64,000 bases of DNA from an uncultured Flavobacteriales bacterium (GCA_913020435.1 CAJVZZ010000002.1:1-64000), one strand, 5' to 3'. Positions 1 to 64,000 are shown, counted from the first letter of the stretch. Made by a program: numbers and translations. Notes: generated from the sequence alone by a model not told the origin.

Positions 1-1
1 A

Positions 2-905
2 GACACTCATACCGCATGTGATGAATTTACTTGGATTGATGGGATAACCTATACTGCAAGCAATACTTCTGCTTCAGATACACTAATAAACACAGCTGGT
101 TGTGACTCAGTGGTTACCCTTGATTTAACAATCAATCGCTCTAACTCGGCAACAGATATACATACAGCTTGTAGTTCTTTTACGTGGATCGACGGAATAA
201 CGTATACAACAAGTAACACAACAGCAATAGATACATTAGTAAATACAGCGGGCTGTGACTCAATAGTTACACTGGATTTAACAGTTAATTACTCTAACTC
301 AGCAACTGATACTCATACAGCTTGTAATGCTTTTACGTGGATTGATGGAGTAACTTACACTGCAAGTAACACGACGGCTATAGATACACTGGTAAATGAT
401 GCTGGATGTGACTCACTTGTTACGCTTGACTTAACAATCAAGTATTCCACATCTGCAACAGATACTCATACAGCTTGTGATGTATTTACGTGGATTGATG
501 GAGTAACTTACACTGCAAGTAATACAACAGCTATAGATACGCTAGTAAATACTGCTGGATGTGACTCAATTGTTACGCTTGACTTAACAATTAGGTATTC
601 CACTTCTGCAACAGACACTCATACCGCATGTGATGAATTTACTTGGATTGATGGGATAACCTATACTACAAGCAATACTTCGGCTATAGATACACTATTA
701 AACACAGCTGGTTGTGACTCGGTGGTTACCCTTGATTTAACCATCAATTACTCTACAACAGCAATAGATATTCAAACAGCATGTGACACATTTATATGGA
801 TTAATGGGGTGACATATACCTCGAGTGACTCTACCGCAAAAGATACTCTAGTAACTTTAAGCGGATGTGATAGTATCGTTAGTCTAAAATTGACCATTAC
901 CACAA
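2..905 (+). repeat. Six tandem 153-bp coding repeats
   Basis: The conserved Ala-Cys codons recur near 14, 167, 320, 473, 626 and 779, a period of exactly 153 bp (51 codons). The sixth unit is the most divergent. The first and fifth units, 612 bp apart, are far more alike (about 95 percent by eye) than neighbouring units, which points to duplication of a four-unit block. All units stay in frame. Confidence 0.93.
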
Positions 906-1357
906 TTAATAAAAACGTTAGCACTTCTGAAGAAACGTTGACGGTCTCAGAATCTGGAGCTCAATATCAGTGGATGGTTTGTGAGAATAACTACACTATT
1001 GTAGATGGGGAAATTGGTCAATCTTTTACCGCTGCAGCAAATGGTTTGTATGCAGTAGAAATAACTAAAGATGGTATTGGGTGTATAGATACCTCCATAT
1101 GTTCTAATGTAAAAACGGTTGGAGTCATTCAAACTGTTTTCAATGGTCCGATAACAATATACCCTAATCCGACTACCGGCAAACTGAATATTGACGCGGT
1201 AAACTTTGAAGATGTAGAAGTTTATGATACTTCAGGACGTTTAATTATTAAGTCAGAATTGACGACTATTAGCCTTGAGGAGCAATCAAAGGGACTTTAT
1301 ATTTTGAAAGTAAGTGCTAATGGTACAATTCAAGAATTCAAGGTTTTTAAAGAGTAA
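2..1357 (+). CDS. 3' end of a repeat-rich T9SS-secreted adhesin-like protein (5' end outside window)
   Basis: The reading frame is open from the first bases of the window, so the true start lies upstream; the first in-frame start-like codon (GTG at 110) is internal to a repeat. The visible part has six tandem units of about 51 residues (pattern TAC..FTWIDG.TYT..NT...DTL....GCDS.V.LDLTI), each with two cysteines. A module with YQW, two cysteines and CIDTSIC follows, then a classic T9SS type A sorting tail starting at IYPNPTTGKLNI and ending GLYILKVS...KVFKE. Proteins of this kind are exported by the type IX system and anchored to or released from the cell surface. The role as adhesin or matrix protein is inferred from repeat architecture only. 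Confidence 0.9.
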   Translation, partial: DTHTACDEFTWIDGITYTASNTSASDTLINTAGCDSVVTLDLTINRSNSATDIHTACSSFTWIDGITYTTSNTTAIDTLVNTAGCDSIVTLDLTVNYSNSATDTHTACNAFTWIDGVTYTASNTTAIDTLVNDAGCDSLVTLDLTIKYSTSATDTHTACDVFTWIDGVTYTASNTTAIDTLVNTAGCDSIVTLDLTIRYSTSATDTHTACDEFTWIDGITYTTSNTSAIDTLLNTAGCDSVVTLDLTINYSTTAIDIQTACDTFIWINGVTYTSSDSTAKDTLVTLSGCDSIVSLKLTITTINKNVSTSEETLTVSESGAQYQWMVCENNYTIVDGEIGQSFTAAANGLYAVEITKDGIGCIDTSICSNVKTVGVIQTVFNGPITIYPNPTTGKLNIDAVNFEDVEVYDTSGRLIIKSELTTISLEEQSKGLYILKVSANGTIQEFKVFKE

Positions 1358-1464
1358 TATGATATAAATTAAAAGTAGTAAGTTAGTTTATACTGCTAAA
1401 GACTCACTTTAACAAAGTGATCTTTTGAACTGACATTTTTTTGATACTCTAGTTAGATAATAAT

Positions 1465-1503
1465 AAAAAGGCCTTATGATCGCATGACTATAAGGCCTTT
1501 TTT
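1465..1503 (+). terminator. Rho-independent terminator after the adhesin-like gene
   Basis: A 13-bp stem (AAAAAGGCCTTAT pairing with ATAAGGCCTTTTT) encloses a 12-nt loop and ends in a T run. It lies about 110 bp after the stop codon at 1357 and is probably bidirectional. Confidence 0.85.
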
Positions 1504-1644
1504 AATGCCCAATTAACGACAATTCTAAAACTCTTTTACGCTATAATAACAAAGAAATCGACGCTTTAATAACCAGCGATAGTTGTGTTCAAGAGTTATT
1601 GCTAGGCTGAAATATCCAACCACAATGATTAAAAATAAAACGAC

Positions 1645-2069
1645 ATGGATAACTGGAAAGAACCCAAGGTAAAGTCAGAAGGAGTAATAAATAAAGAGTT
1701 TAGATCTGAACTGAAATAGTTAATCTATCGAGCATTAAAAAATGTTCAACTTATAAAAGATAAAAAAGAAATAAATAGAGTTGAGACGGCTGTTATATCA
1801 CTATTAAGCACCTACAATAAAAGACATATCACATACCTGCAGTGCAGACTTAAGTTGCTTTCTCGCTCATAAGAAAAAAATTATTTTTTGTCTTGGGGCG
1901 CAGATTACAAACTGAAACCACACAATTACTTTAATCTCAAAAAAAAGCTCTTGACATTGGAGTAATTTTTCAGTTGCACTGGTCAAGCTCAATATCTATT
2001 TTGATTAATCCCTCAACGCAAAAGGAGACAGCATTAAATGCTCTTGTTTTTGAACTAAAAAAGCCTTAA
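1645..2069 (+). pseudogene. Possible decayed ORF, unidentified
   Basis: From an ATG at 1645 a protein-like frame begins MDNWKEPK and continues past one in-frame TAG and one TAA. After a frame change it stays open for about 44 codons, ending ...ALNALVFELKKP at 2067-2069. The three segments together would give about 140 residues. I do not recognise the family, and the call rests only on the length and composition of the open segments; it could be ordinary non-coding DNA. Confidence 0.25.
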
Positions 2070-2093
2070 TCTTTTCAGAATGAGGCTTTTATT
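2056..2093 (+). terminator. Terminator-like hairpin within a duplicated non-coding segment
   Basis: AAAAAAGCCTTA pairs imperfectly with TGAGGCTTTTATT. The hairpin and the roughly 80 bp after it resemble the terminator region at 1465-1560, so it may be a duplicate of that segment rather than the terminator of a local gene. Confidence 0.5.
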
Positions 2094-2274
2094 ACCCCTT
2101 ACGCTACAATTCTCGAACTCTTTTATGTCAAACATTAAAGAAATATACGGGTTGAAGGGATTAATGATTTCTCAGGGTTTAATGACTAATGACCACCAAA
2201 ACCAATATACGACAAGGTAAAAGGGGATGTTAATACTACCTAATGGGTATTAAACTATAATAGACAGAAATAGT

Positions 2275-2523
2275 ATGGCAAATAATACAGGACAAAAACA
2301 CGGAGAAAGGCAGAAAGGAACACCAAATAAATTGACTAGAGAATTACGGTCAATTTTAAAAGATGTATTGCATCAAGAAATAGAACAACTTCCAGAAAAA
2401 CTCGATGAGTTAGAACCTAAAGACCGAATGGACGCACTGCTGAAACTAATGCCTTATGTATTTCCTAAATTAACCAATATTTCACATTCAGAAAGCGAGC
2501 CGATTGATCGGAGAATTGAATGA
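2275..2523 (+). CDS. Small phage-type protein (DUF5681-like)
   Basis: This 82-residue basic-to-acidic protein begins with a GERQKGTPNKLTRELR stretch, typical of DUF5681-like small proteins of Bacteroidota phages and prophages, some placed near terminase genes. A helical segment rich in Glu and Leu follows (EQLPEKLDELEPKDRMDALLKLMPYVFPKL). No neighbouring phage gene is seen, so it is either a stray cargo gene or the last remnant of a phage insertion. Flanking DNA on both sides is decayed sequence. The family assignment is from motif memory; the function is not known. Confidence 0.6.
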   Translation: MANNTGQKHGERQKGTPNKLTRELRSILKDVLHQEIEQLPEKLDELEPKDRMDALLKLMPYVFPKLTNISHSESEPIDRRIE

Positions 2524-2559
2524 AAAATAAAACAAATATCAAAGATTATTAAAACCACC

Positions 2560-2960
2560 TCACTCCTTAAAAACCTTGAACTCTTGTGTTGTTCCGTTAG
2601 CATTTACCTTTAAGAGATAAAGTCCTTTTGATTGCTCTTCAAGGTCAATAGTCTTTAAGCTAGACTTAATAATTAAGCGTCCTGACACATCATAAACTTC
2701 AACACCCTCAAAGTTTTCAGCATCAATAGTGAGCTTTCCATTATAGGGCTAGGATACACTTTAACGTTGCTTAAAATTGCTGAGTTATCTATTCCAACGG
2801 TGCTTATGATAGTCAAATTAAGACTAACAATATTATCACAGCCATTTGAAGCTGGTAAAGTTCTGTTGTAGTAGTATTATTTGAGGTCTAGGTGACCCCA
2901 TTTATCCAAGTATAACTTTTATTAGCAGGTGTAGATTCTTGAGTAAAAGCAGGCTAACAA
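2560..2960 (-). pseudogene. Broken T9SS adhesin tail, inverted relative of the gene at 2-1357
   Basis: Read on the minus strand, the last 60 codons give GKLTIDAENFEGVEVYD, then SGRLIIKS, LEEQSKGLYLLKV and QEFKVFKE with a TGA stop at 2560-2562, closely matching the sorting tail at 1160-1357. Upstream, a frameshift disrupts the YPNPT motif. Still further upstream, a repeat unit (YTWINGVT, then a TAG, then GCDNIVSLNLTI) is recognisable but shortened and interrupted. It is a decayed paralogue pointing towards the intact gene. Confidence 0.85.
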
Positions 2961-3001
2961 ACAACAAATTTTACTAATTCTCAAAACGTGAAAAAACATG
3001 C

Positions 3002-3036
3002 AAAAAAAAGGCAGGTTACATTTTGCAACCTGCCTT
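3002..3036 (-). terminator. Terminator of the EGF-like lipoprotein gene
   Basis: On the minus strand GGCAGGTT, a loop and AACCTGCC are followed by a run of eight T. It sits 23 bp beyond the stop codon of the gene ending at 3059. Confidence 0.85.
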
Positions 3037-3058
3037 TGCTATTAATAATTTGTTGGAA

Positions 3059-3607
3059 CTATTGTTTAGTTCCGGTAAATTTGCTGGATGCAGTTAATGT
3101 TGCACCCTCGTCTTCGTAGCTCTCTGTTATATCAATAGAGATTGAAGAACTGCCAAAAGTACCAGTAACAACAATCGATTCTACATCACCAGACTCACTA
3201 TCGGTCTCTACTAGTGTCATACCAAAGGCAGTATTTGAAGATAATTCAATTACTTCTTCAGCATCATCGAAAAACATCATTTTAGGATTTATCCCAGCAA
3301 GCGAAATCTTGTAAGTGTCTGCCTCTGAAAATGAAATACCCTCATATATTGTTGTTGATGTGCCAATGTATGTTCCCACATAATCATTTCTTACCTCATT
3401 GCTACACGTACCACCATTGAAAAAATCAGGACAAGCGCAAGAACCTGTTGAAGCATCACTAGTTCCGCCGTTTAAACAAACATTTGAACAATCACCTGTT
3501 TTCTTATCACAGGAAGCTGTGTTTTCACAAGTTTTGTCTTTACACTTATCACAAGAAGAAAATAAACCTAATGATACTACTGCTATCGCTATTAAAAATT
3601 TTTTCAT
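3059..3607 (-). CDS. Cys-rich lipoprotein with EGF-like segment
   Basis: The 182-residue product starts MKKFLIAIAVVSLGLFSSC, a lipoprotein signal with lipobox FSSC, so it should be lipidated at Cys19 and sit in the outer or inner membrane facing the periplasm or surface. Residues 19-70 are cysteine-rich (CDKCKDKTC, CLNGG, CACPDFFNGGTC) and look like one EGF-type unit. Residues 75-182 form a beta-rich acidic domain (YVGTYIGTSTTIYEG...) seen in many small Bacteroidota lipoproteins of unknown role. A -7 box (TAATTTTG) lies at 3633-3640. No function can be assigned. Confidence 0.85.
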   Translation of the reverse strand: MKKFLIAIAVVSLGLFSSCDKCKDKTCENTASCDKKTGDCSNVCLNGGTSDASTGSCACPDFFNGGTCSNEVRNDYVGTYIGTSTTIYEGISFSEADTYKISLAGINPKMMFFDDAEEVIELSSNTAFGMTLVETDSESGDVESIVVTGTFGSSSISIDITESYEDEGATLTASSKFTGTKQ

Positions 3608-3632
3608 TACTTATTTAGTTAAAATTAATTAT

Positions 3633-3640
3633 CAAAATTA
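3633..3640 (-). promoter_or_regulatory. -7 box of the EGF-like lipoprotein gene
   Basis: TAATTTTG on the minus strand is a full match to the Bacteroidota TAnnTTTG element, 25 nt before the start codon. Confidence 0.55.
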
Positions 3641-3800
3641 CCAAATCAACCTATAAGAATAGGTGCTAATCAACGAGAATAACTACCTATTTAACGCGGT
3701 GCTGAGCTTAAACAAGGTCTATTGAGTTCGATACTTGATAATAAACTGGTTTTCAAAAACGGAAACTATCGAACCCCGAAATTCAAACAAGGATTTGGCT

Positions 3801-3818
3801 ATATATATATATATATAT
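3801..3818. repeat. (AT)9 dinucleotide repeat
   Basis: Nine uninterrupted AT units lie downstream of the tRNA-Leu terminator. Such tracts are prone to length change; no gene function is evident here. Confidence 0.9.
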
Positions 3819-3845
3819 CTCATAATACCAACAAGTTGGACGGTT

Positions 3846-3888
3846 ATAAAATAAAAACGGAAGATAAACTTTCGAATATCTCCCGTTT
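3846..3888 (-). terminator. Terminator of tRNA-Leu
   Basis: On the minus strand AAACGGGAGATA pairs with TATCTTCCGTTT across a 10-nt loop (12 bp with one G-T pair), then a T-rich tract. It begins 3 nt after the mature tRNA end. Confidence 0.8.
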
Positions 3889-3890
3889 AG

Positions 3891-3973
3891 TACCGAAGGC
3901 GGGAATCGAACCCGCACTCCCAGAAGGAACTGGATTTTGAATCCAGCGCGTCTACCAATTCCGCCACTTCGGC
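3891..3973 (-). tRNA. tRNA-Leu (anticodon CAA)
   Basis: The minus strand reads GCCGAAGTGGCGGAATTGG, the typical 5' end of a class II bacterial tRNA-Leu. An anticodon stem CTGGA / TCCAG holds loop TTCAAAA (anticodon CAA, decoding UUG). A long variable arm and the T arm GCGGGTTCGATTCCCGC follow. The acceptor stem GCCGAAG pairs with CTTCGGT, with a G-U first pair. Discriminator base is A, and CCA is not encoded. It is a single isolated tRNA gene with its own promoter and terminator. Confidence 0.97.
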
Positions 3974-4043
3974 ATCTCCGGCTAGTAACTGTCTGCATTC
4001 CGATAACCATCGGGCACTGTTGTCTAGCTTTTTAATTAGAGCG

Positions 4044-4051
4044 CAAAAATA
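4044..4051 (-). promoter_or_regulatory. -7 box of tRNA-Leu
   Basis: TATTTTTG on the minus strand matches TAnnTTTG and lies about 70 nt upstream of the mature tRNA 5' end, consistent with a processed leader. Confidence 0.5.
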
Positions 4052-4140
4052 TCCATTCTTCTTAATAACGCAACAACAAAAATCACATCAAATACATATT
4101 CCTGAATAGGAAGCCTTTACAGTTATTCAGAATATATACC

Positions 4141-4992
4141 TATGAAAAAATTACTATTCGTAATCAGAATTTTAGCTGGATTTTCAGCCTTCTCTCAAAC
4201 CATTGTTGTCAACACATTCTAAACTAATCCTCGCAATAAACTCAGCATTTATTTACCTAGCTCCTATTCTGCAATTAACGGAGGCGCTCAAATATCATAG
4301 CTACGCACTTTAAACGTTGGCAAGTGGAATTCAAAATCATGGCGCGATACATTGATTGCATTTGCTGAAATAAATAACCTTATTCTTGATTTGCCCTGAT
4401 GGTGTGCCAAATGGAAGAGTAAGTGATGCAATTGATGTGGATCTTATTAATTATGTCATGAATTTGATTGATAATTGGTTGTCATTTGATACTAAACGTC
4501 AATATGCATTAGGCTTACCCATCTTGATAATTCAAGAATCAAGAAATAATCCTTAGGTTCGATTCAATCCTATTAAATCTGAGTTGAAGGGCAAAGGTGC
4601 CATTGAAATTCAAACTTGTTAAATGGATTTGGATATAAAATGGACTTCTCGCATAGAAATTCCATTTTAACCCTAGCTTCTAAGAGGATTGATTCAGTAA
4701 ACATGGCTGGAGAATACTAATATCAGCATTTATAAAGGGGCCAATCCAATGAATTATCAAGCTTTCTTAAACCTATGAAAGTTGGCAATTCGATAACCAT
4801 TAACTCGAACTCGAACTCGAAAATCTCGCATCTTTTACTAACGAATCAACTTGATCAAGAGATGGATTTTATTAAAAAAAAACAAATAAAAATGAATCGG
4901 ATCTTTCAGCAAATTGGGCGCTCTGGTTTTATATACTAACTGTAAAAACTAAAGAAGGAACCATAGCTAGAAGGTCTGAAATTGTTGAATAG
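4141..4992 (+). pseudogene. Broken secreted alpha/beta-hydrolase (esterase) with T9SS-type tail
   Basis: An ATG at 4141 starts a signal-peptide-like MKKLLFVIRILAGFSAFSQ. The following segments KLSIYLPSSYS, KWNSKSWRDTLIAFAE, CPDGVPNGRVSDAIDVD and WLSFDTKRQYALGLP match the layout of secreted PHB-depolymerase/LpqC-like esterases of Bacteroidota. They are spread over different frames and separated by several stops. The GxSxG region is not readable. The final segment NWALWFYILTVKTKEGT...RRSEIVE ends at a TAG at 4990-4992 and looks like a sorting-tail end. It has many lesions and is clearly non-functional. Confidence 0.75.
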
Positions 4993-4996
4993 TATA

Positions 4997-6256
4997 CTAG
5001 GTCTTCTGCTTTTTCTTTCGAGCTGCCGGAAATAGTACATTGTTTAATATTAATCTATAACCCGGAGAATTAGGATGCAAATCCAAGTCTGTTGGAGGAT
5101 CACCTACAAAATGCTGATAGTCTTCAGGATCATGTCCACCATAAAAAGTCCATTGACCTTTACCAAACTTACCATGAATGTACTTTGCAGAATTCAATGA
5201 TTTATTCTCACCCATAATAAGCACTCCTGGCTTTATAAATCCTTTATTAAATGCTGTCGTTTGACCCATAAACCCTTTTACTCTGCTTGTATGGTTTTGA
5301 CATAACATGGTAGGAACAGGATCCCATTTTGCTGAATACTCAAACAAGGTGAAGTAATCAATATTCTCCGGTGTACGAGAATGTAAGGGGGTTGCATCAA
5401 TATTAGAAAACTCATATTCCATTGGGTTTCGACTTATGAGGAAATCACGAAACGCAAATGTGTTATCGTAATTCAATTCGTTGTGACCATTGCGATCGGC
5501 AGGATCACCATCAAACATAGTTTCACAAATATCTACTTCCTCAGCGCTAAGTGAGATATCATAGCTATCTGTGCCCGAGCACATCGTAAATACAAATCCC
5601 CCCCCTGCAGTGTATTCTTTAATCTTGAGTGCTACACCCAATTTAAGTTCACTTACTTTACTAAAACCTAATCGCTCTGCAGTTGCTTCAAATTCTTTAA
5701 CCTGAGCTTGGTACCAAGGTGCATTTCTATAGCTCGCATAAAATCTACCATACTGCCCTGTAAAATCTTCATGATGCAAATGCAACCAATCATAGAGATG
5801 TAATTCGCCACTAATAATTTCATCATCGTAAATAACGGTATACGGGATTTCAGCATAAGATAAGACCAAAGTAACTGCATCATCCCATGGCTGCTTTCCT
5901 TTTGGTGAATAAACAGCGATTTTAGGAGCTTTTTCCAATTTCACCACCTCCATATTTACTTCTGGATTGGCTATTTCTTGTTTAATAGCTGTCGCTTGTG
6001 CATCGGCAATTGTTAAGTATGTAACCCCTCGTATTATGCATTCAGCTTCGATATCCTTAGAATAAGGAATCATAAAACTCCCGCCGCGATAATTCAACAA
6101 CCACTCTAACGTTACCTCTCGCTCTAGAACCCAAAAAGCAACACCGTAGGATTTCATATGGTTCTTTTGAGTATCGTCCATAGGTAACAGGAGCTTACGC
6201 GCAAACCCACCTAAACTGAAAGAAACCAAAATAACAAGCAACAAAATTTTACGCAT
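4997..6256 (-). CDS. Secreted protein of the Bacteroidota family often labelled 'asparagine synthetase B'
   Basis: The 419-residue product, from the start at 6256, has a signal peptide (MRKILLLVILVSFSLGGFA). The longer frame adds 11 residues before the signal and is less likely. Motifs such as KLLLPMDDTQKNHMKSYGVAFW and FGKGQWTFYGGHDPEDYQH are typical of a conserved exported family that databases often call asparagine synthetase B. I see neither the N-terminal catalytic cysteine of a glutaminase domain nor an ATP-pyrophosphatase loop, so that name is probably wrong. The GGHDPEDYQH ending resembles glutamine-amidotransferase-like folds; function is unknown. Confidence 0.8.
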   Translation of the reverse strand: MRKILLLVILVSFSLGGFARKLLLPMDDTQKNHMKSYGVAFWVLEREVTLEWLLNYRGGSFMIPYSKDIEAECIIRGVTYLTIADAQATAIKQEIANPEVNMEVVKLEKAPKIAVYSPKGKQPWDDAVTLVLSYAEIPYTVIYDDEIISGELHLYDWLHLHHEDFTGQYGRFYASYRNAPWYQAQVKEFEATAERLGFSKVSELKLGVALKIKEYTAGGGFVFTMCSGTDSYDISLSAEEVDICETMFDGDPADRNGHNELNYDNTFAFRDFLISRNPMEYEFSNIDATPLHSRTPENIDYFTLFEYSAKWDPVPTMLCQNHTSRVKGFMGQTTAFNKGFIKPGVLIMGENKSLNSAKYIHGKFGKGQWTFYGGHDPEDYQHFVGDPPTDLDLHPNSPGYRLILNNVLFPAARKKKQKT

Positions 6257-6311
6257 GCAACAAATGTAGTGGTTCGACCTGTTATCCATTTCAAAAAGCT
6301 GTTAATAAGCA

Positions 6312-6319
6312 TACTTTTG
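6312..6319 (+). promoter_or_regulatory. -7 box of the 146-residue lipoprotein gene
   Basis: TACTTTTG matches TAnnTTTG and lies 17 nt before the ATG at 6337. Confidence 0.55.
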
Positions 6320-6336
6320 TAATAAAATAGTTAGTT

Positions 6337-6777
6337 ATGAGATATTTCTTTTACGTACTTCTATCAATAATAGTCATCACTAGTTGTGTAGAATCTGCAA
6401 GCGAAAGCAAAGAAGTTAAAACTGAGAACAAAGAGCGTGAGACAAACAAAAGAATGAAAGCGAACGCTGAAACCTCTGAAGGTATGTTAATGATGAAACA
6501 TATGATTATTTCGTTCAACGAAATGAACGAGGAAGATAAGAATTATGCTGTTTTACTCGGAGAACTCAGCTATCAGTGTGATTATATCATTAAAAACTGC
6601 ACAATGAAAGGCGATGATTATACAGAATTACACAAAATGCTGGAACCTATTCTAGCCTCTATTCAAAAAGCTAAAAACGCAGATTCTAACGAAAAAACAG
6701 ATGCTGAATTGAAGATTATTGTAAGTATAACTGAACTGTTTTTTGAAATATTTGAATCAGATCAAGCTCAGGTTTAA
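6337..6777 (+). CDS. Small helical lipoprotein
   Basis: The 146-residue product starts MRYFFYVLLSIIVITSC with lipobox ITSC (Cys17). A charged, low-complexity linker (ESASESKEVKTENKERETNK) and a helical domain with two further cysteines (YQCDYIIKNCTMKG) follow. No family is recognised. It is transcribed away from the minus-strand secreted-protein gene, and the region after it is decayed DNA. The frame and promoter support a real gene; the role is unknown. Confidence 0.75.
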   Translation: MRYFFYVLLSIIVITSCVESASESKEVKTENKERETNKRMKANAETSEGMLMMKHMIISFNEMNEEDKNYAVLLGELSYQCDYIIKNCTMKGDDYTELHKMLEPILASIQKAKNADSNEKTDAELKIIVSITELFFEIFESDQAQV

Positions 6778-6839
6778 TTCAAATCGGGTTGCATGTTACC
6801 ATGGAGTTTGCCCATAAATCGCCCCTAAAGGAAATTTTA

Positions 6840-7258
6840 AAAAACACGTAAAATCTTAATAGTAAGCAAAGGTTGACCCTTCCGCTGTTTATAGTAAGCT
6901 TAGTTATGATTATTGTTTTGAATGCAAATAGAGTAATTAAGAATTCGGAATAGGCTATCACTTTTGCTCTTGCTTTCTTAATTACTATGCTTGGAGTTTA
7001 CTTGCAAAATATAAAACGAAACTATTTCGTAGCATTTAGAATTCCTTGGACTTTGCAGAGCGTTGAAGTTTGGAAAAAACGCACCGCTTAATTGGGAGAT
7101 TATTTTTCTTTTCAGAGTTAATTGGTGCTTTGTTAATGGTATTTATTCCGCAAGACTGTGCTTTGAAATCAACTGTTGAATTGACGTTTTAAGGAACGCT
7201 CTATGGCATCATTTACTCCATTGTCCTCTTTAAACGACTTGAAAATAAAAAAGCTTAA
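6840..7258 (+). pseudogene. Broken SdpI-family membrane protein
   Basis: Segments in alternating frames read LPLFIVSLVMIIVL, FALAFLITMLGVYLQNIKRN, YFVAFRIPWTLQSVEVWKK, LIGALLMVFIPQD and YGIIYSIVLFKRLENKKA, ending at a TAA at 7256-7258. The RxPWTLxSxEVWKKT(HR) block is the signature of SdpI/DUF1648 membrane proteins, known from the SdpC toxin-immunity protein of Bacillus. At least one in-frame TAG and two frameshifts break it. The 5' boundary is approximate. Confidence 0.75.
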
Positions 7259-7261
7259 AAC

Positions 7262-7296
7262 AAAAAATACCCCGAAAATTGTGGGGCATTTCTTTT
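7262..7296 (-). terminator. Terminator of the TonB-receptor gene
   Basis: A short GC stem (CCCC / GGGG) with flanking A and T tracts lies just after the minus-strand stop at 7314. The T-run on the minus strand fits termination of the receptor gene. Confidence 0.5.
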
Positions 7297-7313
7297 CAAT
7301 CAAGTTTTTTAAT

Positions 7314-9815
7314 TTAGAAATCGATGATTACCCCAATCGTCGGTAAAACCGTTCCTGTTGTATTGGGAATTTGTTGTAAATCATAAGTTTGTTCAGCATA
7401 CGGTGCATCTGGATTCGTAATAATTGGATTCCCATTATCATCTTCAAACGGGAATAGAATTGGCTGTTCCTTAGCTTGAAAATTATACAAATTCTGAATG
7501 TCTAAATACAGATTCAATGACCATTTTTTGAAATTCCAAATTTTATCCACACGCACATCTAATTGGTGAAACTCTCCTAGATTATCTCCATTTACGTTTG
7601 CATAATCCAACACACCAGCAGGGTTTACATCATACACTGGACGCAATGCAGAAACGCCAGTTAAATATGGCGTAGAAGGCCGACCACTTACAAAGCGCCA
7701 TCTTGCTCCAACCTCCCAATTGTTTTTCAACTTTTTGCCTAATGTTGCGGATACTAAGTGCTCAGAATCCCAAGCAGACGGTGCAAAAACACCATCGATA
7801 TTAGTAAACTCACTTCGCACCCAAGTATAACTCAAAATCCCATAAAAACCTTTGTAAAGTTTCTGTTGTGCCATTAATTCAATACCATAAGCTCGACCTT
7901 CTGAAGTTGAAGTAACCTCTTCGTTACCTATAACACCAAAGTCAGCTCCTAAATTGGCTAAGCTAACCCCCTTATCAACAAGCATTGGATAATCTTGATA
8001 GAATTTATAAAAGCCTTCAACCGTAATTCTTGAAGACGACTTTGGACGGTATTCAAGACCTCCATTCAAATGATTCGCTTTTATATATTTAATACCATTT
8101 GTCTTATTTACAAATTCACCATTCCGTTGAAACCCTAAAACAGTGTAAGGAGGTAATTGAGCAAATCTACCCGCAGCCAAATTCAAAGAAAATTTTTCAC
8201 TTAACGAATAAGCCAAACTTGCCCTAGGCGAAAGTTGATTTATTGGGTTAAACATTTCAGTATTAAAGTCGTTTATATCAGTTCTAATTCCAAAACTCAC
8301 ATTCAACCTACTTTCCAATAATCGTTTACTTACCTGAAAAAATGCACCGAACTTGTTCATATTATATTCAGAAGTAAAGTTGAACGTGTCCAATCTTGCA
8401 GGAGCGACAGGACTCGCCGGTAAGAAAATCCGATTAAAGGTTTCAGTATTGTATTTGGCAAATTCATAGTTTACACCTGCTACAAACTTCCAGTCATTCA
8501 GTCTTGTTGTATTTTCAAATCTGAATTTATTTTCAATCTCTTGAGACTTATAGCGAAGTGTCAAGTTATCTTCTGAACTCTCATCATTGTTAGTGTATTT
8601 TTCCGCCTCATTGTTCAACATATTTCTACTCACAACATAGGTCTGGAAACTGTTTTCTTGAAAATGCTTGTAGACTGCTCCTATAGTATAGTTCCATTGA
8701 TCGGAACTTGGAAGATTATTCAAAACGTAACGCTGCTGTTCTGTTTCGTTTGCATCTAGGTTCAATACATTTTTATCTAATGCACCTATACTTATAAAAC
8801 TGATCTCATTTTTGTTATTGATTTTGTGCTTCACTTTAGTTTGATAATCCCAATAAGTAGGTAAAAATGGCAATCCTAAAGCTGTAAATAAAAACTGCAA
8901 GTAAGATTGTCTTGCTGAAAAAACAAATGTTGTTTTCTTGCCCAATGGTCCATCAAGAGTGAGACCTATATCTGAAGAGCCAATAGTGACCTTACCTTTC
9001 AATTTTTCTGAATTACCATCTAGTTGCTTGAAAGTCAATAAAGAACTCAACATATTTCCTCTTGCCGCAGGAAAAGCGCCGGCTTGAAAGTCAACTTCTC
9101 GAATTAAATTCACGTTGATTATCCCAACAGGACCTCCAGAAGCGCCTTGAGTTTGAAAGTGATTAATATTAGGTACTTCTATCTCATCTAAATAAAAGCG
9201 GTTTTCATTTGGCGCCCCGCCCCTAATAATAATATCATTTCGAAAGGCAGGAGTTGAAGTAACTCCCGGAAATGATTGAATTACTTTAGAAATATCACGG
9301 TTTGCTCCAGCTGCTCGTTCAATCTCAGCCACACTAATCGTTTGCATAGATAGCGGACTTTCCATAGTTTTCGAGAATGCTTCTGCTTCTATAACAACCT
9401 CATTCATTTCAGTAGAAGACTGCTCCATTTTTACGTTGTAGTTGCTTTGCCGCCCAGATATTACATTTATAGCACCTGAAATTTTTGGTTTAAAACCAAC
9501 TACTGAAATCTGAAGTTGAACAAAACCTGGTTCAATTCCATCAATTAAATAAACACCATCAAAATCTGTAGCGGTTCCTTTTGTGGTTCCCTTGATTATA
9601 ATGTTTGCAAATGGTATCGGGTCGTTACTAATTTCATCGAGTAAGATTCCTTTAATACTTCCAGTTTGGGCTGATACAAAGTGTGCAAAAGACACAGACA
9701 ATATTAGGAGTAAGGTAACTTTTAGTGTTTTCAATTGTTGGAGTGTTTGAGTGTAAAAGTAAAACAAGGCGCATTTAAAAAGGTTAACAATAAAACCACT
9801 TTTATTCGATTTCAA
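7314..9815 (-). CDS. TonB-dependent outer-membrane receptor with carboxypeptidase-D-like N-terminal domain
   Basis: The ATG at 9815 gives 833 residues, but the hydrophobic signal (VTLLLILSVSFAHFVSAQ) begins only at residue 32. A TTG at 9735 would give a textbook signal peptide, so the start is uncertain. After the signal come a CarboxypepD_reg-like domain (GSIKGILLDEISNDPIPFAN...GTATDFDG), a plug domain (IQSFPGVTSTPAFRNDIIIRGG, YLDEIEVPN) and a beta-barrel ending in an aromatic residue (IGVIIDF). It would import a ligand using TonB energy. No SusD partner or substrate gene is adjacent, so the ligand is unknown. It diverges from the peroxiredoxin gene. Confidence 0.93.
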   Translation of the reverse strand: MKSNKSGFIVNLFKCALFYFYTQTLQQLKTLKVTLLLILSVSFAHFVSAQTGSIKGILLDEISNDPIPFANIIIKGTTKGTATDFDGVYLIDGIEPGFVQLQISVVGFKPKISGAINVISGRQSNYNVKMEQSSTEMNEVVIEAEAFSKTMESPLSMQTISVAEIERAAGANRDISKVIQSFPGVTSTPAFRNDIIIRGGAPNENRFYLDEIEVPNINHFQTQGASGGPVGIINVNLIREVDFQAGAFPAARGNMLSSLLTFKQLDGNSEKLKGKVTIGSSDIGLTLDGPLGKKTTFVFSARQSYLQFLFTALGLPFLPTYWDYQTKVKHKINNKNEISFISIGALDKNVLNLDANETEQQRYVLNNLPSSDQWNYTIGAVYKHFQENSFQTYVVSRNMLNNEAEKYTNNDESSEDNLTLRYKSQEIENKFRFENTTRLNDWKFVAGVNYEFAKYNTETFNRIFLPASPVAPARLDTFNFTSEYNMNKFGAFFQVSKRLLESRLNVSFGIRTDINDFNTEMFNPINQLSPRASLAYSLSEKFSLNLAAGRFAQLPPYTVLGFQRNGEFVNKTNGIKYIKANHLNGGLEYRPKSSSRITVEGFYKFYQDYPMLVDKGVSLANLGADFGVIGNEEVTSTSEGRAYGIELMAQQKLYKGFYGILSYTWVRSEFTNIDGVFAPSAWDSEHLVSATLGKKLKNNWEVGARWRFVSGRPSTPYLTGVSALRPVYDVNPAGVLDYANVNGDNLGEFHQLDVRVDKIWNFKKWSLNLYLDIQNLYNFQAKEQPILFPFEDDNGNPIITNPDAPYAEQTYDLQQIPNTTGTVLPTIGVIIDF

Positions 9816-9831
9816 GAATGATGATAACCGC

Positions 9832-9839
9832 TATCTTTG
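9832..9839 (+). promoter_or_regulatory. -7 box of the peroxiredoxin gene
   Basis: TATCTTTG matches TAnnTTTG, 34 nt before the ATG at 9874, inside the divergent spacer with the receptor gene. Confidence 0.6.
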
Positions 9840-9873
9840 CAAACCAAAATTAAAAACATTAAAAACAAAAAAT

Positions 9874-10506
9874 ATGTCAGTATTAGTTGGACAAAAAGCA
9901 CCTTCATTTTCTGAATCAGCAGTTGTGAATGGCGGCGAAGTTGTAGACGGATTTTCTTTAGATCAATTCGTTGGAAAAAGTCATGTATTATTTTTCTTTT
10001 ACCCAAAAGATTTCACATTTGTATGCCCTACAGAATTGCACGCATTTCAATCGAAATTAGATGAGTTCAAGAAAAGAGGTGTTGAAGTAGTAGCATGTTC
10101 TACAGACACTCCTGAGTCTCACTGGGGTTGGTTGCAGATGGAAAAAGGACACGGTGGAATTAAAGGTGTTACTTACCCTGTTGTTGCCGATACTTCTAAA
10201 TGTGTTTCTGCAAACTACGGTGTTTTAGCTGGAGATTACGATGTAGACGAAGAGGGTCAATTAATTGCTACAGGACCAATGATTGCCTACAGAGGATTAT
10301 TCCTTATAGACAAAGAAGGTATTGTTCAGCATCAAGTAGTAAATAACTTTCCTTTAGGAAGAAGTGTAAACGAAGCTTTAAGAATGGTGGATGCTTTACT
10401 ACATTTTGAAGAAAATGGAGAAGTTTGTCCTGCAGATTGGGCAAAGGGTGACGTTGCAATGAAAGATACTCATGATGGTGTTGCTGATTATTTAGCAGCC
10501 CACTAA
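9874..10506 (+). CDS. 2-Cys peroxiredoxin (AhpC/TSA, Prx1 type)
   Basis: The 210-residue cytosolic enzyme reduces H2O2 and organic peroxides. The peroxidatic cysteine is Cys51 in FYPKDFTFVCPTEL, and the resolving cysteine is Cys185 in GEVCPADW, as in typical Prx1/AhpC enzymes. Length is normal for the family. No AhpF flavoprotein is adjacent; thioredoxin is the usual reductant in such organisms, and a thioredoxin reductase gene lies at 40828-41775. It has its own promoter and a strong terminator, so it is monocistronic. Confidence 0.97.
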   Translation: MSVLVGQKAPSFSESAVVNGGEVVDGFSLDQFVGKSHVLFFFYPKDFTFVCPTELHAFQSKLDEFKKRGVEVVACSTDTPESHWGWLQMEKGHGGIKGVTYPVVADTSKCVSANYGVLAGDYDVDEEGQLIATGPMIAYRGLFLIDKEGIVQHQVVNNFPLGRSVNEALRMVDALLHFEENGEVCPADWAKGDVAMKDTHDGVADYLAAH

Positions 10507-10529
10507 TCAAATGAATTCTTTATTATTTC

Positions 10530-10556
10530 AAAAAAGCGGCTTTTGGCCGCTTTTTT
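10530..10556 (+). terminator. Terminator of the peroxiredoxin gene
   Basis: AAAAAAGCGGC and GCCGCTTTTTT form a strong stem with a short TTTTG loop, 24 bp after the stop codon. Confidence 0.92.
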
Positions 10557-10581
10557 GCTTTTAGGCCGTATTATTGAAAAA

Positions 10582-11931
10582 ATGTTCCAAAAACAAAAAT
10601 ACCTTATTCCAATTCTCTTAATTATTCTTTGCGGAATCAATAGCTTTTCTCAAGATACTGATAATGAAATAGAATACGTTCCTGAATTCCGTTTAGAATA
10701 TAGAAATAGAATTTACAACGATAAAATTCACACGGTTAATTTTCATAGGGGAGGAAGCAGCGCTGGTTTGCCAATAATAAACTTGAATGGTGGAGAAAAA
10801 CTCGAGTTAACCTTTGATGATTTTAGCATGAAAGTTGAAGACCTCAACTATAGAATAGTGCATTGCGATAACGAGTGGAATCCAACTGAAATTCAATATT
10901 TCCAATGCATTTCTGGCAGTGAGGAACCATTTCTAAACAATTACACCTTCTCAACCTCTTTCAACCAATCTTATATTCAATACAAGCTGTTTTTACCAAA
11001 TGAAGAAATTCGATTTCGTGTTTCTGGAAACTACCTAGTTTATGTTTATCGAAATGGAGATCCTACGAAATTGCTCTTATCACATAGGTTCTATGTTACA
11101 GAGGACAAGGTTCTGTTAAAAGCCAAAGTACACCCTGCTTTTAAACCTGTCGATAGAGACAAAAAACATGAAATAGATTTTTCTATTGATTTTTCTAAAT
11201 ATCAAATAATAAACCCCGCTGATGCCATTAAAGTTAGTTTGATTCAGAATAACCGGACAGACAATGCGATAACTGATTTAAAACCACTCTTTATTTCAAA
11301 CAATACATTAGAGTATAACCACAATGGCCCAAATTCATTTTGGGCAGGAAATGAACAACGCTACGCCGATCTTAGAAATCTGACTCTAAAATCAGAAAAT
11401 ATTGATGGATTTATAACAAGAATAGATAGTACTCATGTGTTTATTGAACCCATGGAGGAAAGGAGAATGCACCGACAAGGAAGCTTGCAAGGTTCTTTAT
11501 ATGGGGGAAGGGTTATTGGCTCTAACTCCTTTAACCACACTGCGGCAAGCGATATAGACTACTGTATGGTGTATTTCTATTTGAATCAAGAAAACGAGGA
11601 CCAAAATGGCGATTTCTATGTTTTTGGCGAGCTTTCAAACTTTGAGTTTTCTGAACGCTTCAAAATGATTTATGAACCAGAAAAAAAACGTTACCGATTG
11701 GCGGTTTATCTTAAACAAGGAATGTACAATTGGCAAATACTATATTCAAAAGACGGAGTAACAGGAGATATTAATCGTGTTGAAAATAGCTTTACAGATG
11801 CTGAAAATTCGTATTCAATTTTGATATATCACAAAGACATTACAGCAGACTATGTGAGACTAATTAAGCATACTTCACTATTTTTTCCTAGTGAGCAAAG
11901 TCAATTTAGGTACAATTTGAATAGAGATTAA
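10582..11931 (+). CDS. Type IX secretion system plug-domain protein (DUF5103)
   Basis: The start is the ATG at 10582 (MFQKQKYLIPILLIILCGINSFSQ, a clear signal peptide). The longer frame begins with TTG inside the terminator stem and is rejected. The 449-residue product carries the first DUF5103 block (EFRLEYRNRIYNDKIHTVNFHRGG) and beta-sandwich segments (LNYRIVHCDNEWNPTEIQYFQ, FLPNEEIRFRVSGNYLVYVY). This matches the family annotated as type 9 secretion system plug protein, which caps the translocon pore on the periplasmic side. It fits with PorT at 46888 and four T9SS cargos in the window. Confidence 0.85.
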   Translation: MFQKQKYLIPILLIILCGINSFSQDTDNEIEYVPEFRLEYRNRIYNDKIHTVNFHRGGSSAGLPIINLNGGEKLELTFDDFSMKVEDLNYRIVHCDNEWNPTEIQYFQCISGSEEPFLNNYTFSTSFNQSYIQYKLFLPNEEIRFRVSGNYLVYVYRNGDPTKLLLSHRFYVTEDKVLLKAKVHPAFKPVDRDKKHEIDFSIDFSKYQIINPADAIKVSLIQNNRTDNAITDLKPLFISNNTLEYNHNGPNSFWAGNEQRYADLRNLTLKSENIDGFITRIDSTHVFIEPMEERRMHRQGSLQGSLYGGRVIGSNSFNHTAASDIDYCMVYFYLNQENEDQNGDFYVFGELSNFEFSERFKMIYEPEKKRYRLAVYLKQGMYNWQILYSKDGVTGDINRVENSFTDAENSYSILIYHKDITADYVRLIKHTSLFFPSEQSQFRYNLNRD

Positions 11932-11968
11932 AAATCAGACCAAAAACTAACTATATTTATACCCACAA

Positions 11969-12355
11969 ATGGTCAGTCAAATCACATCAAGAGTCGAAGT
12001 AAAAGTTGAAACGAAGTTTGTTCAGCATAGTTCTGACATGCATAGCGGTAAGTATTTATTTACTTATTCAATAGATATTCAGAATAACAACGATTTTTCA
12101 ATTCAGCTTTTGAGCAGACACTGGAAAATTCAAGACAGTCTCAGTCCTGTGCGCTTCGTAAACGGTGAAGGTGTTATTGGAGAACAACCAATATTACTTC
12201 CTGGTGAATCGTACCAATACCAATCTTACTGTGACCTTAATTCAAGTATAGGTTATATGGAAGGTTCTTATATTTTCAGAAAAGAAGACAATCAAGAATT
12301 AATCGAAGTTGATATTCCTCGATTTGAAATGGCCTTGCTCAGTAAATTGAATTAA
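11969..12355 (+). CDS. apaG: ApaG domain protein
   Basis: The 128-residue protein has the full ApaG beta-sandwich: VETKFVQHSSDMHSGKYLFTYSIDI, SRHWKIQDS, GEGVIGEQPILLPGESYQYQS and MEGSYIF. ApaG has been linked to cobalt resistance and magnesium efflux in enterobacteria, but its biochemical role remains unclear. It lies 37 bp after the plug-protein gene and may be co-transcribed with it. The length matches the family (about 125). Confidence 0.95.
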   Translation: MVSQITSRVEVKVETKFVQHSSDMHSGKYLFTYSIDIQNNNDFSIQLLSRHWKIQDSLSPVRFVNGEGVIGEQPILLPGESYQYQSYCDLNSSIGYMEGSYIFRKEDNQELIEVDIPRFEMALLSKLN

Positions 12356-12397
12356 TACAACTTAGCTTAATTCGCCTCTCAATTTTTCTCGAATAAC

Positions 12398-12405
12398 TAC
12401 CTTTG
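12398..12405 (+). promoter_or_regulatory. -7 box of pruA
   Basis: TACCTTTG matches TAnnTTTG, 43 nt before the ATG at 12449. Confidence 0.55.
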
Positions 12406-12448
12406 CATTTAAGAAATTTAAGCGTTTAACCCTAAAAATAAAGTTGTT

Positions 12449-14074
12449 ATGCCAAACGGAGTATATAACATTCCCTTTCCTGAAAATGAGCCTGTATTAG
12501 GCTATGCACCAGGATCCCCTGAAAAAGCAGAACTAGAAGCTGCCTATCAAGAATTGTATAATTCAGTAATTGATGTCCCAATGTACATTGGAAATCAAGA
12601 AGTTACAACGGATAATAAATTACCATTAAATCCTCCACATGAACACGCCAAAGTAATTGGACATGGAAACATGGGAGACAAAACGCATGTTCAGGCTGCT
12701 ATCGATGCTGCCTTAGCCGCTAAAAATGATTGGGCTAATCTAGGTTGGGAGCACAGAGCTGCTATCTTCCTTAAAGCTGCTGATTTATTAGCTGGCCCCT
12801 TCCGTGCAAGAATGAATGCTGCAACTATGCTTGGGCAAAGTAAAAACGCAATGCAAGCTGAGATTGATGCTTCATGTGAGTTAATCGACTTTTTCCGATA
12901 CAACGCGTATTTTATGCAACAGGTTTATTCTGAACAACCTGACTCTTCACCTGGGGTCTGGAACAGGCTAGAATACAGGCCATTAGAAGGGTTCGTATTT
13001 GCTATTACTCCTTTCAACTTCACCTCTATTGCTGCCAACTTATGTGCAGCTCCTGCAATGATGGGTAATACTATTGTTTGGAAGCCTTCGGATACACAGA
13101 TATACTCTGCAAAAGTGGTTATGGATTTATTCAAAGCTGCTGGATTGCCTGATGGTGTTATCAATATGATTACCGTTCACGGACCAGATGCTGGTGAAGT
13201 AATATTCAATCATAGAGATTTCGCAGGTTTGCATTTTACTGGTTCTACAGGAGTTTTCAGACACCTTTGGAAAACCATTGGAAATAACATTGAAAAATAC
13301 AGAAGCTACCCAAGAGTAGTTGGCGAAACTGGTGGTAAAGACTTTATAATGGTGCATAACACTTCTGACGTTGATGAAGTAGCAACAGCTATTACTAGAG
13401 GTTCTTTTGAGTTCCAAGGCCAAAAATGTTCTGCTGCTTCTAGAGTTTATTTACCAAAATCTATGTCGAAAGCAGTAATAGATAAAGTTGTTGCTGATGT
13501 GGAGTCCTTTAAAATTGGCGCACCGTCTGACTATTCAAACTTTATAAATGCTGTAATTGATGAACGATCGTTTGACAAAATAGCTGAGTTTGTAGATTTC
13601 TGTAATAACGCTGATGACGCAGAGGTAGTTGCTGGTGGTACTTATGACAAGTCAGTTGGATATTTCATTAAGCCAACTGTTGTGGTAACTGAAAATCCAA
13701 AATTCAGAACTATGTGCGAGGAAATCTTCGGACCTGTTATTACTATTTTCACCTACGACGATGACAAGTTTGAAGAAACGTTGGACATGGTAGACGAAAC
13801 TTCAGATTATGCATTGACTGGCTCAATAATCAGTGGTGACCGTTATGCAATTGATTTTGCAATGAAAAAACTAGAGAATGCTGCTGGTAATTTCTACATC
13901 AATGACAAGCCTACTGGTGCTGTTGTAGGCCAGCAGCCATTTGGTGGTGCTAGAGGTTCAGGAACTAACGATAAAGCGGGTTCTTATTTGAACCTTACGC
14001 GTTGGGTATCTCCACGAACTATAAAAGAAACATTCCTTCCTGCAAAAGATTATAAATATCCGTTTTTAGGATAA
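12449..14074 (+). CDS. pruA: L-glutamate gamma-semialdehyde dehydrogenase (1-pyrroline-5-carboxylate dehydrogenase)
   Basis: The 541-residue NAD-dependent aldehyde dehydrogenase converts P5C/glutamate semialdehyde to glutamate, the second step of proline catabolism. The N-terminus (FPENEPVLGYAPGSPEKAEL) and the overall length match the stand-alone ALDH4 type of animals and Bacteroidota, not the bacterial PutA fusion. The catalytic cysteine is Cys327 in GQKCSAASR, and the general base is Glu293 in GETGGKDF. No proline dehydrogenase gene is in the window. It has its own promoter and a strong terminator. Confidence 0.96.
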   Translation: MPNGVYNIPFPENEPVLGYAPGSPEKAELEAAYQELYNSVIDVPMYIGNQEVTTDNKLPLNPPHEHAKVIGHGNMGDKTHVQAAIDAALAAKNDWANLGWEHRAAIFLKAADLLAGPFRARMNAATMLGQSKNAMQAEIDASCELIDFFRYNAYFMQQVYSEQPDSSPGVWNRLEYRPLEGFVFAITPFNFTSIAANLCAAPAMMGNTIVWKPSDTQIYSAKVVMDLFKAAGLPDGVINMITVHGPDAGEVIFNHRDFAGLHFTGSTGVFRHLWKTIGNNIEKYRSYPRVVGETGGKDFIMVHNTSDVDEVATAITRGSFEFQGQKCSAASRVYLPKSMSKAVIDKVVADVESFKIGAPSDYSNFINAVIDERSFDKIAEFVDFCNNADDAEVVAGGTYDKSVGYFIKPTVVVTENPKFRTMCEEIFGPVITIFTYDDDKFEETLDMVDETSDYALTGSIISGDRYAIDFAMKKLENAAGNFYINDKPTGAVVGQQPFGGARGSGTNDKAGSYLNLTRWVSPRTIKETFLPAKDYKYPFLG

Positions 14075-14096
14075 TAAACGGATCTTACTATTTATT

Positions 14097-14132
14097 AAAA
14101 GCCCGATTGGAATTATCCAATCGGGCTTTTTT
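14097..14132 (+). terminator. Terminator between pruA and the BNR-repeat gene
   Basis: AAAAGCCCGATTGG pairs with CCAATCGGGCTTTT across a 6-nt loop and has T runs at the pruA end. It can serve the converging gene as well. Confidence 0.92.
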
Positions 14133-14217
14133 ATTTGTGTCAATTTTCAGGTAATTACTCAGGTTTTACAAAATTAATTTAGTGTTTTTCTATAAACACA
14201 GTATAAATTCCGATTGA

Positions 14218-17200
14218 TTATTCTTTTAAAATCCTTTTTCGAATTACAGTAGTCGCACTCTTTAATTCAACTAAATACAAACCTGAATGTTGATCTGAAA
14301 TATCCAGCACTAATGAATTAGTAGTAGCACTTTCATTCTTCTGAACTAGCTTTCCATCAACGGCATAAACGGACAAGGTAAATTCTCCAATATCGGATAA
14401 GCCTTTAAATTCTATTATTCCCGAAGTTGGATTAGGGAATATTTGAATCTCATTTCCATAAATTTGCTTTTTTGAAAACTCATTAATATCTACTAGATCA
14501 CTGTCCCCCAAGATAAGATAGCAAACCGAAGTATCTAGACATGAATTTTGCTCTAATTCTACCGCAAATCTACCTCCAGCAATGCCTGTAAAAGACCTAT
14601 TTGTTTCTCCTCTAATTGGCATCCAATTATTATCACAATCCAGCCATTGGTAATTTGTACTCACCACATTAGCTTGAAGTGTCTGTTTTAAAACAGTTAC
14701 TTCCGTTGCAACGGTATCAACAGTAACGGTAACAGAATCTATACTTTTACAGTTTAAGCCATCATAACCCCTCACAGTATAGGTGACAGAGTTGTCTGCA
14801 ATAATTGGAATTCCATTTTCGCCTCCATTATTCCATACATAACGCACTCCACCTCCACCATTTAAAACGAACGACTCACCTCTGCACACTTTAGTTTTAC
14901 TAGCAAATGCTCGTACAATTGGTCGAGATGTACAAACTCTGTACTCATAATGCAGTTTAGCGCTTTCTGATAAATCGCCACTATTAGCCTCAGCAAAAAC
15001 CTTAAAATAGATATTTGTTTGGGCTGGAAATTCAGGAATTTCAGATTTAGCAACGAACGTATCTCCATTTAATTGGACAAATTCTATAGTATTTACATAG
15101 CTAGCAGTGTCTTTAGACCATTTTAAATAGACTTTTTTCAGCGGTGTTTTCGAAGTTACAACGGCAGTTATTTCCATTGGTAAATCCTCTTTTGGTTGAG
15201 TCGTTGTCGGTGTAATATTCATTGTGATTTTTGTAATTTCAGGATAATCTGAACGATCTACCAATTTAGTTTGCCACATTCCTCTGCCCCAAGCAACAGC
15301 CCTCAATGTATTTGTGGCCCATTGGATATCCAACTCTCGGATAGATACTGTCGGTAATTTTTCACTGTATAAATTCCAACTGGTACTATTCATAGATTTA
15401 TAATAAACTCCTCGCTCACCTCCTACATAGATATAAGAGCTATCTGTAAAATCAATCACAGCAGTTCTTAATGGCATATCAGATAGATTGTAAGAAATAT
15501 TCTCCCATGTTTTACACAAATCACGAGACACGTAAACGCGCTTGTTTTCGTCTTGATACCTATCATAGGTTAGTATTATTGTGTTATCATCATTTGGATC
15601 AAAAGCAATCCAAGAAGGTGAATTTGTGTTTGGTAAATCAGAAGAGATTTCAGTAAAACTTACTCCAGCATCCTTTGAAAGCATCATCTTATTATTTCTA
15701 GAAGCAAGGATTATATTAGAGTTGTTATGGGCAATAGCTGCGTGTTTAGTATTTTCTGAATTTCCACTACCATTGCGAAATCCAACATTACCAAGCGTTT
15801 GCCAATTACCCCCAAACTGCTCACTCTTAAACACATTTACGCCAAATGAATAGACATTCATCTGATGATTTGGGTCTGTTAGCATAGGTGCAATCCAATC
15901 ATTAGTATTCCCGTGTGATGCTCCGCCTCTTGATTGGCCTCCATTTGTAGTTCGATTTCTATTTCCGTATTGCCAGCTGCCCAGCATCCAGTCAGAATTT
16001 AGTGATTGAACCACAGCTTCCATTCCATCACCACCGTTCCACTCTATCCAACCCTCTTTTTTATAAATGCTGGTTCCATTATCTTGAGAACCCGCCATTG
16101 ATAACCAAGCATCCGATTGACTTAAACCAAATCGATAAAACTCTCTAATTGCTGTTCCATCATTTAATCTTGTCCAAGAAACACCTTTATCCGAACTCTT
16201 TGCAAAATAACCATCAGTCCCTACATAAAAAACGCCATCGATTGATTGAGCTGCTCTCATATCAGCATGGATATAGTTACTGCTTCTGTGACTTGAATTA
16301 CCTGTAGACCAATACGTTACTTGGTTAAAATTCTTACCTCCATTGGTACTCGCGGTAAGGTCAACATAACCGTAAATCAAATTAGAAGTATCCACATCGT
16401 TTACAGCAAATCCGTGCCCACCCTGACCTGGATTACTTAAAAATGTAAAATCTTGACCTTCATTTAGTGATTTCCATACTCCATTATTAGAAGAGAAGTA
16501 AACACAATTTGGACAATCCTTGCTTACCGAAAGTCTTCCATTGTTATTATTGTTATTCTGAGGAATCGCGTTTGAAGGCGAAAACGTTAAACCAGCATTT
16601 CTACTAATTTGAATAATATTTCGATTGGCATTATTTACATTATTGTAGACGTAAATGACATTAGCTTTAGTAGGATGAAATTCTATTTGAGTAAAATTAC
16701 CCGAAGAAACTACTCTAGTATAGGTTTGCATGAAATTAGTCGAGCGATATATTCCTCTATCCGTGCCTACAAGAACTAATTTAGAGTCGTAAGGACTAAT
16801 TTTTATCCAACGTACTCTGCCAGTTCTCCCTAAACCACCCCAACCCAAAGCGGTAGGATTAAAGTTGGAAAGCAACCATGATTTACCGCCATTAATGCTG
16901 TAATATATACCCTGAGTATAGGTGTTCTGAGCGTTTTGAAGGTTTATTAAAACACTGTCGGGATCAGAATCGGAAGCGTCAAGAATATTAACACCAGTTG
17001 CTATCATTGTATCCGTCGAGCACTCCCAATTGGTTCCACCATCTGTTGTTCTCCAAAACCCTCCACTGCGAGAACCTAAATACATAATATTCGTATTTTT
17101 TGGATAAACATAGAACGTCTCTACCCTTCCTATTCCTTCCGAATAATGAGAAGTAACGACGTTAGCATCCCAGGGTCCCAGTTCGATCCAATCTGGATTT

Positions 17201-17511
17201 TGAGCTGCTCTAGAACCAAAATATTGTGTTTCTTTTTTAATTCTATTATAAGCATTTTCAATAAAATAAGGACTTACCTTACTTCTATCACCGGAAGGGA
17301 AAAACTTACTTTCATTCTCGTTTTTCCAGCGCATGTATCCTTTAAACCCTGACCCTTTTCCGGTTACATTGGTTTTAAAGTGCGTTTCTGCTTTTGCAAC
17401 AACGTCGTAAAAGTTGTAGCTATAATCATTCATCATTTCCTTGTATGATTGACCACTAGCGGCAGTCAAGCCAATGCAACAAACAAATAAAAGTGTATTA
17501 AATATTTTCAT
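14218..17511 (-). CDS. Large T9SS-secreted BNR/sialidase-like beta-propeller protein
   Basis: The 1097-residue protein begins with a signal peptide (MKIFNTLLFVCCIGLTAASGQ). Residues 95-750 contain many Asp-box/BNR-like units (TTDGGTNW, SINGGKSW, SSDKGVSWTRL, SKDAGVSFTEI), as in VPS10/sortilin-type and photosystem-assembly-like propellers. A cysteine-bearing Ig-like region follows. Then comes a module (YQWLDCDNNWMPI, then FTGIAGGRFAVE and CLDTSVC) also present in the adhesin at 2-1357. The T9SS type A tail starts IFPNPTSGIIEF and ends KRILKE. No catalytic residues are evident; binding or structural function is more likely than hydrolysis. Confidence 0.92.
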   Translation of the reverse strand: MKIFNTLLFVCCIGLTAASGQSYKEMMNDYSYNFYDVVAKAETHFKTNVTGKGSGFKGYMRWKNENESKFFPSGDRSKVSPYFIENAYNRIKKETQYFGSRAAQNPDWIELGPWDANVVTSHYSEGIGRVETFYVYPKNTNIMYLGSRSGGFWRTTDGGTNWECSTDTMIATGVNILDASDSDPDSVLINLQNAQNTYTQGIYYSINGGKSWLLSNFNPTALGWGGLGRTGRVRWIKISPYDSKLVLVGTDRGIYRSTNFMQTYTRVVSSGNFTQIEFHPTKANVIYVYNNVNNANRNIIQISRNAGLTFSPSNAIPQNNNNNNGRLSVSKDCPNCVYFSSNNGVWKSLNEGQDFTFLSNPGQGGHGFAVNDVDTSNLIYGYVDLTASTNGGKNFNQVTYWSTGNSSHRSSNYIHADMRAAQSIDGVFYVGTDGYFAKSSDKGVSWTRLNDGTAIREFYRFGLSQSDAWLSMAGSQDNGTSIYKKEGWIEWNGGDGMEAVVQSLNSDWMLGSWQYGNRNRTTNGGQSRGGASHGNTNDWIAPMLTDPNHQMNVYSFGVNVFKSEQFGGNWQTLGNVGFRNGSGNSENTKHAAIAHNNSNIILASRNNKMMLSKDAGVSFTEISSDLPNTNSPSWIAFDPNDDNTIILTYDRYQDENKRVYVSRDLCKTWENISYNLSDMPLRTAVIDFTDSSYIYVGGERGVYYKSMNSTSWNLYSEKLPTVSIRELDIQWATNTLRAVAWGRGMWQTKLVDRSDYPEITKITMNITPTTTQPKEDLPMEITAVVTSKTPLKKVYLKWSKDTASYVNTIEFVQLNGDTFVAKSEIPEFPAQTNIYFKVFAEANSGDLSESAKLHYEYRVCTSRPIVRAFASKTKVCRGESFVLNGGGGVRYVWNNGGENGIPIIADNSVTYTVRGYDGLNCKSIDSVTVTVDTVATEVTVLKQTLQANVVSTNYQWLDCDNNWMPIRGETNRSFTGIAGGRFAVELEQNSCLDTSVCYLILGDSDLVDINEFSKKQIYGNEIQIFPNPTSGIIEFKGLSDIGEFTLSVYAVDGKLVQKNESATTNSLVLDISDQHSGLYLVELKSATTVIRKRILKE

Positions 17512-17531
17512 TCTCTCAAATTTAAAAAAGC

Positions 17532-17539
17532 CAAATATA
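17532..17539 (-). promoter_or_regulatory. -7 box of the BNR-repeat gene
   Basis: TATATTTG on the minus strand matches TAnnTTTG, 20 nt before the start codon at 17511. Confidence 0.55.
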
Positions 17540-17690
17540 ATGTCTCAGTGCATTCAAAAAATATTGCCTAGTTACAATAAGCTCTTTGAGGGTCTTTATT
17601 GGTTTAGCCTTGCACTAATTACTAGTAGATATAAACTTTTGGTTGCTTAAAAGCATTAGATAATAACGCAGAATAAATTCGATTTCCAAT

Positions 17691-17698
17691 TAAGTTTG
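17691..17698 (+). promoter_or_regulatory. -7 box abutting the ftsB-like gene
   Basis: TAAGTTTG ends only 4 nt before the ATG at 17703. If this is the promoter, the transcript starts at or next to the start codon, giving a leaderless mRNA. Confidence 0.45.
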
Positions 17699-17702
17699 TA
17701 CA

Positions 17703-18050
17703 ATGCCACAACGCATTATTTCAGCATTCAAAAGATTACCTAGCTGGTTGAGAAACCGTTATGCCATTACCTTGATTTGCTTTTTTATTTATATGCTGTT
17801 TTTTGATAGACATGATCTGATCTCTCAAATGCAGTTAAAACAAGAGCTTGGGAAGCTAGAAGAAAACAAGGATTACTATAAACTTCAAATTGAACAAACT
17901 AGTAAAGACCTTAACAACCTATTAACCAACGACAACAACCTTGAAAAATTTGCTAGAGAGAAATATCTTATGAAAAAACCTGATGAGGATATTTTTGTAA
18001 TTGTAGACGATAAAGCAATAAGTACTACTCCAAAAACAATGGAGGAATAA
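17703..18050 (+). CDS. Septum formation initiator family protein (FtsB/DivIC)
   Basis: The 115-residue bitopic protein has a short basic cytoplasmic tail, one transmembrane helix (YAITLICFFIYMLFF) and then a coiled coil (QMQLKQELGKLEENKDYYKLQIEQ). The conserved C-terminal block (NNLEKFAREKYLMKKPDEDIFVI) is diagnostic of FtsB/DivIC divisome proteins, which join FtsL and FtsQ at the division site. Length is normal. The gene lies just upstream of mutA but has its own candidate promoter overlapping its start. Confidence 0.9.
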   Translation: MPQRIISAFKRLPSWLRNRYAITLICFFIYMLFFDRHDLISQMQLKQELGKLEENKDYYKLQIEQTSKDLNNLLTNDNNLEKFAREKYLMKKPDEDIFVIVDDKAISTTPKTMEE

Positions 18051-18096
18051 CCTGTCTTAAAATGAGAATATAGCTGCTTCTCACCAAGCGTTCCAT

Positions 18097-18128
18097 TTTG
18101 CCCTCATTCTCCGAATAACTTACATTTG
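18097..18128 (+). promoter_or_regulatory. Promoter of the mutA-mutB operon
   Basis: A -33 TTTG (18097-18100) and a -7 TACATTTG (18121-18128) are separated by 20 bp, the textbook Bacteroidota spacing, 17 nt before the mutA start. It is the best two-part promoter in the window. Confidence 0.7.
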
Positions 18129-18145
18129 TATATCAAGTTAAAGTC

Positions 18146-19567
18146 ATGAAAAACGAACTTTTATTTACCGATTTCCCGTCTTTCTCTGAAAAGGATTGGA
18201 AAGCACAAATTGAAAAGGATTTAAAGGGAAAGCCTTATAAAGACTTCATAAAAGAAAACGTTTTAGGCTCAACTACAGAACCTGTATACACAGCTACTAA
18301 ACCGCTTGACCTTCCTAATTCAAGAAGAGGAACAAAAACTGAAAATAACGACTGGACAATCTATCAAACCATCAAAATGTCTGGTGACTCTAAATCTGAT
18401 AACTCTGAAATACTAGATTTACTAAATAAAGGGTTAACAGGTATAAATCTGAGCGGTGACCCAACAGTTGAAACTTTAAAAGAAATTGCACCTGAATACA
18501 TTACAACCGAATTCAGCAATTATTCAAGTTTAGAAAAAATCTCAAAAACCATTTCGCAGGCATTCGGAAATATAGATAATTATTATAAAATTCATCTGAA
18601 TTTTGACCCAATTACCAACGCAGCATTATCTGGAAAATGGACCAATAAAAAACAAGAATTTCAACCTGGATTCCAAGCTATAAGAGAACTATCTGCGTTT
18701 AAAAGCCTTAGAGCTTTTTCAGTAAATGCAAATACTTATCACAATTGTGGCGCTGGAGCCGTTGCAGAAATAGGACTAGCATTAGCGCAAGCTCATGAGT
18801 ATTTAGTTGCTTTGTTAGAAGAGGGTGTTTCAATTGACGATGCATCTGCATTGATAAAAATTGAACTTTCCAGTGGAAGAGACTTCTTTAGTGAAATTGC
18901 AAAATTCCGTGCTATCAGGATACTTTGGGCGCGTATGATTGAAGAATACAACCCAAAATATGCTTGCAGTAAATCCATAATTATAACCGCTCATACTTCT
19001 GGGTTTTGGAATACAGTTTACGACTCATACGTGAATATGCTAAGAGCCACAACTCAAGCAATGTCAGCAGCTTTAGGTGGTGCAGATGGTATTGAGGTTA
19101 AATCGTATAATTCTGCATGGGAAGAAGGAAATGAATTCTCTCATCGAGTCGCAAGGAATATACAATTGTTACTGAAAGAAGAATCCTACTTCGATAAAGT
19201 GATTGACCCTTCAGGAGGCAGCTATTACATTGAGCAATTAACGCAAGAACTAGCAGAAAAAGGATGGCTCAAATTTCAAAAAATAGAAAAGAAAGGTGGA
19301 TTCATCGGTTTGGTTACCTCTGGCAACCTTCATCGAGAATTATCTGAGGAAGCTAATGAGCAAATCGCCAAGTTCGAAAAAGGAGATTTAAAAGTATTGG
19401 GAGTCAATTTGTATCCAAATCAAAATGAAAAAGCCTTAGATCGATTTGATATAAGTGCTTTTAATGAGCATGAAAACCAAACTGATTTTCCTCCAATCGA
19501 AACGATACGAATAGTAGGAAAAGCTGAACAAGAAAGATTATCAAAAGAATTGGAGGAAACAAGATGA
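18146..19567 (+). CDS. mutA: Methylmalonyl-CoA mutase small (beta) subunit
   Basis: The 473-residue protein begins [25 protein letters not shown], typical of the non-catalytic MutA subunit. It keeps the TIM-barrel features ([49 protein letters not shown]). It stops without the C-terminal cobalamin-fold domain found in the roughly 620-residue actinobacterial subunit, and it lacks the DxHxxG motif. It pairs with MutB to interconvert methylmalonyl-CoA and succinyl-CoA. It overlaps mutB by 4 bp (ATGA), indicating translational coupling. Confidence 0.95.
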
Positions 19568-21696
19568 GAAAAGACTTTTCAAATATTCCTTTAAAATCAA
19601 ACGATTCGGTACTAAAAGAAGCAGACCAAAAAACCGCTTTTACTGCCGCCGAAAAAATTGATATTCAAACTAAATACTCAAAAAGAGATTTAGACGATCT
19701 TGAACATTTAGAATTTGTTGCAGGTAAAGCACCCTACCTTAGAGGTCCTTATTCTAGTATGTATGCTTCTCGTCCATGGACGGTTAGACAATATGCTGGA
19801 TTTAGCACAGCAGAAGAATCAAATGCATTTTATAGAAGAAATCTAGCAGCTGGTCAAAAAGGACTTTCTGTTGCTTTTGATTTAGCGACACACCGCGGCT
19901 ACGATTCAGATCACCCTCGAGTAGAAGGTGATGTAGGAAAAGCTGGGGTTGCTATAGATTCTGTATTGGATATGAAAGTACTCTTCGATCAAATTCCATT
20001 GAATAAAATGTCGGTTAGTATGACTATGAACGGTGCTGTTGTTCCGATTATGGCATTCTATATTGTCGCTGCAGAAGAACAAGGAGTTAATCTAGAAGAC
20101 TTAGCGGGTACGATTCAGAATGATATTCTTAAAGAGTTCATGGTTAGAAATACTTATATCTATCCTCCTGCCCCTTCCATGAAAATTATCTCTGACATTT
20201 TTGAATTCACGGCTCAACACATGCCGAAATTCAATTCAATTAGTATTTCCGGCTACCACATGCAGGAAGCTGGGGCTACTAATGATATTGAGCTTGCTTA
20301 TACGTTAGCTGACGGATTAGAATACGTAAGAGCTGGTATAGCAGCAGGAATGGAGATCGATAAATTCGCTCCTAGACTCAGTTTCTTTTGGGGAATTGGC
20401 ATGAACCATTTTATGGAAATTGCCAAAATGCGTGCGGCAAGAATGCTTTGGGCTAAGTTGATTAAACAATTCAATCCAAAGAAAGAAAAGTCGATGGCTT
20501 TGAGAACTCATTGCCAAACATCAGGTTGGAGTTTAACTGAGCAGGATCCTTATAATAATGTTGCCAGGACCTGTGTTGAAGCAATGGCTGCTGCTATGGG
20601 TGGAACTCAATCTTTACATACTAATGCACTAGACGAAGCCATTGCTTTACCTACTGATTTCTCTGCACGAATTGCAAGAAATACTCAAATATTTTTACAG
20701 CAAGAAGCGAATATCACTGATGTGGTTGACCCATGGGGAGGTTCATATTATGTTGAAAAATTAACTCATGACCTAACACATCGCGCTTGGGAATTAATTC
20801 AAGAAGTGGAGGAGTTGGGTGGAATGGCTAAAGCAATAGAAACTGGTTTGCCTAAAATGCGTATTGAAGAAGCCGCCGCAAGACGTCAAGCTAGAATTGA
20901 TAGCGGAACGGATGTTATTGTAGGTGTAAATCGATATGAACCGGATACTAAAGAAGAAATCGAACTGCTTGAGGTCGATAACGATTCAGTTCGCAAATCT
21001 CAAATTGAACGACTACAAAAGCTACGAGCCGAAAGAAACGAGGAAGAAACGCAAGCAGCTTTAAAAGAATTGGAAGAGATTGCTGAAACTGGAAAAGGGA
21101 ACCTCCTTTCTGCCGCAATTAATTGTGCTAGAAAACGAGCTTCTTTAGGTGAAATTAGCGATGCTATGGAAAAGCAATTTGGCCGCTATAAAGCTGTAAT
21201 TCAGAGTATTTCAGGGGTTTATTCATCAGAGGCTATGGAAGATAAAGATTTTATTGAAGCTAGACGTCTGTCCGATGTATTTGCAGAATTAGGTGGGCGT
21301 CGACCTAGAATAATGGTTGCTAAGATGGGGCAAGATGGACATGATAGGGGGGCTAAAGTTATTGCTACTTCATTTGCAGATATTGGATTTGATGTAGATA
21401 TTGGTCCATTATTTCAGACTCCAGAAGAAGCTGCTAAACAAGCTATAGAAAATGACGTACATATCTTGGGAGTATCAAGTTTGGCGGCTGGTCACAAAAC
21501 ATTGGTTCCAAAAGTAATTGAGGCACTCAAAAATGCTGGAAGAGAAGATATTTTAGTAATTGCTGGAGGAGTAATTCCTCCAAAAGATTACGATTATCTT
21601 TTTGAAAGTGGTGTCGCTGGCGTTTATGGTCCTGGGACAAAAATCCCTAAAGCAGCTCAAGAAATATTGAACATTTTAATAGAAGCATACAAATAG
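19564..21696 (+). CDS. mutB: Methylmalonyl-CoA mutase large (alpha) subunit
   Basis: The 710-residue catalytic subunit carries the substrate barrel ([52 protein letters not shown]) and a C-terminal adenosylcobalamin-binding domain. The base-off motif DGHDRGAKV lies near residue 590, followed by [11 protein letters not shown] and the [10 protein letters not shown] nucleotide-tail region. It isomerises (R)-methylmalonyl-CoA to succinyl-CoA, linking propionyl-CoA from odd-chain and branched acids to the TCA cycle. The MeaB chaperone gene is 20 kb away at 42319. The gene ends in TAG. Confidence 0.98.
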
Positions 21697-21702
21697 ATAC
21701 TT

Positions 21703-22035
21703 ATGTTAGGATTAGGTGGAATAAAAGAAAAACTGGAACAAGCAAAACTAAAAGCGGAAGCAACAAAACTGCGTCTGGATTCGGTGCATGTAGAAGGTTC
21801 ATCAGGTGAATATGTTCGAGTAATCTCAACAGCTAATAGTCGTATCGTTCAAATTCTTTTGAATGATGAAGCTAAAACTTTTAGTGCTGAAGAACTAAGC
21901 AGACATACACTGGTGGCTACCAATGTAGCTTTAGAAAAAGCAAGATCTATCAACGAAACTGAGATGGCAGCAGTTGCTCGAGCGACTATGCCTAACATCC
22001 CAGGTATGCCAAGCCTTGAGAGCATGTTTAAATAG
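21703..22035 (+). CDS. YbaB/EbfC family nucleoid-associated protein
   Basis: The 110-residue protein starts GLGGIKEKLEQAKLKAEATKLRLDSVHVEGSSGEYV and ends with a Pro/Met/Gly-rich tail (PNIPGMPSLESMFK), the layout of YbaB DNA-binding dimers. Elsewhere this family usually sits beside dnaX and recR. Here it is only 6 bp after mutB and probably shares the mutAB transcript, an unusual partner for a nucleoid protein. Confidence 0.85.
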   Translation: MLGLGGIKEKLEQAKLKAEATKLRLDSVHVEGSSGEYVRVISTANSRIVQILLNDEAKTFSAEELSRHTLVATNVALEKARSINETEMAAVARATMPNIPGMPSLESMFK

Positions 22036-22110
22036 TCTCTAATTTTTATAGTGAATGTGAATAAGGGTTTCAACCATTCCCGAATATCCCTCACTTTGTA
22101 ATTTACCATT

Positions 22111-22875
22111 ATGGAAATATTCCTTCTACCAGAAACCTATATTGCCTTACTTACTCTTACTTTTTTAGAAATTGTTCTTGGAGTAGACAACATAATTTTT
22201 ATTTCAATTTTAGCAAATAGACTTCCTATAGAAGAACGGGCAAAAACTCGAAATACAGGATTAGTACTTGCATTAATTTTCAGAATTGGATTGCTGCTTG
22301 GTATCTCCTGGATAATTAGCTTTTCAGAGCCTCTATTTTCGATTTTCGATCATGCGATAAGCGGAAGAGATATAATATTAGCAGCTGGGGGGTTTTTCTT
22401 AATTGCCAAAAGTACTAGTGAAATTCATCATAAAATGGAAGGCGAAGAAGGACAGTCTAATGGGAACAAGGAAGTTAAATCTGGCGCGAAAATTATACTT
22501 CAAATTATTGCCATGGATCTTATTTTCTCGTTTGATTCTATTCTTACTGCAGTTGGACTCACCCAACAAATATCAATAATGATACTAGCTGTCGTAATTG
22601 CTATGCTTGTCATGATGACCTTCGCTGGACGTATTGCTGATTTCATTCAAGACCACCCGACTATGGAAGTTTTGGCCTTGTCCTTCTTAATTTTAATAGG
22701 CTTTATGCTGGTATTAGACGGTGCAGGTGTCCATGTTCCAAAAGGGTATATTTATTTTGCAGTATTCTTCTCGCTTATAGTTGAGGTATTAAATATTCAT
22801 GTAAGAGATAGAAGCAAGGCTAAGAAGATGAAATTGAACCGGAAGCTAAAATCAAATTCTAATTCCGAAATTTAG
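22111..22875 (+). CDS. TerC family integral membrane protein
   Basis: The 254-residue protein has about seven hydrophobic helices and the TerC signatures FLEIVLGVDNIIFISILANRLP and AMDLIFSFDSILTAVGLT, with acidic residues inside membrane helices. TerC/Alx proteins are linked to manganese export and tellurite resistance and may load metal onto secreted proteins. It stops 2 bp before the converging barrel-protein stop codon, with no obvious terminator between. Confidence 0.93.
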   Translation: MEIFLLPETYIALLTLTFLEIVLGVDNIIFISILANRLPIEERAKTRNTGLVLALIFRIGLLLGISWIISFSEPLFSIFDHAISGRDIILAAGGFFLIAKSTSEIHHKMEGEEGQSNGNKEVKSGAKIILQIIAMDLIFSFDSILTAVGLTQQISIMILAVVIAMLVMMTFAGRIADFIQDHPTMEVLALSFLILIGFMLVLDGAGVHVPKGYIYFAVFFSLIVEVLNIHVRDRSKAKKMKLNRKLKSNSNSEI

Positions 22876-22877
22876 GA

Positions 22878-24071
22878 CTAGAACTTATAATATAATGCAG
22901 TTTGAATCGATAAGTCTCTTAGATTTCCATTCATATATTCTGGGTTTTTATTCCAAACGCCAAAATCAATTGAAGGTTTTATACGTGCATTAAATCTATT
23001 AGATATTTCAATATCAACTCCAATACCAGCTTGTAAATTCAACTGATTAATACCTTGCGACTCCTCTATTATTGCAGATTTTCTTTGAAACGAACTATAA
23101 ATATTTTGGTTTCCACTGGCAACAATATTCACACTTGCACCTGCAGATACAAAGGGCTTTATCCTACCCAAATCAAAGGTATAATTCAATGTTAATGGCA
23201 AATTAAACGAACTCCTAGAGAACGTTGAACTTATAGTATCTATAGCAACTGACTCTACATAATCTTTCGTAAGAACAGTTTCGGCATTACTCTCGCCCGT
23301 TACAATCCATTCCAACCGTTCAGTTTCTCTAATGTAATTATGCTCAATACGATAAGCAGCACTTCCGCTTATTGAAGAGTAAGCTATTCCCCCTTCAATA
23401 CTAATTCCATTCCTCAACATTACACCTCCAAAAACTTGTCCGCCAACACCCATTATTAAGGATTGATTTACCCATTTAATTGCGGCGTTTGTATGCTCTT
23501 TAAAAACAGCAGCAGTGAAACTTTTCGAATAATCTGGGTTATTATAATTTAATAAACCCAGTCTCGAATTGAATGCCAATCCTACGTAAAAATTTAAATT
23601 ATTAAATTTAGAAGGAGATGTTAGAGCATATTCTGTTTCATTAAAAAGCAAGGAAATACCGGAACTATTTTCATTTAACATGAAAACAAGATCATTTGCA
23701 ATAGAAATCTTTTCCAAATTAAACAAAACTCTTTCATTTTGCGTTTGCTCTCCATTTAGATCAGAAACCTGCTCAACAACCAATAAAGCGGAAGATTCTA
23801 AAACATTTGTTCTAATTCCTAAATTAGCTAAGGTGTAATTTCTAGATCGCTTTTCTAAAGCATTTAACTCAGAAATACCTTCAAAGCTTTCAGAAATTTT
23901 AGCATTTACTCTTTTAGAATGAAAATCGTTAGCACTCTTATATTGATCAAGTTTTGAGTGCTTTAACTCATAACTAGTGTAAGTATTAAAAGCAAAAAAA
24001 GAAAACAGGAACACCAGTGCGGCGGCTCCCGCAAAAGATTTCTTATTTATTTTTCTATTTAGAAAACTCAA
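22878..24071 (-). CDS. Outer-membrane beta-barrel protein with N-terminal membrane anchor
   Basis: The 397-residue protein has a basic N-terminus and a hydrophobic segment (FAGAAALVFLFSFFAFNTY). A polar region of about 110 residues follows, then alternating beta strands characteristic of the PorT/OmpW-like outer-membrane barrel class (FYVGLAFNSRLGLLNYNN, MLRNGISIEGGIAYSSIS, INQLNLQAGIGVDIEIS) ending in LYYKF. The N-terminal layout resembles Bacteroidota proteins with an inner-membrane-style anchor found beside sigma/anti-sigma pairs, but no sigma factor is adjacent. Function is not assignable. Confidence 0.75.
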   Translation of the reverse strand: MSFLNRKINKKSFAGAAALVFLFSFFAFNTYTSYELKHSKLDQYKSANDFHSKRVNAKISESFEGISELNALEKRSRNYTLANLGIRTNVLESSALLVVEQVSDLNGEQTQNERVLFNLEKISIANDLVFMLNENSSGISLLFNETEYALTSPSKFNNLNFYVGLAFNSRLGLLNYNNPDYSKSFTAAVFKEHTNAAIKWVNQSLIMGVGGQVFGGVMLRNGISIEGGIAYSSISGSAAYRIEHNYIRETERLEWIVTGESNAETVLTKDYVESVAIDTISSTFSRSSFNLPLTLNYTFDLGRIKPFVSAGASVNIVASGNQNIYSSFQRKSAIIEESQGINQLNLQAGIGVDIEISNRFNARIKPSIDFGVWNKNPEYMNGNLRDLSIQTALYYKF

Positions 24072-24209
24072 GTTAGTAGTCCTTAATTAATGAATTATAA
24101 AAATGCAATATTTTTACATTGCAATTATGACTGTTTTGTTAACTCAATATCATATTTTAAACAAGCCCAAAATCAATAGTCGTGATAATGCGTAAAACAT
24201 AAGAACCTT

Positions 24210-24821
24210 TTATAGACCAAGCATACTGATCATTTCACCAACAAGTTCAGCTTGACGATTTTTAGCATACCACAAATGCATTTCTTCTGAGACTATTTCG
24301 TAGTTAAATTCACTCGTTTTTTTCTTGTCTAAATACCATTCTTGAAGCACACCAGGGCGAGGTCCCCAATCCCAAATGGGTGAGAATTCCTCAAGATCTA
24401 TTGCAATTAATTTAGGAATAGATCGCCCACCTTTGGTAAGGAAATTATCCATTAGGTCCAAGTTATCATCCCTAAGCACCAACCTTAAATCAATTCCGGA
24501 AGCATCAGCAATCTTTTTTAGTGGAGCTAAATTTTGGCCGACGTCTCCACACCATGCTTCAACAATCATGAGCCAACCAATGTTTTTTTGAGCTGATTTG
24601 AACTTACCAAAAGTCAAGAGTTGCTCAACATTTAGTTTAAATATTTTATTCCATTTACGAGTACGCTGAGCTGCCATTTTAGTATGTGCTGCGTATGCTT
24701 CTGATTGATTCGGCCCAGTGGTCCTGCCTTCTTCTACCAAATTTTCTAGCATAGTTATGTATCGATCATAACTCATCCCTGCTTCCCACTTCTCTTTTAA
24801 TAAATCTTTCATAGTCTTCAT
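24210..24821 (-). CDS. Thioredoxin-fold protein lacking the CxxC motif
   Basis: I choose the start at 24821 (MKTMKDLLKEKWEAGMSYDRY), since the longer frame adds ten hydrophobic residues without a credible signal; this gives 203 residues. A helical N-terminal part precedes a thioredoxin-like domain (IGWLMIVEAWCGDVGQNLAPLKKIA, then SIPKLIAIDLEEFSP with the cis-proline). The active-site position reads WCGDV, with a single cysteine, as in a Bacteroidota thioredoxin-like family (Thioredoxin_9 type). Ordinary dithiol exchange is therefore unlikely. Confidence 0.82.
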   Translation of the reverse strand: MKTMKDLLKEKWEAGMSYDRYITMLENLVEEGRTTGPNQSEAYAAHTKMAAQRTRKWNKIFKLNVEQLLTFGKFKSAQKNIGWLMIVEAWCGDVGQNLAPLKKIADASGIDLRLVLRDDNLDLMDNFLTKGGRSIPKLIAIDLEEFSPIWDWGPRPGVLQEWYLDKKKTSEFNYEIVSEEMHLWYAKNRQAELVGEMISMLGL

Positions 24822-24886
24822 TATTGGTAAGATGAGCAAAAGTGGGTACAATTAAGTTTGGAAAATGTACTGTAATTCACATTTAG

Positions 24887-25660
24887 CTATTCTTGGTCCC
24901 TTGTGAAGGTCCACTTAACATCTGTTGACATCTCTGGATTGTAGAGGTAGCCTTCAGTATCAAAAGTGTGGAGTAATTCTGGAGTATCGATTTGATTTTT
25001 TATAATAAAGCGACTCATTAAACCACGTGCTTTTTTCGCGTAAAAAGAAATCACCTTATACTCACCATTTTTCTTGTCCATAAAAACAGGTTGAATTATT
25101 TTGTAAGGAATGTCCTTTGGATTGAGCACTTTATAGTATTCATCACTTGCTAGGTTAATTAATAAAGGGCTGGAGTGATTTAATAACTCTTGATTAACTA
25201 GATCCGTAACTCTACTTTTCCAGAAGGAATAAATGTCTTTTCCTCTAATCGTATTAATTTTAGTTCCCATTTCTAGACGGTAGGGCATTATTTGATCTGA
25301 AGGTTTCAAAATACCATATAAGCCTGATAAAATCCGAAGGTGTTCATTTGCAAACTGATCGTCCGAATCACTGAAGTTATTTGCATCCAGTCCCAGATAT
25401 ACATCGCCTTTAAAAGCAGTTAGAGCTGATCTAGTTTGACTTAAATCATGACTAACATTCCACGCTTGGTTTCTTTCAAAGTTTAATTCAGCCAAGCTTT
25501 TACTAATACTCTGCAATTCCATTAATTTACTCGTGCTTTTTTTCCTGAGCGCCAGCATTATCTTTTCCGACTCTTCCAATAATTCTGGTTTTGATGTTAT
25601 AATCAATTCACGATTTTTTTCAAAATCAAGTGTTTTTGAAGGAGAAATTATTGTGATCAT
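24887..25660 (-). CDS. yaaA: Peroxide stress protein YaaA (UPF0246)
   Basis: The 257-residue protein starts MITIISPSKTLDFEKN and contains FKGDVYLGLDA, LRILSGLYGILKPSDQIMPYRLEMGT, NLASDEYYKVL and FYAKKARGLMSRFI, the diagnostic blocks of YaaA. In E. coli YaaA lowers free iron and protects DNA during H2O2 stress. Length is typical. The promoter is not obvious, and it may be transcribed together with the downstream thioredoxin-fold gene 65 bp away. Confidence 0.95.
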   Translation of the reverse strand: MITIISPSKTLDFEKNRELIITSKPELLEESEKIMLALRKKSTSKLMELQSISKSLAELNFERNQAWNVSHDLSQTRSALTAFKGDVYLGLDANNFSDSDDQFANEHLRILSGLYGILKPSDQIMPYRLEMGTKINTIRGKDIYSFWKSRVTDLVNQELLNHSSPLLINLASDEYYKVLNPKDIPYKIIQPVFMDKKNGEYKVISFYAKKARGLMSRFIIKNQIDTPELLHTFDTEGYLYNPEMSTDVKWTFTRDQE

Positions 25661-25755
25661 TATGAGGTATTAATTGTATTTAACAGTGCAGTAAGCAACA
25701 AATTTAAGCCAGTTGCGTCTAATGAGTATTACACAACAACTTAAATTCTTATAAC

Positions 25756-25899
25756 ATGAATCATCCCGTAAATAAAATTAAAGAAGCAGCTAAGAAAATT
25801 AAAGTCAGATTGGACAATCGCACTACAATTACTCTCGCTAGTATAGCCTCACTTGAACTTTGGAAAGAACGATATCCTAACCTAAAAATAATATCATAA
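25756..25899 (+). CDS. Short conserved-looking ORF, 47 residues
   Basis: ATG at 25756 to TAA at 25897-25899 encodes a basic peptide with KKIKVRLDNRTTITLASIAS followed by LELWKERYPNLKIIS. I recall similar very short hypothetical proteins in Flavobacteria with a KVRxDxRTTIT core and a ...YPxxKxI end, but cannot confirm by search. It lies alone between two minus-strand genes and is followed by a hairpin with a T run, which supports transcription. Function unknown. Confidence 0.6.
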   Translation: MNHPVNKIKEAAKKIKVRLDNRTTITLASIASLELWKERYPNLKIIS

Positions 25900-25924
25900 C
25901 GACGATCTAAGTATAAGTGCAACA

Positions 25925-25957
25925 GCCTTTTCGATTATTCGAAAGAGCCTTTTTTGC
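25925..25957 (+). terminator. Terminator after the 47-residue ORF
   Basis: CTTTTCGA, a short loop and TCGAAAG form a stem, followed after AGCC by a run of six T on the plus strand. It is weaker than the other terminators here. Confidence 0.45.
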
Positions 25958-25973
25958 ATGAAATCACCAACCG

Positions 25974-26531
25974 TTAATTCCCACGATTCAACTTTAACCA
26001 ATACGCAGCTGCCACTGTTAAGCTATCTCTAATTTCACCACTTTCAACCCTCAAATAAAGTTCATTTATTGATATTTTCACTAGGGCTAAAGCTTCTGTC
26101 TCTTCTGGACTAGATTGTCCCGGGCTACAATTTTCGGCCAAAAAAATAATCGAACTTTCATCAGACGCTGAATTGCTTAAATCCATTTCAAAAACCTTAC
26201 TCCATATATTAGAAGTTAATCCAGTTTCTTCTTCTAATTCTCTTTTTGCAGCATCCAAAGGATCTTCTTCTTTTGGTCCTCCACCTTCGGGTATTTCCCA
26301 ACTGTATTGTTTGAGCGGATAACGAAACTGTCCCACCAATGTAATGAGACCCTCTGCATCAATTGGAATAATTCCTATTGCGGTATTCTTAAAATGAACA
26401 ACTCCATAAATCCCGTCTCCTCCTCCTGGGTTTTGAACCTCGTGGTGATCGACGCTAATCCATTGGTTATCGTATACTGTTTTTGTACTTTTTGTAATCC
26501 AATCGCTTGGGTTTTTTGGTAGTTCTTTCAT
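25974..26531 (-). CDS. Nudix hydrolase (ADP-ribose pyrophosphatase-like)
   Basis: The 185-residue enzyme carries a complete Nudix box, GGGPKEEDPLDAAKRELEEETGL, with the REL.EE metal-binding residues. Upstream lies a strand pattern (VDHHEVQNPGGGDGIYGVVHF, GQFRYPLKQYSWEIP) typical of ADP-ribose and nucleotide-sugar pyrophosphatases, where the EIPEGG motif precedes the box. It would hydrolyse a nucleoside diphosphate linked to X; the exact substrate cannot be read. It diverges from the Smr gene. Confidence 0.92.
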   Translation of the reverse strand: MKELPKNPSDWITKSTKTVYDNQWISVDHHEVQNPGGGDGIYGVVHFKNTAIGIIPIDAEGLITLVGQFRYPLKQYSWEIPEGGGPKEEDPLDAAKRELEEETGLTSNIWSKVFEMDLSNSASDESSIIFLAENCSPGQSSPEETEALALVKISINELYLRVESGEIRDSLTVAAAYWLKLNRGN

Positions 26532-26581
26532 AATTATTTGATTAAAACAATAATAACTGATAGTTGGTCAAAAAGTGATTC

Positions 26582-26589
26582 TAAATTTG
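26582..26589 (+). promoter_or_regulatory. -7 box abutting the Smr-domain gene
   Basis: TAAATTTG ends 4 nt before the GTG start at 26594, so the predicted transcription start coincides with the start codon (leaderless mRNA). Confidence 0.45.
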
Positions 26590-26593
26590 TACT

Positions 26594-27166
26594 GTGAAAT
26601 TTAGTATCGGAGATAAGGTCAAAATAATAGATGAAAAGTCTGAAGGGGTTGTGGTTCGATTCAACAAATCAAGTTTGGTTGTGGAAATTGATGGTCTGGA
26701 CTTTGAGTATTTAGCGAATGAAGTAGTAAAGTTAGGACCACAAGAATCAGAATTAAACAATCTCTACAAATTCCATTTACCGAACCTAAATGACATAAAA
26801 GCGGAGGATAAACCTAAAACTGTAAAACAAGATCAAAAAGAAAATGCCATAGAGCTGGGAAGAGTTCGAGGAAAAAGAAACAGAAAAAATGTGTTAGAAT
26901 TTGACTTACACATACATGATTTACTCGTCAGGCACAACCATATGACTGCTGGAGAAATGCTCAATTATCAGCTTGATTATGCTGTCAACTGCTTGGAAGA
27001 ATCTATAAAAAACAATGAATCAGCAGTTATATTCATTCATGGAATTGGAAAAGGTGTCCTGAAAGTCGAATTACAACATATCATTAAAGCCTATGGCTTG
27101 GATTTTCACGATGGCTTTATGACAGAGTATGGCAGAGGGGCTACCCGTGTTGAATTGAGAAACTAA
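26594..27166 (+). CDS. DUF2027/Smr domain protein (MutS2 C-terminal-like)
   Basis: The 190-residue protein starts at GTG, with the fold beginning at once (MKFSIGDKVKIIDEKSEGVVV, a small beta-barrel as in MutS2 and DUF2027 proteins). A charged linker leads to a C-terminal Smr domain (LEFDLHIHDLL, AVIFIHGIGKGVLK, GRGATRVEL) with the HGxGxG nuclease loop. Smr domains cut branched DNA or mRNA, with recent roles in ribosome rescue. No downstream in-frame ATG would keep the first domain. It lies directly upstream of the RNase P RNA gene. Confidence 0.9.
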   Translation: MKFSIGDKVKIIDEKSEGVVVRFNKSSLVVEIDGLDFEYLANEVVKLGPQESELNNLYKFHLPNLNDIKAEDKPKTVKQDQKENAIELGRVRGKRNRKNVLEFDLHIHDLLVRHNHMTAGEMLNYQLDYAVNCLEESIKNNESAVIFIHGIGKGVLKVELQHIIKAYGLDFHDGFMTEYGRGATRVELRN

Positions 27167-27187
27167 ATTATAGTTCGGTAAACTGTT

Positions 27188-27195
27188 TAAATTTG
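27188..27195 (+). promoter_or_regulatory. -7 box of rnpB
   Basis: TAAATTTG matches TAnnTTTG and ends 3 nt before the inferred RNase P RNA 5' end. Confidence 0.6.
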
Positions 27196-27198
27196 CCA

Positions 27199-27531
27199 TG
27201 ATGTATGTTTTTCTATCGCTTCATTAAATTGGGGAGGAAAGTCCAGACACCACAGAGTACCATACCGATTGAAAAATTGGGCGAATTTAGCTAAAGCTAA
27301 TTTTGACAGATAGTGCCGCAGAAAATAAACCGCTTTAAGCAATTAGAGTAAGGGTGAAAAGGTGCGGTAAGAGCGCACCAGTATATTCAGTAATGAATTT
27401 AGCTTGGTAAACCTTATGGGGTGCAAGATCATGTAAACCAGAGCTTAGAGCTACTCGCTCAATCTGGAGGGTAGATTGCACAGTTAAATGATAGATTAAA
27501 ACAGAATCTGGCTTATTCAATCATATATCAC
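27199..27531 (+). ncRNA. rnpB: RNase P RNA, bacterial type A
   Basis: Universal core blocks are present: GAGGAAAGTCCAGACACCA near 27233, AGGGTGAAAAGGTGCGGTAA near 27350 followed by GAGCGCACC, and near the 3' end ATAGATTAAAACAGAATCTG and GCTTAT. The ends are set by the P1 helix, TGATGTATG (27199-27207) pairing with CATATATCA (27522-27530). The RNA is the catalytic subunit of tRNA 5' processing. It has its own -7 box and terminator. Exact ends may differ by a few bases. Confidence 0.95.
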
Positions 27532-27538
27532 TAAATAA

Positions 27539-27563
27539 AAGAGCCCTATATAGGGCTCTTTTA
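27539..27563 (+). terminator. Terminator of rnpB
   Basis: AAGAGCCCTATA pairs with TAGGGCTCTTTT, leading into a T-rich run, 8 bp after the RNase P RNA. Confidence 0.9.
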
Positions 27564-27613
27564 TTTATTCCTAGTCCAGCATCAATAACTTTTTGTTAGA
27601 ATTATTTCGTTAA

Positions 27614-29950
27614 CTTTCTTACTCAGAAAACGAAAATATTTCCAAGGCTAATCTAAACACACCCCCTAAAACTCATTACCTAGAAAAAGAGCTGAATAAT
27701 CTAATCAAGAGTGAAAAAAGCATTTTTAAATTTATCACTGAAAACACAACTGATGGATTGTGGTTTTGGGACTTAGAAAATCCTAAGGAAGAATGGATGA
27801 GTGCAGAATTTTAGGAAACGCTAGGATATGATCCTGAAAAAATGCCCTTTAAGTCAGCCACTTGGAAAAATATTATTCATCCTGATGATTTAGAACTGAT
27901 AAATAAAAACGTTATTCAACATTGCGATAATGAAAATCACCCATATGATCAAACTGTAAGATATACCCACCAATTTGGGCAAACTATTTGGATGCGTCGC
28001 AAAGGTATGGCCATTAGAAATAAAGAGGGTAAGCCGGTCCGAATGATTGGTATACACGCCAATGTAAGTGAGCTAAAAAATACGCAAATAAAGCTGAAGG
28101 CTCAAGTTGAATTCAACAATCAAATAATGGAGAGTTCCGAAATTGGTTCTTGGCATTGGGACCTTAACTCTAACCAATTCGAAATTAGCAATCAATGGGC
28201 AAGTCATATAGGATACTCCTCAGCTGATTTTAGCAATTACACTTTCAATGATTTTCAATTGCTTTTACATAAAGAAGACATTCAAGGGTCCCTAATGTCT
28301 ATTAACACACACCTCGAAGGAGCTAATATTAAGTTGGAGTTTGAATGTAGAATCAAACATTACAATGGCCAATGGATTTGGGTGTTATATAAGGGGGGAG
28401 TTATTGGAAGGAATATTGATGGAACTCCAAAAACAGTCTCCGGCACACAGCAAGTTATTGACGCTAGAAAAAGAAATGAATTGTTACTTTTAAAGTATAA
28501 GTCTCTTACCGAAACAACTAACCATGGGAGTAACATTGGAACATGGGAAGTAGATTTGAATTCTATGACGTCCTATTGGAGTAATGTTACAAAGAAAATA
28601 CATGAAGTTCCTAGCAACTTTCTTTCAACAGTTGAAAACGGAATTAACTTTTACAAAAAAGGGGAAAGCAGAGATAAAATTTCTAATCTTTTTAACGAAG
28701 CGGTAGCTAAAGCTCAACAATTTGACGATGTTTTTGAAATTGTTACTGCTAAAGGAAATATAAAATATGTACGTGCAATAGGTGTACCTATTGTTAAAAA
28801 CGGGAAAGTGGTCTCTGTAAACGGATTATTTCAAGATGTTGATTCTGAAACAAGACTAAATCAGAAATTAAAATTACAGGAAGAACAGTTTAGGCAAACG
28901 TTTGAATTTGCAGCAATTGGAATAGCTATAGTAAGCCTTGACGGTAAATGGGTCCGAGTTAATAAATCAACAACGAAAATGCTCGGTTATTCTGAAGCTG
29001 AATTAATACAACTGACATTTCAAGATATTACACATCCTGAGGACCTGAGCAATGACTTAAACCTACTAGATCAGTTGGTAAACAAAAAAATAGAGGCATA
29101 TACAATAGAAAAACGTTATTTCCATAAAGATGGAAATACCATTTAGGCAAGTTTGTCAGTTTCTATGGTTACAAACAAAAACGGTAAACCCATACACTTT
29201 GTTTCTCAAATAAATAATATTACAAAGGCAAAGACGGCAACTAAATTATCCCAAGAATCATTAATTAAGCTAGAAGGGCAGAATAAACGATTGATGAATT
29301 TCGCTCATATTGTTTCTCACAATTTAAGATCTCACTCTTCCAACTTTTCCATGCTATTGGATATTTATAAGGTTGATTTTCCTGCACAAACAGAAAACGA
29401 AGTTTTTCCAATGTTAGTAGAAGCATCAGACTGGCTAATAGAGACAATTGATCATTTAAATCAGGTTGTGCAAATTAAAAGTACAGAAGAGAAAATGGAG
29501 AGCATTCATTTGTTACCTGTCATTAAAAAGGTAGTGCATTCATTGAAAGCCGAAATTCAAAATTTAAATGCTGACCTTAAAGTACAAGTAAAAAATAATG
29601 TAAGCGTATTCGCCGTTCCAGCATACATAGAGAGTATTGTGATTAATATAATTTCAAATGCCCTTAGATATAGAAGTGATCAGCGTATACCTCAGCTTAT
29701 CATTTCGAGTAATGATGATAATTCTGGAACTATAAAAATTCTTTTTGAGGATAATGGATTAGGAATAGACTTATCTAAAAATGGAGATAAAATATTTAAA
29801 CTCTACAAAACATTCCATCAAAACGCTGAAGCAAAGGGTGTAGGATTATACATTACTAAGAATCAATGTGAGTCGATGAATGGCTCAATTCGGGTGATGT
29901 CTAAAGTTGGTATCGGTAGTACTTTTGTTGTATCATTTTTGCGCGTATAA
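27614..29950 (+). pseudogene. Multi-PAS sensor histidine kinase interrupted by two amber codons
   Basis: One frame runs from about 27614 to the TAA after 29947, broken only by TAG at 27812-27814 and 29144-29146. Both stops fall where PAS/PAC domains carry tryptophan (EWMSAEF-stop-ETLGYDP and DGNTI-stop-ASLSVS), consistent with TGG to TAG changes. No ATG opens the 5' segment; a TTG at 27593 is followed by an in-frame TAA at 27611. The layout is about four PAS/PAC units, then a HisKA-like helix (AHIVSHNLRSHSSNF) and an ATPase domain (NIISNALRYRS, FEDNGLGIDL, GVGLYITKNQ). The rest of the frame is undamaged, so inactivation is recent or the stops are read through. The cognate regulator follows at 29969. 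Confidence 0.8.
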
Positions 29951-29968
29951 AACTAAATACAGAATAAA

Positions 29969-30367
29969 ATGGCAAGGTTTGATAGAGCATGTATTATTGA
30001 TGACGACCATATTTACGTTTATGGCGCAAAAAGAGCACTGCTAAAAACAAATTTCTGTAATGAGGTTGTGGTTTATTCGAACGGTTTAGAAGCTCTAGCT
30101 CAATTAAAATTGATGCAGGAAACCCATGAAAAACTTCCAGAAATAATCTTTCTAGATATTAATATGCCCATACTGGATGGATGGCAATTTTTAGATGAAT
30201 TTCTTTATTTAGAAAGCTCTAAAAAACCGATTATTTACATTGTCACTTCTTCAGAAAACCCCGTTGACATAGAAAAAGCGGATCAATATGACATGAAAAA
30301 AAATTACATTGTAAAACCAATAAGCGTAAAAAAGCTGACGTCACTATTTGATCTTGACGAAACGTAA
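29969..30367 (+). CDS. Response regulator, stand-alone receiver domain
   Basis: The 132-residue protein is a bare receiver domain: acidic pocket IIDDDH, phospho-acceptor Asp63 in IIFLDINMPILDGW, a conserved Thr/Ser in YIVTSSENP, and Lys in NYIVKPIS. It has no output domain, so it probably relays or competes for phosphate. It lies 18 bp after the interrupted histidine kinase, which is the obvious partner. Its frame is intact although the kinase's is not. Confidence 0.93.
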   Translation: MARFDRACIIDDDHIYVYGAKRALLKTNFCNEVVVYSNGLEALAQLKLMQETHEKLPEIIFLDINMPILDGWQFLDEFLYLESSKKPIIYIVTSSENPVDIEKADQYDMKKNYIVKPISVKKLTSLFDLDET

Positions 30368-30380
30368 AAATGTTTTGATT

Positions 30381-30412
30381 TAAAATGGGCACCAATTGGT
30401 GCCCATTTTATT
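30381..30412. terminator. Bidirectional terminator
   Basis: TAAAATGGGCACCAATTGGT and its mirror half form a perfect 30-bp palindrome with A and T ends, between the converging response regulator and M49 peptidase genes. Confidence 0.9.
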
Positions 30413-30432
30413 TGAACTTATGGCTGAAATTA

Positions 30433-32460
30433 TTACAACCAAGAATAATTCTTTGAATACTCCATCATTTGCTCAGTAAAATCTGCTGGATACTCAATAG
30501 ACACATTAGTGATTTTCCCATCATTTTCTTCAGCAACCAATCTTGGATTTATAAAGCCTCCATAAGGAGCTATTCCCAATTTTTCTGACCTTTCCAGGAC
30601 CTCAGCATGAATTGCTGGATCCACTTGAACACCATAGTTTTCGACTAGATTTTTTCCTGCTTCATAATCTCCTTGAGACTTAATTCTCTGAATCTCTATT
30701 AGTAATTCTCCAAATAAACCTTGAAGCTTAACATAATCGTTAATCACAAAATAAGTTTTACCATCTTTCTGTTTCTTCTCGATTACATTATCTGCTTGTC
30801 CTTTTTCATATACCCAACCTGCAACCAATTGTCGATTGCGCATATGAGCTTCCTCAATAATTTCACCTTTTTCAATTCGCCTCAACTGAGCCATTAAGCC
30901 GTTTCTAATATAACTATCGTATTCAGCCTTTCCTATCTCAAGAGACTCCATAAGACCTAAGTCAATCATTTTTTGGTTCATTAAATAGTATAAAGCAACC
31001 AAATCGGCTCTACCCTCTTCTAGCGTACTGGCATAACTTTTTAGCGTTTCTTTTGGAGTTCCTATGCCTGCTTCTAATTTACCTGATGCGTGACCGACAA
31101 CTTCGTGCAAAGCGGTATGCAGTTTAGAAGCGATTTTACCGTGTTTTTTTGAACGTTGGTACTCTTCATCAGAAAAGCAAAACTCTTCTAACATTTTACT
31201 TCCGCCTGCCTGTGCATATGCTTCAACAATGTTTCCTAAAGAAACGGACTTAGAACCATGTTTAGCTCTTATCCAATTTGCATTTGGTAAATTCACACCA
31301 ATAGGTGTGCTTGGTGCGGCATCACCACTCTCAATAACAGCGTTTACTACTTTATATGTAACACCCGTAACGTTTTCCTTTTTATGGTTTTGAGCAATCG
31401 AAGAATTATCCTCGAACCATTGTACATTATCTTCTAGCACTTTCATTCTTTCAGAAGCATCAAAATCTTTAATCTGAATTACTGATTCATAGGTTGCTCT
31501 ATATCCCATTGCATCTCCATAAACTTCAATAAACCCGTTGATATAATCAATTACATCACCCGTAGTTCCTGCCCATTGAATATTGTAATCGTCCCAAACT
31601 TTCAAGTCTCCAGTTTGATAATATTTAATCAATAATTCAAAACCTTTTTTCTGACCTTCAGACTCTGCAACAGTTGAAGCTTTTTCCAACCAAAAAACCA
31701 TTTTTTCGATGGCACCAGAATATTTACCGCCTACTTTCCATACATCTTCGGTCAAATCACCTGCTTCATTTCTTATCAAAGTAGAATTCAAACCATAAGA
31801 AATTGGTGTAGCATCATCAGCTTTAATTTTAGATTTATAGAATGCTTCCACCTCAGATTGAGTAATTCCATCCTGATAAAAGTTATTTGCTGAACCAGCA
31901 ATTAAATCTTTTTCAGGATCAAGGTTTACACGTTTCATATCTGTAATATCATCAAATAAAATATCCGCAATTTTTGAATCGAGTTCAGTTTTCGTTTCAG
32001 ACAATACTTGATCAAAAAACGCTCTAGAACAACCAGGCTTTAATTTGGCCGTAGAATAATGATGATGAATTCCGTTCGAAAACCAAATGCGTTTGGTATA
32101 CGACATAAACTCTTCCCAGTCTTTAGACGTTTTATCTCCGGAATAATTCTCTGCGACATTCTCCAAAGCTTTTCTGACAGCTAAATTGTGCTTGTAATTT
32201 TGATCATATATAATATCCCTTCCACTCAAGCTAACTTGATACAAGTAATAAGCTAGTTCTTTTTGCTGAGCACTAAGTTTATCAAAACCGGGTACTTGAT
32301 ATCTGATGATTTTTAAATCAGCAAACTGTTCTGTCATATAAACAAAGTCGCCCGATTTAGTTGAATCCATAGCGGCCAAATTCTTCTCATGTTTTACTTC
32401 TTTAGTTTTACATGCAACCATACTTCCTAAAATTATTACTGTTATAATTATTTTCCTCAT
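30433..32460 (-). CDS. M49-family dipeptidyl-peptidase III, lipoprotein form
   Basis: The 675-residue zinc peptidase begins MRKIIITVIILGSMVAC with a lipobox-like VAC, so it is probably a periplasmic lipoprotein; most DPP III enzymes are cytosolic. The M49 zinc motif HEXXGH is HEVVGH at residues 452-457. The third-ligand motif is present as LEEGRADLVALYYLM near residue 480. It would release dipeptides from the N-terminus of oligopeptides, probably for peptide use. Monocistronic. Confidence 0.93.
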   Translation of the reverse strand: MRKIIITVIILGSMVACKTKEVKHEKNLAAMDSTKSGDFVYMTEQFADLKIIRYQVPGFDKLSAQQKELAYYLYQVSLSGRDIIYDQNYKHNLAVRKALENVAENYSGDKTSKDWEEFMSYTKRIWFSNGIHHHYSTAKLKPGCSRAFFDQVLSETKTELDSKIADILFDDITDMKRVNLDPEKDLIAGSANNFYQDGITQSEVEAFYKSKIKADDATPISYGLNSTLIRNEAGDLTEDVWKVGGKYSGAIEKMVFWLEKASTVAESEGQKKGFELLIKYYQTGDLKVWDDYNIQWAGTTGDVIDYINGFIEVYGDAMGYRATYESVIQIKDFDASERMKVLEDNVQWFEDNSSIAQNHKKENVTGVTYKVVNAVIESGDAAPSTPIGVNLPNANWIRAKHGSKSVSLGNIVEAYAQAGGSKMLEEFCFSDEEYQRSKKHGKIASKLHTALHEVVGHASGKLEAGIGTPKETLKSYASTLEEGRADLVALYYLMNQKMIDLGLMESLEIGKAEYDSYIRNGLMAQLRRIEKGEIIEEAHMRNRQLVAGWVYEKGQADNVIEKKQKDGKTYFVINDYVKLQGLFGELLIEIQRIKSQGDYEAGKNLVENYGVQVDPAIHAEVLERSEKLGIAPYGGFINPRLVAEENDGKITNVSIEYPADFTEQMMEYSKNYSWL

Positions 32461-32506
32461 CTCTTCATTTTATTTGGATTTCAAATATCGTATAAGTTAG
32501 GGGATG

Positions 32507-32532
32507 AAAAAAGGGGCCTAAGCCCCTTTTTA
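32507..32532 (-). terminator. Terminator between the T9SS cargo and M49 genes
   Basis: AAAAAGGGGC and GCCCCTTTTT form a compact hairpin with T runs in both directions, 19 bp after the stop at 32551. Its position fits termination of the minus-strand T9SS gene before the M49 promoter. Confidence 0.85.
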
Positions 32533-32550
32533 AGAATATGTATTAAAATA

Positions 32551-35094
32551 CTAAAATTTTGTAATTCGGTGAACTACAGAACCCAAATCGGTAATTACTC
32601 GAACAAGATAATTACCTGTCTCCAACTCAGATAAATCAAGTGATGTTTCTTGATTCAAATCATTTATTTCTATTTCAGTAAAAAAGATCTGTGCACCAGT
32701 CATATCAAAAACAATTAACTCAACATTCTGAGCCTGCAGACCCTCTAACTTAAGGTTCAATGCTCCATTTGTTGGATTTGGGAAATAAGTAATAGACACC
32801 GTTTCTTTTAAATCTTCATCAATACTTACACAAATAGCATCATATTCAACTCGAACTTCATCAAAAGAAGCGCATCCTGAAGCTGTATCCGTTACAGTTA
32901 TAGAAAACACTTTACTTTCTTTCACTGTTATTTTTCTTGTGGTTTGACCCGTATTCCACAAATAATTCACACTACCGATACCTGGATCTAGCTCTTTACT
33001 TTCATCACCACATATCTCAATATCAGCACCTAATGAAAAAGCAGGGTTTTCAGAGACATTAGCAATAACAGAAGCTGAATCTGAACAGTTATCACCATTT
33101 GTAAAAACATAAGTAATCGTATGAGAGCCAGCACCAGAAACCTTCGGATTAAACTTTCCTGACACTGAATTTACTCCCAGGCCTTTATATATGCCATTTA
33201 ATGGAACTGCTCCATTTAAGCTTTGTTCCATGTCATTCTCGCAAAACTCTAGATTACTTGCATAAGAAACCCTTGGTGAAGAGTTAACGTTGACAACTAC
33301 AAAACTTGAATCCTTACATACAAATCCATTCGTGTAAGAGTAATATAATGTATCAAATCCTGATCCGGCTTGACTTGGCGAATAATTCACACCATTTACT
33401 CCTTTACCGCTATATGTTCCTCCTGCAGGTAATCCTCCACTTAATATTACAGTTGATGAGTTATTACAGAAAGTTCCAAAAGCTGATAATGCCGTTGTAG
33501 TTACAGAGTCCACTACTACAAATTGAAATGAAGAATCGGTACATTTATTTGAGCTAGCTATTACATATTTTATGGTATCTGTTCCAGCGACACTAGGAGT
33601 GTATGTTGTACCAACTAACCCTGGACCGCTATATGTGCCGCCTACTGGAGTTGCTGAATTCAGCGAAATAGAGCTTCCATTCGCACAATATCTTCCAATA
33701 TTCCCAAAATTAACTACCGGTGAGGCGTTAACTGTAACCTCAGAAAAACTAGTATCAATGCAACCATTTGATACTTGGTAAGTATAGAATACCGTATCCA
33801 TCCCTGCTATTCCAGCAGAATATGCTGAATTAGAAACATTAAGTCCAAAATAATTGCCACCTGCTGGAATTCCACTGGTTATATTAAATGCTGGAGTGTT
33901 TTCACAGATAAAATTTGACACAGATATTGACGATTTAGAAATAGTATCTAACTGATACATTCTTGTAATAGAATCCGAACAATTGAAAGCATTTGTAAAT
34001 GCATACGTTATCATTTTAGCACCCGGATTTGTTAATGCAGTGGGAATTAAATTACTGGTTCCTGCAAGAACTCCTTGACCGCTGTAGTTCCCACCAACTG
34101 GGGCTCCTTTTAAAACTAGTGTATCAATATTAGAACAAACTGAAACAGGCATAGAAAATTGGATCGTAGTTACCGAATCTACACTAATAACTTGCCTATT
34201 CGTATCTGTACAAACAGTAGTAGAATACACATACATAATTGTGTGGTTTCCTTTTCCAATTATTGACGGATCAAAAGTTGTTTGTGCGTTTCCGTTTACA
34301 AAATATGAACTTGTTCCACCAGAAGGCGTTCCGGATCCAATGCTCAATGAGACCGCAGGAAAGTTCGCACACAAAGAACCTAAAACAGCAATATTAGCAT
34401 TACATCTAGTAAACAGAAACGATTGTCCTGATACCGGTTTTGCATTTATACTTGATGTTTCTGTAGTTGTAGAAGCTGTAGCTGTATTCGCTAAACTACT
34501 CAAAGAAATAAAATTACCTGAACCTGATGATGTATCCGTTATCCCAACTGAAGCACTTGCATTGCTTACGTTTACAGATTCCGGATCGTATACAAACTCA
34601 ATATTATTGGTTGTTTCATATAGCTTAATTTGAAAAGAAATAACCGCTCCATTTGCTTGAAAATTCCATTCCCAATTTTTCCACTCTATGGTAAGAACCC
34701 GAGTTGGAGCAGAGCCCGTAACCTTGTATGAAGCTTCACCAGTAGTACCGTCCAAATCATCCCACAATGGGGCGATTATGGGCCTCATACTGTTATTACC
34801 ACTGAGATTATTAGTTTTTTGATCAAAGACACTTGGTGTAATTAAAGTATCAAGACTAATCCAACCATTAGAATTTGCTCGAAAATTGGTATAGTTAGAC
34901 CCACTATAGTTGAATGAAAAACCAATAGGAATCTTAAGTGATAAGATATCATCACCTTCAATAGTATTAATGTCAGTCCCTGAAGAAATCGCAGTATATG
35001 TTCCTACAGAACTGGAGTAGGAATAACTACTCATCTGAGCATTAACAAATACTGATGCAAACATCAGTAAGAATAAAAATTTAAGCTTTTTCAT
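32551..35094 (-). CDS. T9SS-secreted multi-repeat surface protein
   Basis: The start is taken at 35094 (MKKLKFLFLLMFASVFVNAQ, a clear signal peptide), giving 847 residues. Residues 20-210 form a beta-sandwich ectodomain (SSVGTYTAISSGTDI, then NSNGWISLDT and FQIKLYETTNNIEFVYDP). About six Ig-like units of 70-80 residues follow, each with GGxYSGxGV and TYAFTNxxNCSDS-like motifs and paired cysteines. Then comes an LGADIEICGDESKELDPG module and a T9SS type A tail (ITYFPNPTNGALNLKLEG ... HRITKF). It is probably a surface adhesin or filament component. It is close in style to its neighbour at 35182. Confidence 0.92.
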   Translation of the reverse strand: MKKLKFLFLLMFASVFVNAQMSSYSYSSSVGTYTAISSGTDINTIEGDDILSLKIPIGFSFNYSGSNYTNFRANSNGWISLDTLITPSVFDQKTNNLSGNNSMRPIIAPLWDDLDGTTGEASYKVTGSAPTRVLTIEWKNWEWNFQANGAVISFQIKLYETTNNIEFVYDPESVNVSNASASVGITDTSSGSGNFISLSSLANTATASTTTETSSINAKPVSGQSFLFTRCNANIAVLGSLCANFPAVSLSIGSGTPSGGTSSYFVNGNAQTTFDPSIIGKGNHTIMYVYSTTVCTDTNRQVISVDSVTTIQFSMPVSVCSNIDTLVLKGAPVGGNYSGQGVLAGTSNLIPTALTNPGAKMITYAFTNAFNCSDSITRMYQLDTISKSSISVSNFICENTPAFNITSGIPAGGNYFGLNVSNSAYSAGIAGMDTVFYTYQVSNGCIDTSFSEVTVNASPVVNFGNIGRYCANGSSISLNSATPVGGTYSGPGLVGTTYTPSVAGTDTIKYVIASSNKCTDSSFQFVVVDSVTTTALSAFGTFCNNSSTVILSGGLPAGGTYSGKGVNGVNYSPSQAGSGFDTLYYSYTNGFVCKDSSFVVVNVNSSPRVSYASNLEFCENDMEQSLNGAVPLNGIYKGLGVNSVSGKFNPKVSGAGSHTITYVFTNGDNCSDSASVIANVSENPAFSLGADIEICGDESKELDPGIGSVNYLWNTGQTTRKITVKESKVFSITVTDTASGCASFDEVRVEYDAICVSIDEDLKETVSITYFPNPTNGALNLKLEGLQAQNVELIVFDMTGAQIFFTEIEINDLNQETSLDLSELETGNYLVRVITDLGSVVHRITKF

Positions 35095-35181
35095 AAAAGT
35101 AATTGTTGAGTTAAATTTCACCCCTTAAGGCAACACTTATTAATAGGTGCAAAGAAAAGGTATAAGTTCGAAATAATTAGC

Positions 35182-38100
35182 TTAATGTGCCACAGAAAAT
35201 CTGGATTGATACTTATTTCCATCAATTTCAATTCTAATGAAATATAAACCAGATTCATATTCGGAAACACTAACCAACTGCAAATCCAAACCATTAGAAT
35301 TCTCGGAGTAAATCTCTTTTCCAATTGCATCGAGAATAGATATTTTTATGGGAGCTAAAGAGTGGTTTTTATTGATAGAAATATTCAATATATCAGAAGT
35401 TGGGTTGGGGTAAATAGTAATTCCTAACTCATTTTCTCTTTCATTTACACCTAAGCAAATAGCTTCATATGAAACTTCCAAACTATCTTCAGTAACGCAA
35501 CCATTTAGGTTTACGTGAACACTGTACTTGCCATTTCGTGATACTACAATTTTTTGTGAAGTAGCATTTGTATTCCACAAGTATAACGCCCCAGAATTTC
35601 CTGCATCAAGAGTAATAGTGTTTGTACCACACAATAATCGATCACCTCCTAAATTCAATAAAGGTATTGGTTTAATTACCAAGTTTTGAGCAATTTCATT
35701 TGAGCAGCCATTTGCACCCAATATTTTATATGAAACAGGAAAGCTTCCAACACCAGCAGCATCGACATCAAAGGTGCTACTAGCACCATCAACGAAGTTC
35801 CCAAAGAATGTTCCACTTGTGGGGAAGCCTTTAGCAATAGTATAAACACCCGTTTTTTCACAAACATCTAAAAGGGGATCAAATAACAAATTTGGTTTTT
35901 CTAAAACAATTATATTTTTCCCAACCTTAGTAGTACATCCCTGTGTATTCCATGCCTCATAGTAAATAGGATACTTTCCCGAACCCACAATTGCAGGGTC
36001 AAATGAACCTCCAGAGACTCCAGCTCCACTGTAGATTCCTCCTACAGGGATAGCAGAGATGGTAATTGCCGTTTCATTTTCACACACAGTATCTCTAGAA
36101 GCAATAATTGGTTGTGGTGCAGGCTTAACGTTTATAGTTGAACTTGCAGTGTCCATACAGCCATTTGAACTATAACCGATATAATAAATCGTATCTAATC
36201 CAGCAAATTTTGGATTATATGTTCCGATACCCGTAAGACCCTCATCATCATATAAATAACCAGGCGTGGGGCTCCCGTTGGATACATTAATTGAATACCT
36301 ATTTTGACAAACATCGGCTAGGGGGGCAAAAGTTGCATTTGGAGCTGCGTCGATAAAAACTGCGCCAGAGGCTTGTCCAAAACAACCCATCCCGTCTGAG
36401 TAGGTATAACTCAAATTATATGCACCTGGACCTACGGAAGTATTAAAATGAGTTCCATTTACGATACCTGCTCCCGTATAATTCCCGCCATATCTCACAC
36501 CTGAAAATAATCTAACATTACCGATATTATCACAATATCTTCGATCTATCCAAGACATCGTAGGTTGAGGAATTTCATCTACCTTGATTGTATCGCTAAT
36601 TATGCAACCGTTCGTTCCAGTCGCTGTCACAGAATAAGAACCTCTTGTCGTTAAGTTTCTAGTAGCCAAATTGGTGTTATTATCCCAACGATAGACAGCA
36701 ATTCCTGGTGCAGTGGCATTTGCAATCATGTTAATCGTTGTTCCTGTGCAATAACCAGTATCATTTCCTAAATCCAATAGAGGTGTTGAACGAACACTTA
36801 CGGGTATTAACCTTGTCCCAGCGTCACAACCTTCAACAGAAATTTTGATATCATAAAAGAAGTAGTAAGCAAAAGTATTTCCATTAATATCTCCTGTAAT
36901 AATCATACTGGTGTCAGCATCTCTGTAAGGGTATCTAGTGAATCTATTATAATCTAATCCAAATTGTCCTGCTACCTTACCAAATGCTGAACCCGCAGCA
37001 CTCATGCGATAATCTGATCCTGGAGAAACGGTTATACCGAGAGCTACTTTACTGCCAGCTTGAGGCACAACTGTAACTGACCTAGTACCTACCAATTTAT
37101 TATCCTTATCTCTTATAGTTACCATTAACGTTCCTGAATCTGTTGGGTTAACAGTAAATGAGTCTATAACTAAAGGTCGTAACACATCAAATCGAATTCC
37201 CTGGTTAAAGGTTCTAGTTTCTGTAATATTTTGAGAGTTTGTATATGGAGAAAGTTCACCAACACTAGAGGAGTAGTCATCTGATGCATTTACATAAAAC
37301 GTATCGTTAGCAGTAATATTAACTTTAAAACTATCTCCTGAATGCAGCAAGTTTCCGTTTGATAAAGCATCATACCATTTAATTGTCTTCGCTGTCGAAC
37401 CACTAACTATCGTAGAGTCAATTCCTTCACAAACAACAATTGGAGTTGTAACCCCTGGAACTGTTGGTATTTTATCAATTTTAATACCTTCTTCGTTAAG
37501 TGTATCGTTATCTAGATAAGTATCACCAACAAGAGCCGACCAAATCTTGAAATTTATTCTACCACCAATTTTAGTGTTTATATAACCTACATCAACGGTA
37601 TCGTATTTAGCTGAACCTAAAGTTCCTGAATAGGTCCCTGAAAGAGTGGCAGTTACCGCACCCGTTACTTGAACCGAAACAGGAAAAGTCTTTTGTGTGC
37701 TAATTCCATTATTCAACACCAATACTCTAACTAATTGCGAATCAGCCCCGCACTTACCTGGAGTTGGAGAAACAATAGAAACAACTCCTACATCATTAGT
37801 GTCAATATCGAATTCATCGGCGCCAATATCCGGCACAGTCGAGCGTGTTTCATAATCAATGTCTGTAGAAACCCCATTAATTCGAATCCCTCTATTATTT
37901 AAAAAAATCGACTTTACATGAAGATCTTCGTTTGATTTAAAAAATGGGGAGATACTGACTTCACTAGCACCTAAAGCAACATTTGACGCTGTACCTCCGG
38001 GAGCATATATATTATTATGTGTTGAAATAAACGACCCTATTCTATTATAAGCTACTCCGGGAGCATCTGCATGAATATTATTATTCCTAAAATTCACATT

Positions 38101-40683
38101 AGAAGGAAAACTCATTTCTACCGCGTTAGAATTTGCGTTATTTACAGATAGATAAAAGCTATTAAAGTAGAAGTCTGAATTTCTAGCAGACCTCGCATAC
38201 AACAAGTCTTGGATATTGGAATTATCGTAATATGAACTTATGAAGTTATTATTGAACTTTGCTCTCTGTGAAGCAGAAGTACCTGCAAATGAGTACAGAT
38301 AAACAGCGTAACCGCTCGTTGTATGAGAGAGGTACATTTTATTGTAACTGAATTCCGAGTCATAATTGTAATATGCATAATATCCATATCTAAAAGAAAA
38401 TACATCCTTATCTTCAATTACATTTCCAATAAATTTAGCCCCTGTTTGATACCAGCTATAAATCGCATAATTATACCAGTCATGAATTCTATTGTTCTTA
38501 AATAAAACATTACTATCTAAATCTTGAGTATTAGTTCCGTATATGTAAATAGAATAGTAACCCCCTCTAATGTCTGAATTCAATACCTCTAAACCTGATA
38601 AAGCATTGCCACGATTATTCATGATATTTCTACTGCTAAAACCAGGGCGATTAGAGGTGTCTGCTCTCAATTCACAGCTATCAATTCTGATTAATCGATT
38701 TCTATTATTAAAGCTAAAAACAGAACCGTTATTATTGTTGTTGTGAATTGCAATATTTCGAAAAGTAACTCCTTGGTTGCCATTAAAGGTCACTGTATTA
38801 AAAGTGCTTGTGTATAGAATTGGTTTAGTACTTACTCCTGTATCTGCCTCGAAGACAATCGTATCCGATAACGACACTCCTTTAATTGCAGTGAAAAGCA
38901 AATTTTGATTATACAAACCTTGACGCACCTTAAAAGTCGTAGGACCACAGATACCAGATGATGTTAATCTAGCAACTGCTGCAGTAAAATCAGAAAAATC
39001 AGGATTTGTTCCTCCAATCGTATAAGTTCCGCTTATAGCTGTTCCAAAGGTTGGCGATGTTATTGAATTATTTGATAAAACTGTATCTATCATACCATTG
39101 ATGGAATCAATTCTGGCCGTTAATCGGTAATTGGTGTCCGATATAAAGTTGTAGTTTAATAGGTTAATAATTGATGCTGAGCCAGAAGCTAAACTTGAAT
39201 TATTACTCACATTCTGGTATTGAAAAGGTCTTCCATTAACACTAATTCCTAGCCTAATTCTCATTGACTTTATAGTATCCAAACCAAAATTTAAAACATT
39301 GAATTCAATAGTATTCATACCTGCACAGTAAACACTTTTCAGGTCTAAAGCAGCTGCATCTAAAGAATCAGGGTCAAATTCATCTGCACCAATATCCGTT
39401 GAAGTTCTTCTAGTTTCACCATCAATATCTGTCGATATTCCAGTTATTGTGAGTGCTTTCGCGTTTAATTGAACGTTTTTAATGTGCAAGTCTAATGGAG
39501 AAACAAACATCGGATCAACTGACATAGAGTTAGAGCCGATTATAGCAGCAGACTTAAGTGGTGAGTAGTAATTATTATAATCGGGTAGCAATGAAGTACC
39601 AAGACTATTCATAACCTTAGAATTACTCATATTAACCAGAATATTATTCTTGAAATTCGAAGTAGAAGTAAGGTTTAAGTATGCTGTAGTTGTAGCAGAA
39701 GATGTACCCCCATTAATTCTTACAGTATTAAAATAGACATCACTGTAGTTACAGCCTGTGATATACATTCCATATTGCGCACCAATTACGTGAATACTGT
39801 TATTAGAAATATCATTTCTATTGTTAGACAACCCAAAGCAATTGGCCATATAAAGCCCATATCCATAACCATTTGCACCGTTATAGATAGTATTTCCGGT
39901 AATGGTTGGTGTCCCATTATAGTATAAGTAGAGGCTTCTTGCAAAAAAGTAAACATTAGTACCAGAGGTAATGGTATTGTTTACTATCTCAATATTTCTG
40001 TTGTAGTAAGAATAAATAGCATAATAGCCCCAGCCAGTAATTCTATTATTCTTTATAATCCATTTGTCTTGCTGAAGTGTTATGGAAGAACTTGCTCCAT
40101 AAATATAAAAAGAGTAGGCTCCGTTTAATATTTCATTATTCTCAAAAGTTACATTATGAGAGTTATGAGTTGTACCGCGCTCATCTCGTATTAAAGTTGT
40201 GCTCACACTTGTTGGATACCTCGTTGAGCCTTGAATTGTACTATTGGTGAAAGAAATATGCTCACAAGTATCGTTAAACACAATAACTGTCGCGTATTGA
40301 CCTGTAGAAGTATTTCCAATAGAAAGCGAATCAAAGCTTATGTACTTGGCAGACTTTAATCTAATGACGTAATTATCTGCAGCAGATGAATTATTAAATT
40401 GAATGGTTGTCGTGGAAGTATTCGCGGGGTCAGGCTTAAAGGTAATCGAGTTAGTTGCTGACGCACCTGAGATGTTTTCAATGGTAAACTGAGCGTTATA
40501 ATTTCCTGATCGGATATGGAAATTAACAGCTCCATTAACTCCTTTTTTATTCAAACTATCGACGGCTTCAGCAACTGTAGAATAGCTTGGAGAAGCACCC
40601 CCAATAGTGTAGTTACCATTTAGTTGAGCGTTTACCGCAAAAGCAATAAAAGAGGATAAAACAAATAAATATAAATTCTTCAT
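35182..40683 (-). CDS. Giant T9SS-secreted protein with two parallel beta-helix domains
   Basis: The 1833-residue protein has a signal peptide (MKNLYLFVLSSFIAFAVNAQ). Two copies of a roughly 420-residue right-handed beta-helix module follow, residues about 20-440 and 550-960. Each opens with GxYTIGGxxPxxxxxxxAV and closes with TDIDxETRxTxxDIGADEFD. Between and after them are CARDB-like spacers. Ig-like units with GGxYxGxGI motifs follow, then LLNLGGDRLLCGTNTITLD and a T9SS tail (ITIYPNPTSDILNI ... FSVAH). Beta-helix repeats often bind or cleave polysaccharides; no catalytic residues are evident. Confidence 0.93.
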   Translation of the reverse strand: MKNLYLFVLSSFIAFAVNAQLNGNYTIGGASPSYSTVAEAVDSLNKKGVNGAVNFHIRSGNYNAQFTIENISGASATNSITFKPDPANTSTTTIQFNNSSAADNYVIRLKSAKYISFDSLSIGNTSTGQYATVIVFNDTCEHISFTNSTIQGSTRYPTSVSTTLIRDERGTTHNSHNVTFENNEILNGAYSFYIYGASSSITLQQDKWIIKNNRITGWGYYAIYSYYNRNIEIVNNTITSGTNVYFFARSLYLYYNGTPTITGNTIYNGANGYGYGLYMANCFGLSNNRNDISNNSIHVIGAQYGMYITGCNYSDVYFNTVRINGGTSSATTTAYLNLTSTSNFKNNILVNMSNSKVMNSLGTSLLPDYNNYYSPLKSAAIIGSNSMSVDPMFVSPLDLHIKNVQLNAKALTITGISTDIDGETRRTSTDIGADEFDPDSLDAAALDLKSVYCAGMNTIEFNVLNFGLDTIKSMRIRLGISVNGRPFQYQNVSNNSSLASGSASIINLLNYNFISDTNYRLTARIDSINGMIDTVLSNNSITSPTFGTAISGTYTIGGTNPDFSDFTAAVARLTSSGICGPTTFKVRQGLYNQNLLFTAIKGVSLSDTIVFEADTGVSTKPILYTSTFNTVTFNGNQGVTFRNIAIHNNNNNGSVFSFNNRNRLIRIDSCELRADTSNRPGFSSRNIMNNRGNALSGLEVLNSDIRGGYYSIYIYGTNTQDLDSNVLFKNNRIHDWYNYAIYSWYQTGAKFIGNVIEDKDVFSFRYGYYAYYNYDSEFSYNKMYLSHTTSGYAVYLYSFAGTSASQRAKFNNNFISSYYDNSNIQDLLYARSARNSDFYFNSFYLSVNNANSNAVEMSFPSNVNFRNNNIHADAPGVAYNRIGSFISTHNNIYAPGGTASNVALGASEVSISPFFKSNEDLHVKSIFLNNRGIRINGVSTDIDYETRSTVPDIGADEFDIDTNDVGVVSIVSPTPGKCGADSQLVRVLVLNNGISTQKTFPVSVQVTGAVTATLSGTYSGTLGSAKYDTVDVGYINTKIGGRINFKIWSALVGDTYLDNDTLNEEGIKIDKIPTVPGVTTPIVVCEGIDSTIVSGSTAKTIKWYDALSNGNLLHSGDSFKVNITANDTFYVNASDDYSSSVGELSPYTNSQNITETRTFNQGIRFDVLRPLVIDSFTVNPTDSGTLMVTIRDKDNKLVGTRSVTVVPQAGSKVALGITVSPGSDYRMSAAGSAFGKVAGQFGLDYNRFTRYPYRDADTSMIITGDINGNTFAYYFFYDIKISVEGCDAGTRLIPVSVRSTPLLDLGNDTGYCTGTTINMIANATAPGIAVYRWDNNTNLATRNLTTRGSYSVTATGTNGCIISDTIKVDEIPQPTMSWIDRRYCDNIGNVRLFSGVRYGGNYTGAGIVNGTHFNTSVGPGAYNLSYTYSDGMGCFGQASGAVFIDAAPNATFAPLADVCQNRYSINVSNGSPTPGYLYDDEGLTGIGTYNPKFAGLDTIYYIGYSSNGCMDTASSTINVKPAPQPIIASRDTVCENETAITISAIPVGGIYSGAGVSGGSFDPAIVGSGKYPIYYEAWNTQGCTTKVGKNIIVLEKPNLLFDPLLDVCEKTGVYTIAKGFPTSGTFFGNFVDGASSTFDVDAAGVGSFPVSYKILGANGCSNEIAQNLVIKPIPLLNLGGDRLLCGTNTITLDAGNSGALYLWNTNATSQKIVVSRNGKYSVHVNLNGCVTEDSLEVSYEAICLGVNERENELGITIYPNPTSDILNISINKNHSLAPIKISILDAIGKEIYSENSNGLDLQLVSVSEYESGLYFIRIEIDGNKYQSRFSVAH

Positions 40684-40709
40684 AGTGAGTATTTAAAGCT
40701 AGTTATTCA

Positions 40710-40717
40710 CAAACTTA
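40710..40717 (-). promoter_or_regulatory. -7 box of the giant beta-helix gene
   Basis: TAAGTTTG on the minus strand matches TAnnTTTG. A TTTG lies about 16 bp upstream, a little closer than usual. Confidence 0.5.
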
Positions 40718-40776
40718 AAAAAAAAATTTGTACCAAATCACCTCGATAAGATACACTGCACCAAAGACATATACGC

Positions 40777-40806
40777 AAAAAAAAAAGCGGCCGTTGGCCG
40801 CTTTAT
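40777..40806 (-). terminator. Terminator of trxB
   Basis: AAAGCGGCC, loop AAC and GGCCGCTTT on the minus strand run into a ten-base T tract, just after the trxB stop at 40828. Confidence 0.9.
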
Positions 40807-40827
40807 AAGATAATTTTTTAAAATATT

Positions 40828-41775
40828 TTAATGTATTCCCTTATCAGCAAGATATCGCTCTGCATCTAGAGCAGCCATACAACCTGTTCCCGCAGCTGTA
40901 ACCGCTTGCCGATAAACTTTATCAGCAGCATCACCACCAACAAAAACACCACCTACAGCAGTTTTTGACGTCCCCGGAAGCACTTTCAAATACCCAACTT
41001 CGTCCATTTCTAGGTAATCCTTGAAGATCCCAGTATTTGGCGTGTGGCCAATAGCAACAAAAAATCCATCCACTTTTAAAGTACGTTCTTCATCAGTAAC
41101 ACTATTTTTAACTAAGACTCCTTCAACTACCTGATCGCCAAGAACATCCTGAGTATTAGTACTGAACAGCACCTCAATGTTAGGAGTATTGGTTACTCTA
41201 TGCTGCATTGCTTTTGATGCTTTAAAGTGATCTTTACGCACAATCATATAAACCTTCTTGCAGAGTTTTGCAAGATATGTTGCTTCTTCGGCAGCAGTAT
41301 CTCCTGCACCAACAATTGCGACATCTTTTCCTTTGTAGAAAAAACCATCACAAACAGCACATGCCGAAACTCCACCGCCTAAATCACGTATTCGTAATTC
41401 AGATTCTAAACCAAGCCATTTTGCAGAAGCTCCAGTAGAAATAATAATTGAATCAGCAGAAAGCCAATCTTGATGATCTACCTGAACCTTGTGCACAGGA
41501 CCAGAGAAATCAACCTGAGTAACGAACCCACTTCTGACATCAGTATCAAATCGTTCTGCTTGTTTTTTGAAGTCCTCCATCATTACAGGACCCGTGATAC
41601 CTTCAGAGTAACCAGGGAAATTATCTACCTCAGTAGTATCCATAAGTTGTCCGCCTGGCTGCATTCCCATTATCATAACAGGGCTTAAATCTGCCCTAGC
41701 AGCATAAATTGCGGCTGTATATCCCGCTGGACCACTGCCAACGATTATACACTTGTGATGTTCTTTTATTTCCAT
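40828..41775 (-). CDS. trxB: Thioredoxin reductase
   Basis: From the start at 41775 (MEIKEHHKCIIVGSGPAGYTA) the enzyme has 315 residues, normal for TrxB; the longer frame adds nine residues before the FAD fold. FAD motif GSGPAGYTAAIYAARA, redox pair Cys139-Cys142 in SACAVCDG, NADPH motif VGAGDTAAEEATYLA, and the C-terminal GVFVGGDAADKVYRQAVTAAG are all present. It transfers electrons from NADPH to thioredoxin and so, indirectly, to peroxiredoxin. It is monocistronic, with its own -7 box and terminator. Confidence 0.97.
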   Translation of the reverse strand: MEIKEHHKCIIVGSGPAGYTAAIYAARADLSPVMIMGMQPGGQLMDTTEVDNFPGYSEGITGPVMMEDFKKQAERFDTDVRSGFVTQVDFSGPVHKVQVDHQDWLSADSIIISTGASAKWLGLESELRIRDLGGGVSACAVCDGFFYKGKDVAIVGAGDTAAEEATYLAKLCKKVYMIVRKDHFKASKAMQHRVTNTPNIEVLFSTNTQDVLGDQVVEGVLVKNSVTDEERTLKVDGFFVAIGHTPNTGIFKDYLEMDEVGYLKVLPGTSKTAVGGVFVGGDAADKVYRQAVTAAGTGCMAALDAERYLADKGIH

Positions 41776-41799
41776 GTTTTGCTTTCTTAATTTAAAGTA

Positions 41800-41807
41800 C
41801 AAATGTA
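41800..41807 (-). promoter_or_regulatory. -7 box of trxB
   Basis: TACATTTG on the minus strand matches TAnnTTTG, 24 nt before the chosen start at 41775. It overlaps the longer frame and so supports the shorter start. Confidence 0.55.
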
Positions 41808-41921
41808 ATTCTACCTCATCATTATTTGTATGTCAGATTGAAGTCAAATCGTTAAGGATTAAAAAGTCGACCGATTATTAAATGAATCAAAAATTTAAAC
41901 TTTAATAATTGGCATATTTTG

Positions 41922-41929
41922 TAAATTTG
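41922..41929 (+). promoter_or_regulatory. -7 box of the 118-residue lipoprotein gene
   Basis: TAAATTTG matches TAnnTTTG, 29 nt before the ATG at 41959. Confidence 0.5.
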
Positions 41930-41958
41930 CAAAACAATAATTGTGATACGTAATTTTT

Positions 41959-42315
41959 ATGAAAACAATCTATCTAGGTTTTGTTTCAATGCTATTTATT
42001 GGCTGTGGAAATAGTAATTCAAACGGTGCTTGTGATTGGCATGTTCGCAAATTCTCTGCTACGGTAACCGATATTTCTTTTGATAATTTAAATACAAAAG
42101 GTGATTCTGTTTTTTCTGTTAAAATGATGTTTGATGCTGGTAGTTTGAGCGAGAAAGATCAAGATCTCGGAAAATTGAGAGGATTTGATATCACGAGAGA
42201 AAAATTAATTCAAAATAAACTGAAAGTAAATTCAACTTACACTGGTAAAATTAATGACCTAAAATCGGGGAATTGTGAGACACCAATAGTTGCTTTTGAT
42301 CAAAGACTGCGTTAA
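41959..42315 (+). CDS. Small lipoprotein upstream of meaB
   Basis: The 118-residue product starts MKTIYLGFVSMLFIGC with lipobox FIGC. A short mature domain follows with Cys pairs (GACDWHVRKFSATVTDI, SGNCETPIVAFD) and alternating strands and turns. No family is recognised. Only 3 bp separate its stop from the meaB start, so the two are very likely co-transcribed; a functional link is not evident. Confidence 0.75.
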   Translation: MKTIYLGFVSMLFIGCGNSNSNGACDWHVRKFSATVTDISFDNLNTKGDSVFSVKMMFDAGSLSEKDQDLGKLRGFDITREKLIQNKLKVNSTYTGKINDLKSGNCETPIVAFDQRLR

Positions 42316-42318
42316 AAA

Positions 42319-43332
42319 ATGGCCGTTCGACCAAACATTTCTATTAAAAAAAGGGAAGTCTTAAGCGCCCAAGAGATTTTTAAAAATCTAATTGTAGGTA
42401 AAAGAGAATGGCTAAGTAAGGCGCTAACATTAGTTGAAAGCACAAGATCTGAGCATCGAAAAACCGCCAAAGAACTCGTTCAATTAGCGACCCCTTTTTC
42501 TGGAAAATCGATACGAATTGGAATAACTGGAGTGCCGGGAGTTGGGAAGTCAACTTTTATAGAATCCTTTGGATTGGAAGCAATTTTAAAAGGGAAAAAA
42601 GTTTGTGTCTTAGCGATTGATCCCAGCAGCGAAATTTCTAAAGGTAGTCTTCTTGGTGATAAAACACGAATGGATCAGTTGAGCACACATTCCGATGCTT
42701 ACATACGACCTTCTCCAACATCAGGAACACTTGGTGGGGTTACTCGAGCAACAAGAGAAAGTATATTACTATGCGAGTCTGCAGGCTATGATTTAATTCT
42801 CATTGAAACAGTTGGTGTAGGACAATCAGAAACTAAAGTGCACTCCATGGTTGATGCTTTTCTAATGCTCTTGTTATCCAATGCGGGAGATGAAATCCAA
42901 GGAATTAAACGTGGAATAATGGAGATGGCAGACATTTTAGTTGTGAATAAAGCGGATGGTGAAAATCAACGAAACGCAAAAATTGCAGCACATCAACTTC
43001 AACAAGCACTTCATTATTTTCCGCTGGGAAAGTCCGGTTGGGCTCCTTCAGTTAGCACCATGAGTGCATTAAATAATGAAGGTGTAAGTGGTCTTTGGAA
43101 AAAGTGTACTGAATATATTGACCATATTAAAAGCAATAAATTCTTTGAACAAAACAGAAAACTTCAAGCGGTAAATTGGTTTAAACAAAGTTTATCTGAA
43201 CAAATCATTCAAAGAATAGAACAAGACGAAGAGTACAAGAAAAAACTATCTGAAATTGAAGAGAAAGTGGCAATAGGAAAACTCGATCCATTTATTGCGG
43301 CAGACCTAATTACAGATTTTTACTTTAGATAA
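42319..43332 (+). CDS. meaB: Methylmalonyl-CoA mutase-associated GTPase MeaB (ArgK)
   Basis: The 337-residue G3E GTPase has a P-loop at GITGVPGVGKST (about residues 68-79), metal and switch motifs (IDPSSEISKGSLLGDKTRM, HSDAYIRPSPTSGTLGG, LIETVGVGQSE), and NKADG for guanine recognition. MeaB gates delivery of adenosylcobalamin to, and protects, methylmalonyl-CoA mutase, so it serves MutA/MutB at 18146-21696 despite the distance. Its last 8 bp overlap the 3' end of the converging minus-strand gene. Confidence 0.97.
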   Translation: MAVRPNISIKKREVLSAQEIFKNLIVGKREWLSKALTLVESTRSEHRKTAKELVQLATPFSGKSIRIGITGVPGVGKSTFIESFGLEAILKGKKVCVLAIDPSSEISKGSLLGDKTRMDQLSTHSDAYIRPSPTSGTLGGVTRATRESILLCESAGYDLILIETVGVGQSETKVHSMVDAFLMLLLSNAGDEIQGIKRGIMEMADILVVNKADGENQRNAKIAAHQLQQALHYFPLGKSGWAPSVSTMSALNNEGVSGLWKKCTEYIDHIKSNKFFEQNRKLQAVNWFKQSLSEQIIQRIEQDEEYKKKLSEIEEKVAIGKLDPFIAADLITDFYFR

Positions 43333-43846
43333 TTTTTCTTAATTCTTGCTTCAAATATTCTTTTGCAAGATCAACTGGGTTCTTTTCAATTTGACTCAGT
43401 AGTTTAAAAATCATATTACTCAGGTCAATTCCCGAAGCCTCTTCTGGCATTTTTGCAGCAGAAACATTTACCATTTTAATGGTTTCTTCTTTTGCTGTTT
43501 TTATTAAATGCCAGGCAGTACTCGATACATATAATTGTTGCGTCAAATTATGTTGATACTCCGTTCTAATGGTTTTAATCAGTTCTTGCTGAAAAACCCT
43601 CCCCTTCATCCCTTTTTGGTGAACACGTAAAACCATATCAGCAAGATAAATTCGCTCCAAAAACAATGTTAGTCGTTCATACGCATTGACCTTATTTGGC
43701 GTAAATGATTGCTTTTCAGCCCTCCGCAATTCTAGTTCTCTGCGCTTAAACTGACCTTCCAGCACCTGCTTTAGAACGTAATAAGAAGTTGCAAAAACAA
43801 TCAACCCAGGAATAGTAATTTTTAATATTTCTAGCAAAAAATCCAT
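43325..43846 (-). CDS. Conserved membrane-anchored protein, function unknown
   Basis: The 173-residue protein has one N-terminal transmembrane helix (ITIPGLIVFATSYYVLK). A charged coiled region follows (GQFKRRELELRRAEKQSFTPNKVNAYERLTLFLERI), then helices to the C-terminus. This layout is common among Bacteroidota hypothetical proteins. The TPxKxxAYERLxLFLERI block looks like a family signature, but I cannot name the family with certainty. It converges on and overlaps meaB by 8 bp. Confidence 0.82.
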   Translation of the reverse strand: MDFLLEILKITIPGLIVFATSYYVLKQVLEGQFKRRELELRRAEKQSFTPNKVNAYERLTLFLERIYLADMVLRVHQKGMKGRVFQQELIKTIRTEYQHNLTQQLYVSSTAWHLIKTAKEETIKMVNVSAAKMPEEASGIDLSNMIFKLLSQIEKNPVDLAKEYLKQELRKII

Positions 43847-43928
43847 ATGTTCAATTTAAGTTGCCAAATATCGTATAATGATTGAACCAAATCCATGCTT
43901 TTTACAAGTTTCAATAATCGGAAATTTA

Positions 43929-43936
43929 TAGCTTTG
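43929..43936 (+). promoter_or_regulatory. -7 box of the aspC operon
   Basis: TAGCTTTG matches TAnnTTTG, 17 nt before the ATG at 43954. It probably drives aspC-hldE1-ubiE-porT. Confidence 0.55.
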
Positions 43937-43953
43937 TAACTTCAGTTAAACAT

Positions 43954-45150
43954 ATGGATCAGTATCTTTCAGAACGTATTAAATCTCTTTCAGAGTCTCA
44001 AACTCTTGCAATGGCTGCCAAGAGTAGAGAGTTAAAAGCACAGGGCATAGATGTTATTAGCCTCAGCATAGGTGAACCCGATTTCAATACACCAGAATTT
44101 ATCAAAGAGGCTGCAAAGCGAGCAATCGATGATAATTTCTCTCACTACCCACCTGTACCTGGATATAGTGAAGTACTCGAAGCTATTTCAAAAAAATTTA
44201 AACGTGACAATAATTTAGACTATGCTCCAAATCAGATTGTTGTTTCTAACGGCGCCAAACAGTCCTTGGCTAATGTTTTGCTCAGCCTACTTGATCCAGG
44301 AGACGAAGTATTAGTGCCAACCCCCTTTTGGGTTAGTTACGTTGAATTAATAAAACTGGCTGGGGGAGTTCCAATTTTCATAAAAGCCGATGTAGAATCG
44401 GACTTTAAAATTACAGGAGAGCAACTCAAAAGTGCTATTACTGATAAAACAAAATTGGTAATGTTCAGTTCTCCTTGCAACCCTAGTGGTTCAGTATATT
44501 CTAAAAATGAACTAGAGGACTTGAAAAATGTATTGGTTAATTATCCTAATATTTTTGTCATCGCTGATGAAATATATGAATTGATAAATTTTGGAGAAAA
44601 GCACTTTTCAATTGCATGTTTCAAAGATTTATATAGTCAAGTTATCACAGTTAACGGGGTCTCAAAAGGATTTGCAATGACTGGCTGGAGAATAGGCTAC
44701 ATAGGAGCACCACTTTGGCTTGCAAAAGCAGTGATTAAAATGCAAGGTCAAATTACTTCTGCGGCATCTAGTATTGCTCAAAAAGCGGCACAAGCTGCAG
44801 TAGAGGCCGACCCGGAAGTCATGTCAGGAATGCGTGACGAGTTTTTAAAACGTCGGGATATGATGCTGGAAAAACTCAATGAGATTGAAGGAATTAGATG
44901 CAGTATTCCAAAAGGAGCCTTCTATTTGTTTCCAGATGTTCAGCATTTTTTCGGAAAAAGCTTCAATGGAACGCGAATTGAAAATGCCGATGATCTTTGC
45001 ATGTATTTGCTTGAGGAAGCTAGGATTGCTTTGGTTACAGGGTCGGCATTTGGAAACCCAGAATGTATTCGTCTTTCGTATGCCGCTTCTAATGACGATT
45101 TGATAGAAGCTGCAAACCGATTAAAAAAAGCACTTGAACAACTTCAATAA
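43954..45150 (+). CDS. Aspartate aminotransferase-type PLP enzyme (class I/II)
   Basis: The 398-residue fold-type I enzyme contains ISLSIGEPDFNTPEF, NGAKQSLANVLLSLLDPGDEVLVPTPFWVSY, the substrate Asn in FSSPCNPSGSVY, DEIYE, and the PLP lysine Lys238 in VSKGFAMTGWRIGY. This is the AspC subgroup I-gamma form common in Bacteroidota, transferring amino groups between aspartate or related acids and 2-oxoglutarate. Substrate range cannot be read from sequence. It is the first of four tightly packed genes. Confidence 0.95.
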   Translation: MDQYLSERIKSLSESQTLAMAAKSRELKAQGIDVISLSIGEPDFNTPEFIKEAAKRAIDDNFSHYPPVPGYSEVLEAISKKFKRDNNLDYAPNQIVVSNGAKQSLANVLLSLLDPGDEVLVPTPFWVSYVELIKLAGGVPIFIKADVESDFKITGEQLKSAITDKTKLVMFSSPCNPSGSVYSKNELEDLKNVLVNYPNIFVIADEIYELINFGEKHFSIACFKDLYSQVITVNGVSKGFAMTGWRIGYIGAPLWLAKAVIKMQGQITSAASSIAQKAAQAAVEADPEVMSGMRDEFLKRRDMMLEKLNEIEGIRCSIPKGAFYLFPDVQHFFGKSFNGTRIENADDLCMYLLEEARIALVTGSAFGNPECIRLSYAASNDDLIEAANRLKKALEQLQ

Positions 45151-45155
45151 TCTAC

Positions 45156-46142
45156 ATGCAAAATAAAATTCAACAGGCATTCGATTCATTCAATGATATG
45201 AGTGTTCTCATTATTGGAGATGCTATGATTGACGCTTATGTTTATGGTTCTGTTAATCGAATGTCCCCTGAAGCGCCTGTCCCTATTGTGGATGTAGAAA
45301 AAAGAGAAAACCGATTAGGAGGAGCGGCTAACGTAGCAAGGAATATTCAAAGTATGGGAGCAAAACCTATATTGTGCACAGCAATTGGGAACGATACACC
45401 CGGTCAACAATTCTTAGAGTTGATGCGGATTGATATGTTGGACGTTAGAGGTATTGTTAGCTCTCCATCAAGAACAACAACGGTAAAAACTAGAATAATT
45501 AGTGGAAGTCGACAAATTGCCAGAGTGGATGAAGAGATTATTGAATCGCTTTCAGCTGATGACCAAGACATCATGTTTTCCCGAATTAGCGAGCTTATTA
45601 AGTCAGAATCTGTTGCGGCTATTATCTTTGAAGACTACGACAAAGGCAGTATTACGCAAGGATTAATTGAAAAAGTTGTTTCATTAGCAAATGAGAAGAA
45701 TATCCCAACTGCAGTAGACCCAAAAAAAGAGCGCTTCTTACACTACAAAAATATTTCCTTATTCAAACCCAATTTTAAAGAACTAGAAGAAGGATTAGAT
45801 ATTAAAATTCGCAATGAACACGATGCAATAGTTATCGCAGATCAAAAATTAAGGTTAGAACTCAACCATGACATTTCACTTATTACTTTGTCAGAAAAAG
45901 GTGTTTTTGTCTCAGACAAAATAAGTAGCAACTCTTATCCTGCTCATATTAGAAATATTTCGGATGTCAGTGGCGCTGGTGACACTGTAATTGCAGTTGC
46001 CACACTTTGTTTGGCTGCAGACCTAGACTCATCTACTATTGCACAAGTATCAAACCTTGCTGGAGGGTTGGTTTGCGAAGTTGCTGGTGTAATTTCAATC
46101 AATAAACAAAACTTGTTGGACGAAACTTTGTCTATAATCTAA
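45156..46142 (+). CDS. D-glycero-beta-D-manno-heptose-7-phosphate kinase-like PfkB enzyme (HldE domain 1)
   Basis: The 328-residue PfkB-family kinase has MSVLIIGDAMIDAYVYGSV, NRLGGAANVARNIQ, DYDKGSITQGLIE, VDPKKERFLHYKNISLFKPN and the catalytic DVSGAGDTVIAV. These are the features of the heptose-7-phosphate kinase half of HldE/RfaE. The nucleotidyltransferase half is absent, as in organisms with separate HldA and HldC-like enzymes. It would feed ADP-heptose for LPS inner core. Five bp separate it from aspC. Confidence 0.88.
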   Translation: MQNKIQQAFDSFNDMSVLIIGDAMIDAYVYGSVNRMSPEAPVPIVDVEKRENRLGGAANVARNIQSMGAKPILCTAIGNDTPGQQFLELMRIDMLDVRGIVSSPSRTTTVKTRIISGSRQIARVDEEIIESLSADDQDIMFSRISELIKSESVAAIIFEDYDKGSITQGLIEKVVSLANEKNIPTAVDPKKERFLHYKNISLFKPNFKELEEGLDIKIRNEHDAIVIADQKLRLELNHDISLITLSEKGVFVSDKISSNSYPAHIRNISDVSGAGDTVIAVATLCLAADLDSSTIAQVSNLAGGLVCEVAGVISINKQNLLDETLSII

Positions 46143-46151
46143 AAGTAAATA

Positions 46152-46880
46152 ATGCCCCAAGTAACCCCATATCAAAAAACTGATGCTACCAAAAAAGAAC
46201 AAGTAGCAGAAATGTTTGACAACATAGCTCACAAATACGATTTCCTAAATCATATTTTATCAATGGGAATTGATATTCTGTGGCGAAAAAAAGCAATCCG
46301 ATTATTAAAGCCTTATCAGCCCAAGCAAATATTAGATATTGCAACCGGCACAGGAGACTTCGCATTAGAAGCTTTGGCCCTTAATCCTGATAAAATTATT
46401 GGTGCTGACATAAGCCGAGACATGCTCGCGGTTGGAGTAGAAAAAATAAAGAAAAAAGGCCTCCAAGACAAAATTTCATTTCAATATGGTGACTCAGAGA
46501 ACCTTCCGTTTGAAACTGATTCATTTGATGCGATAACAGTTTCTTTTGGAGTGCGAAATTTCGAAGATTTAGAAAAGGGATTATCTGACATGCGCAGAGT
46601 ACTTAAACCTAAGGGTGCTGTTGCAATAATTGAATTTAGTAAACCATCGGCTTTTCCAATTAAGCAGTTGTACAGTTTTTATTTCAAGAATATTTTACCA
46701 GGAATAGGAAAAATGATTTCAAAAGATGCTCGAGCATACACCTATCTCCCCGAGTCTGTAGAAGCATTTCCGCATGGTGATGCCTTTGTTAAAATAATGG
46801 ATAAAGTAGGTTATACTAATGTTAAAGCTTATCCGTTAACTTTTGGGATTGCCAGTATTTATTTAGCTGAAAAAGATTGA
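46152..46880 (+). CDS. ubiE: Demethylmenaquinone methyltransferase UbiE/MenG
   Basis: The 242-residue SAM-dependent methyltransferase has the UbiE signatures MFDNIAHKYDFLNHILSMGID, ILDIATGTGDFALEA (SAM loop), FDAITVSFGVRNFEDLEKGL and LPESVEAFPHGDAF. In Bacteroidota, which respire with menaquinone, it performs the last step of menaquinone synthesis. It lies 9 bp after the heptose kinase gene and 7 bp before the porT-like gene, an arrangement I recall from related genomes. Confidence 0.97.
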   Translation: MPQVTPYQKTDATKKEQVAEMFDNIAHKYDFLNHILSMGIDILWRKKAIRLLKPYQPKQILDIATGTGDFALEALALNPDKIIGADISRDMLAVGVEKIKKKGLQDKISFQYGDSENLPFETDSFDAITVSFGVRNFEDLEKGLSDMRRVLKPKGAVAIIEFSKPSAFPIKQLYSFYFKNILPGIGKMISKDARAYTYLPESVEAFPHGDAFVKIMDKVGYTNVKAYPLTFGIASIYLAEKD

Positions 46881-46887
46881 TTACGAA

Positions 46888-47622
46888 TTGAAGTTTCCTA
46901 GAAATATTATTGTTTTAGTTGCCATGATACTCTGCAGTTCTGCTTTTGCTCAGCGCAACAAATACACGAAAACTCATATTAATAACCTTTCTACATTCGA
47001 TGACAAGTTCATGCATTTTGGATTTTCATTGGGCATTAATTCATCTGATTTTACTATCGATTACGATTTATCTCGAAATGACTCTTTAAAAAGACTAGAG
47101 GTTGACCCTCAGCTTGGATTTAACTTAGGTATTGTAACCGATTTACACCTTGGTCGACATTTCAATCTCAGATTCATACCAACCCTCTCCTTTTCTCAAA
47201 GAAACATTCAGTATGAATTTCAATCGTTTAGAGGAGAAGCAAATCAGAAATTTTTGAAACCTATAGAAAGTACATATCTAGATTTTCCAGTAAACCTGAA
47301 GCTAAGAAGCGCTAGAGATCACAACTTTGTCGCCTATGTATTGGGAGGGTTTATGTATAGTTATGATTTAGTAAGTCAAGAAGACTCAAGAAACAACTCG
47401 TCAAACCCTGATGATATAGTTATAAAGCTCGCAAAAAACACCTATAATTATCAAGTAGGATTTGGATTTGATTTTTTCCTGCAATATTTCAAATTTAGTC
47501 CTGAATTTAAATTATCCATGGGATTAGGAGACCAACTCATTCAAGACAATACCTTATTTGCAAATCCAATCGACAGAATTCGTTCCCGAATATTCTTAGT
47601 ATCCTTAACTTTTGAAGGATAA
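46888..47622 (+). CDS. porT: PorT-type outer-membrane barrel protein (T9SS biogenesis)
   Basis: The 244-residue product starts at TTG with a signal peptide (MKFPRNIIVLVAMILCSSAFAQ). A later ATG at codon 13 would cut the signal. The mature part is an eight-strand barrel of the PorT type (FDDKFMHFGFSLGINSSDF, LGFNLGIVTDLHLGRHFNLRFIPTLSFSQR, STYLDFPVNLKLRS). PorT (SprT in Flavobacterium) is needed for type IX secretion and gliding. Position immediately after ubiE supports the call. General porin-family members look similar, so the assignment is good but not certain. Confidence 0.78.
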   Translation: MKFPRNIIVLVAMILCSSAFAQRNKYTKTHINNLSTFDDKFMHFGFSLGINSSDFTIDYDLSRNDSLKRLEVDPQLGFNLGIVTDLHLGRHFNLRFIPTLSFSQRNIQYEFQSFRGEANQKFLKPIESTYLDFPVNLKLRSARDHNFVAYVLGGFMYSYDLVSQEDSRNNSSNPDDIVIKLAKNTYNYQVGFGFDFFLQYFKFSPEFKLSMGLGDQLIQDNTLFANPIDRIRSRIFLVSLTFEG

Positions 47623-47638
47623 AAACATTTAACGTATT

Positions 47639-47656
47639 TACTATGCGAGCATAGTA
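47639..47656. promoter_or_regulatory. Palindrome in the marR promoter, candidate operator
   Basis: TACTATG, spacer CGAG and CATAGTA form a perfect 7-bp-arm palindrome covering the expected -33 position of the promoter whose -7 box is at 47667. MarR dimers usually bind such dyads in their own promoters. Confidence 0.5.
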
Positions 47657-47666
47657 CTTTTTGTTT

Positions 47667-47674
47667 TAGATTTG
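47667..47674 (+). promoter_or_regulatory. -7 box abutting the marR gene
   Basis: TAGATTTG ends 5 nt before the ATG at 47680, predicting a transcript with a leader of about 0-2 nt. Confidence 0.5.
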
Positions 47675-47679
47675 GGAAC

Positions 47680-48123
47680 ATGAAACCCGAAGATACTTTT
47701 GATTACCCCTTGCGTTGGTCTTGGCATAGCGTTCAAAGACATTACAATATTATTGCATCTAAGAATGACCTTACCATGACAATGGGTTATGTCCTGCTAA
47801 ACATTGACCAAGAAAACGGAACACCTAGCACCAAATTAGGTCCCCAAATAGGAATGGAACCAGGCAGCCTTACTAGAACAATAAAAACAATGATAGATAA
47901 AGGCTACATCTACAAACAATCTGACGAAATTGATCGTAGAAAAGTATATATCTGCATTACCGAGTTGGGCAAACTTAAACGCGAAGCATCGCGAGAAGCC
48001 GTAATCCATTTTAATGCACATCTAGACAAGAAAATATCTAAATCTCAAAAGAAAAAATTCTTTGAGGTTATGGAAATAATAAATAACGTTTTAAGTAACG
48101 AAAACATATTTGAAGAACTATAA
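47680..48123 (+). CDS. MarR family transcriptional regulator of the fad operon
   Basis: The 147-residue winged-helix repressor has the MarR core: dimer helices (SWHSVQRHYNIIASKNDLTM), recognition helix region (TPSTKLGPQIGMEPGSLTRTIKTMIDKGYI) and the wing DEIDRRKVYICITELGK. Its stop is 4 bp before the fadN start, so it heads the beta-oxidation operon and most likely controls it, perhaps sensing acyl-CoA. A palindrome at 47639-47656 is a candidate operator. The usual fatty-acid regulators FadR (TetR or GntR) are not seen here. Confidence 0.9.
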   Translation: MKPEDTFDYPLRWSWHSVQRHYNIIASKNDLTMTMGYVLLNIDQENGTPSTKLGPQIGMEPGSLTRTIKTMIDKGYIYKQSDEIDRRKVYICITELGKLKREASREAVIHFNAHLDKKISKSQKKKFFEVMEIINNVLSNENIFEEL

Positions 48124-48127
48124 AAAT

Positions 48128-50533
48128 ATGAAACGACGAATTAAAAAAGTAGCTGTACTGGGTTCTGGAGTTATGGGCTCACGTATTGCCTGCCATTTTG
48201 CAAATATTGGCTTAGAAGTTATTCTTATGGATATAGTTCCTAAAGAACCAAATGATAAAGAGTTGGCCAAAGGTCTGACTATAGGTGATAAAGCCGTTCG
48301 AAATAGATTTGTAAACGACTCACTGAAGTTTGCCCTAAAAAGCAACCCCTCTCCTATCTACAGAAAGTCTTTTGCAAAGAAAATTTCAACTGGTAACTTC
48401 ACAGACGATTTAGACAAAATCAAAGATTGTGATTGGATTATCGAAGTGATCATTGAGAACCTAGACATTAAAAAATCACTTTTCGAAAAAGTTGAATCAG
48501 TCAGAACTCCTGGCACCTTAATTACTTCCAACACTTCTGGAATACCAATCCATTTAATGACTGATAGTCGTTCTGAAGATTTCAAAAAACATTTCTGCGG
48601 AAGTCATTTCTTTAATCCACCAAGATATCTTCCACTATTAGAAATTATTCCTACGAAATATACTTCACTAGAAGTCATCGAATTTTTAACGGATTACGGA
48701 CAGCGTTTTCTTGGTAAGGAAACAGTGCTTTGTAAAGATACTCCAGCATTTATCGCAAATCGAGTTGGCGTTTATTCTATCATGGCATTGTTCCATATTG
48801 TAGAAGAAATGGGACTTACCGTTGATGAAGTTGATAAATTAACCGGACCAATTATTGGCAGACCAAAATCAGCAACCTTCAGAACTTGTGACGTAGTTGG
48901 ATTAGACACTTTAGTGCATGTAGCCAATGGTTTAAAAACTGCTGTAACAAACGATGAAAAAATTGACACTTTTAAGATTCCGCGTTACGTTTCTAAAATG
49001 GTCGAAAGTGGCTGGCTAGGAAGTAAATCAAATCAAGGGTTCTATAAAAAAGTAAAAGGCGAGGACGGAAAATCAGAAATTCTTTCTCTAAACCTAGACA
49101 CATTAGACTACGAACCAAAACAACGTGTAAAATTTGCTACGCTTGAAATGACAAAACCGGTTGACGATTTAAGTAAACGTCTACCAATGTTACTAAAAGG
49201 AAAAGACAAAGCCGGAGAATTTTACAGAAAAATGTTCTTTTCTCTGCTAGAATATGCATCAAATCGTATCCCAGAAATTTCTGATGAATTGTACAAAATT
49301 GACGACGCAGTTTGTGCCGGATTTGGATACAAATTAGGACCATTCGCAACATGGGATGTTCTTGGAGTTGAATCAACATTAAAACAAATGAAAGCTGAGG
49401 GCTACTCTCCTGCTCCATGGGTAGAAGAAATGCTGACTTCAGGTTCAACAACGTTTTATTCGAACAAAGAAGGATCTAGATCTTACTACGATATTACTAG
49501 TACATCTCAAATACTCATACCTGGTTCAGATCAGCTATTAGACTTGAATTTAATTCGCGAATCGAATACCATTTGGGGGAATTCTGGAACTACTATCACT
49601 GATTTAGGAGACGGAATTATAAATCTTGAATTTCACACAAAAATGAACACCATAGGTGGTGAAGTTTTAGCGGGAGTAAATAAAGCAATTGATTTAGCAG
49701 AATCAGAATACGACGGATTAGTCATTTCAAATACTGGAGATAATTTTTCTGCCGGCGCTAATGTCGGAATGATATTCATGATGGCAGTTGAGCAAGAATA
49801 CGACGAACTCGATTTCGCAATTCGAGCCTTCCAAAATACGATGATGCGTTTGCGTTATTCGAGTATCCCTGTTGTTGTTGCTCCGCATAATTTAGCCCTT
49901 GGAGGTGGTTGTGAAATGAGTATGCATGCCGATAAAGTCGTTGCTCACGCAGAACTGTATATGGGATTAGTAGAATTTGGTGTCGGGGTTATTCCAGGCG
50001 GTGGAGGTAGTAAAGAATTCGCGCTAAGATGCAGCGATGCTTTCCGTGAAGGTGATGTTAAAATCAACACGCTTAGAAATAAATTCCTTACGATTGGGCA
50101 AGCAAAGGTTTCAACCTCCGCATACGAAGCGTTTGATTTAGGCTACTTAAGAGAAGGAATTGATGAAGTTGTAGTCAGCAGAAAACTACAGCTCAAAAGA
50201 GCGAAAGAATCTGCGATGCAGCTGGCAATTAACGGATACACTCAGCCTCAGAAACGCTCCGATATTAATGTATTGGGTCAAGAGGGTTTAGGAATAGTGT
50301 ATGTCGGCGCTAACTCTATGAAATCTGGTAATTATATGTCCGAGCATGATCAATTGATTTCTGAAAAATTAGGCTGGGTGCTTTGTGGAGGAGATTTGTC
50401 TGAAGAAACGCAAGTAAGTGAACAGTATCTATTAGATATGGAAAGACGCGCTTTTCTAGAATTGTGTGCCGAGAGAAAAACATTAGAACGATTGCAGAGT
50501 ATAATCAAAACAGGAAAGGTTCTACGAAATTGA
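48128..50533 (+). CDS. fadN: 3-hydroxyacyl-CoA dehydrogenase / enoyl-CoA hydratase fusion (FadN type)
   Basis: The start is the ATG at 48128 (MKRRIKKVAVLGSGVMGSRIA); the longer TTG frame overlaps marR. The 801-residue enzyme has the NAD-binding dehydrogenase first (GSGVMGSRIACHFANIGLEV, SNTSGIPIHLM, HFFNPPRYLPLLEI). A crotonase domain follows in the C-terminal third (NTGDNFSAGANVGMIFM, ALGGGCEMSMHADKVVAH, GVIPGGGGSKEFALR). This order is reversed relative to E. coli FadB/FadJ and matches Bacillus FadN, whose operon is also fadN-fadA-fadE. It performs hydration and oxidation steps of beta-oxidation. Confidence 0.95.
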   Translation: MKRRIKKVAVLGSGVMGSRIACHFANIGLEVILMDIVPKEPNDKELAKGLTIGDKAVRNRFVNDSLKFALKSNPSPIYRKSFAKKISTGNFTDDLDKIKDCDWIIEVIIENLDIKKSLFEKVESVRTPGTLITSNTSGIPIHLMTDSRSEDFKKHFCGSHFFNPPRYLPLLEIIPTKYTSLEVIEFLTDYGQRFLGKETVLCKDTPAFIANRVGVYSIMALFHIVEEMGLTVDEVDKLTGPIIGRPKSATFRTCDVVGLDTLVHVANGLKTAVTNDEKIDTFKIPRYVSKMVESGWLGSKSNQGFYKKVKGEDGKSEILSLNLDTLDYEPKQRVKFATLEMTKPVDDLSKRLPMLLKGKDKAGEFYRKMFFSLLEYASNRIPEISDELYKIDDAVCAGFGYKLGPFATWDVLGVESTLKQMKAEGYSPAPWVEEMLTSGSTTFYSNKEGSRSYYDITSTSQILIPGSDQLLDLNLIRESNTIWGNSGTTITDLGDGIINLEFHTKMNTIGGEVLAGVNKAIDLAESEYDGLVISNTGDNFSAGANVGMIFMMAVEQEYDELDFAIRAFQNTMMRLRYSSIPVVVAPHNLALGGGCEMSMHADKVVAHAELYMGLVEFGVGVIPGGGGSKEFALRCSDAFREGDVKINTLRNKFLTIGQAKVSTSAYEAFDLGYLREGIDEVVVSRKLQLKRAKESAMQLAINGYTQPQKRSDINVLGQEGLGIVYVGANSMKSGNYMSEHDQLISEKLGWVLCGGDLSEETQVSEQYLLDMERRAFLELCAERKTLERLQSIIKTGKVLRN

Positions 50534-50547
50534 AAATTTCATAGAAG

Positions 50548-50562
50548 TACAACGTAAAACGA
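50548..50562. repeat. ACGT-rich repeat, copy 1
   Basis: GTACAACGTAAAACG lies between fadN and the four-helix-bundle gene. Related strings lie at 52161 (direct) and 52209-52230 (inverted), on the far side of fadA. Confidence 0.6.
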
Positions 50563-50592
50563 AAAAATTGTAAAACGTCAGATACTGATTAA

Positions 50593-50946
50593 ATGAATCG
50601 ATACAAAGAATTAAGAGTTTGGGAGGAATCCATGGAGATTGTAACAAAAGTCTACAAGGTAACCGCTCGTTTCTCTGATTCTGAAAAACTTGGATTGACC
50701 TCTCAATTAAGAAGGAATGCCGTTTCTATTCCCTCAAATATTGCAGAAGAAGCCAGGAGAAATAATCCTAAAGAATTTAATCAGTTCTTTGGGATAGCAT
50801 TAGGGTCAAGTCGTGAAATTGAAACCCAACTCGAAATAGCTCAAAGACTAGGTTATCTGGAGAGAAAAGAACTAGATATTCTTTTAGACCAGATTGATAA
50901 AATTAAAAACATGACATATAAGCTGCAACGCACGATTACGTCCTAG
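50593..50946 (+). CDS. Four-helix-bundle protein (S23 / 23S rRNA intervening-sequence family)
   Basis: The 117-residue helical protein has the family blocks YKELRVWEESMEIVTKVYKVT, LTSQLRRNAVSIPSNIAEEARR, FNQFFGIALGSSREIETQL and AQRLGYLERKEL. Relatives are encoded in rRNA intervening sequences and at scattered sites in Bacteroidota; the related Avd proteins help diversity-generating retroelements. Function is unknown and no reverse transcriptase is in the window. It sits between fadN and fadA, splitting an otherwise standard fadNAE operon, with ACGT-rich repeats nearby, which suggests insertion. Confidence 0.93.
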   Translation: MNRYKELRVWEESMEIVTKVYKVTARFSDSEKLGLTSQLRRNAVSIPSNIAEEARRNNPKEFNQFFGIALGSSREIETQLEIAQRLGYLERKELDILLDQIDKIKNMTYKLQRTITS

Positions 50947-50983
50947 CGTGGTACCTTGTAAAATATACCTGATACATTAAAAT

Positions 50984-52159
50984 ATGGAAGCATACATAGT
51001 AGCAGCAAAAAGAAGTGCCGTAGGCAAAGCAAATCGAGGTGGTTTTAGATTTTTAAGACCTGATGATTTGGCCGCCCAAGTTATTAAAGGGTTGATGGCT
51101 GAAGTTCCCGAATTGGAGGCGGAGCAAATTGATGATTTAATAGTTGGCAATGCAATGCCAGAAGCTGAACAAGGTTTAAACGTTGGAAGATTGATTTCAT
51201 TAATGAGTTTCGATTCTAATAAAATTCCGGGTCAAACGGTGAATAGATATTGTAGTTCTGGATTGGAAACCATTGCTATTGCAACTGCGAAAATTCGAGC
51301 TGGAATGGCTGATTGTATAATTGCAGGAGGCGCCGAAAGCATGAGTTTGATTCCTATGGGTGGCTGGAGAGTTGTTCCAAACCACAAGATTGGGAAAGAA
51401 AATCCAGACTGGTATTGGGGAATGGGACTTACCGCTGAGGAAGTTGCTAAACGTTATAAAATATCGAGAGAAGAGCAAGACGAATTTGCATTTCATTCGC
51501 ACCGAAAAGCAACTGCGGCACTTAAAAACGGAAACTTCAAAGACGGAATAATTCCAATTGAAGTTGAAGAAACTTTCTTGAAAAACGGTAAGCGGACAAC
51601 CAGAACTTACACTATAGATACTGACGAAGGAGTTCGCTCAGACACTAAGGTTGAAGTACTTTCAAAACTACGTCCGGTCTTTAATGCAACTGGATCGGTA
51701 ACTGCAGGAAATTCTTCTCAAACAAGCGATGGGGCAGCATTTGCGATTGTAATGAGCGAGAAAATGGTAAACGAATTGGGATTAAAACCAATCGCACGAT
51801 TAGCGTCCTACGCTCCAGTTGGTGTAGAACCAAAAATCATGGGAATGGGTCCTGTTTCTGCTGTTCCAAAAGCATTAAAACAAGCCGGACTTACTTTAAA
51901 CGACATTGAACAAATAGAATTGAACGAGGCATTTGCGTCTCAAAGTGTTGCCGTTATTCGAGAATTAGGATTAAATCCTGATATCGTTAATGTAAATGGC
52001 GGCGCTATTGCCTTAGGTCATCCATTGGGCTGTACAGGTGCAAAATTATCGGTGCAGCTATTTGATGAAATGAGAAGAAGAAAACAGAAATACGGCATTG
52101 TTACCATGTGCGTGGGAACCGGACAAGGAGCAGCTGGGGTTTATGAGTTAATTAATTAA
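50984..52159 (+). CDS. fadA: Acetyl-CoA C-acyltransferase (3-ketoacyl-CoA thiolase)
   Basis: The 391-residue thiolase has the nucleophilic cysteine in TVNRYCSSGLETIA, the acid-base histidine in GGAIALGHPLGCTGAKL, and the second active cysteine in VTMCVGTGQGAAGVYEL. It also has NEAFASQSVAVI. It cleaves 3-ketoacyl-CoA with CoA to acetyl-CoA and a shortened acyl-CoA, the last step of beta-oxidation. It belongs to the fad operon together with fadN and fadE. Confidence 0.96.
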   Translation: MEAYIVAAKRSAVGKANRGGFRFLRPDDLAAQVIKGLMAEVPELEAEQIDDLIVGNAMPEAEQGLNVGRLISLMSFDSNKIPGQTVNRYCSSGLETIAIATAKIRAGMADCIIAGGAESMSLIPMGGWRVVPNHKIGKENPDWYWGMGLTAEEVAKRYKISREEQDEFAFHSHRKATAALKNGNFKDGIIPIEVEETFLKNGKRTTRTYTIDTDEGVRSDTKVEVLSKLRPVFNATGSVTAGNSSQTSDGAAFAIVMSEKMVNELGLKPIARLASYAPVGVEPKIMGMGPVSAVPKALKQAGLTLNDIEQIELNEAFASQSVAVIRELGLNPDIVNVNGGAIALGHPLGCTGAKLSVQLFDEMRRRKQKYGIVTMCVGTGQGAAGVYELIN

Positions 52160-52160
52160 C

Positions 52161-52230
52161 GTACAACGAAAAACGTATCATGAATCACGACAATCAGTTG
52201 TGAACAAACGTTTTACGTAATACGTTGCAC
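52161..52230. repeat. Imperfect inverted repeat, ACGT-rich, between fadA and fadE
   Basis: GTACAACGAAAAACGTAT near the left end is mirrored by ACGTTTTACGTAATACGTTG near the right end, so the roughly 70-bp spacer could fold back on itself. Both arms share a GTRCAACG...AAAACG core with the repeat at 50548. Confidence 0.6.
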
Positions 52231-52247
52231 AATTAAAACGAAAGAAA

Positions 52248-54023
52248 ATGAGCGCAATAAAAGGTGGAGAATTCCTAATCAAGGAAACGGAGGCTAAAGA
52301 CATATTTATTCCTGAAGAGTGGGATGAAGAGCAGTTAATGATAGCTCAAACTTGTAATGATTTTTTAGAGCAAGAAGTATTTCCAAACCTGGAAAGAATA
52401 GATTCGATGGAAGAAGGTTTAATGCCCTCTTTACTTGAAAAAGCAGGTGCTCTGGGAATGCTTAGCGTTTCTATTCCTGAAGAATATGGTGGCTTTGAAA
52501 AAGACTTCGTTACAGGCATGCTGGTTACTGAAATTACTGGCGCTGGTCATTCGTTTGCAGTTGCTTTTTCGGCGCATTCTGGAATTGGAACTCTACCTAT
52601 CCTCTATTACGGAAATAAAGCACAAAAAGACAAGTACATTCCTAAATTGGCAACGGCTGAATGGAAGGCTTCGTATTGTTTGACTGAACCTGGTTCGGGT
52701 TCCGATGCCAATTCAGGAAAAACAAAAGCAACGCTCACCGAAGATGGAAAACACTACCTGATCACCGGTCAAAAAATGTGGATAACCAATGGCGGATTTG
52801 CAGATATATACACCGTTTTTGCGAAAATAGGAAACGATGAAAATCTATCTGCTTTTATTGTAGAGCGTGGATATGAAGGCATCTCGTTTGGAGCTGAAGA
52901 AAAGAAAATGGGCATCAAAGGGTCTTCTACTGTCCAAGTGTTTTTTAACGACTGTAAAGTACCTATCGAAAACCTGCTTTCAGAACAAGGTAAAGGCTTT
53001 AAAATCGCCTTGAACATCTTAAATATTGGCAGAATAAAATTAGCTGGAGCTTGTTTAGGCGGTTGTAAAAAAGGCATTGATTTGTCGGTGAATTATGCAA
53101 ACGAACGCAGTCAGTTTGGAAGACCAATTTCGAAATATGGCGCTATCCGACACAAAATTGCAGAACAAGCTATTCAGGTCTTTGTGTTAGAATCCTCTCT
53201 ATATCGTTGCACCCGAGATATAGGCAATGCGATTAAAGCATTGGAAGCTGGCGGAATGGATCACGTCAATGCTTTACTAAAAGGCGTTGAGCAATTTGCA
53301 ACTGAAGCTGCTATTTTAAAGGTATTAGGTTCTGAAGTTACCGATTACGTTATGGACGAAGGCGTTCAGATTTACGGCGGAATGGGCTACTCGGCAGAAG
53401 CACCGATGGATAGAGCTTATCGCGATGCACGCATCAATAGAATTTTTGAAGGCACTAACGAAATCAACCGTATGTTGATTGTGGATATGCTACTTAAGAA
53501 AGCCATGAAAGGCGAATTGGATTTAATGGGCCCAGCAATGAAGGTTGCTGAGGAATTAGTGTCTATACCTGACTTCTCTGAACCGGGCGATGCACTATTT
53601 GATAAGGAAAAAAAGTACGTGCAAAATTTCAAGAAATCAGTATTAATGGTTGCTGGTTCTGCTGCCCAAAAGCTGATGATGACTTTGTCTAAAGAGCAAG
53701 AGATTTTGACGAACATTGCCGATATGGCCATCTGGACTTATGCTGCAGAAAGTGTATTACTTAGAGTTGAAAAACTAGCAATCCTAAAAGGCGAAGAAAA
53801 CGTGAAAGAGCAAGTTGCTATGGTGCAGACCTACATTTACGATGTTGCCGATAAAATCAATAAAGCAGGTAAGGATGCACTCAACTCTTTTGCCGAGGGC
53901 GATGAATTGCGCATGCAATTAATGGGTATAAAACGATTTACTAAAGTGCAAGCTTTTAATCCTAAAACTGCGAGGCAGACTATCGCTGTTAAAGTGATTG
54001 ACGAGAATAAGTACTGTTATTAA
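52248..54023 (+). CDS. fadE: Acyl-CoA dehydrogenase (FadE type, long form)
   Basis: The 591-residue FAD enzyme has ACAD signatures YCLTEPGSGSDANSGKTKA and QKMWITNGGFADIYTVFAKI, and an ACAD C-terminal helix bundle (RSQFGRPISKYGAIRHKIAEQ, QIYGGMGYSAEAPMDRAYRDARINRIFEGTNEINRM). A further C-terminal extension of about 180 residues matches the long form (about 594 residues) seen in Bacillus FadE. It introduces the trans-2 double bond at the start of beta-oxidation. Last gene of the operon, followed by a terminator. Confidence 0.95.
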   Translation: MSAIKGGEFLIKETEAKDIFIPEEWDEEQLMIAQTCNDFLEQEVFPNLERIDSMEEGLMPSLLEKAGALGMLSVSIPEEYGGFEKDFVTGMLVTEITGAGHSFAVAFSAHSGIGTLPILYYGNKAQKDKYIPKLATAEWKASYCLTEPGSGSDANSGKTKATLTEDGKHYLITGQKMWITNGGFADIYTVFAKIGNDENLSAFIVERGYEGISFGAEEKKMGIKGSSTVQVFFNDCKVPIENLLSEQGKGFKIALNILNIGRIKLAGACLGGCKKGIDLSVNYANERSQFGRPISKYGAIRHKIAEQAIQVFVLESSLYRCTRDIGNAIKALEAGGMDHVNALLKGVEQFATEAAILKVLGSEVTDYVMDEGVQIYGGMGYSAEAPMDRAYRDARINRIFEGTNEINRMLIVDMLLKKAMKGELDLMGPAMKVAEELVSIPDFSEPGDALFDKEKKYVQNFKKSVLMVAGSAAQKLMMTLSKEQEILTNIADMAIWTYAAESVLLRVEKLAILKGEENVKEQVAMVQTYIYDVADKINKAGKDALNSFAEGDELRMQLMGIKRFTKVQAFNPKTARQTIAVKVIDENKYCY

Positions 54024-54046
54024 AGAGTACTGAAATACGAATACTG

Positions 54047-54072
54047 AAAGCCGCCTTGTGCGGCTTTTTTTT
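54047..54072 (+). terminator. Terminator of the fad operon
   Basis: AAAGCCGC, a short loop and GCGGCTTT are followed by a T run, 24 bp after the fadE stop. Confidence 0.9.
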
Positions 54073-54131
54073 GCTCAAAATGTTTCTTACACCAAAAAAA
54101 GAGTGATTATAAATTCAAAAATAGCGCAACC

Positions 54132-54654
54132 CTATTTCATTATTTCATTCAAAAACGAAACTACAGCCTCCAAATAGACTTCGTTTCCGCTCTTTTCTGA
54201 CCACAAAGCCCTAGAGCCATGCAATATCTTTTCTTCGGATACGGATAAGTCACTTCAAGATCTTGAATTGTAACCAAGAATTTGATTTTCTTGTTTGCTT
54301 TGATTCCTCTTTTACAGTTGCATTAAGCGCTCCCCTAGCCTTATTGAAAGAACGCTGATCTAAATCCAAACAATTGTAACCCATATCATTTAATTTGGGC
54401 ACCGAGGTCCTATAAGCCGCGCGAATGAAGCTCGCTCGGTGAAACAGCAGAGTGTACGTTCCACATTATTGTATTACTGCATATAAATCGGCGGTTATCT
54501 CTAGCACATATAAAGTTGGAAGTGTGATTTCCTTTCCTCTAAATTCAACATTCTGGCAACTTACATTTAAACCAAAAATTACAATTGAAACAACCGGCAA
54601 ATCCTTCGTTATATAACAACTAATAATCATTTCTATAAAACCAGAAGTCACCAA
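54132..54654 (-). pseudogene. Broken alpha/beta-hydrolase with internal deletion
   Basis: On the minus strand the frame from 54654 reads a hydrophobic leader, then VLEITADLYAVIQ, a TAA stop, and CGTYTLLFHRASFIRAAYRT, SVPKLNDMGYNCLDLDQRS. This is the start of a dienelactone-hydrolase-like secreted hydrolase (LLFH...DQRSxN is typical). After a further stop, only a C-terminal piece remains (HGSRALWSEKSGNEVYLEA, VVSFLNEIMK, TAG at 54132-54134). The middle, including the GxSxG nucleophile region, is missing. It cannot be functional. Confidence 0.75.
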
Positions 54655-54700
54655 TATTATATTGTTGACTATCGCAAATCAACGATAGATAATTTCTGTA

Positions 54701-54708
54701 ATTTTGGT
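54701..54708 (+). promoter_or_regulatory. Candidate -7 box upstream of the 200-residue barrel gene
   Basis: TAATTTTG matches TAnnTTTG, 87 nt before the ATG at 54796; no clear -33 element is seen. Confidence 0.35.
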
Positions 54709-54795
54709 GGATTGAACAAACGACAGTGCTTATAAGAGTGTCTCTTAGTAAACAAATATTACGAAAACAAATTATTAGTAACTAAAAAATACTCG

Positions 54796-55398
54796 ATGAA
54801 AAAACATTTTTATATTACCTTGATTTTACTCACAGGAGCAACTTGTTTTTCTCAGATCGAAAAAAAATTTGGAAAACAAATATTTTTACCCTCAATCGAA
54901 ATGGGCTACGTTCATAACAATGCATCAGCTCTTTCTGGAGGAATAATCACTAAAACCTCTATCGAATTTAGACTGCGAAATAACAACGATCTGTTTTCCC
55001 GTGTGAATTATGATATTCATAACACCGAATACACCTTGGAAAGTATAAATTTAGCTTCAAACATTATTAAAGGTAAAGCTTCTTTTTCAGACATACTAGC
55101 TGGTTTGGGATACCGATTTGGTGATGCAAAATTTCGATATTTTTTAATGGCTCAATCTGGAATTAGATTGTACAACTATCCAATAGCCATTCAAAATGGA
55201 AATGAAATTACAATAGAACAAGGAGGCAATTCTATTTTCATGACCAGAGCAACCATTGGGGTTGAATATTATTTCGACGAAAAATCTGCCGTATCCTTTG
55301 AAGTATTCCAAAGTCAAGTATGGGATAAAGTGGGCTTTTGGAAAGATCGAGGGGATGGAGTAGGATTTTCTCTAGGAATTATTACGGCACTTTTTTAG
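54796..55398 (+). CDS. Small outer-membrane beta-barrel protein
   Basis: The 200-residue product starts with a signal peptide (MKKHFYITLILLTGATCFSQ). About eight amphipathic strands follow (SIEMGYVHNNASALSGGII, SFSDILAGLGYRFGDAKFRYFLMAQSGIRLYNY, MTRATIGVEYYFDEKSAVSFEVFQ), with a C-terminal GVGFSLGIITALF. It belongs to the broad OmpA/OmpW-like small-barrel class of Bacteroidota. Its frame is intact, while both neighbours (54132-54654 and 55725-56051) are remnants. No function can be given. Confidence 0.82.
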   Translation: MKKHFYITLILLTGATCFSQIEKKFGKQIFLPSIEMGYVHNNASALSGGIITKTSIEFRLRNNNDLFSRVNYDIHNTEYTLESINLASNIIKGKASFSDILAGLGYRFGDAKFRYFLMAQSGIRLYNYPIAIQNGNEITIEQGGNSIFMTRATIGVEYYFDEKSAVSFEVFQSQVWDKVGFWKDRGDGVGFSLGIITALF

Positions 55399-55724
55399 AA
55401 AGAGTATTTTCTGAAATTAATCCTTTTATCAAACTCTGCTTTATAATGGCCTACTTGACTATTCTCAATTAGACCAAAGATTCCAATGATTCGTCGTGTT
55501 GTTATTTAAACTAAAAAGATGGTATTAGCAATCTCTTCGTTTAGCACTTCAATTGTTTATAGCTTCTATTTGATCCTAAACAAAAGCTCTAAAAATTTTC
55601 AAAATCGTTTATTTAATTTTCAACCTTTTCAACCTATACAGCTTATACTTCGAACTAACCCATTCATTCAACAATAGCTCGAGAAAAATTTCAGTCAGAA
55701 AAACTAAATACAGAGAATAAAAAA
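55399..55724. other. Non-coding stretch, nothing recognised
   Basis: I find no open frame of note, RNA-like fold or clear promoter here. Short protein-like fragments on either strand were not convincing. It may be remnant DNA, like the adjacent nitroreductase pseudogene. Confidence 0.4.
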
Positions 55725-56051
55725 ATGGAATTATTAGATAAACTGAACTAACGTTATGCTGCTTCAGCCATGAATGGCAAAAAAATGCAGTAGAGAATTA
55801 TAACCATTTGGCTAAACAAGCATATATCGCTTTGACTCAAACTAAGATTTCGCTACTTTTCAAGGATTTAGCAGTACAACAATGGAAGGATTTGATACTA
55901 AAGCGTTAGACGAAATAATATCTCTAAAAAAAATATGACTCATAAATTTCGTTATGATTCCAATAGGATAACGAGATGATGAAAATGATTGTCTTGTTGG
56001 ACTGAAGCGGTTCGTAAAAGCATACGAGATTTAGTCACTGCTATAGGTTAA
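55725..56051 (+). pseudogene. Broken nitroreductase-family gene with internal deletion
   Basis: An ATG at 55725 starts MELLDKLN, an in-frame TAA, then RYAASAMNGKKMQ, the characteristic N-terminus of NfsB-like FMN nitroreductases. The sequence then jumps to the C-terminal third in changing frames (LAKQAYIALT, TMEGFDTKALDEIISLKK, CLVGLKRFVKA) and ends at TAA 56049-56051. A full gene would be about 630 bp, so roughly half is gone. Confidence 0.75.
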
Positions 56052-56432
56052 ACTTTGTACAAAATACTAGCCTATAAGAGTAAAATCAGTTTGGGAGTAT
56101 TACCAAACCGCTTTTGCATTCAAACTCAGTATTCTCTGTCTAAGTATTTTGCAATAAACACCTAAAAGTTTATGGCTACCTGTGTTTACTCCTCCTGAAA
56201 TTAACAACTACTTGAATGAGCTATTAACTTGAACTTAAGAAACATAATGTTACAAATAAGTCACAATGACTGATATTCCATATTCTGGAAAACCACACCT
56301 TAATTTGGACTTCCTCCATTTCAACACATCCTGAAATAAGGTTTATATATTTAATTATCAGTAAACTACAGCGCAACCCACTTTCTATGGCACGCCCTTT
56401 ATTGTGTAGTCAGTAACAAAACAATATTGACT
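56052..56432. other. Spacer before the polysaccharide cluster, nothing recognised
   Basis: No ORF, hairpin terminator or full -7/-33 promoter could be supported. It should nevertheless contain the promoter of the cluster that begins at 56433. Confidence 0.4.
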
Positions 56433-59078
56433 ATGAAAAAGATTTTTACAAGTGACCTAAATGTTCTGATCCTACTTTATGCTCCGATAAATTATTCAGT
56501 TCAAATCTTTGACCCATTTAATAAATTGGTAGAAGACGAGGAGATGATTTGGTTCAATGGAGATGCAAATGAAAATATACTCATCAGCTTAGGGAATGAG
56601 ATTCAAGAATATCGCGGAAAACAATTACCAGATTTCGACCAAGTTTTCAATTTTGGCAAAGGCCTAAAACACACGCATAAGTTTGCTAGAAGTTTTTCAT
56701 TTTTAAACGATCAAGAACAGAGGATCCGCTGGTACTTTCCCGAAGGAAAAATTTCTTCCGTATTGCCTTTTTACAATAGCGCTGGTTTACGAGGAAAAGT
56801 GATTTCAAGCTCAATAAAACTTGCCCAACTTTTCAATGCTTCTAGCTTCGTTGCATCTGGTAGGTTTCAGATTTTGAGTCAACAGCCTCTTAAAGTAGAA
56901 ACTCTTTCAAATATTACTTCGAAAGAGACTTACAGTATTTTAAGTGGAGCGAGAAGCGCACAGCGTACCGTTTTGTTAGCATTATTACAAGGAAAAAAAG
57001 TTACAGATTTTATTAAAATTCCTCTTTCAAAAACATCAATAGAAACCTTAACTAGAGAGAAAAACGTACTTAGAAAATTAAGTGAAATACAAACCAGAAC
57101 CTTTGCGCATGCGAATGATGGATCTGCCCACCCGTTAATTCTAAAAACTAATAATCTGCAAAAAAATGAAAGAATAAAAACTAAAAAGCTAACCCAACAG
57201 CATATCGACACAATTCTTGAGTTTGCAAATAGGAACCCACTTGTAACCAGAATTGAGAATACCGCTGTTTGGGGGAATTCAATGAGTAATATGTCTAAAA
57301 TGAAACAAGATGAAAACGAAGCAATAAAATCACTTTATGAACAAATAAGATTACTTAAGCATACTATAAACAAAGACCAGTTAGTACTTTCTTCAGCTTG
57401 CCATGGTGATTTTACACCGTGGAATATTTTCCACTCTAAACACGGTTTAGCTCTTTATGACTGGGAATTATATTCTGAAAGCGCACCCCCACTATACGAT
57501 CTATTCCATTTCATTTATCAACGAGGAATATTAATGCACCAGGAAAGTCCGCAACAAATCGAGAAACACTTAATAAATGCTTTAAAAAATTTCCCAGAGT
57601 TAAATGATCATTTAACTCAATACAAATTGAACTTTACTACTTGTCACCAATTGTATTTACTAAAAACAGCTAGCTATTTTGGAGCTCTATATTCAGCTTC
57701 CTATTTAACTATACAGCACAAATGGCAAATAGAAACTTGGTCAAAAGCGATTCAACAATTAGTCGCTCAAAAAGAAAAAGCAACTGAACGAGCAACATTT
57801 ATTATTCGATTAAATAAAGAATTACAATCAATGCAACACGCATACTTAAAATTCAATTTTGAAACAATTATAAATGTTCCGATAAGTTCTGACTTAGACA
57901 TTGCCTTAGAGAAAGCCCACCTCGATTCTATTCTAAATTTTTGCAAAACTGAGGCAGATGCCAAAATCAGCATTCGTAAAAAATCATTCATGACTACTGT
58001 AGAATTGTTCTTTGAAAACAACGAATTCTTAAGTCTAGACTTTATTCACGATTTTAAAAGAAAAGGAAATCGAATATTGGATATTCAAACAGTCTTAAAT
58101 CAATCTGAAATGAGCTCAAGAGGAATTCGAATTCCAGAATTAAAGCACGATATAGAGTATACTTTTTTGTTTTATACACTGAATAATTCAAGTATTCCAA
58201 AAAAATATTTGGACTTCTTTAACAAGAAAGATTTACTCTTAAAGCTCGAAGCAGTATTCTACCTCAACGAAAAATATGATGTAGACTTCGACAATATTCT
58301 AGAGTTGTTTTCTTTAAATATTAAGGACACAAAAGCTCAATTACTAAAAACACTTTCTAACTCTAAAATTGGATTTTATGAAATCATAAAGCTCAAAATA
58401 AACTACGTACTTGACACTATTAAATCCGCAGTATACCATAAAGGCTTCACCATAACCTTTAGTGGAGTAGATGGAGCCGGAAAGTCAACGATAATCGAAT
58501 TAGTAAAACAAGAACTTTCAGAAAAATACCGCAAGGAAGTTGTTCAATTGAGACATCGTCCAGGAATTTTACCAATACTAAACTCTTACAGAGTAGGCAC
58601 TAAAAAAGCAGAAGAATTAGCTACGATTAAATTACCAAGAAAAGGTTCTAACAAAAACGCTTTGAGTTCTTTACTGCGATTTTCATACTATTTCGCGGAC
58701 TACATTTTAGGTCAAATATATGTCTACTTCAAATATTTAATTAGAGGAAAGGTGGTGATTTATGATAGATATTATTTCGATTTTATCTCTGACCCAAAAA
58801 GAAGTAACATTCAATTGAACCCTAACATTGTTAAAGCACTTTACAGCTTAATTCTAAAGCCTAAACTGAACTTCTTCTTATATGCTAAATCAGAAGTTAT
58901 TTTGAAACGGAAAAAAGAATTAGATGCACAAACTATTGATCAATTAAGTGGAAAATACAGAGGCTTATTCAAAGAGTTAAATAAACAAGAACGAAATTCT
59001 AAATATATAGTAATCGAGAACCTTGAATTGTCGAAAACTCTGGATTCAGTATTAGCAGAATTTCAAAAAGTAGCCTAA
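56433..59078 (+). CDS. Fusion: APH-type kinase, nucleotidyltransferase-like domain and thymidylate-kinase-like domain
   Basis: The start is the ATG at 56433 (MKKIFTSDLN), giving 881 residues; a TTG two codons earlier is less likely. Residues 1-160 are unassigned. Residues about 165-445 look like an aminoglycoside-phosphotransferase-type kinase: N-lobe Lys in FIKIPLS, Glu in EKNVLRKL, catalytic CHGDFTPWNIF (323-333, Asp326) and metal site LYDWE (341-345). Residues about 460-590 resemble a minimal nucleotidyltransferase (SSDLDIALEKAH at 485-496). Residues 670-881 are a P-loop kinase (FSGVDGAGKSTIIELVKQEL, DRYYFDF) like thymidylate kinase. It opens a polysaccharide gene cluster, so a role in making or capping surface glycan is inferred; substrate unknown. 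Confidence 0.85.
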   Translation: MKKIFTSDLNVLILLYAPINYSVQIFDPFNKLVEDEEMIWFNGDANENILISLGNEIQEYRGKQLPDFDQVFNFGKGLKHTHKFARSFSFLNDQEQRIRWYFPEGKISSVLPFYNSAGLRGKVISSSIKLAQLFNASSFVASGRFQILSQQPLKVETLSNITSKETYSILSGARSAQRTVLLALLQGKKVTDFIKIPLSKTSIETLTREKNVLRKLSEIQTRTFAHANDGSAHPLILKTNNLQKNERIKTKKLTQQHIDTILEFANRNPLVTRIENTAVWGNSMSNMSKMKQDENEAIKSLYEQIRLLKHTINKDQLVLSSACHGDFTPWNIFHSKHGLALYDWELYSESAPPLYDLFHFIYQRGILMHQESPQQIEKHLINALKNFPELNDHLTQYKLNFTTCHQLYLLKTASYFGALYSASYLTIQHKWQIETWSKAIQQLVAQKEKATERATFIIRLNKELQSMQHAYLKFNFETIINVPISSDLDIALEKAHLDSILNFCKTEADAKISIRKKSFMTTVELFFENNEFLSLDFIHDFKRKGNRILDIQTVLNQSEMSSRGIRIPELKHDIEYTFLFYTLNNSSIPKKYLDFFNKKDLLLKLEAVFYLNEKYDVDFDNILELFSLNIKDTKAQLLKTLSNSKIGFYEIIKLKINYVLDTIKSAVYHKGFTITFSGVDGAGKSTIIELVKQELSEKYRKEVVQLRHRPGILPILNSYRVGTKKAEELATIKLPRKGSNKNALSSLLRFSYYFADYILGQIYVYFKYLIRGKVVIYDRYYFDFISDPKRSNIQLNPNIVKALYSLILKPKLNFFLYAKSEVILKRKKELDAQTIDQLSGKYRGLFKELNKQERNSKYIVIENLELSKTLDSVLAEFQKVA

Positions 59079-59098
59079 CTAATAATACTCAATAAGTT

Positions 59099-61465
59099 AT
59101 GAAAACAGTCATCGTGAGTGCTTATAGTGTAAATCCTTTTGAAGGTTCTGAAGGCGGAACAGGTTGGAATATAATAAACGAATTGAGCAAAGAAAACAAG
59201 CTGATCGTAGTTACTAGAAAGAATAATTTATCTAAGATTAGCCGATACATAGAAATAAACAATGCTGAAAATTTTAAAAACCTAGAAATTCATGGATACG
59301 ATCTTCCTAACTCGATTATGAAGTGGAAAAAGCATTTAGGCGAAAGAGGTTATGTTTTGTACTTCTACTTCTGGCAGTTATTCTTGCCTCTTTTTATCAA
59401 AAAGTCAGGATTCAAATTCGACCTGACTCATGCACTTAACTTTCATAGCGACAGTCACCCTACATTTCTTTGGGTGTTAGGAAAACCCACCATCTGGGGA
59501 CCAATAGGCCATCACCCAAAAGTTCCTAAGGCATTTATTCTAAAGCAGTATGGAAAATCAAGTTTTGCGAAAGACCGTGCCTATTTTGCTATAAAATGGG
59601 TAATGCGTAATCTAGACCCTCTGTATTATTTATCGAAATTAATGGTGAAAAAGGTTTTTGTAATTAACTCCAGCATACCCAAAGCTATAGGAGTAAAGGC
59701 CTCCAAAATAGTTATTTTACCAGCAGTTGCTGGCAATACTCCCGCAAATATTCAATCGAAGATCAAGGATGACTTTATGGTATTATCTGTAGGCAGATTT
59801 CATTATCTGAAGGGCTTTGATGTTGCCATTCGTTCATTTGCACTCTTTTTAAAGACGTTACCTCTTGAAGATCTATCTAAAACTAAATTGGTATTAGTTG
59901 GCAAAGGACCTGAAGAATCAAGTCTAAAAGCACTCATCGTAGAGCTTGGGATTCACAGAAATGTTGAAATTATTAACTGGGTAGAGAAATCCGAGATGGA
60001 TGCTATTTATCGCAATGCAAGTGTGTACTTATTTCCTTCTCATGAAGGAGCAGGAATGGTTATTCCAGAAGCACAGAGTTATGGAATTCCTACTATTACT
60101 TTCAACAATTTTGGACCAGGAGAACTGGCTGGCCCGAATGCAATTAAGGTGGCTTACAGCGAGTATGATTTTTCAATCCAAGGATTTAATAACCAATTAA
60201 AAAGATTGTTCAGTAACTCTAATTTCTACCTAAAACAATCGAATTTAGCACTTCAACATTTTAAAGAGAACCATACATGGGAAGCAAAAGCGTCAGCCAT
60301 TAACACTGTCTATAACGAATTGATGCCAAACAATACTATTGCTGTATTTCACCCTTCTTCAGAGCTTTATGGAGCCGATAGAGTTCTAGTGAATGCTCTA
60401 GGAGCTATTCCATCTGAAATAAAAAAAGTAGTTTACCTTAAATCCCAAGGAACGCTAGTTGATTTTATTCCAAGTAATGTCGAGAACGTAACTATAAAGG
60501 TTATTCCATATTTACCGATAATCTATCGAGCCCTTTTTACCCCAAAAGGCATTCTCAAATTTGGATTAGAATGGTTCAGGTTCTCAGCATACTTCATTAG
60601 TGAAAATAGAAAATATAAATTTAAATCAGCTTATGTTAACACACTTTCAACTAGTCTCATTTCACCTGTGCTAAAACTAGTTGGAGTTCGACATTTCACT
60701 CATGTGCACGAAATAATTGAAAATCCAAAAGCAATAGGAAACCTAACCGCTTGGTTAGGTTATTTATTTAGCGATAAAATGGTTTGCGTATCTCAGGCTG
60801 TAGAAGACAATCTAGTAAGTTACCTATCTCGACTTGAAAGCAAATCAGTGGTTATTCATAATGGAATTGATGCTTTGAAAGTGCCTATCAAAGCGATCGA
60901 AGAGAAAGTTAATTTTTACCTCTTCGGTAGAATTATGGAAAAGAAAGGTCAGTGGTTTTTAATCGATGCACTTAAGCAGGTTTCAGAAGAAGTTAGAAAA
61001 CAACTAAATATTGTTTTAATGGGTGGAGTGGTCCCAGGAAAAGAAGATCAATTAGCGATTTTAAAATCTGAAATAAAAAAGAATAACTTAGAGAAAATAG
61101 TTACAATTAAAGGTTTTGAGAACTCAATTGATGCCGCTATGGCTAAAGCTGATGTTTGTTTGGTTCCTTCTATGATGAAGGATCCTTTCCCTACGACTGT
61201 TTTAGAAGCAATGAGCGCTGGAAAACCGGTAATCGCAACGAATCATGGAGGCGCAAAAGAGGCCCTTAATGGAAATAATTGTGGCTTATTAATTCACCCT
61301 GGCGCCATTAGTGAATTAGCCGCAAGCATAACGATAATGGTAACTCACAAGTCTCGAATTAAGGGTATGGGTGCCGCTGCTAAAAAGCGTTTTGAATCGA
61401 ACTACACTAAAGAGCATTTCAATAAAAAATGGTTGGAATTCAATGTTAAAGGAGCTTTTATTTAA
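59099..61465 (+). CDS. Tandem GT4 glycosyltransferase fusion
   Basis: The 788-residue protein is two GT-B glycosyltransferases in one chain. Residues 1-415 start SAYSVNPFEGSEGGTGWNIINEL and contain MVLSVGRFHYLKGFDVAIRSF and the EX7E motif EGAGMVIPEAQSYGIP. Residues 416-788 start IAVFHPSSELYGADRVLVNAL and contain VVIHNGID, FYLFGRIMEKKGQWFLIDAL and DPFPTTVLEAMSAGKPVIATNHGGAKEAL, where the first acidic residue is Asp. Both halves have complete donor-site regions, so both could be active, adding two sugars in sequence. It lies 20 bp after the kinase fusion. Confidence 0.92.
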   Translation: MKTVIVSAYSVNPFEGSEGGTGWNIINELSKENKLIVVTRKNNLSKISRYIEINNAENFKNLEIHGYDLPNSIMKWKKHLGERGYVLYFYFWQLFLPLFIKKSGFKFDLTHALNFHSDSHPTFLWVLGKPTIWGPIGHHPKVPKAFILKQYGKSSFAKDRAYFAIKWVMRNLDPLYYLSKLMVKKVFVINSSIPKAIGVKASKIVILPAVAGNTPANIQSKIKDDFMVLSVGRFHYLKGFDVAIRSFALFLKTLPLEDLSKTKLVLVGKGPEESSLKALIVELGIHRNVEIINWVEKSEMDAIYRNASVYLFPSHEGAGMVIPEAQSYGIPTITFNNFGPGELAGPNAIKVAYSEYDFSIQGFNNQLKRLFSNSNFYLKQSNLALQHFKENHTWEAKASAINTVYNELMPNNTIAVFHPSSELYGADRVLVNALGAIPSEIKKVVYLKSQGTLVDFIPSNVENVTIKVIPYLPIIYRALFTPKGILKFGLEWFRFSAYFISENRKYKFKSAYVNTLSTSLISPVLKLVGVRHFTHVHEIIENPKAIGNLTAWLGYLFSDKMVCVSQAVEDNLVSYLSRLESKSVVIHNGIDALKVPIKAIEEKVNFYLFGRIMEKKGQWFLIDALKQVSEEVRKQLNIVLMGGVVPGKEDQLAILKSEIKKNNLEKIVTIKGFENSIDAAMAKADVCLVPSMMKDPFPTTVLEAMSAGKPVIATNHGGAKEALNGNNCGLLIHPGAISELAASITIMVTHKSRIKGMGAAAKKRFESNYTKEHFNKKWLEFNVKGAFI

Positions 61466-61593
61466 AAACAAAGTAATTACTAACTTATAGTCTTTATTCA
61501 CCCGAAGACCGGCAACTCTAAAACAGAAATCCCCAATCAAGCTGAAGATGACAAGTTCCTTTTATCATAAAATTAACCTCAATTTATTCTGGA

Positions 61594-61615
61594 ATTCCAT
61601 TCCACTTGATGGAAT
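61594..61615. repeat. Short inverted repeat in the spacer between glycosyltransferase genes
   Basis: ATTCCAT and ATGGAAT are separated by 8 nt, and an A tract follows on the plus strand. The polarity is wrong for a terminator of the upstream gene. The 242-bp spacer (61466-61707) otherwise shows nothing recognisable. Confidence 0.4.
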
Positions 61616-61707
61616 AAAAAAAATGAACATCCACTATAACATCAGCAAATAAGGCCTTCTTCATTATTGGTACACAGTTAGATTACTACCTCACCAAACG
61701 AAAAAAG

Positions 61708-62928
61708 ATGATCGCGAAAAAGAATGTAGCAATTATAGGAACCGTTGGGGTTCCTGCCTGTTATGGAGGATTTGAAACCTTAGCAGAGCAACTTATTAGC
61801 AACAACGATGGAAGTCACACCATGACAGTCTATTGCTCAGGAAAAAAATATCCTAAAGCTAAAAGAATGGACACCTATAAGGGAGCTAAATTGAAGTATC
61901 TGCCTCTCGAAGCTAATGGGGTCCAGAGTATTTTGTACGATACATTTTCTATTATTCATGCACTTTTTTTTTCTGACGTATTACTAGTTTTAGGCGTTTC
62001 TGGGGCCTATTTATTTCCGTTCATTCGACTACTAACCAATAAAAAAATCATTGTTTCCATTGATGGTATTGAATGGAAAAGAGACAAATGGAGTCGCTTA
62101 GCTAAATGGTATTTATGGTGGGCTGAAAAAATGGCTGTTAGATATTCTCATCTTGATATCTCAGACAATGAATCCATTCAAGATTATACCGCAATACGTT
62201 ACGGTACTTTAAGCAACATTATCGAATATGGAGCAGACCATGCTTCTAAAGTAAAAATTGCAAGAAGTGATATTAAAACCTATCCCTTTTTAGCAAAGCC
62301 CTATGCATTTAAAGTGTGCCGAATCGAACCGGAAAACAACATTCATATAGTGCTCGATGCTTTTTCTCACTTATCGAAATACACTTTAGTTATGGTCGGA
62401 AATTGGAATAATAGTGACTATGGAATAGAACTTAGAAGACGGTTTGGCAACTACAAAAACATCAATTTACTAAACCCAATTTACGATCAAATTCAACTCG
62501 ACTTATTGCGCTCTAACTGTTTTCTGTATTTACATGGTCACAGCGCTGGTGGCACAAACCCTTCATTAGTAGAGGCAATGTATTTAAGCCTTCCCATTCT
62601 ATCTTTTGGTGTTTCTTACAATAGAACTACAACAGACCATAAGGCATTCTACTTTGAAACTGGAGAAGACATTCAGCAGATTATAAAGACAACCAAATTG
62701 GCAGATTTTAAAAAGCAAGGAAGGTTAATGAAAACCATAGCTGACAATAGGTATACTTGGAAAATAGTATGTGCAAAATATACTTTCCTAGTTAAAAAAG
62801 CACTTGAAATTGACACTAAAAAATCGATTGAGCCTTCGGTAAAGTCAATAAATAAAAATATCCTAAGAAATATTGAACTAAACCACCTCACCCAGCAAAA
62901 TCTACTCTTTCAAAATCCAGCATTATGA
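61708..62928 (+). CDS. DUF1972-type glycosyltransferase (rhamnosyltransferase-like)
   Basis: The 406-residue enzyme begins with the DUF1972 block KNVAIIGTVGVPACYGGFETLAEQL, typical of WchF/CpsT-like transferases that add the second sugar of a repeat unit. It also has VSIDGIEWKRDKWSRLAKWYLWWAEKMAV and a GT4-like C-terminal half (AFKVCRIEPENNIHIVLDAF, HGHSAGGTNPSLVEAMYLSLPILSF). The acceptor and donor cannot be read. Its stop overlaps the next start (ATGA), so the two are translationally coupled, which fits successive steps on the same lipid-linked sugar. Confidence 0.92.
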   Translation: MIAKKNVAIIGTVGVPACYGGFETLAEQLISNNDGSHTMTVYCSGKKYPKAKRMDTYKGAKLKYLPLEANGVQSILYDTFSIIHALFFSDVLLVLGVSGAYLFPFIRLLTNKKIIVSIDGIEWKRDKWSRLAKWYLWWAEKMAVRYSHLDISDNESIQDYTAIRYGTLSNIIEYGADHASKVKIARSDIKTYPFLAKPYAFKVCRIEPENNIHIVLDAFSHLSKYTLVMVGNWNNSDYGIELRRRFGNYKNINLLNPIYDQIQLDLLRSNCFLYLHGHSAGGTNPSLVEAMYLSLPILSFGVSYNRTTTDHKAFYFETGEDIQQIIKTTKLADFKKQGRLMKTIADNRYTWKIVCAKYTFLVKKALEIDTKKSIEPSVKSINKNILRNIELNHLTQQNLLFQNPAL

Positions 62929-64000
62929 AATCACTGCTACTAGAATCTATCATTATTTTCATATCTTCATTTTTGGTTGCAAAAGCGACAATTCCTATAC
63001 TTTCTAAAAGAAGTATTTGGTTAGGATTGATTGACAAACCCAATGCTCGAAAAATTCACAAAAATCCAATTCCACTTATTGGCGGAATAGCAATTCTTAC
63101 TGGGGTTTTATTTGGCCTTATGCTCAGCCAAACAGCACAAGTATTAATAATAAATCATCTCGCAGCAGTTGGCAGCACTCTTGCCATATTCTTGATTGGT
63201 CTTTGGGATGACAGAAGCGCCTTATCACCAAAGATTAGATTGGTAATTCAATGCTCTGCAGCAATTGGAATAAGCCTTTCAGGCATTCGAATAGAATCAC
63301 TTTATGGCATCTTTGGAATAGAAATACTCCCTATTTATATGCAACATTTAATAACTATTGTAATCATTGCAGGAGTAACCAACGCTTTTAACCTTGTTGA
63401 TGGAATAGATGGTTTAGCAGGAAGCTTAGCCCTACTAAACGTTAGCATTTTAGCAATTCTATTTATCATTATCGGGAATTATGGTGCGGCATTTATTTTT
63501 ATTGCTTTTATTGGCGCGCTTATTCCTTTTCTAATGGCTAATAATCATCCGGCAAGAATCTTTATGGGTGATGGTGGATCGATGGTGTTAGGGTTCTTTA
63601 CTGCATTATCTGGAATCTATTTTATTCAGGAAAATACTATTCAGCAAACTGTTCCAGCAAGTTTATCCGTTTTACTTATTTCAGCAATCCTAATTATTCC
63701 TGTTGTAGATGCATTGCGTGTATTTATTGGTCGTTTTGCTAAAGGCAGCTCGATTTTCACACCAGACAAAAGTCACTTACATCATTTAATTCTATATTTT
63801 GGAATCAACCATTTCTTAGTAACTAATAGTATACTATTTATTGAACTATTAATCGTTGGATCTACCATTCTATTATTTCAATTCTACTCTATCACAGCTA
63901 TTTTCATTCTTCTATTTACAGGTCTGATTTTCATTACTAAGATTTTGAAAATCAATGCTTCACTTACCGAATGGCAACAAAAAATGAAAACATTGGAAAA
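62925..64000 (+). CDS. Undecaprenyl-phosphate sugar-1-phosphate transferase, WecA/MraY family (3' end outside window)
   Basis: The frame from ATG 62925 stays open to the end of the window (358 codons). It is a polytopic membrane protein with WecA/MraY motifs: DKPNARKIHKNPIPLIGGIA, GLWDDRSALSPKIRL, NAFNLVDGIDGLAGSL, ARIFMGDGGSMVLGF and the HIHH-like DKSHLHHL. It loads the first sugar phosphate (GlcNAc-1-P or similar) onto undecaprenyl phosphate and so initiates repeat-unit assembly. Overlap with the DUF1972 transferase places both in one pathway. MraY proper is less likely given the glycosyltransferase context. Confidence 0.93.
   Translation, partial: MKSLLLESIIIFISSFLVAKATIPILSKRSIWLGLIDKPNARKIHKNPIPLIGGIAILTGVLFGLMLSQTAQVLIINHLAAVGSTLAIFLIGLWDDRSALSPKIRLVIQCSAAIGISLSGIRIESLYGIFGIEILPIYMQHLITIVIIAGVTNAFNLVDGIDGLAGSLALLNVSILAILFIIIGNYGAAFIFIAFIGALIPFLMANNHPARIFMGDGGSMVLGFFTALSGIYFIQENTIQQTVPASLSVLLISAILIIPVVDALRVFIGRFAKGSSIFTPDKSHLHHLILYFGINHFLVTNSILFIELLIVGSTILLFQFYSITAIFILLFTGLIFITKILKINASLTEWQQKMKTLE

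Follow-up and report, generated by a model that had tools for sequence, protein, structure and literature searches.

Three enzymatic domains in one chain

The window (the whole 64,000-nt stretch of DNA analysed here, from an uncultured Flavobacteriales bacterium) contains an open frame at 56433-59078, which from its ATG encodes an 881-residue protein comprising an APH-type kinase, a nucleotidyltransferase and a TMPK-fold kinase; a TTG six bases 5′ of the ATG provides an alternative start. This gene and all other window features described below lie on the plus strand. The motifs from which the original prediction was built are all found in the frame, with HGDFTPWN at residues 324-331, DWE at 343-345, SDLDIAL at 486-492 and GVDGAGKST at 678-686. 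The gene is real and not a chance frame, because it has full-length relatives (82% identity in a sister genome and 29-39% in others) and because a scan of GTDB genome contigs finds relatives encoded on at least 312 contigs. The best 80 of these contigs belong to Bacteroidota (Flavobacteriales, Cytophagales, Chitinophagales, Bacteroidales and others), Balneolales MAGs included. Among 100 related genomes, 16 carry a full-length homologue and three more give partial matches only, and the family is absent from the viral contigs searched. The dN/dS values against the sister genome (0.16 for the N-terminus, 0.17 for the APH part, 0.16 for the nucleotidyltransferase and 0.05 for the TMPK part) point to purifying selection acting on all domains. 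Upstream of the gene, at 55720-56070, stop-broken pieces resembling ELLDKLN..RYAASAMNGKKM are present, which by their look may be a decayed nitroreductase remnant.

The AlphaFold2 model of the whole protein, built with 16 homologues, has a mean pLDDT of 84.3. The catalytic set (K195/D326/N331/D343 in the APH part, D487/D489/D536 in the nucleotidyltransferase and GxDGxGK/DR in the TMPK part) is unchanged in 76 of 79 aligned relatives, and the remaining three differ only by K to R or D to E. The folds predicted for the three domains and the retention of their catalytic residues in nearly all relatives bear out the earlier claim of three intact enzymatic domains; that the active sites are intact, and that the domains look active, is well supported by these alignments and models.

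The APH-type kinase spans residues 84-450 (56682-57782) and is composed of an N-lobe carrying K195 and E209 and a C-lobe carrying HGDFTPWN and DWE. K195 (57015-57017), the predicted ATP-binding lysine, is K in 77 of the 79 relatives and R in two, and forms with E209 the expected ATP lysine and partner. The APH catalytic loop HGDFTPWN (57402-57425) retains D326 and N331 in 79/79 relatives, as does the predicted metal-binding motif D343-W-E345 (57459-57467) its D and E, so that the catalytic K, E, HxDxxxxN and DxE of APH phosphotransferases are all present. The APH profile PF01636 scores 22.6 bits over residues 320-377 when the whole protein is searched, just below the cut-off of 23.2, and 24.5 bits on the APH segment alone; 25 of 31 family members match. 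Foldseek matches the APH part to 5-methylthioribose kinase (2pul, E 4.5e-5), an APH-fold enzyme. Because every row of the VIA-align structural alignment of the full model is a TMPK, the APH identity rests on the 2pul match, the motifs and the profile matches. Although the catalytic loop, the DxE and the N-lobe K and E are shared with the APH/choline-kinase-like phosphotransferases of PF01636, the APH part forms a subfamily of its own, marked by a conserved RW near its start and by F(T)GTxGxxR, and none of the curated APH subfamilies compared fits it.

The N-lobe also bears on the earlier statement that the first 160 residues match nothing. This holds only for about residues 1-83 (56433-56681), a variable extension that is shortened or absent in about half of the 79 relatives; from about residue 84 the chain is APH N-lobe, and a stand-alone APH protein aligns with it from residue 87 onward. 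A 486-aa stand-alone APH relative is encoded at L136:1055-2515 (minus strand) in genome G057, on a contig without a recognised operon partner.

The middle nucleotidyltransferase fold, on whose presence the original prediction depended, is found. Residues 451-668 (57783-58436) form a Pol-beta-type nucleotidyltransferase domain with a helical tail, which, folded alone by AlphaFold2 with 62 homologues, reaches a pLDDT of 95.6. The best solved relatives in VIA-align are MenT1 (Z 11.3), ANT(2'')-Ia (Z 10.4) and JHP933 (Z 10.0), and TglT structures are also among its matches. SDLDIAL at 486-492 (57888-57908) provides a predicted metal-binding DxD, in which D487 is kept in 79/79 relatives and D489 in 78/79, with E in one; D536 (58038-58040), the third acidic residue, is kept in 79/79. 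Together, the predicted fold, the DxD and the third acidic residue clearly argue for membership of the Pol-beta-type nucleotidyltransferase superfamily. ANT(2'')-Ia and MenT have this fold in common with the middle domain (Z 10-11), but at 9-12% identity, with other substrates and without a kinase fusion. Toxins and regulators such as MenT use this fold too, so the fold by itself does not imply catalysis on a glycan.

Placing the middle domain within this superfamily is less straightforward. The Pfam scan of the 881-aa protein gives no family for the middle part. NTP_transf_5 (PF14907) is the sole clearly recurring Pfam family when the 62 members are searched, and recurs weakly (8/62 members, best E 1.7e-4); at its cut-off of 31.2 bits it has no match to the 881-aa protein or in its own genome, and we rejected PF14907 membership. 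An hhalign comparison with 15 true NTP_transf_5 domains gives a probability of 66% with the DxD motifs aligned, and the lysine followed by DxD, the third acidic residue and the helical tail are shared, so that a more distant relationship may exist. Foldseek matches the domain to FKRP (6kal, E 0.033), with viral LicD/FKRP-like entries also listed; LicD is absent among the Pfam matches listed for it.

The C-terminal TMPK-fold P-loop kinase occupies residues 669-881 (58437-59075). PF02223 scores 35.5 bits over residues 677-854 (cut-off 27), and VIA-align superimposes the domain on Thermus thermophilus TMK with Z 18.7 and an rmsd of 2.8 over 182 residues. The fold, the Walker A GVDGAGKST at 678-686 (58464-58490; GxDGxGKST in thymidylate kinases) and the DR[YH] motif are shared with the thymidylate kinase family (PF02223/TIGR00041), and the P-loop lysine and DR are invariant in the 79 aligned relatives. 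By contrast, the score against the dTMP kinase equivalog TIGR00041 is 31.6 bits, below the cut-off of 83.25, and an alignment with three canonical enzymes from relatives reveals that the dTMP acceptor motifs REPGG, FxADR and SxxAYQ are exchanged for the conserved, family-specific RHRP, RFxYYxxDYxxGQ and DRYYFDFxxDxxRSN. RHRP lies at residues 707-710 (58551-58562), where dTMP kinases have REPGG, and DRYYFDF at 778-784 (58764-58784) joins the DR[YH] motif to a family-specific acceptor segment. Because the dTMP-site motifs are missing, the domain is probably not a thymidylate kinase, and of the earlier label of a TMPK-type kinase the fold stands and the dTMP-binding motifs do not.

These replaced motifs and the low equivalog score also bear on the idea of a fused housekeeping dTMP kinase serving dTDP-sugar supply. 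In its favour, no dTMP kinase scores above the NCBI cut-off in most of the sampled genomes (only 3 of the 100 Bacteroidia relatives have a canonical one), but the full fusion is missing from 84 of the same 100, and we regard the idea as highly improbable. We also rejected the protein as a stand-in for a missing dTMP kinase, canonical tmk being mostly absent among the 100 relatives with or without the 881-aa protein. The weak dTMP-kinase signals in its own genome come from two kinases that by eye are of dNK type (L102:1402-2037, minus strand, and L104:1150-1785, plus strand).

A conserved exopolysaccharide operon and split forms of the module

The gene stands in a surface-glycan cluster, as the original prediction had proposed. 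In the window it is followed by a 788-aa protein of two fused GT4 glycosyltransferases with two PF00534 stretches (59099-61465), a DUF1972 plus GT4 glycosyltransferase (61708-62928), which is found in 48 of 52 long loci, and a WecA-type polyprenyl-phosphate sugar-1-phosphate transferase (62925-64000), which continues beyond the window end; the latter is assigned by PF00953 on L100:6926-8008, and a relative of it matches ECA_wecA. Past the window end, the genome encodes a sigma-54 regulator, a histidine-kinase-like gene, a receiver protein, Wza, Wzc, Wzx, GT4 and Wzy. Clustering of the flanks of 80 loci, with typical members identified, gave the usual order: response-regulator receiver, Wza, Wzz/Wzc, Wzx-like, GT4, Wzy, the 881-aa homologue, hexapeptide acetyltransferase, GT4, GT4, DUF1972 GT and WecA. 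Pedobacter polysacchareus (locus L082) is one of the bacteria that carry the operon. The order seen here (881-aa gene, double GT4, DUF1972 GT, WecA) is thus the same gene set rearranged, and the description of the gene as first in its cluster is right for this genome, but most relatives lie mid-operon between wzy and the acetyltransferase/GT genes.

Among the 52 loci having more than 8 kb on both sides, the partners are the DUF1972 GT (48), the GT4 pair (48), Wzy (45), Wzc (44), Wzx (43), WecA (41) and Wza (41). What is called Wzx here is a polytopic, Wzx-like protein that matches no Pfam family and is named by sequence and position. It is found (E below 1e-50) in exactly the 16 of 100 genomes that have the full-length protein, an overlap with a chance of about 7e-19 if shared ancestry is ignored, and the distances of the three domains correlate with the Wzx distances at 0.76-0.82, uncorrected for species phylogeny. 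On this genomic evidence, it is well supported that the 881-aa protein belongs to a conserved Wzx/Wzy exopolysaccharide pathway of Bacteroidota. The conserved operon contains no recognised sugar-nucleotide synthesis gene, phosphoalditol transferase or LicD-type transferase.

The surroundings of the operon show further recurrent features. It often adjoins a sigma-54 response regulator and a PAS histidine kinase (for example at L021:18992-22628, and in L040 and L071), and some loci encode a 180-aa protein that by eye is H-NOX-like, or a FIST-sensor-like protein; these neighbours suggest gas or small-molecule control of slime production. Directly upstream in several Flavobacteriales loci (L024, L026, L056, L067 and L093) are secreted-looking proteins of about 2,100 aa, which belong to one cluster (cluster 15) and are possible adhesins or polymer-binding proteins.

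The same parts also occur as separate genes. In a survey of 395 Bacteroidota genomes, one operon of the usual order (G133) has, in place of the fusion, an APH gene (484 aa) and a nucleotidyltransferase-TMPK gene (432 aa) with 86 bases between them, the fission point being the APH/nucleotidyltransferase domain border. Two further genomes (G248 and G272) have, in other polysaccharide loci, an APH gene adjacent to a TMPK gene that is extended at its N-terminal end by a long segment, where the nucleotidyltransferase is weak or unscored. Beyond Bacteroidota, an APH gene and a nucleotidyltransferase-TMPK gene share one polysaccharide cluster on plasmids of Agrobacterium leguminum and of four Leisingera strains, and the pair is likewise in a polysaccharide cluster on a plasmid of Legionella adelaidensis; the gene order in Legionella, G248 and G272 is reversed compared with the fusion. 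Against the family profiles, the plasmid split forms score 71-119 bits for APH and 57-120 bits for TMPK, with the nucleotidyltransferase profile reaching 20 bits in Agrobacterium and the domain being recognised by motif alone in Leisingera and Legionella. A Streptomyces plasmid may tentatively be added as having all three parts as separate genes (APH E 0.023, TMPK E 2.5e-9, nucleotidyltransferase by motif only). A true NTP_transf_5-TMPK fusion without APH occurs in a glycosyltransferase/Wzi locus of another Bacteroidota genome (G090), and a plasmid search with the NTP_transf_5-TMPK fusion P0003 gave no match.

Decay of the module is seen in one locus (G061), where Wzx, Wzy and Wzc are gone. 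The homologue there is missing its TMPK part, two catalytic Asp of its nucleotidyltransferase are replaced by E and N, and the APH part persists without TMPK; from its sequence, this locus appears to record a coordinated decay of module and export genes. Fusion in one phylum with separate neighbours elsewhere is a classical sign of joint function. Since other polysaccharide loci contain these parts as separate genes close to one another, we regard the three as one functional module, and with polysaccharide synthesis as the genomic context wherever it is readable, it is very probably a module of polysaccharide synthesis.

A proposed tailoring step and its alternatives

We tentatively propose, with confidence falling short of even, that the protein works in the cytoplasm as a tailoring enzyme of the conserved Bacteroidota Wzx/Wzy pathway, carrying out three phosphoryl or nucleotidyl steps on the lipid-linked repeat unit. 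The substrate, the reaction order and the final chemical group are what we infer as follows. The hydroxyl phosphorylated by the APH domain would belong to the undecaprenyl-linked repeat unit or to a group attached to it. A further phosphorylation, of that phosphomonoester or of a related intermediate already bearing phosphate, would fall to the TMPK-fold domain, and the nucleotidyltransferase domain would transfer a nucleotidyl group or a phospho group borne by a nucleotide. The repeat unit would thereby carry a phosphate-containing substituent before Wzx flipping and Wzy polymerisation. Because the operon lacks genes for sugar-nucleotide synthesis and phosphoalditol/LicD-type transferases, an activated donor diffusing freely would have only a GT4 as an evident user, and we therefore prefer tailoring directly on the lipid-linked repeat unit, on the cytoplasmic side and ahead of Wzx. 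Successive phosphorylation and nucleotidyl transfer had originally been read from the order of the domains, but the order in the chain is silent on reactions, and the kinase is a separate protein in Agrobacterium, Legionella and some Bacteroidota. Points against the proposal are the weak match of the APH part to curated families, the use of the nucleotidyltransferase fold by toxins and regulators, and the G061 locus, whose APH part persists without TMPK, albeit amid decay.

The module might instead activate a precursor. In that case the APH domain would act on an alditol, an amino alcohol or a rare sugar, phosphorylating it as a free small molecule, the TMPK-fold domain would make a diphosphate or recycle released NMP, and the nucleotidyltransferase would make or use an NDP-activated donor, with the logic of LicA-LicC-LicD in one chain. 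Choline, methylthioribose and hexosamine kinases are among the enzymes with an APH fold, and the APH part indeed matches 2pul, its choline kinase match being weak; FKRP/LicD-type folds appear among the Foldseek matches of the middle domain. The LicC-type fold is a different one, however, and the operon has no extra transferase for such a donor unless a GT4 takes that part, which leaves precursor activation rather unlikely in our estimate and weakens the earlier suggestion that an unusual sugar is activated, there being no recognised sugar-nucleotide synthesis gene or donor-using transferase other than of GT4 type.

Two further readings place the module at the export machinery or the chain end. 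If it modified or sensed that machinery (for example Wzc), it could toggle polymer export and leave the polymer unchanged. In most of the operon Wzc proteins (for example L097:4011-6170) the Walker A of the BY-kinase part looks altered, the strict GxGK[ST] being kept in 10 of 51 (the pattern is strict, and some altered ones may bind ATP), and this C-terminal part is often without an obvious tyrosine-rich tail; with Walker A altered, normal tyrosine-phosphorylation control may be missing. TakA-TglT toxin systems pair a kinase with a nucleotidyltransferase, and TglT is among the structural matches already described. Set against such a regulatory role, which we consider improbable, are the three metabolic-type active sites retained in nearly all relatives and the split-form loci of other phyla, which have their own annotated tyrosine autokinase or CpsD/CapB-type kinase. 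Alternatively, the module could phosphorylate and then modify the end of the growing or finished chain and thereby set chain length, much as WbdD, a glycan kinase of protein-kinase fold with a second enzyme fused to it, does in ABC-transporter O-antigen systems; the position of the gene next to wzy in most loci is compatible with this, but chain length in Wzx/Wzy pathways is normally set by Wzz/Wzc, and the operon encodes such a protein, so that we grant chain-end capping only a slim chance. Glycan capping or tailoring, taken together, remains our preferred class of function, with tailoring of the lipid-linked repeat unit as its leading form. A reading as anti-phage defence or toxin was rejected on the polysaccharide context; the PADLOC matches are weak and lie on the P-loop region or on one split relative's kinase.

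A narrower version of repeat-unit tailoring, which we hold to be doubtful as a whole, is that the module, joined in one chain in Bacteroidota and encoded by separate genes in other phyla, adds a pyrophosphate- or nucleotide-type substituent to the repeat unit of a secreted polysaccharide. Counting against both this version and the broader proposal, we know of no nucleotide- or pyrophosphate-bearing exopolysaccharide, and no polysaccharide structures from these operons were found.

Relation to known glycan systems

None of the folds is new, and annotations already record TMPK-like and APH-like genes in glycan loci. In the open-licence literature, in keeping with the earlier view of a combination without an assigned function, we found no publication describing or assigning the three-part module, and in the annotated records examined its genes are labelled only "hypothetical protein" or "phosphotransferase". 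The three-part combination would be a further form of tailoring module in Wzx/Wzy pathways, and its chemistry may itself be new. Hundreds of Bacteroidota genome contigs carry the module, which is also present in at least two proteobacterial classes. If phosphate- or nucleotide-type tailoring is its role, a constant but unassigned gene of a widespread slime pathway would be accounted for, charged polymers would become predictable from sequence, and the TMPK-like proteins of glycan loci would represent a biochemical step open to testing. Natural splitting of the chain at the domain border offers ready-made separate proteins for assays.

Two characterised systems resemble the module in logic only. 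The O-antigen chain terminator WbdD, absent among the sequence and structure matches listed for the 881-aa protein, is likewise a glycan-phosphorylating kinase fused to a second enzyme and encoded in a polysaccharide locus, but its second enzyme is a methyltransferase and its pathway is of the ABC-transporter type. The LicA-LicC-LicD phosphocholine pathway similarly combines an APH-type kinase with nucleotide-dependent transfer to a glycan, whereas LicC has another fold and the TMPK-fold part of the module has no counterpart in it.
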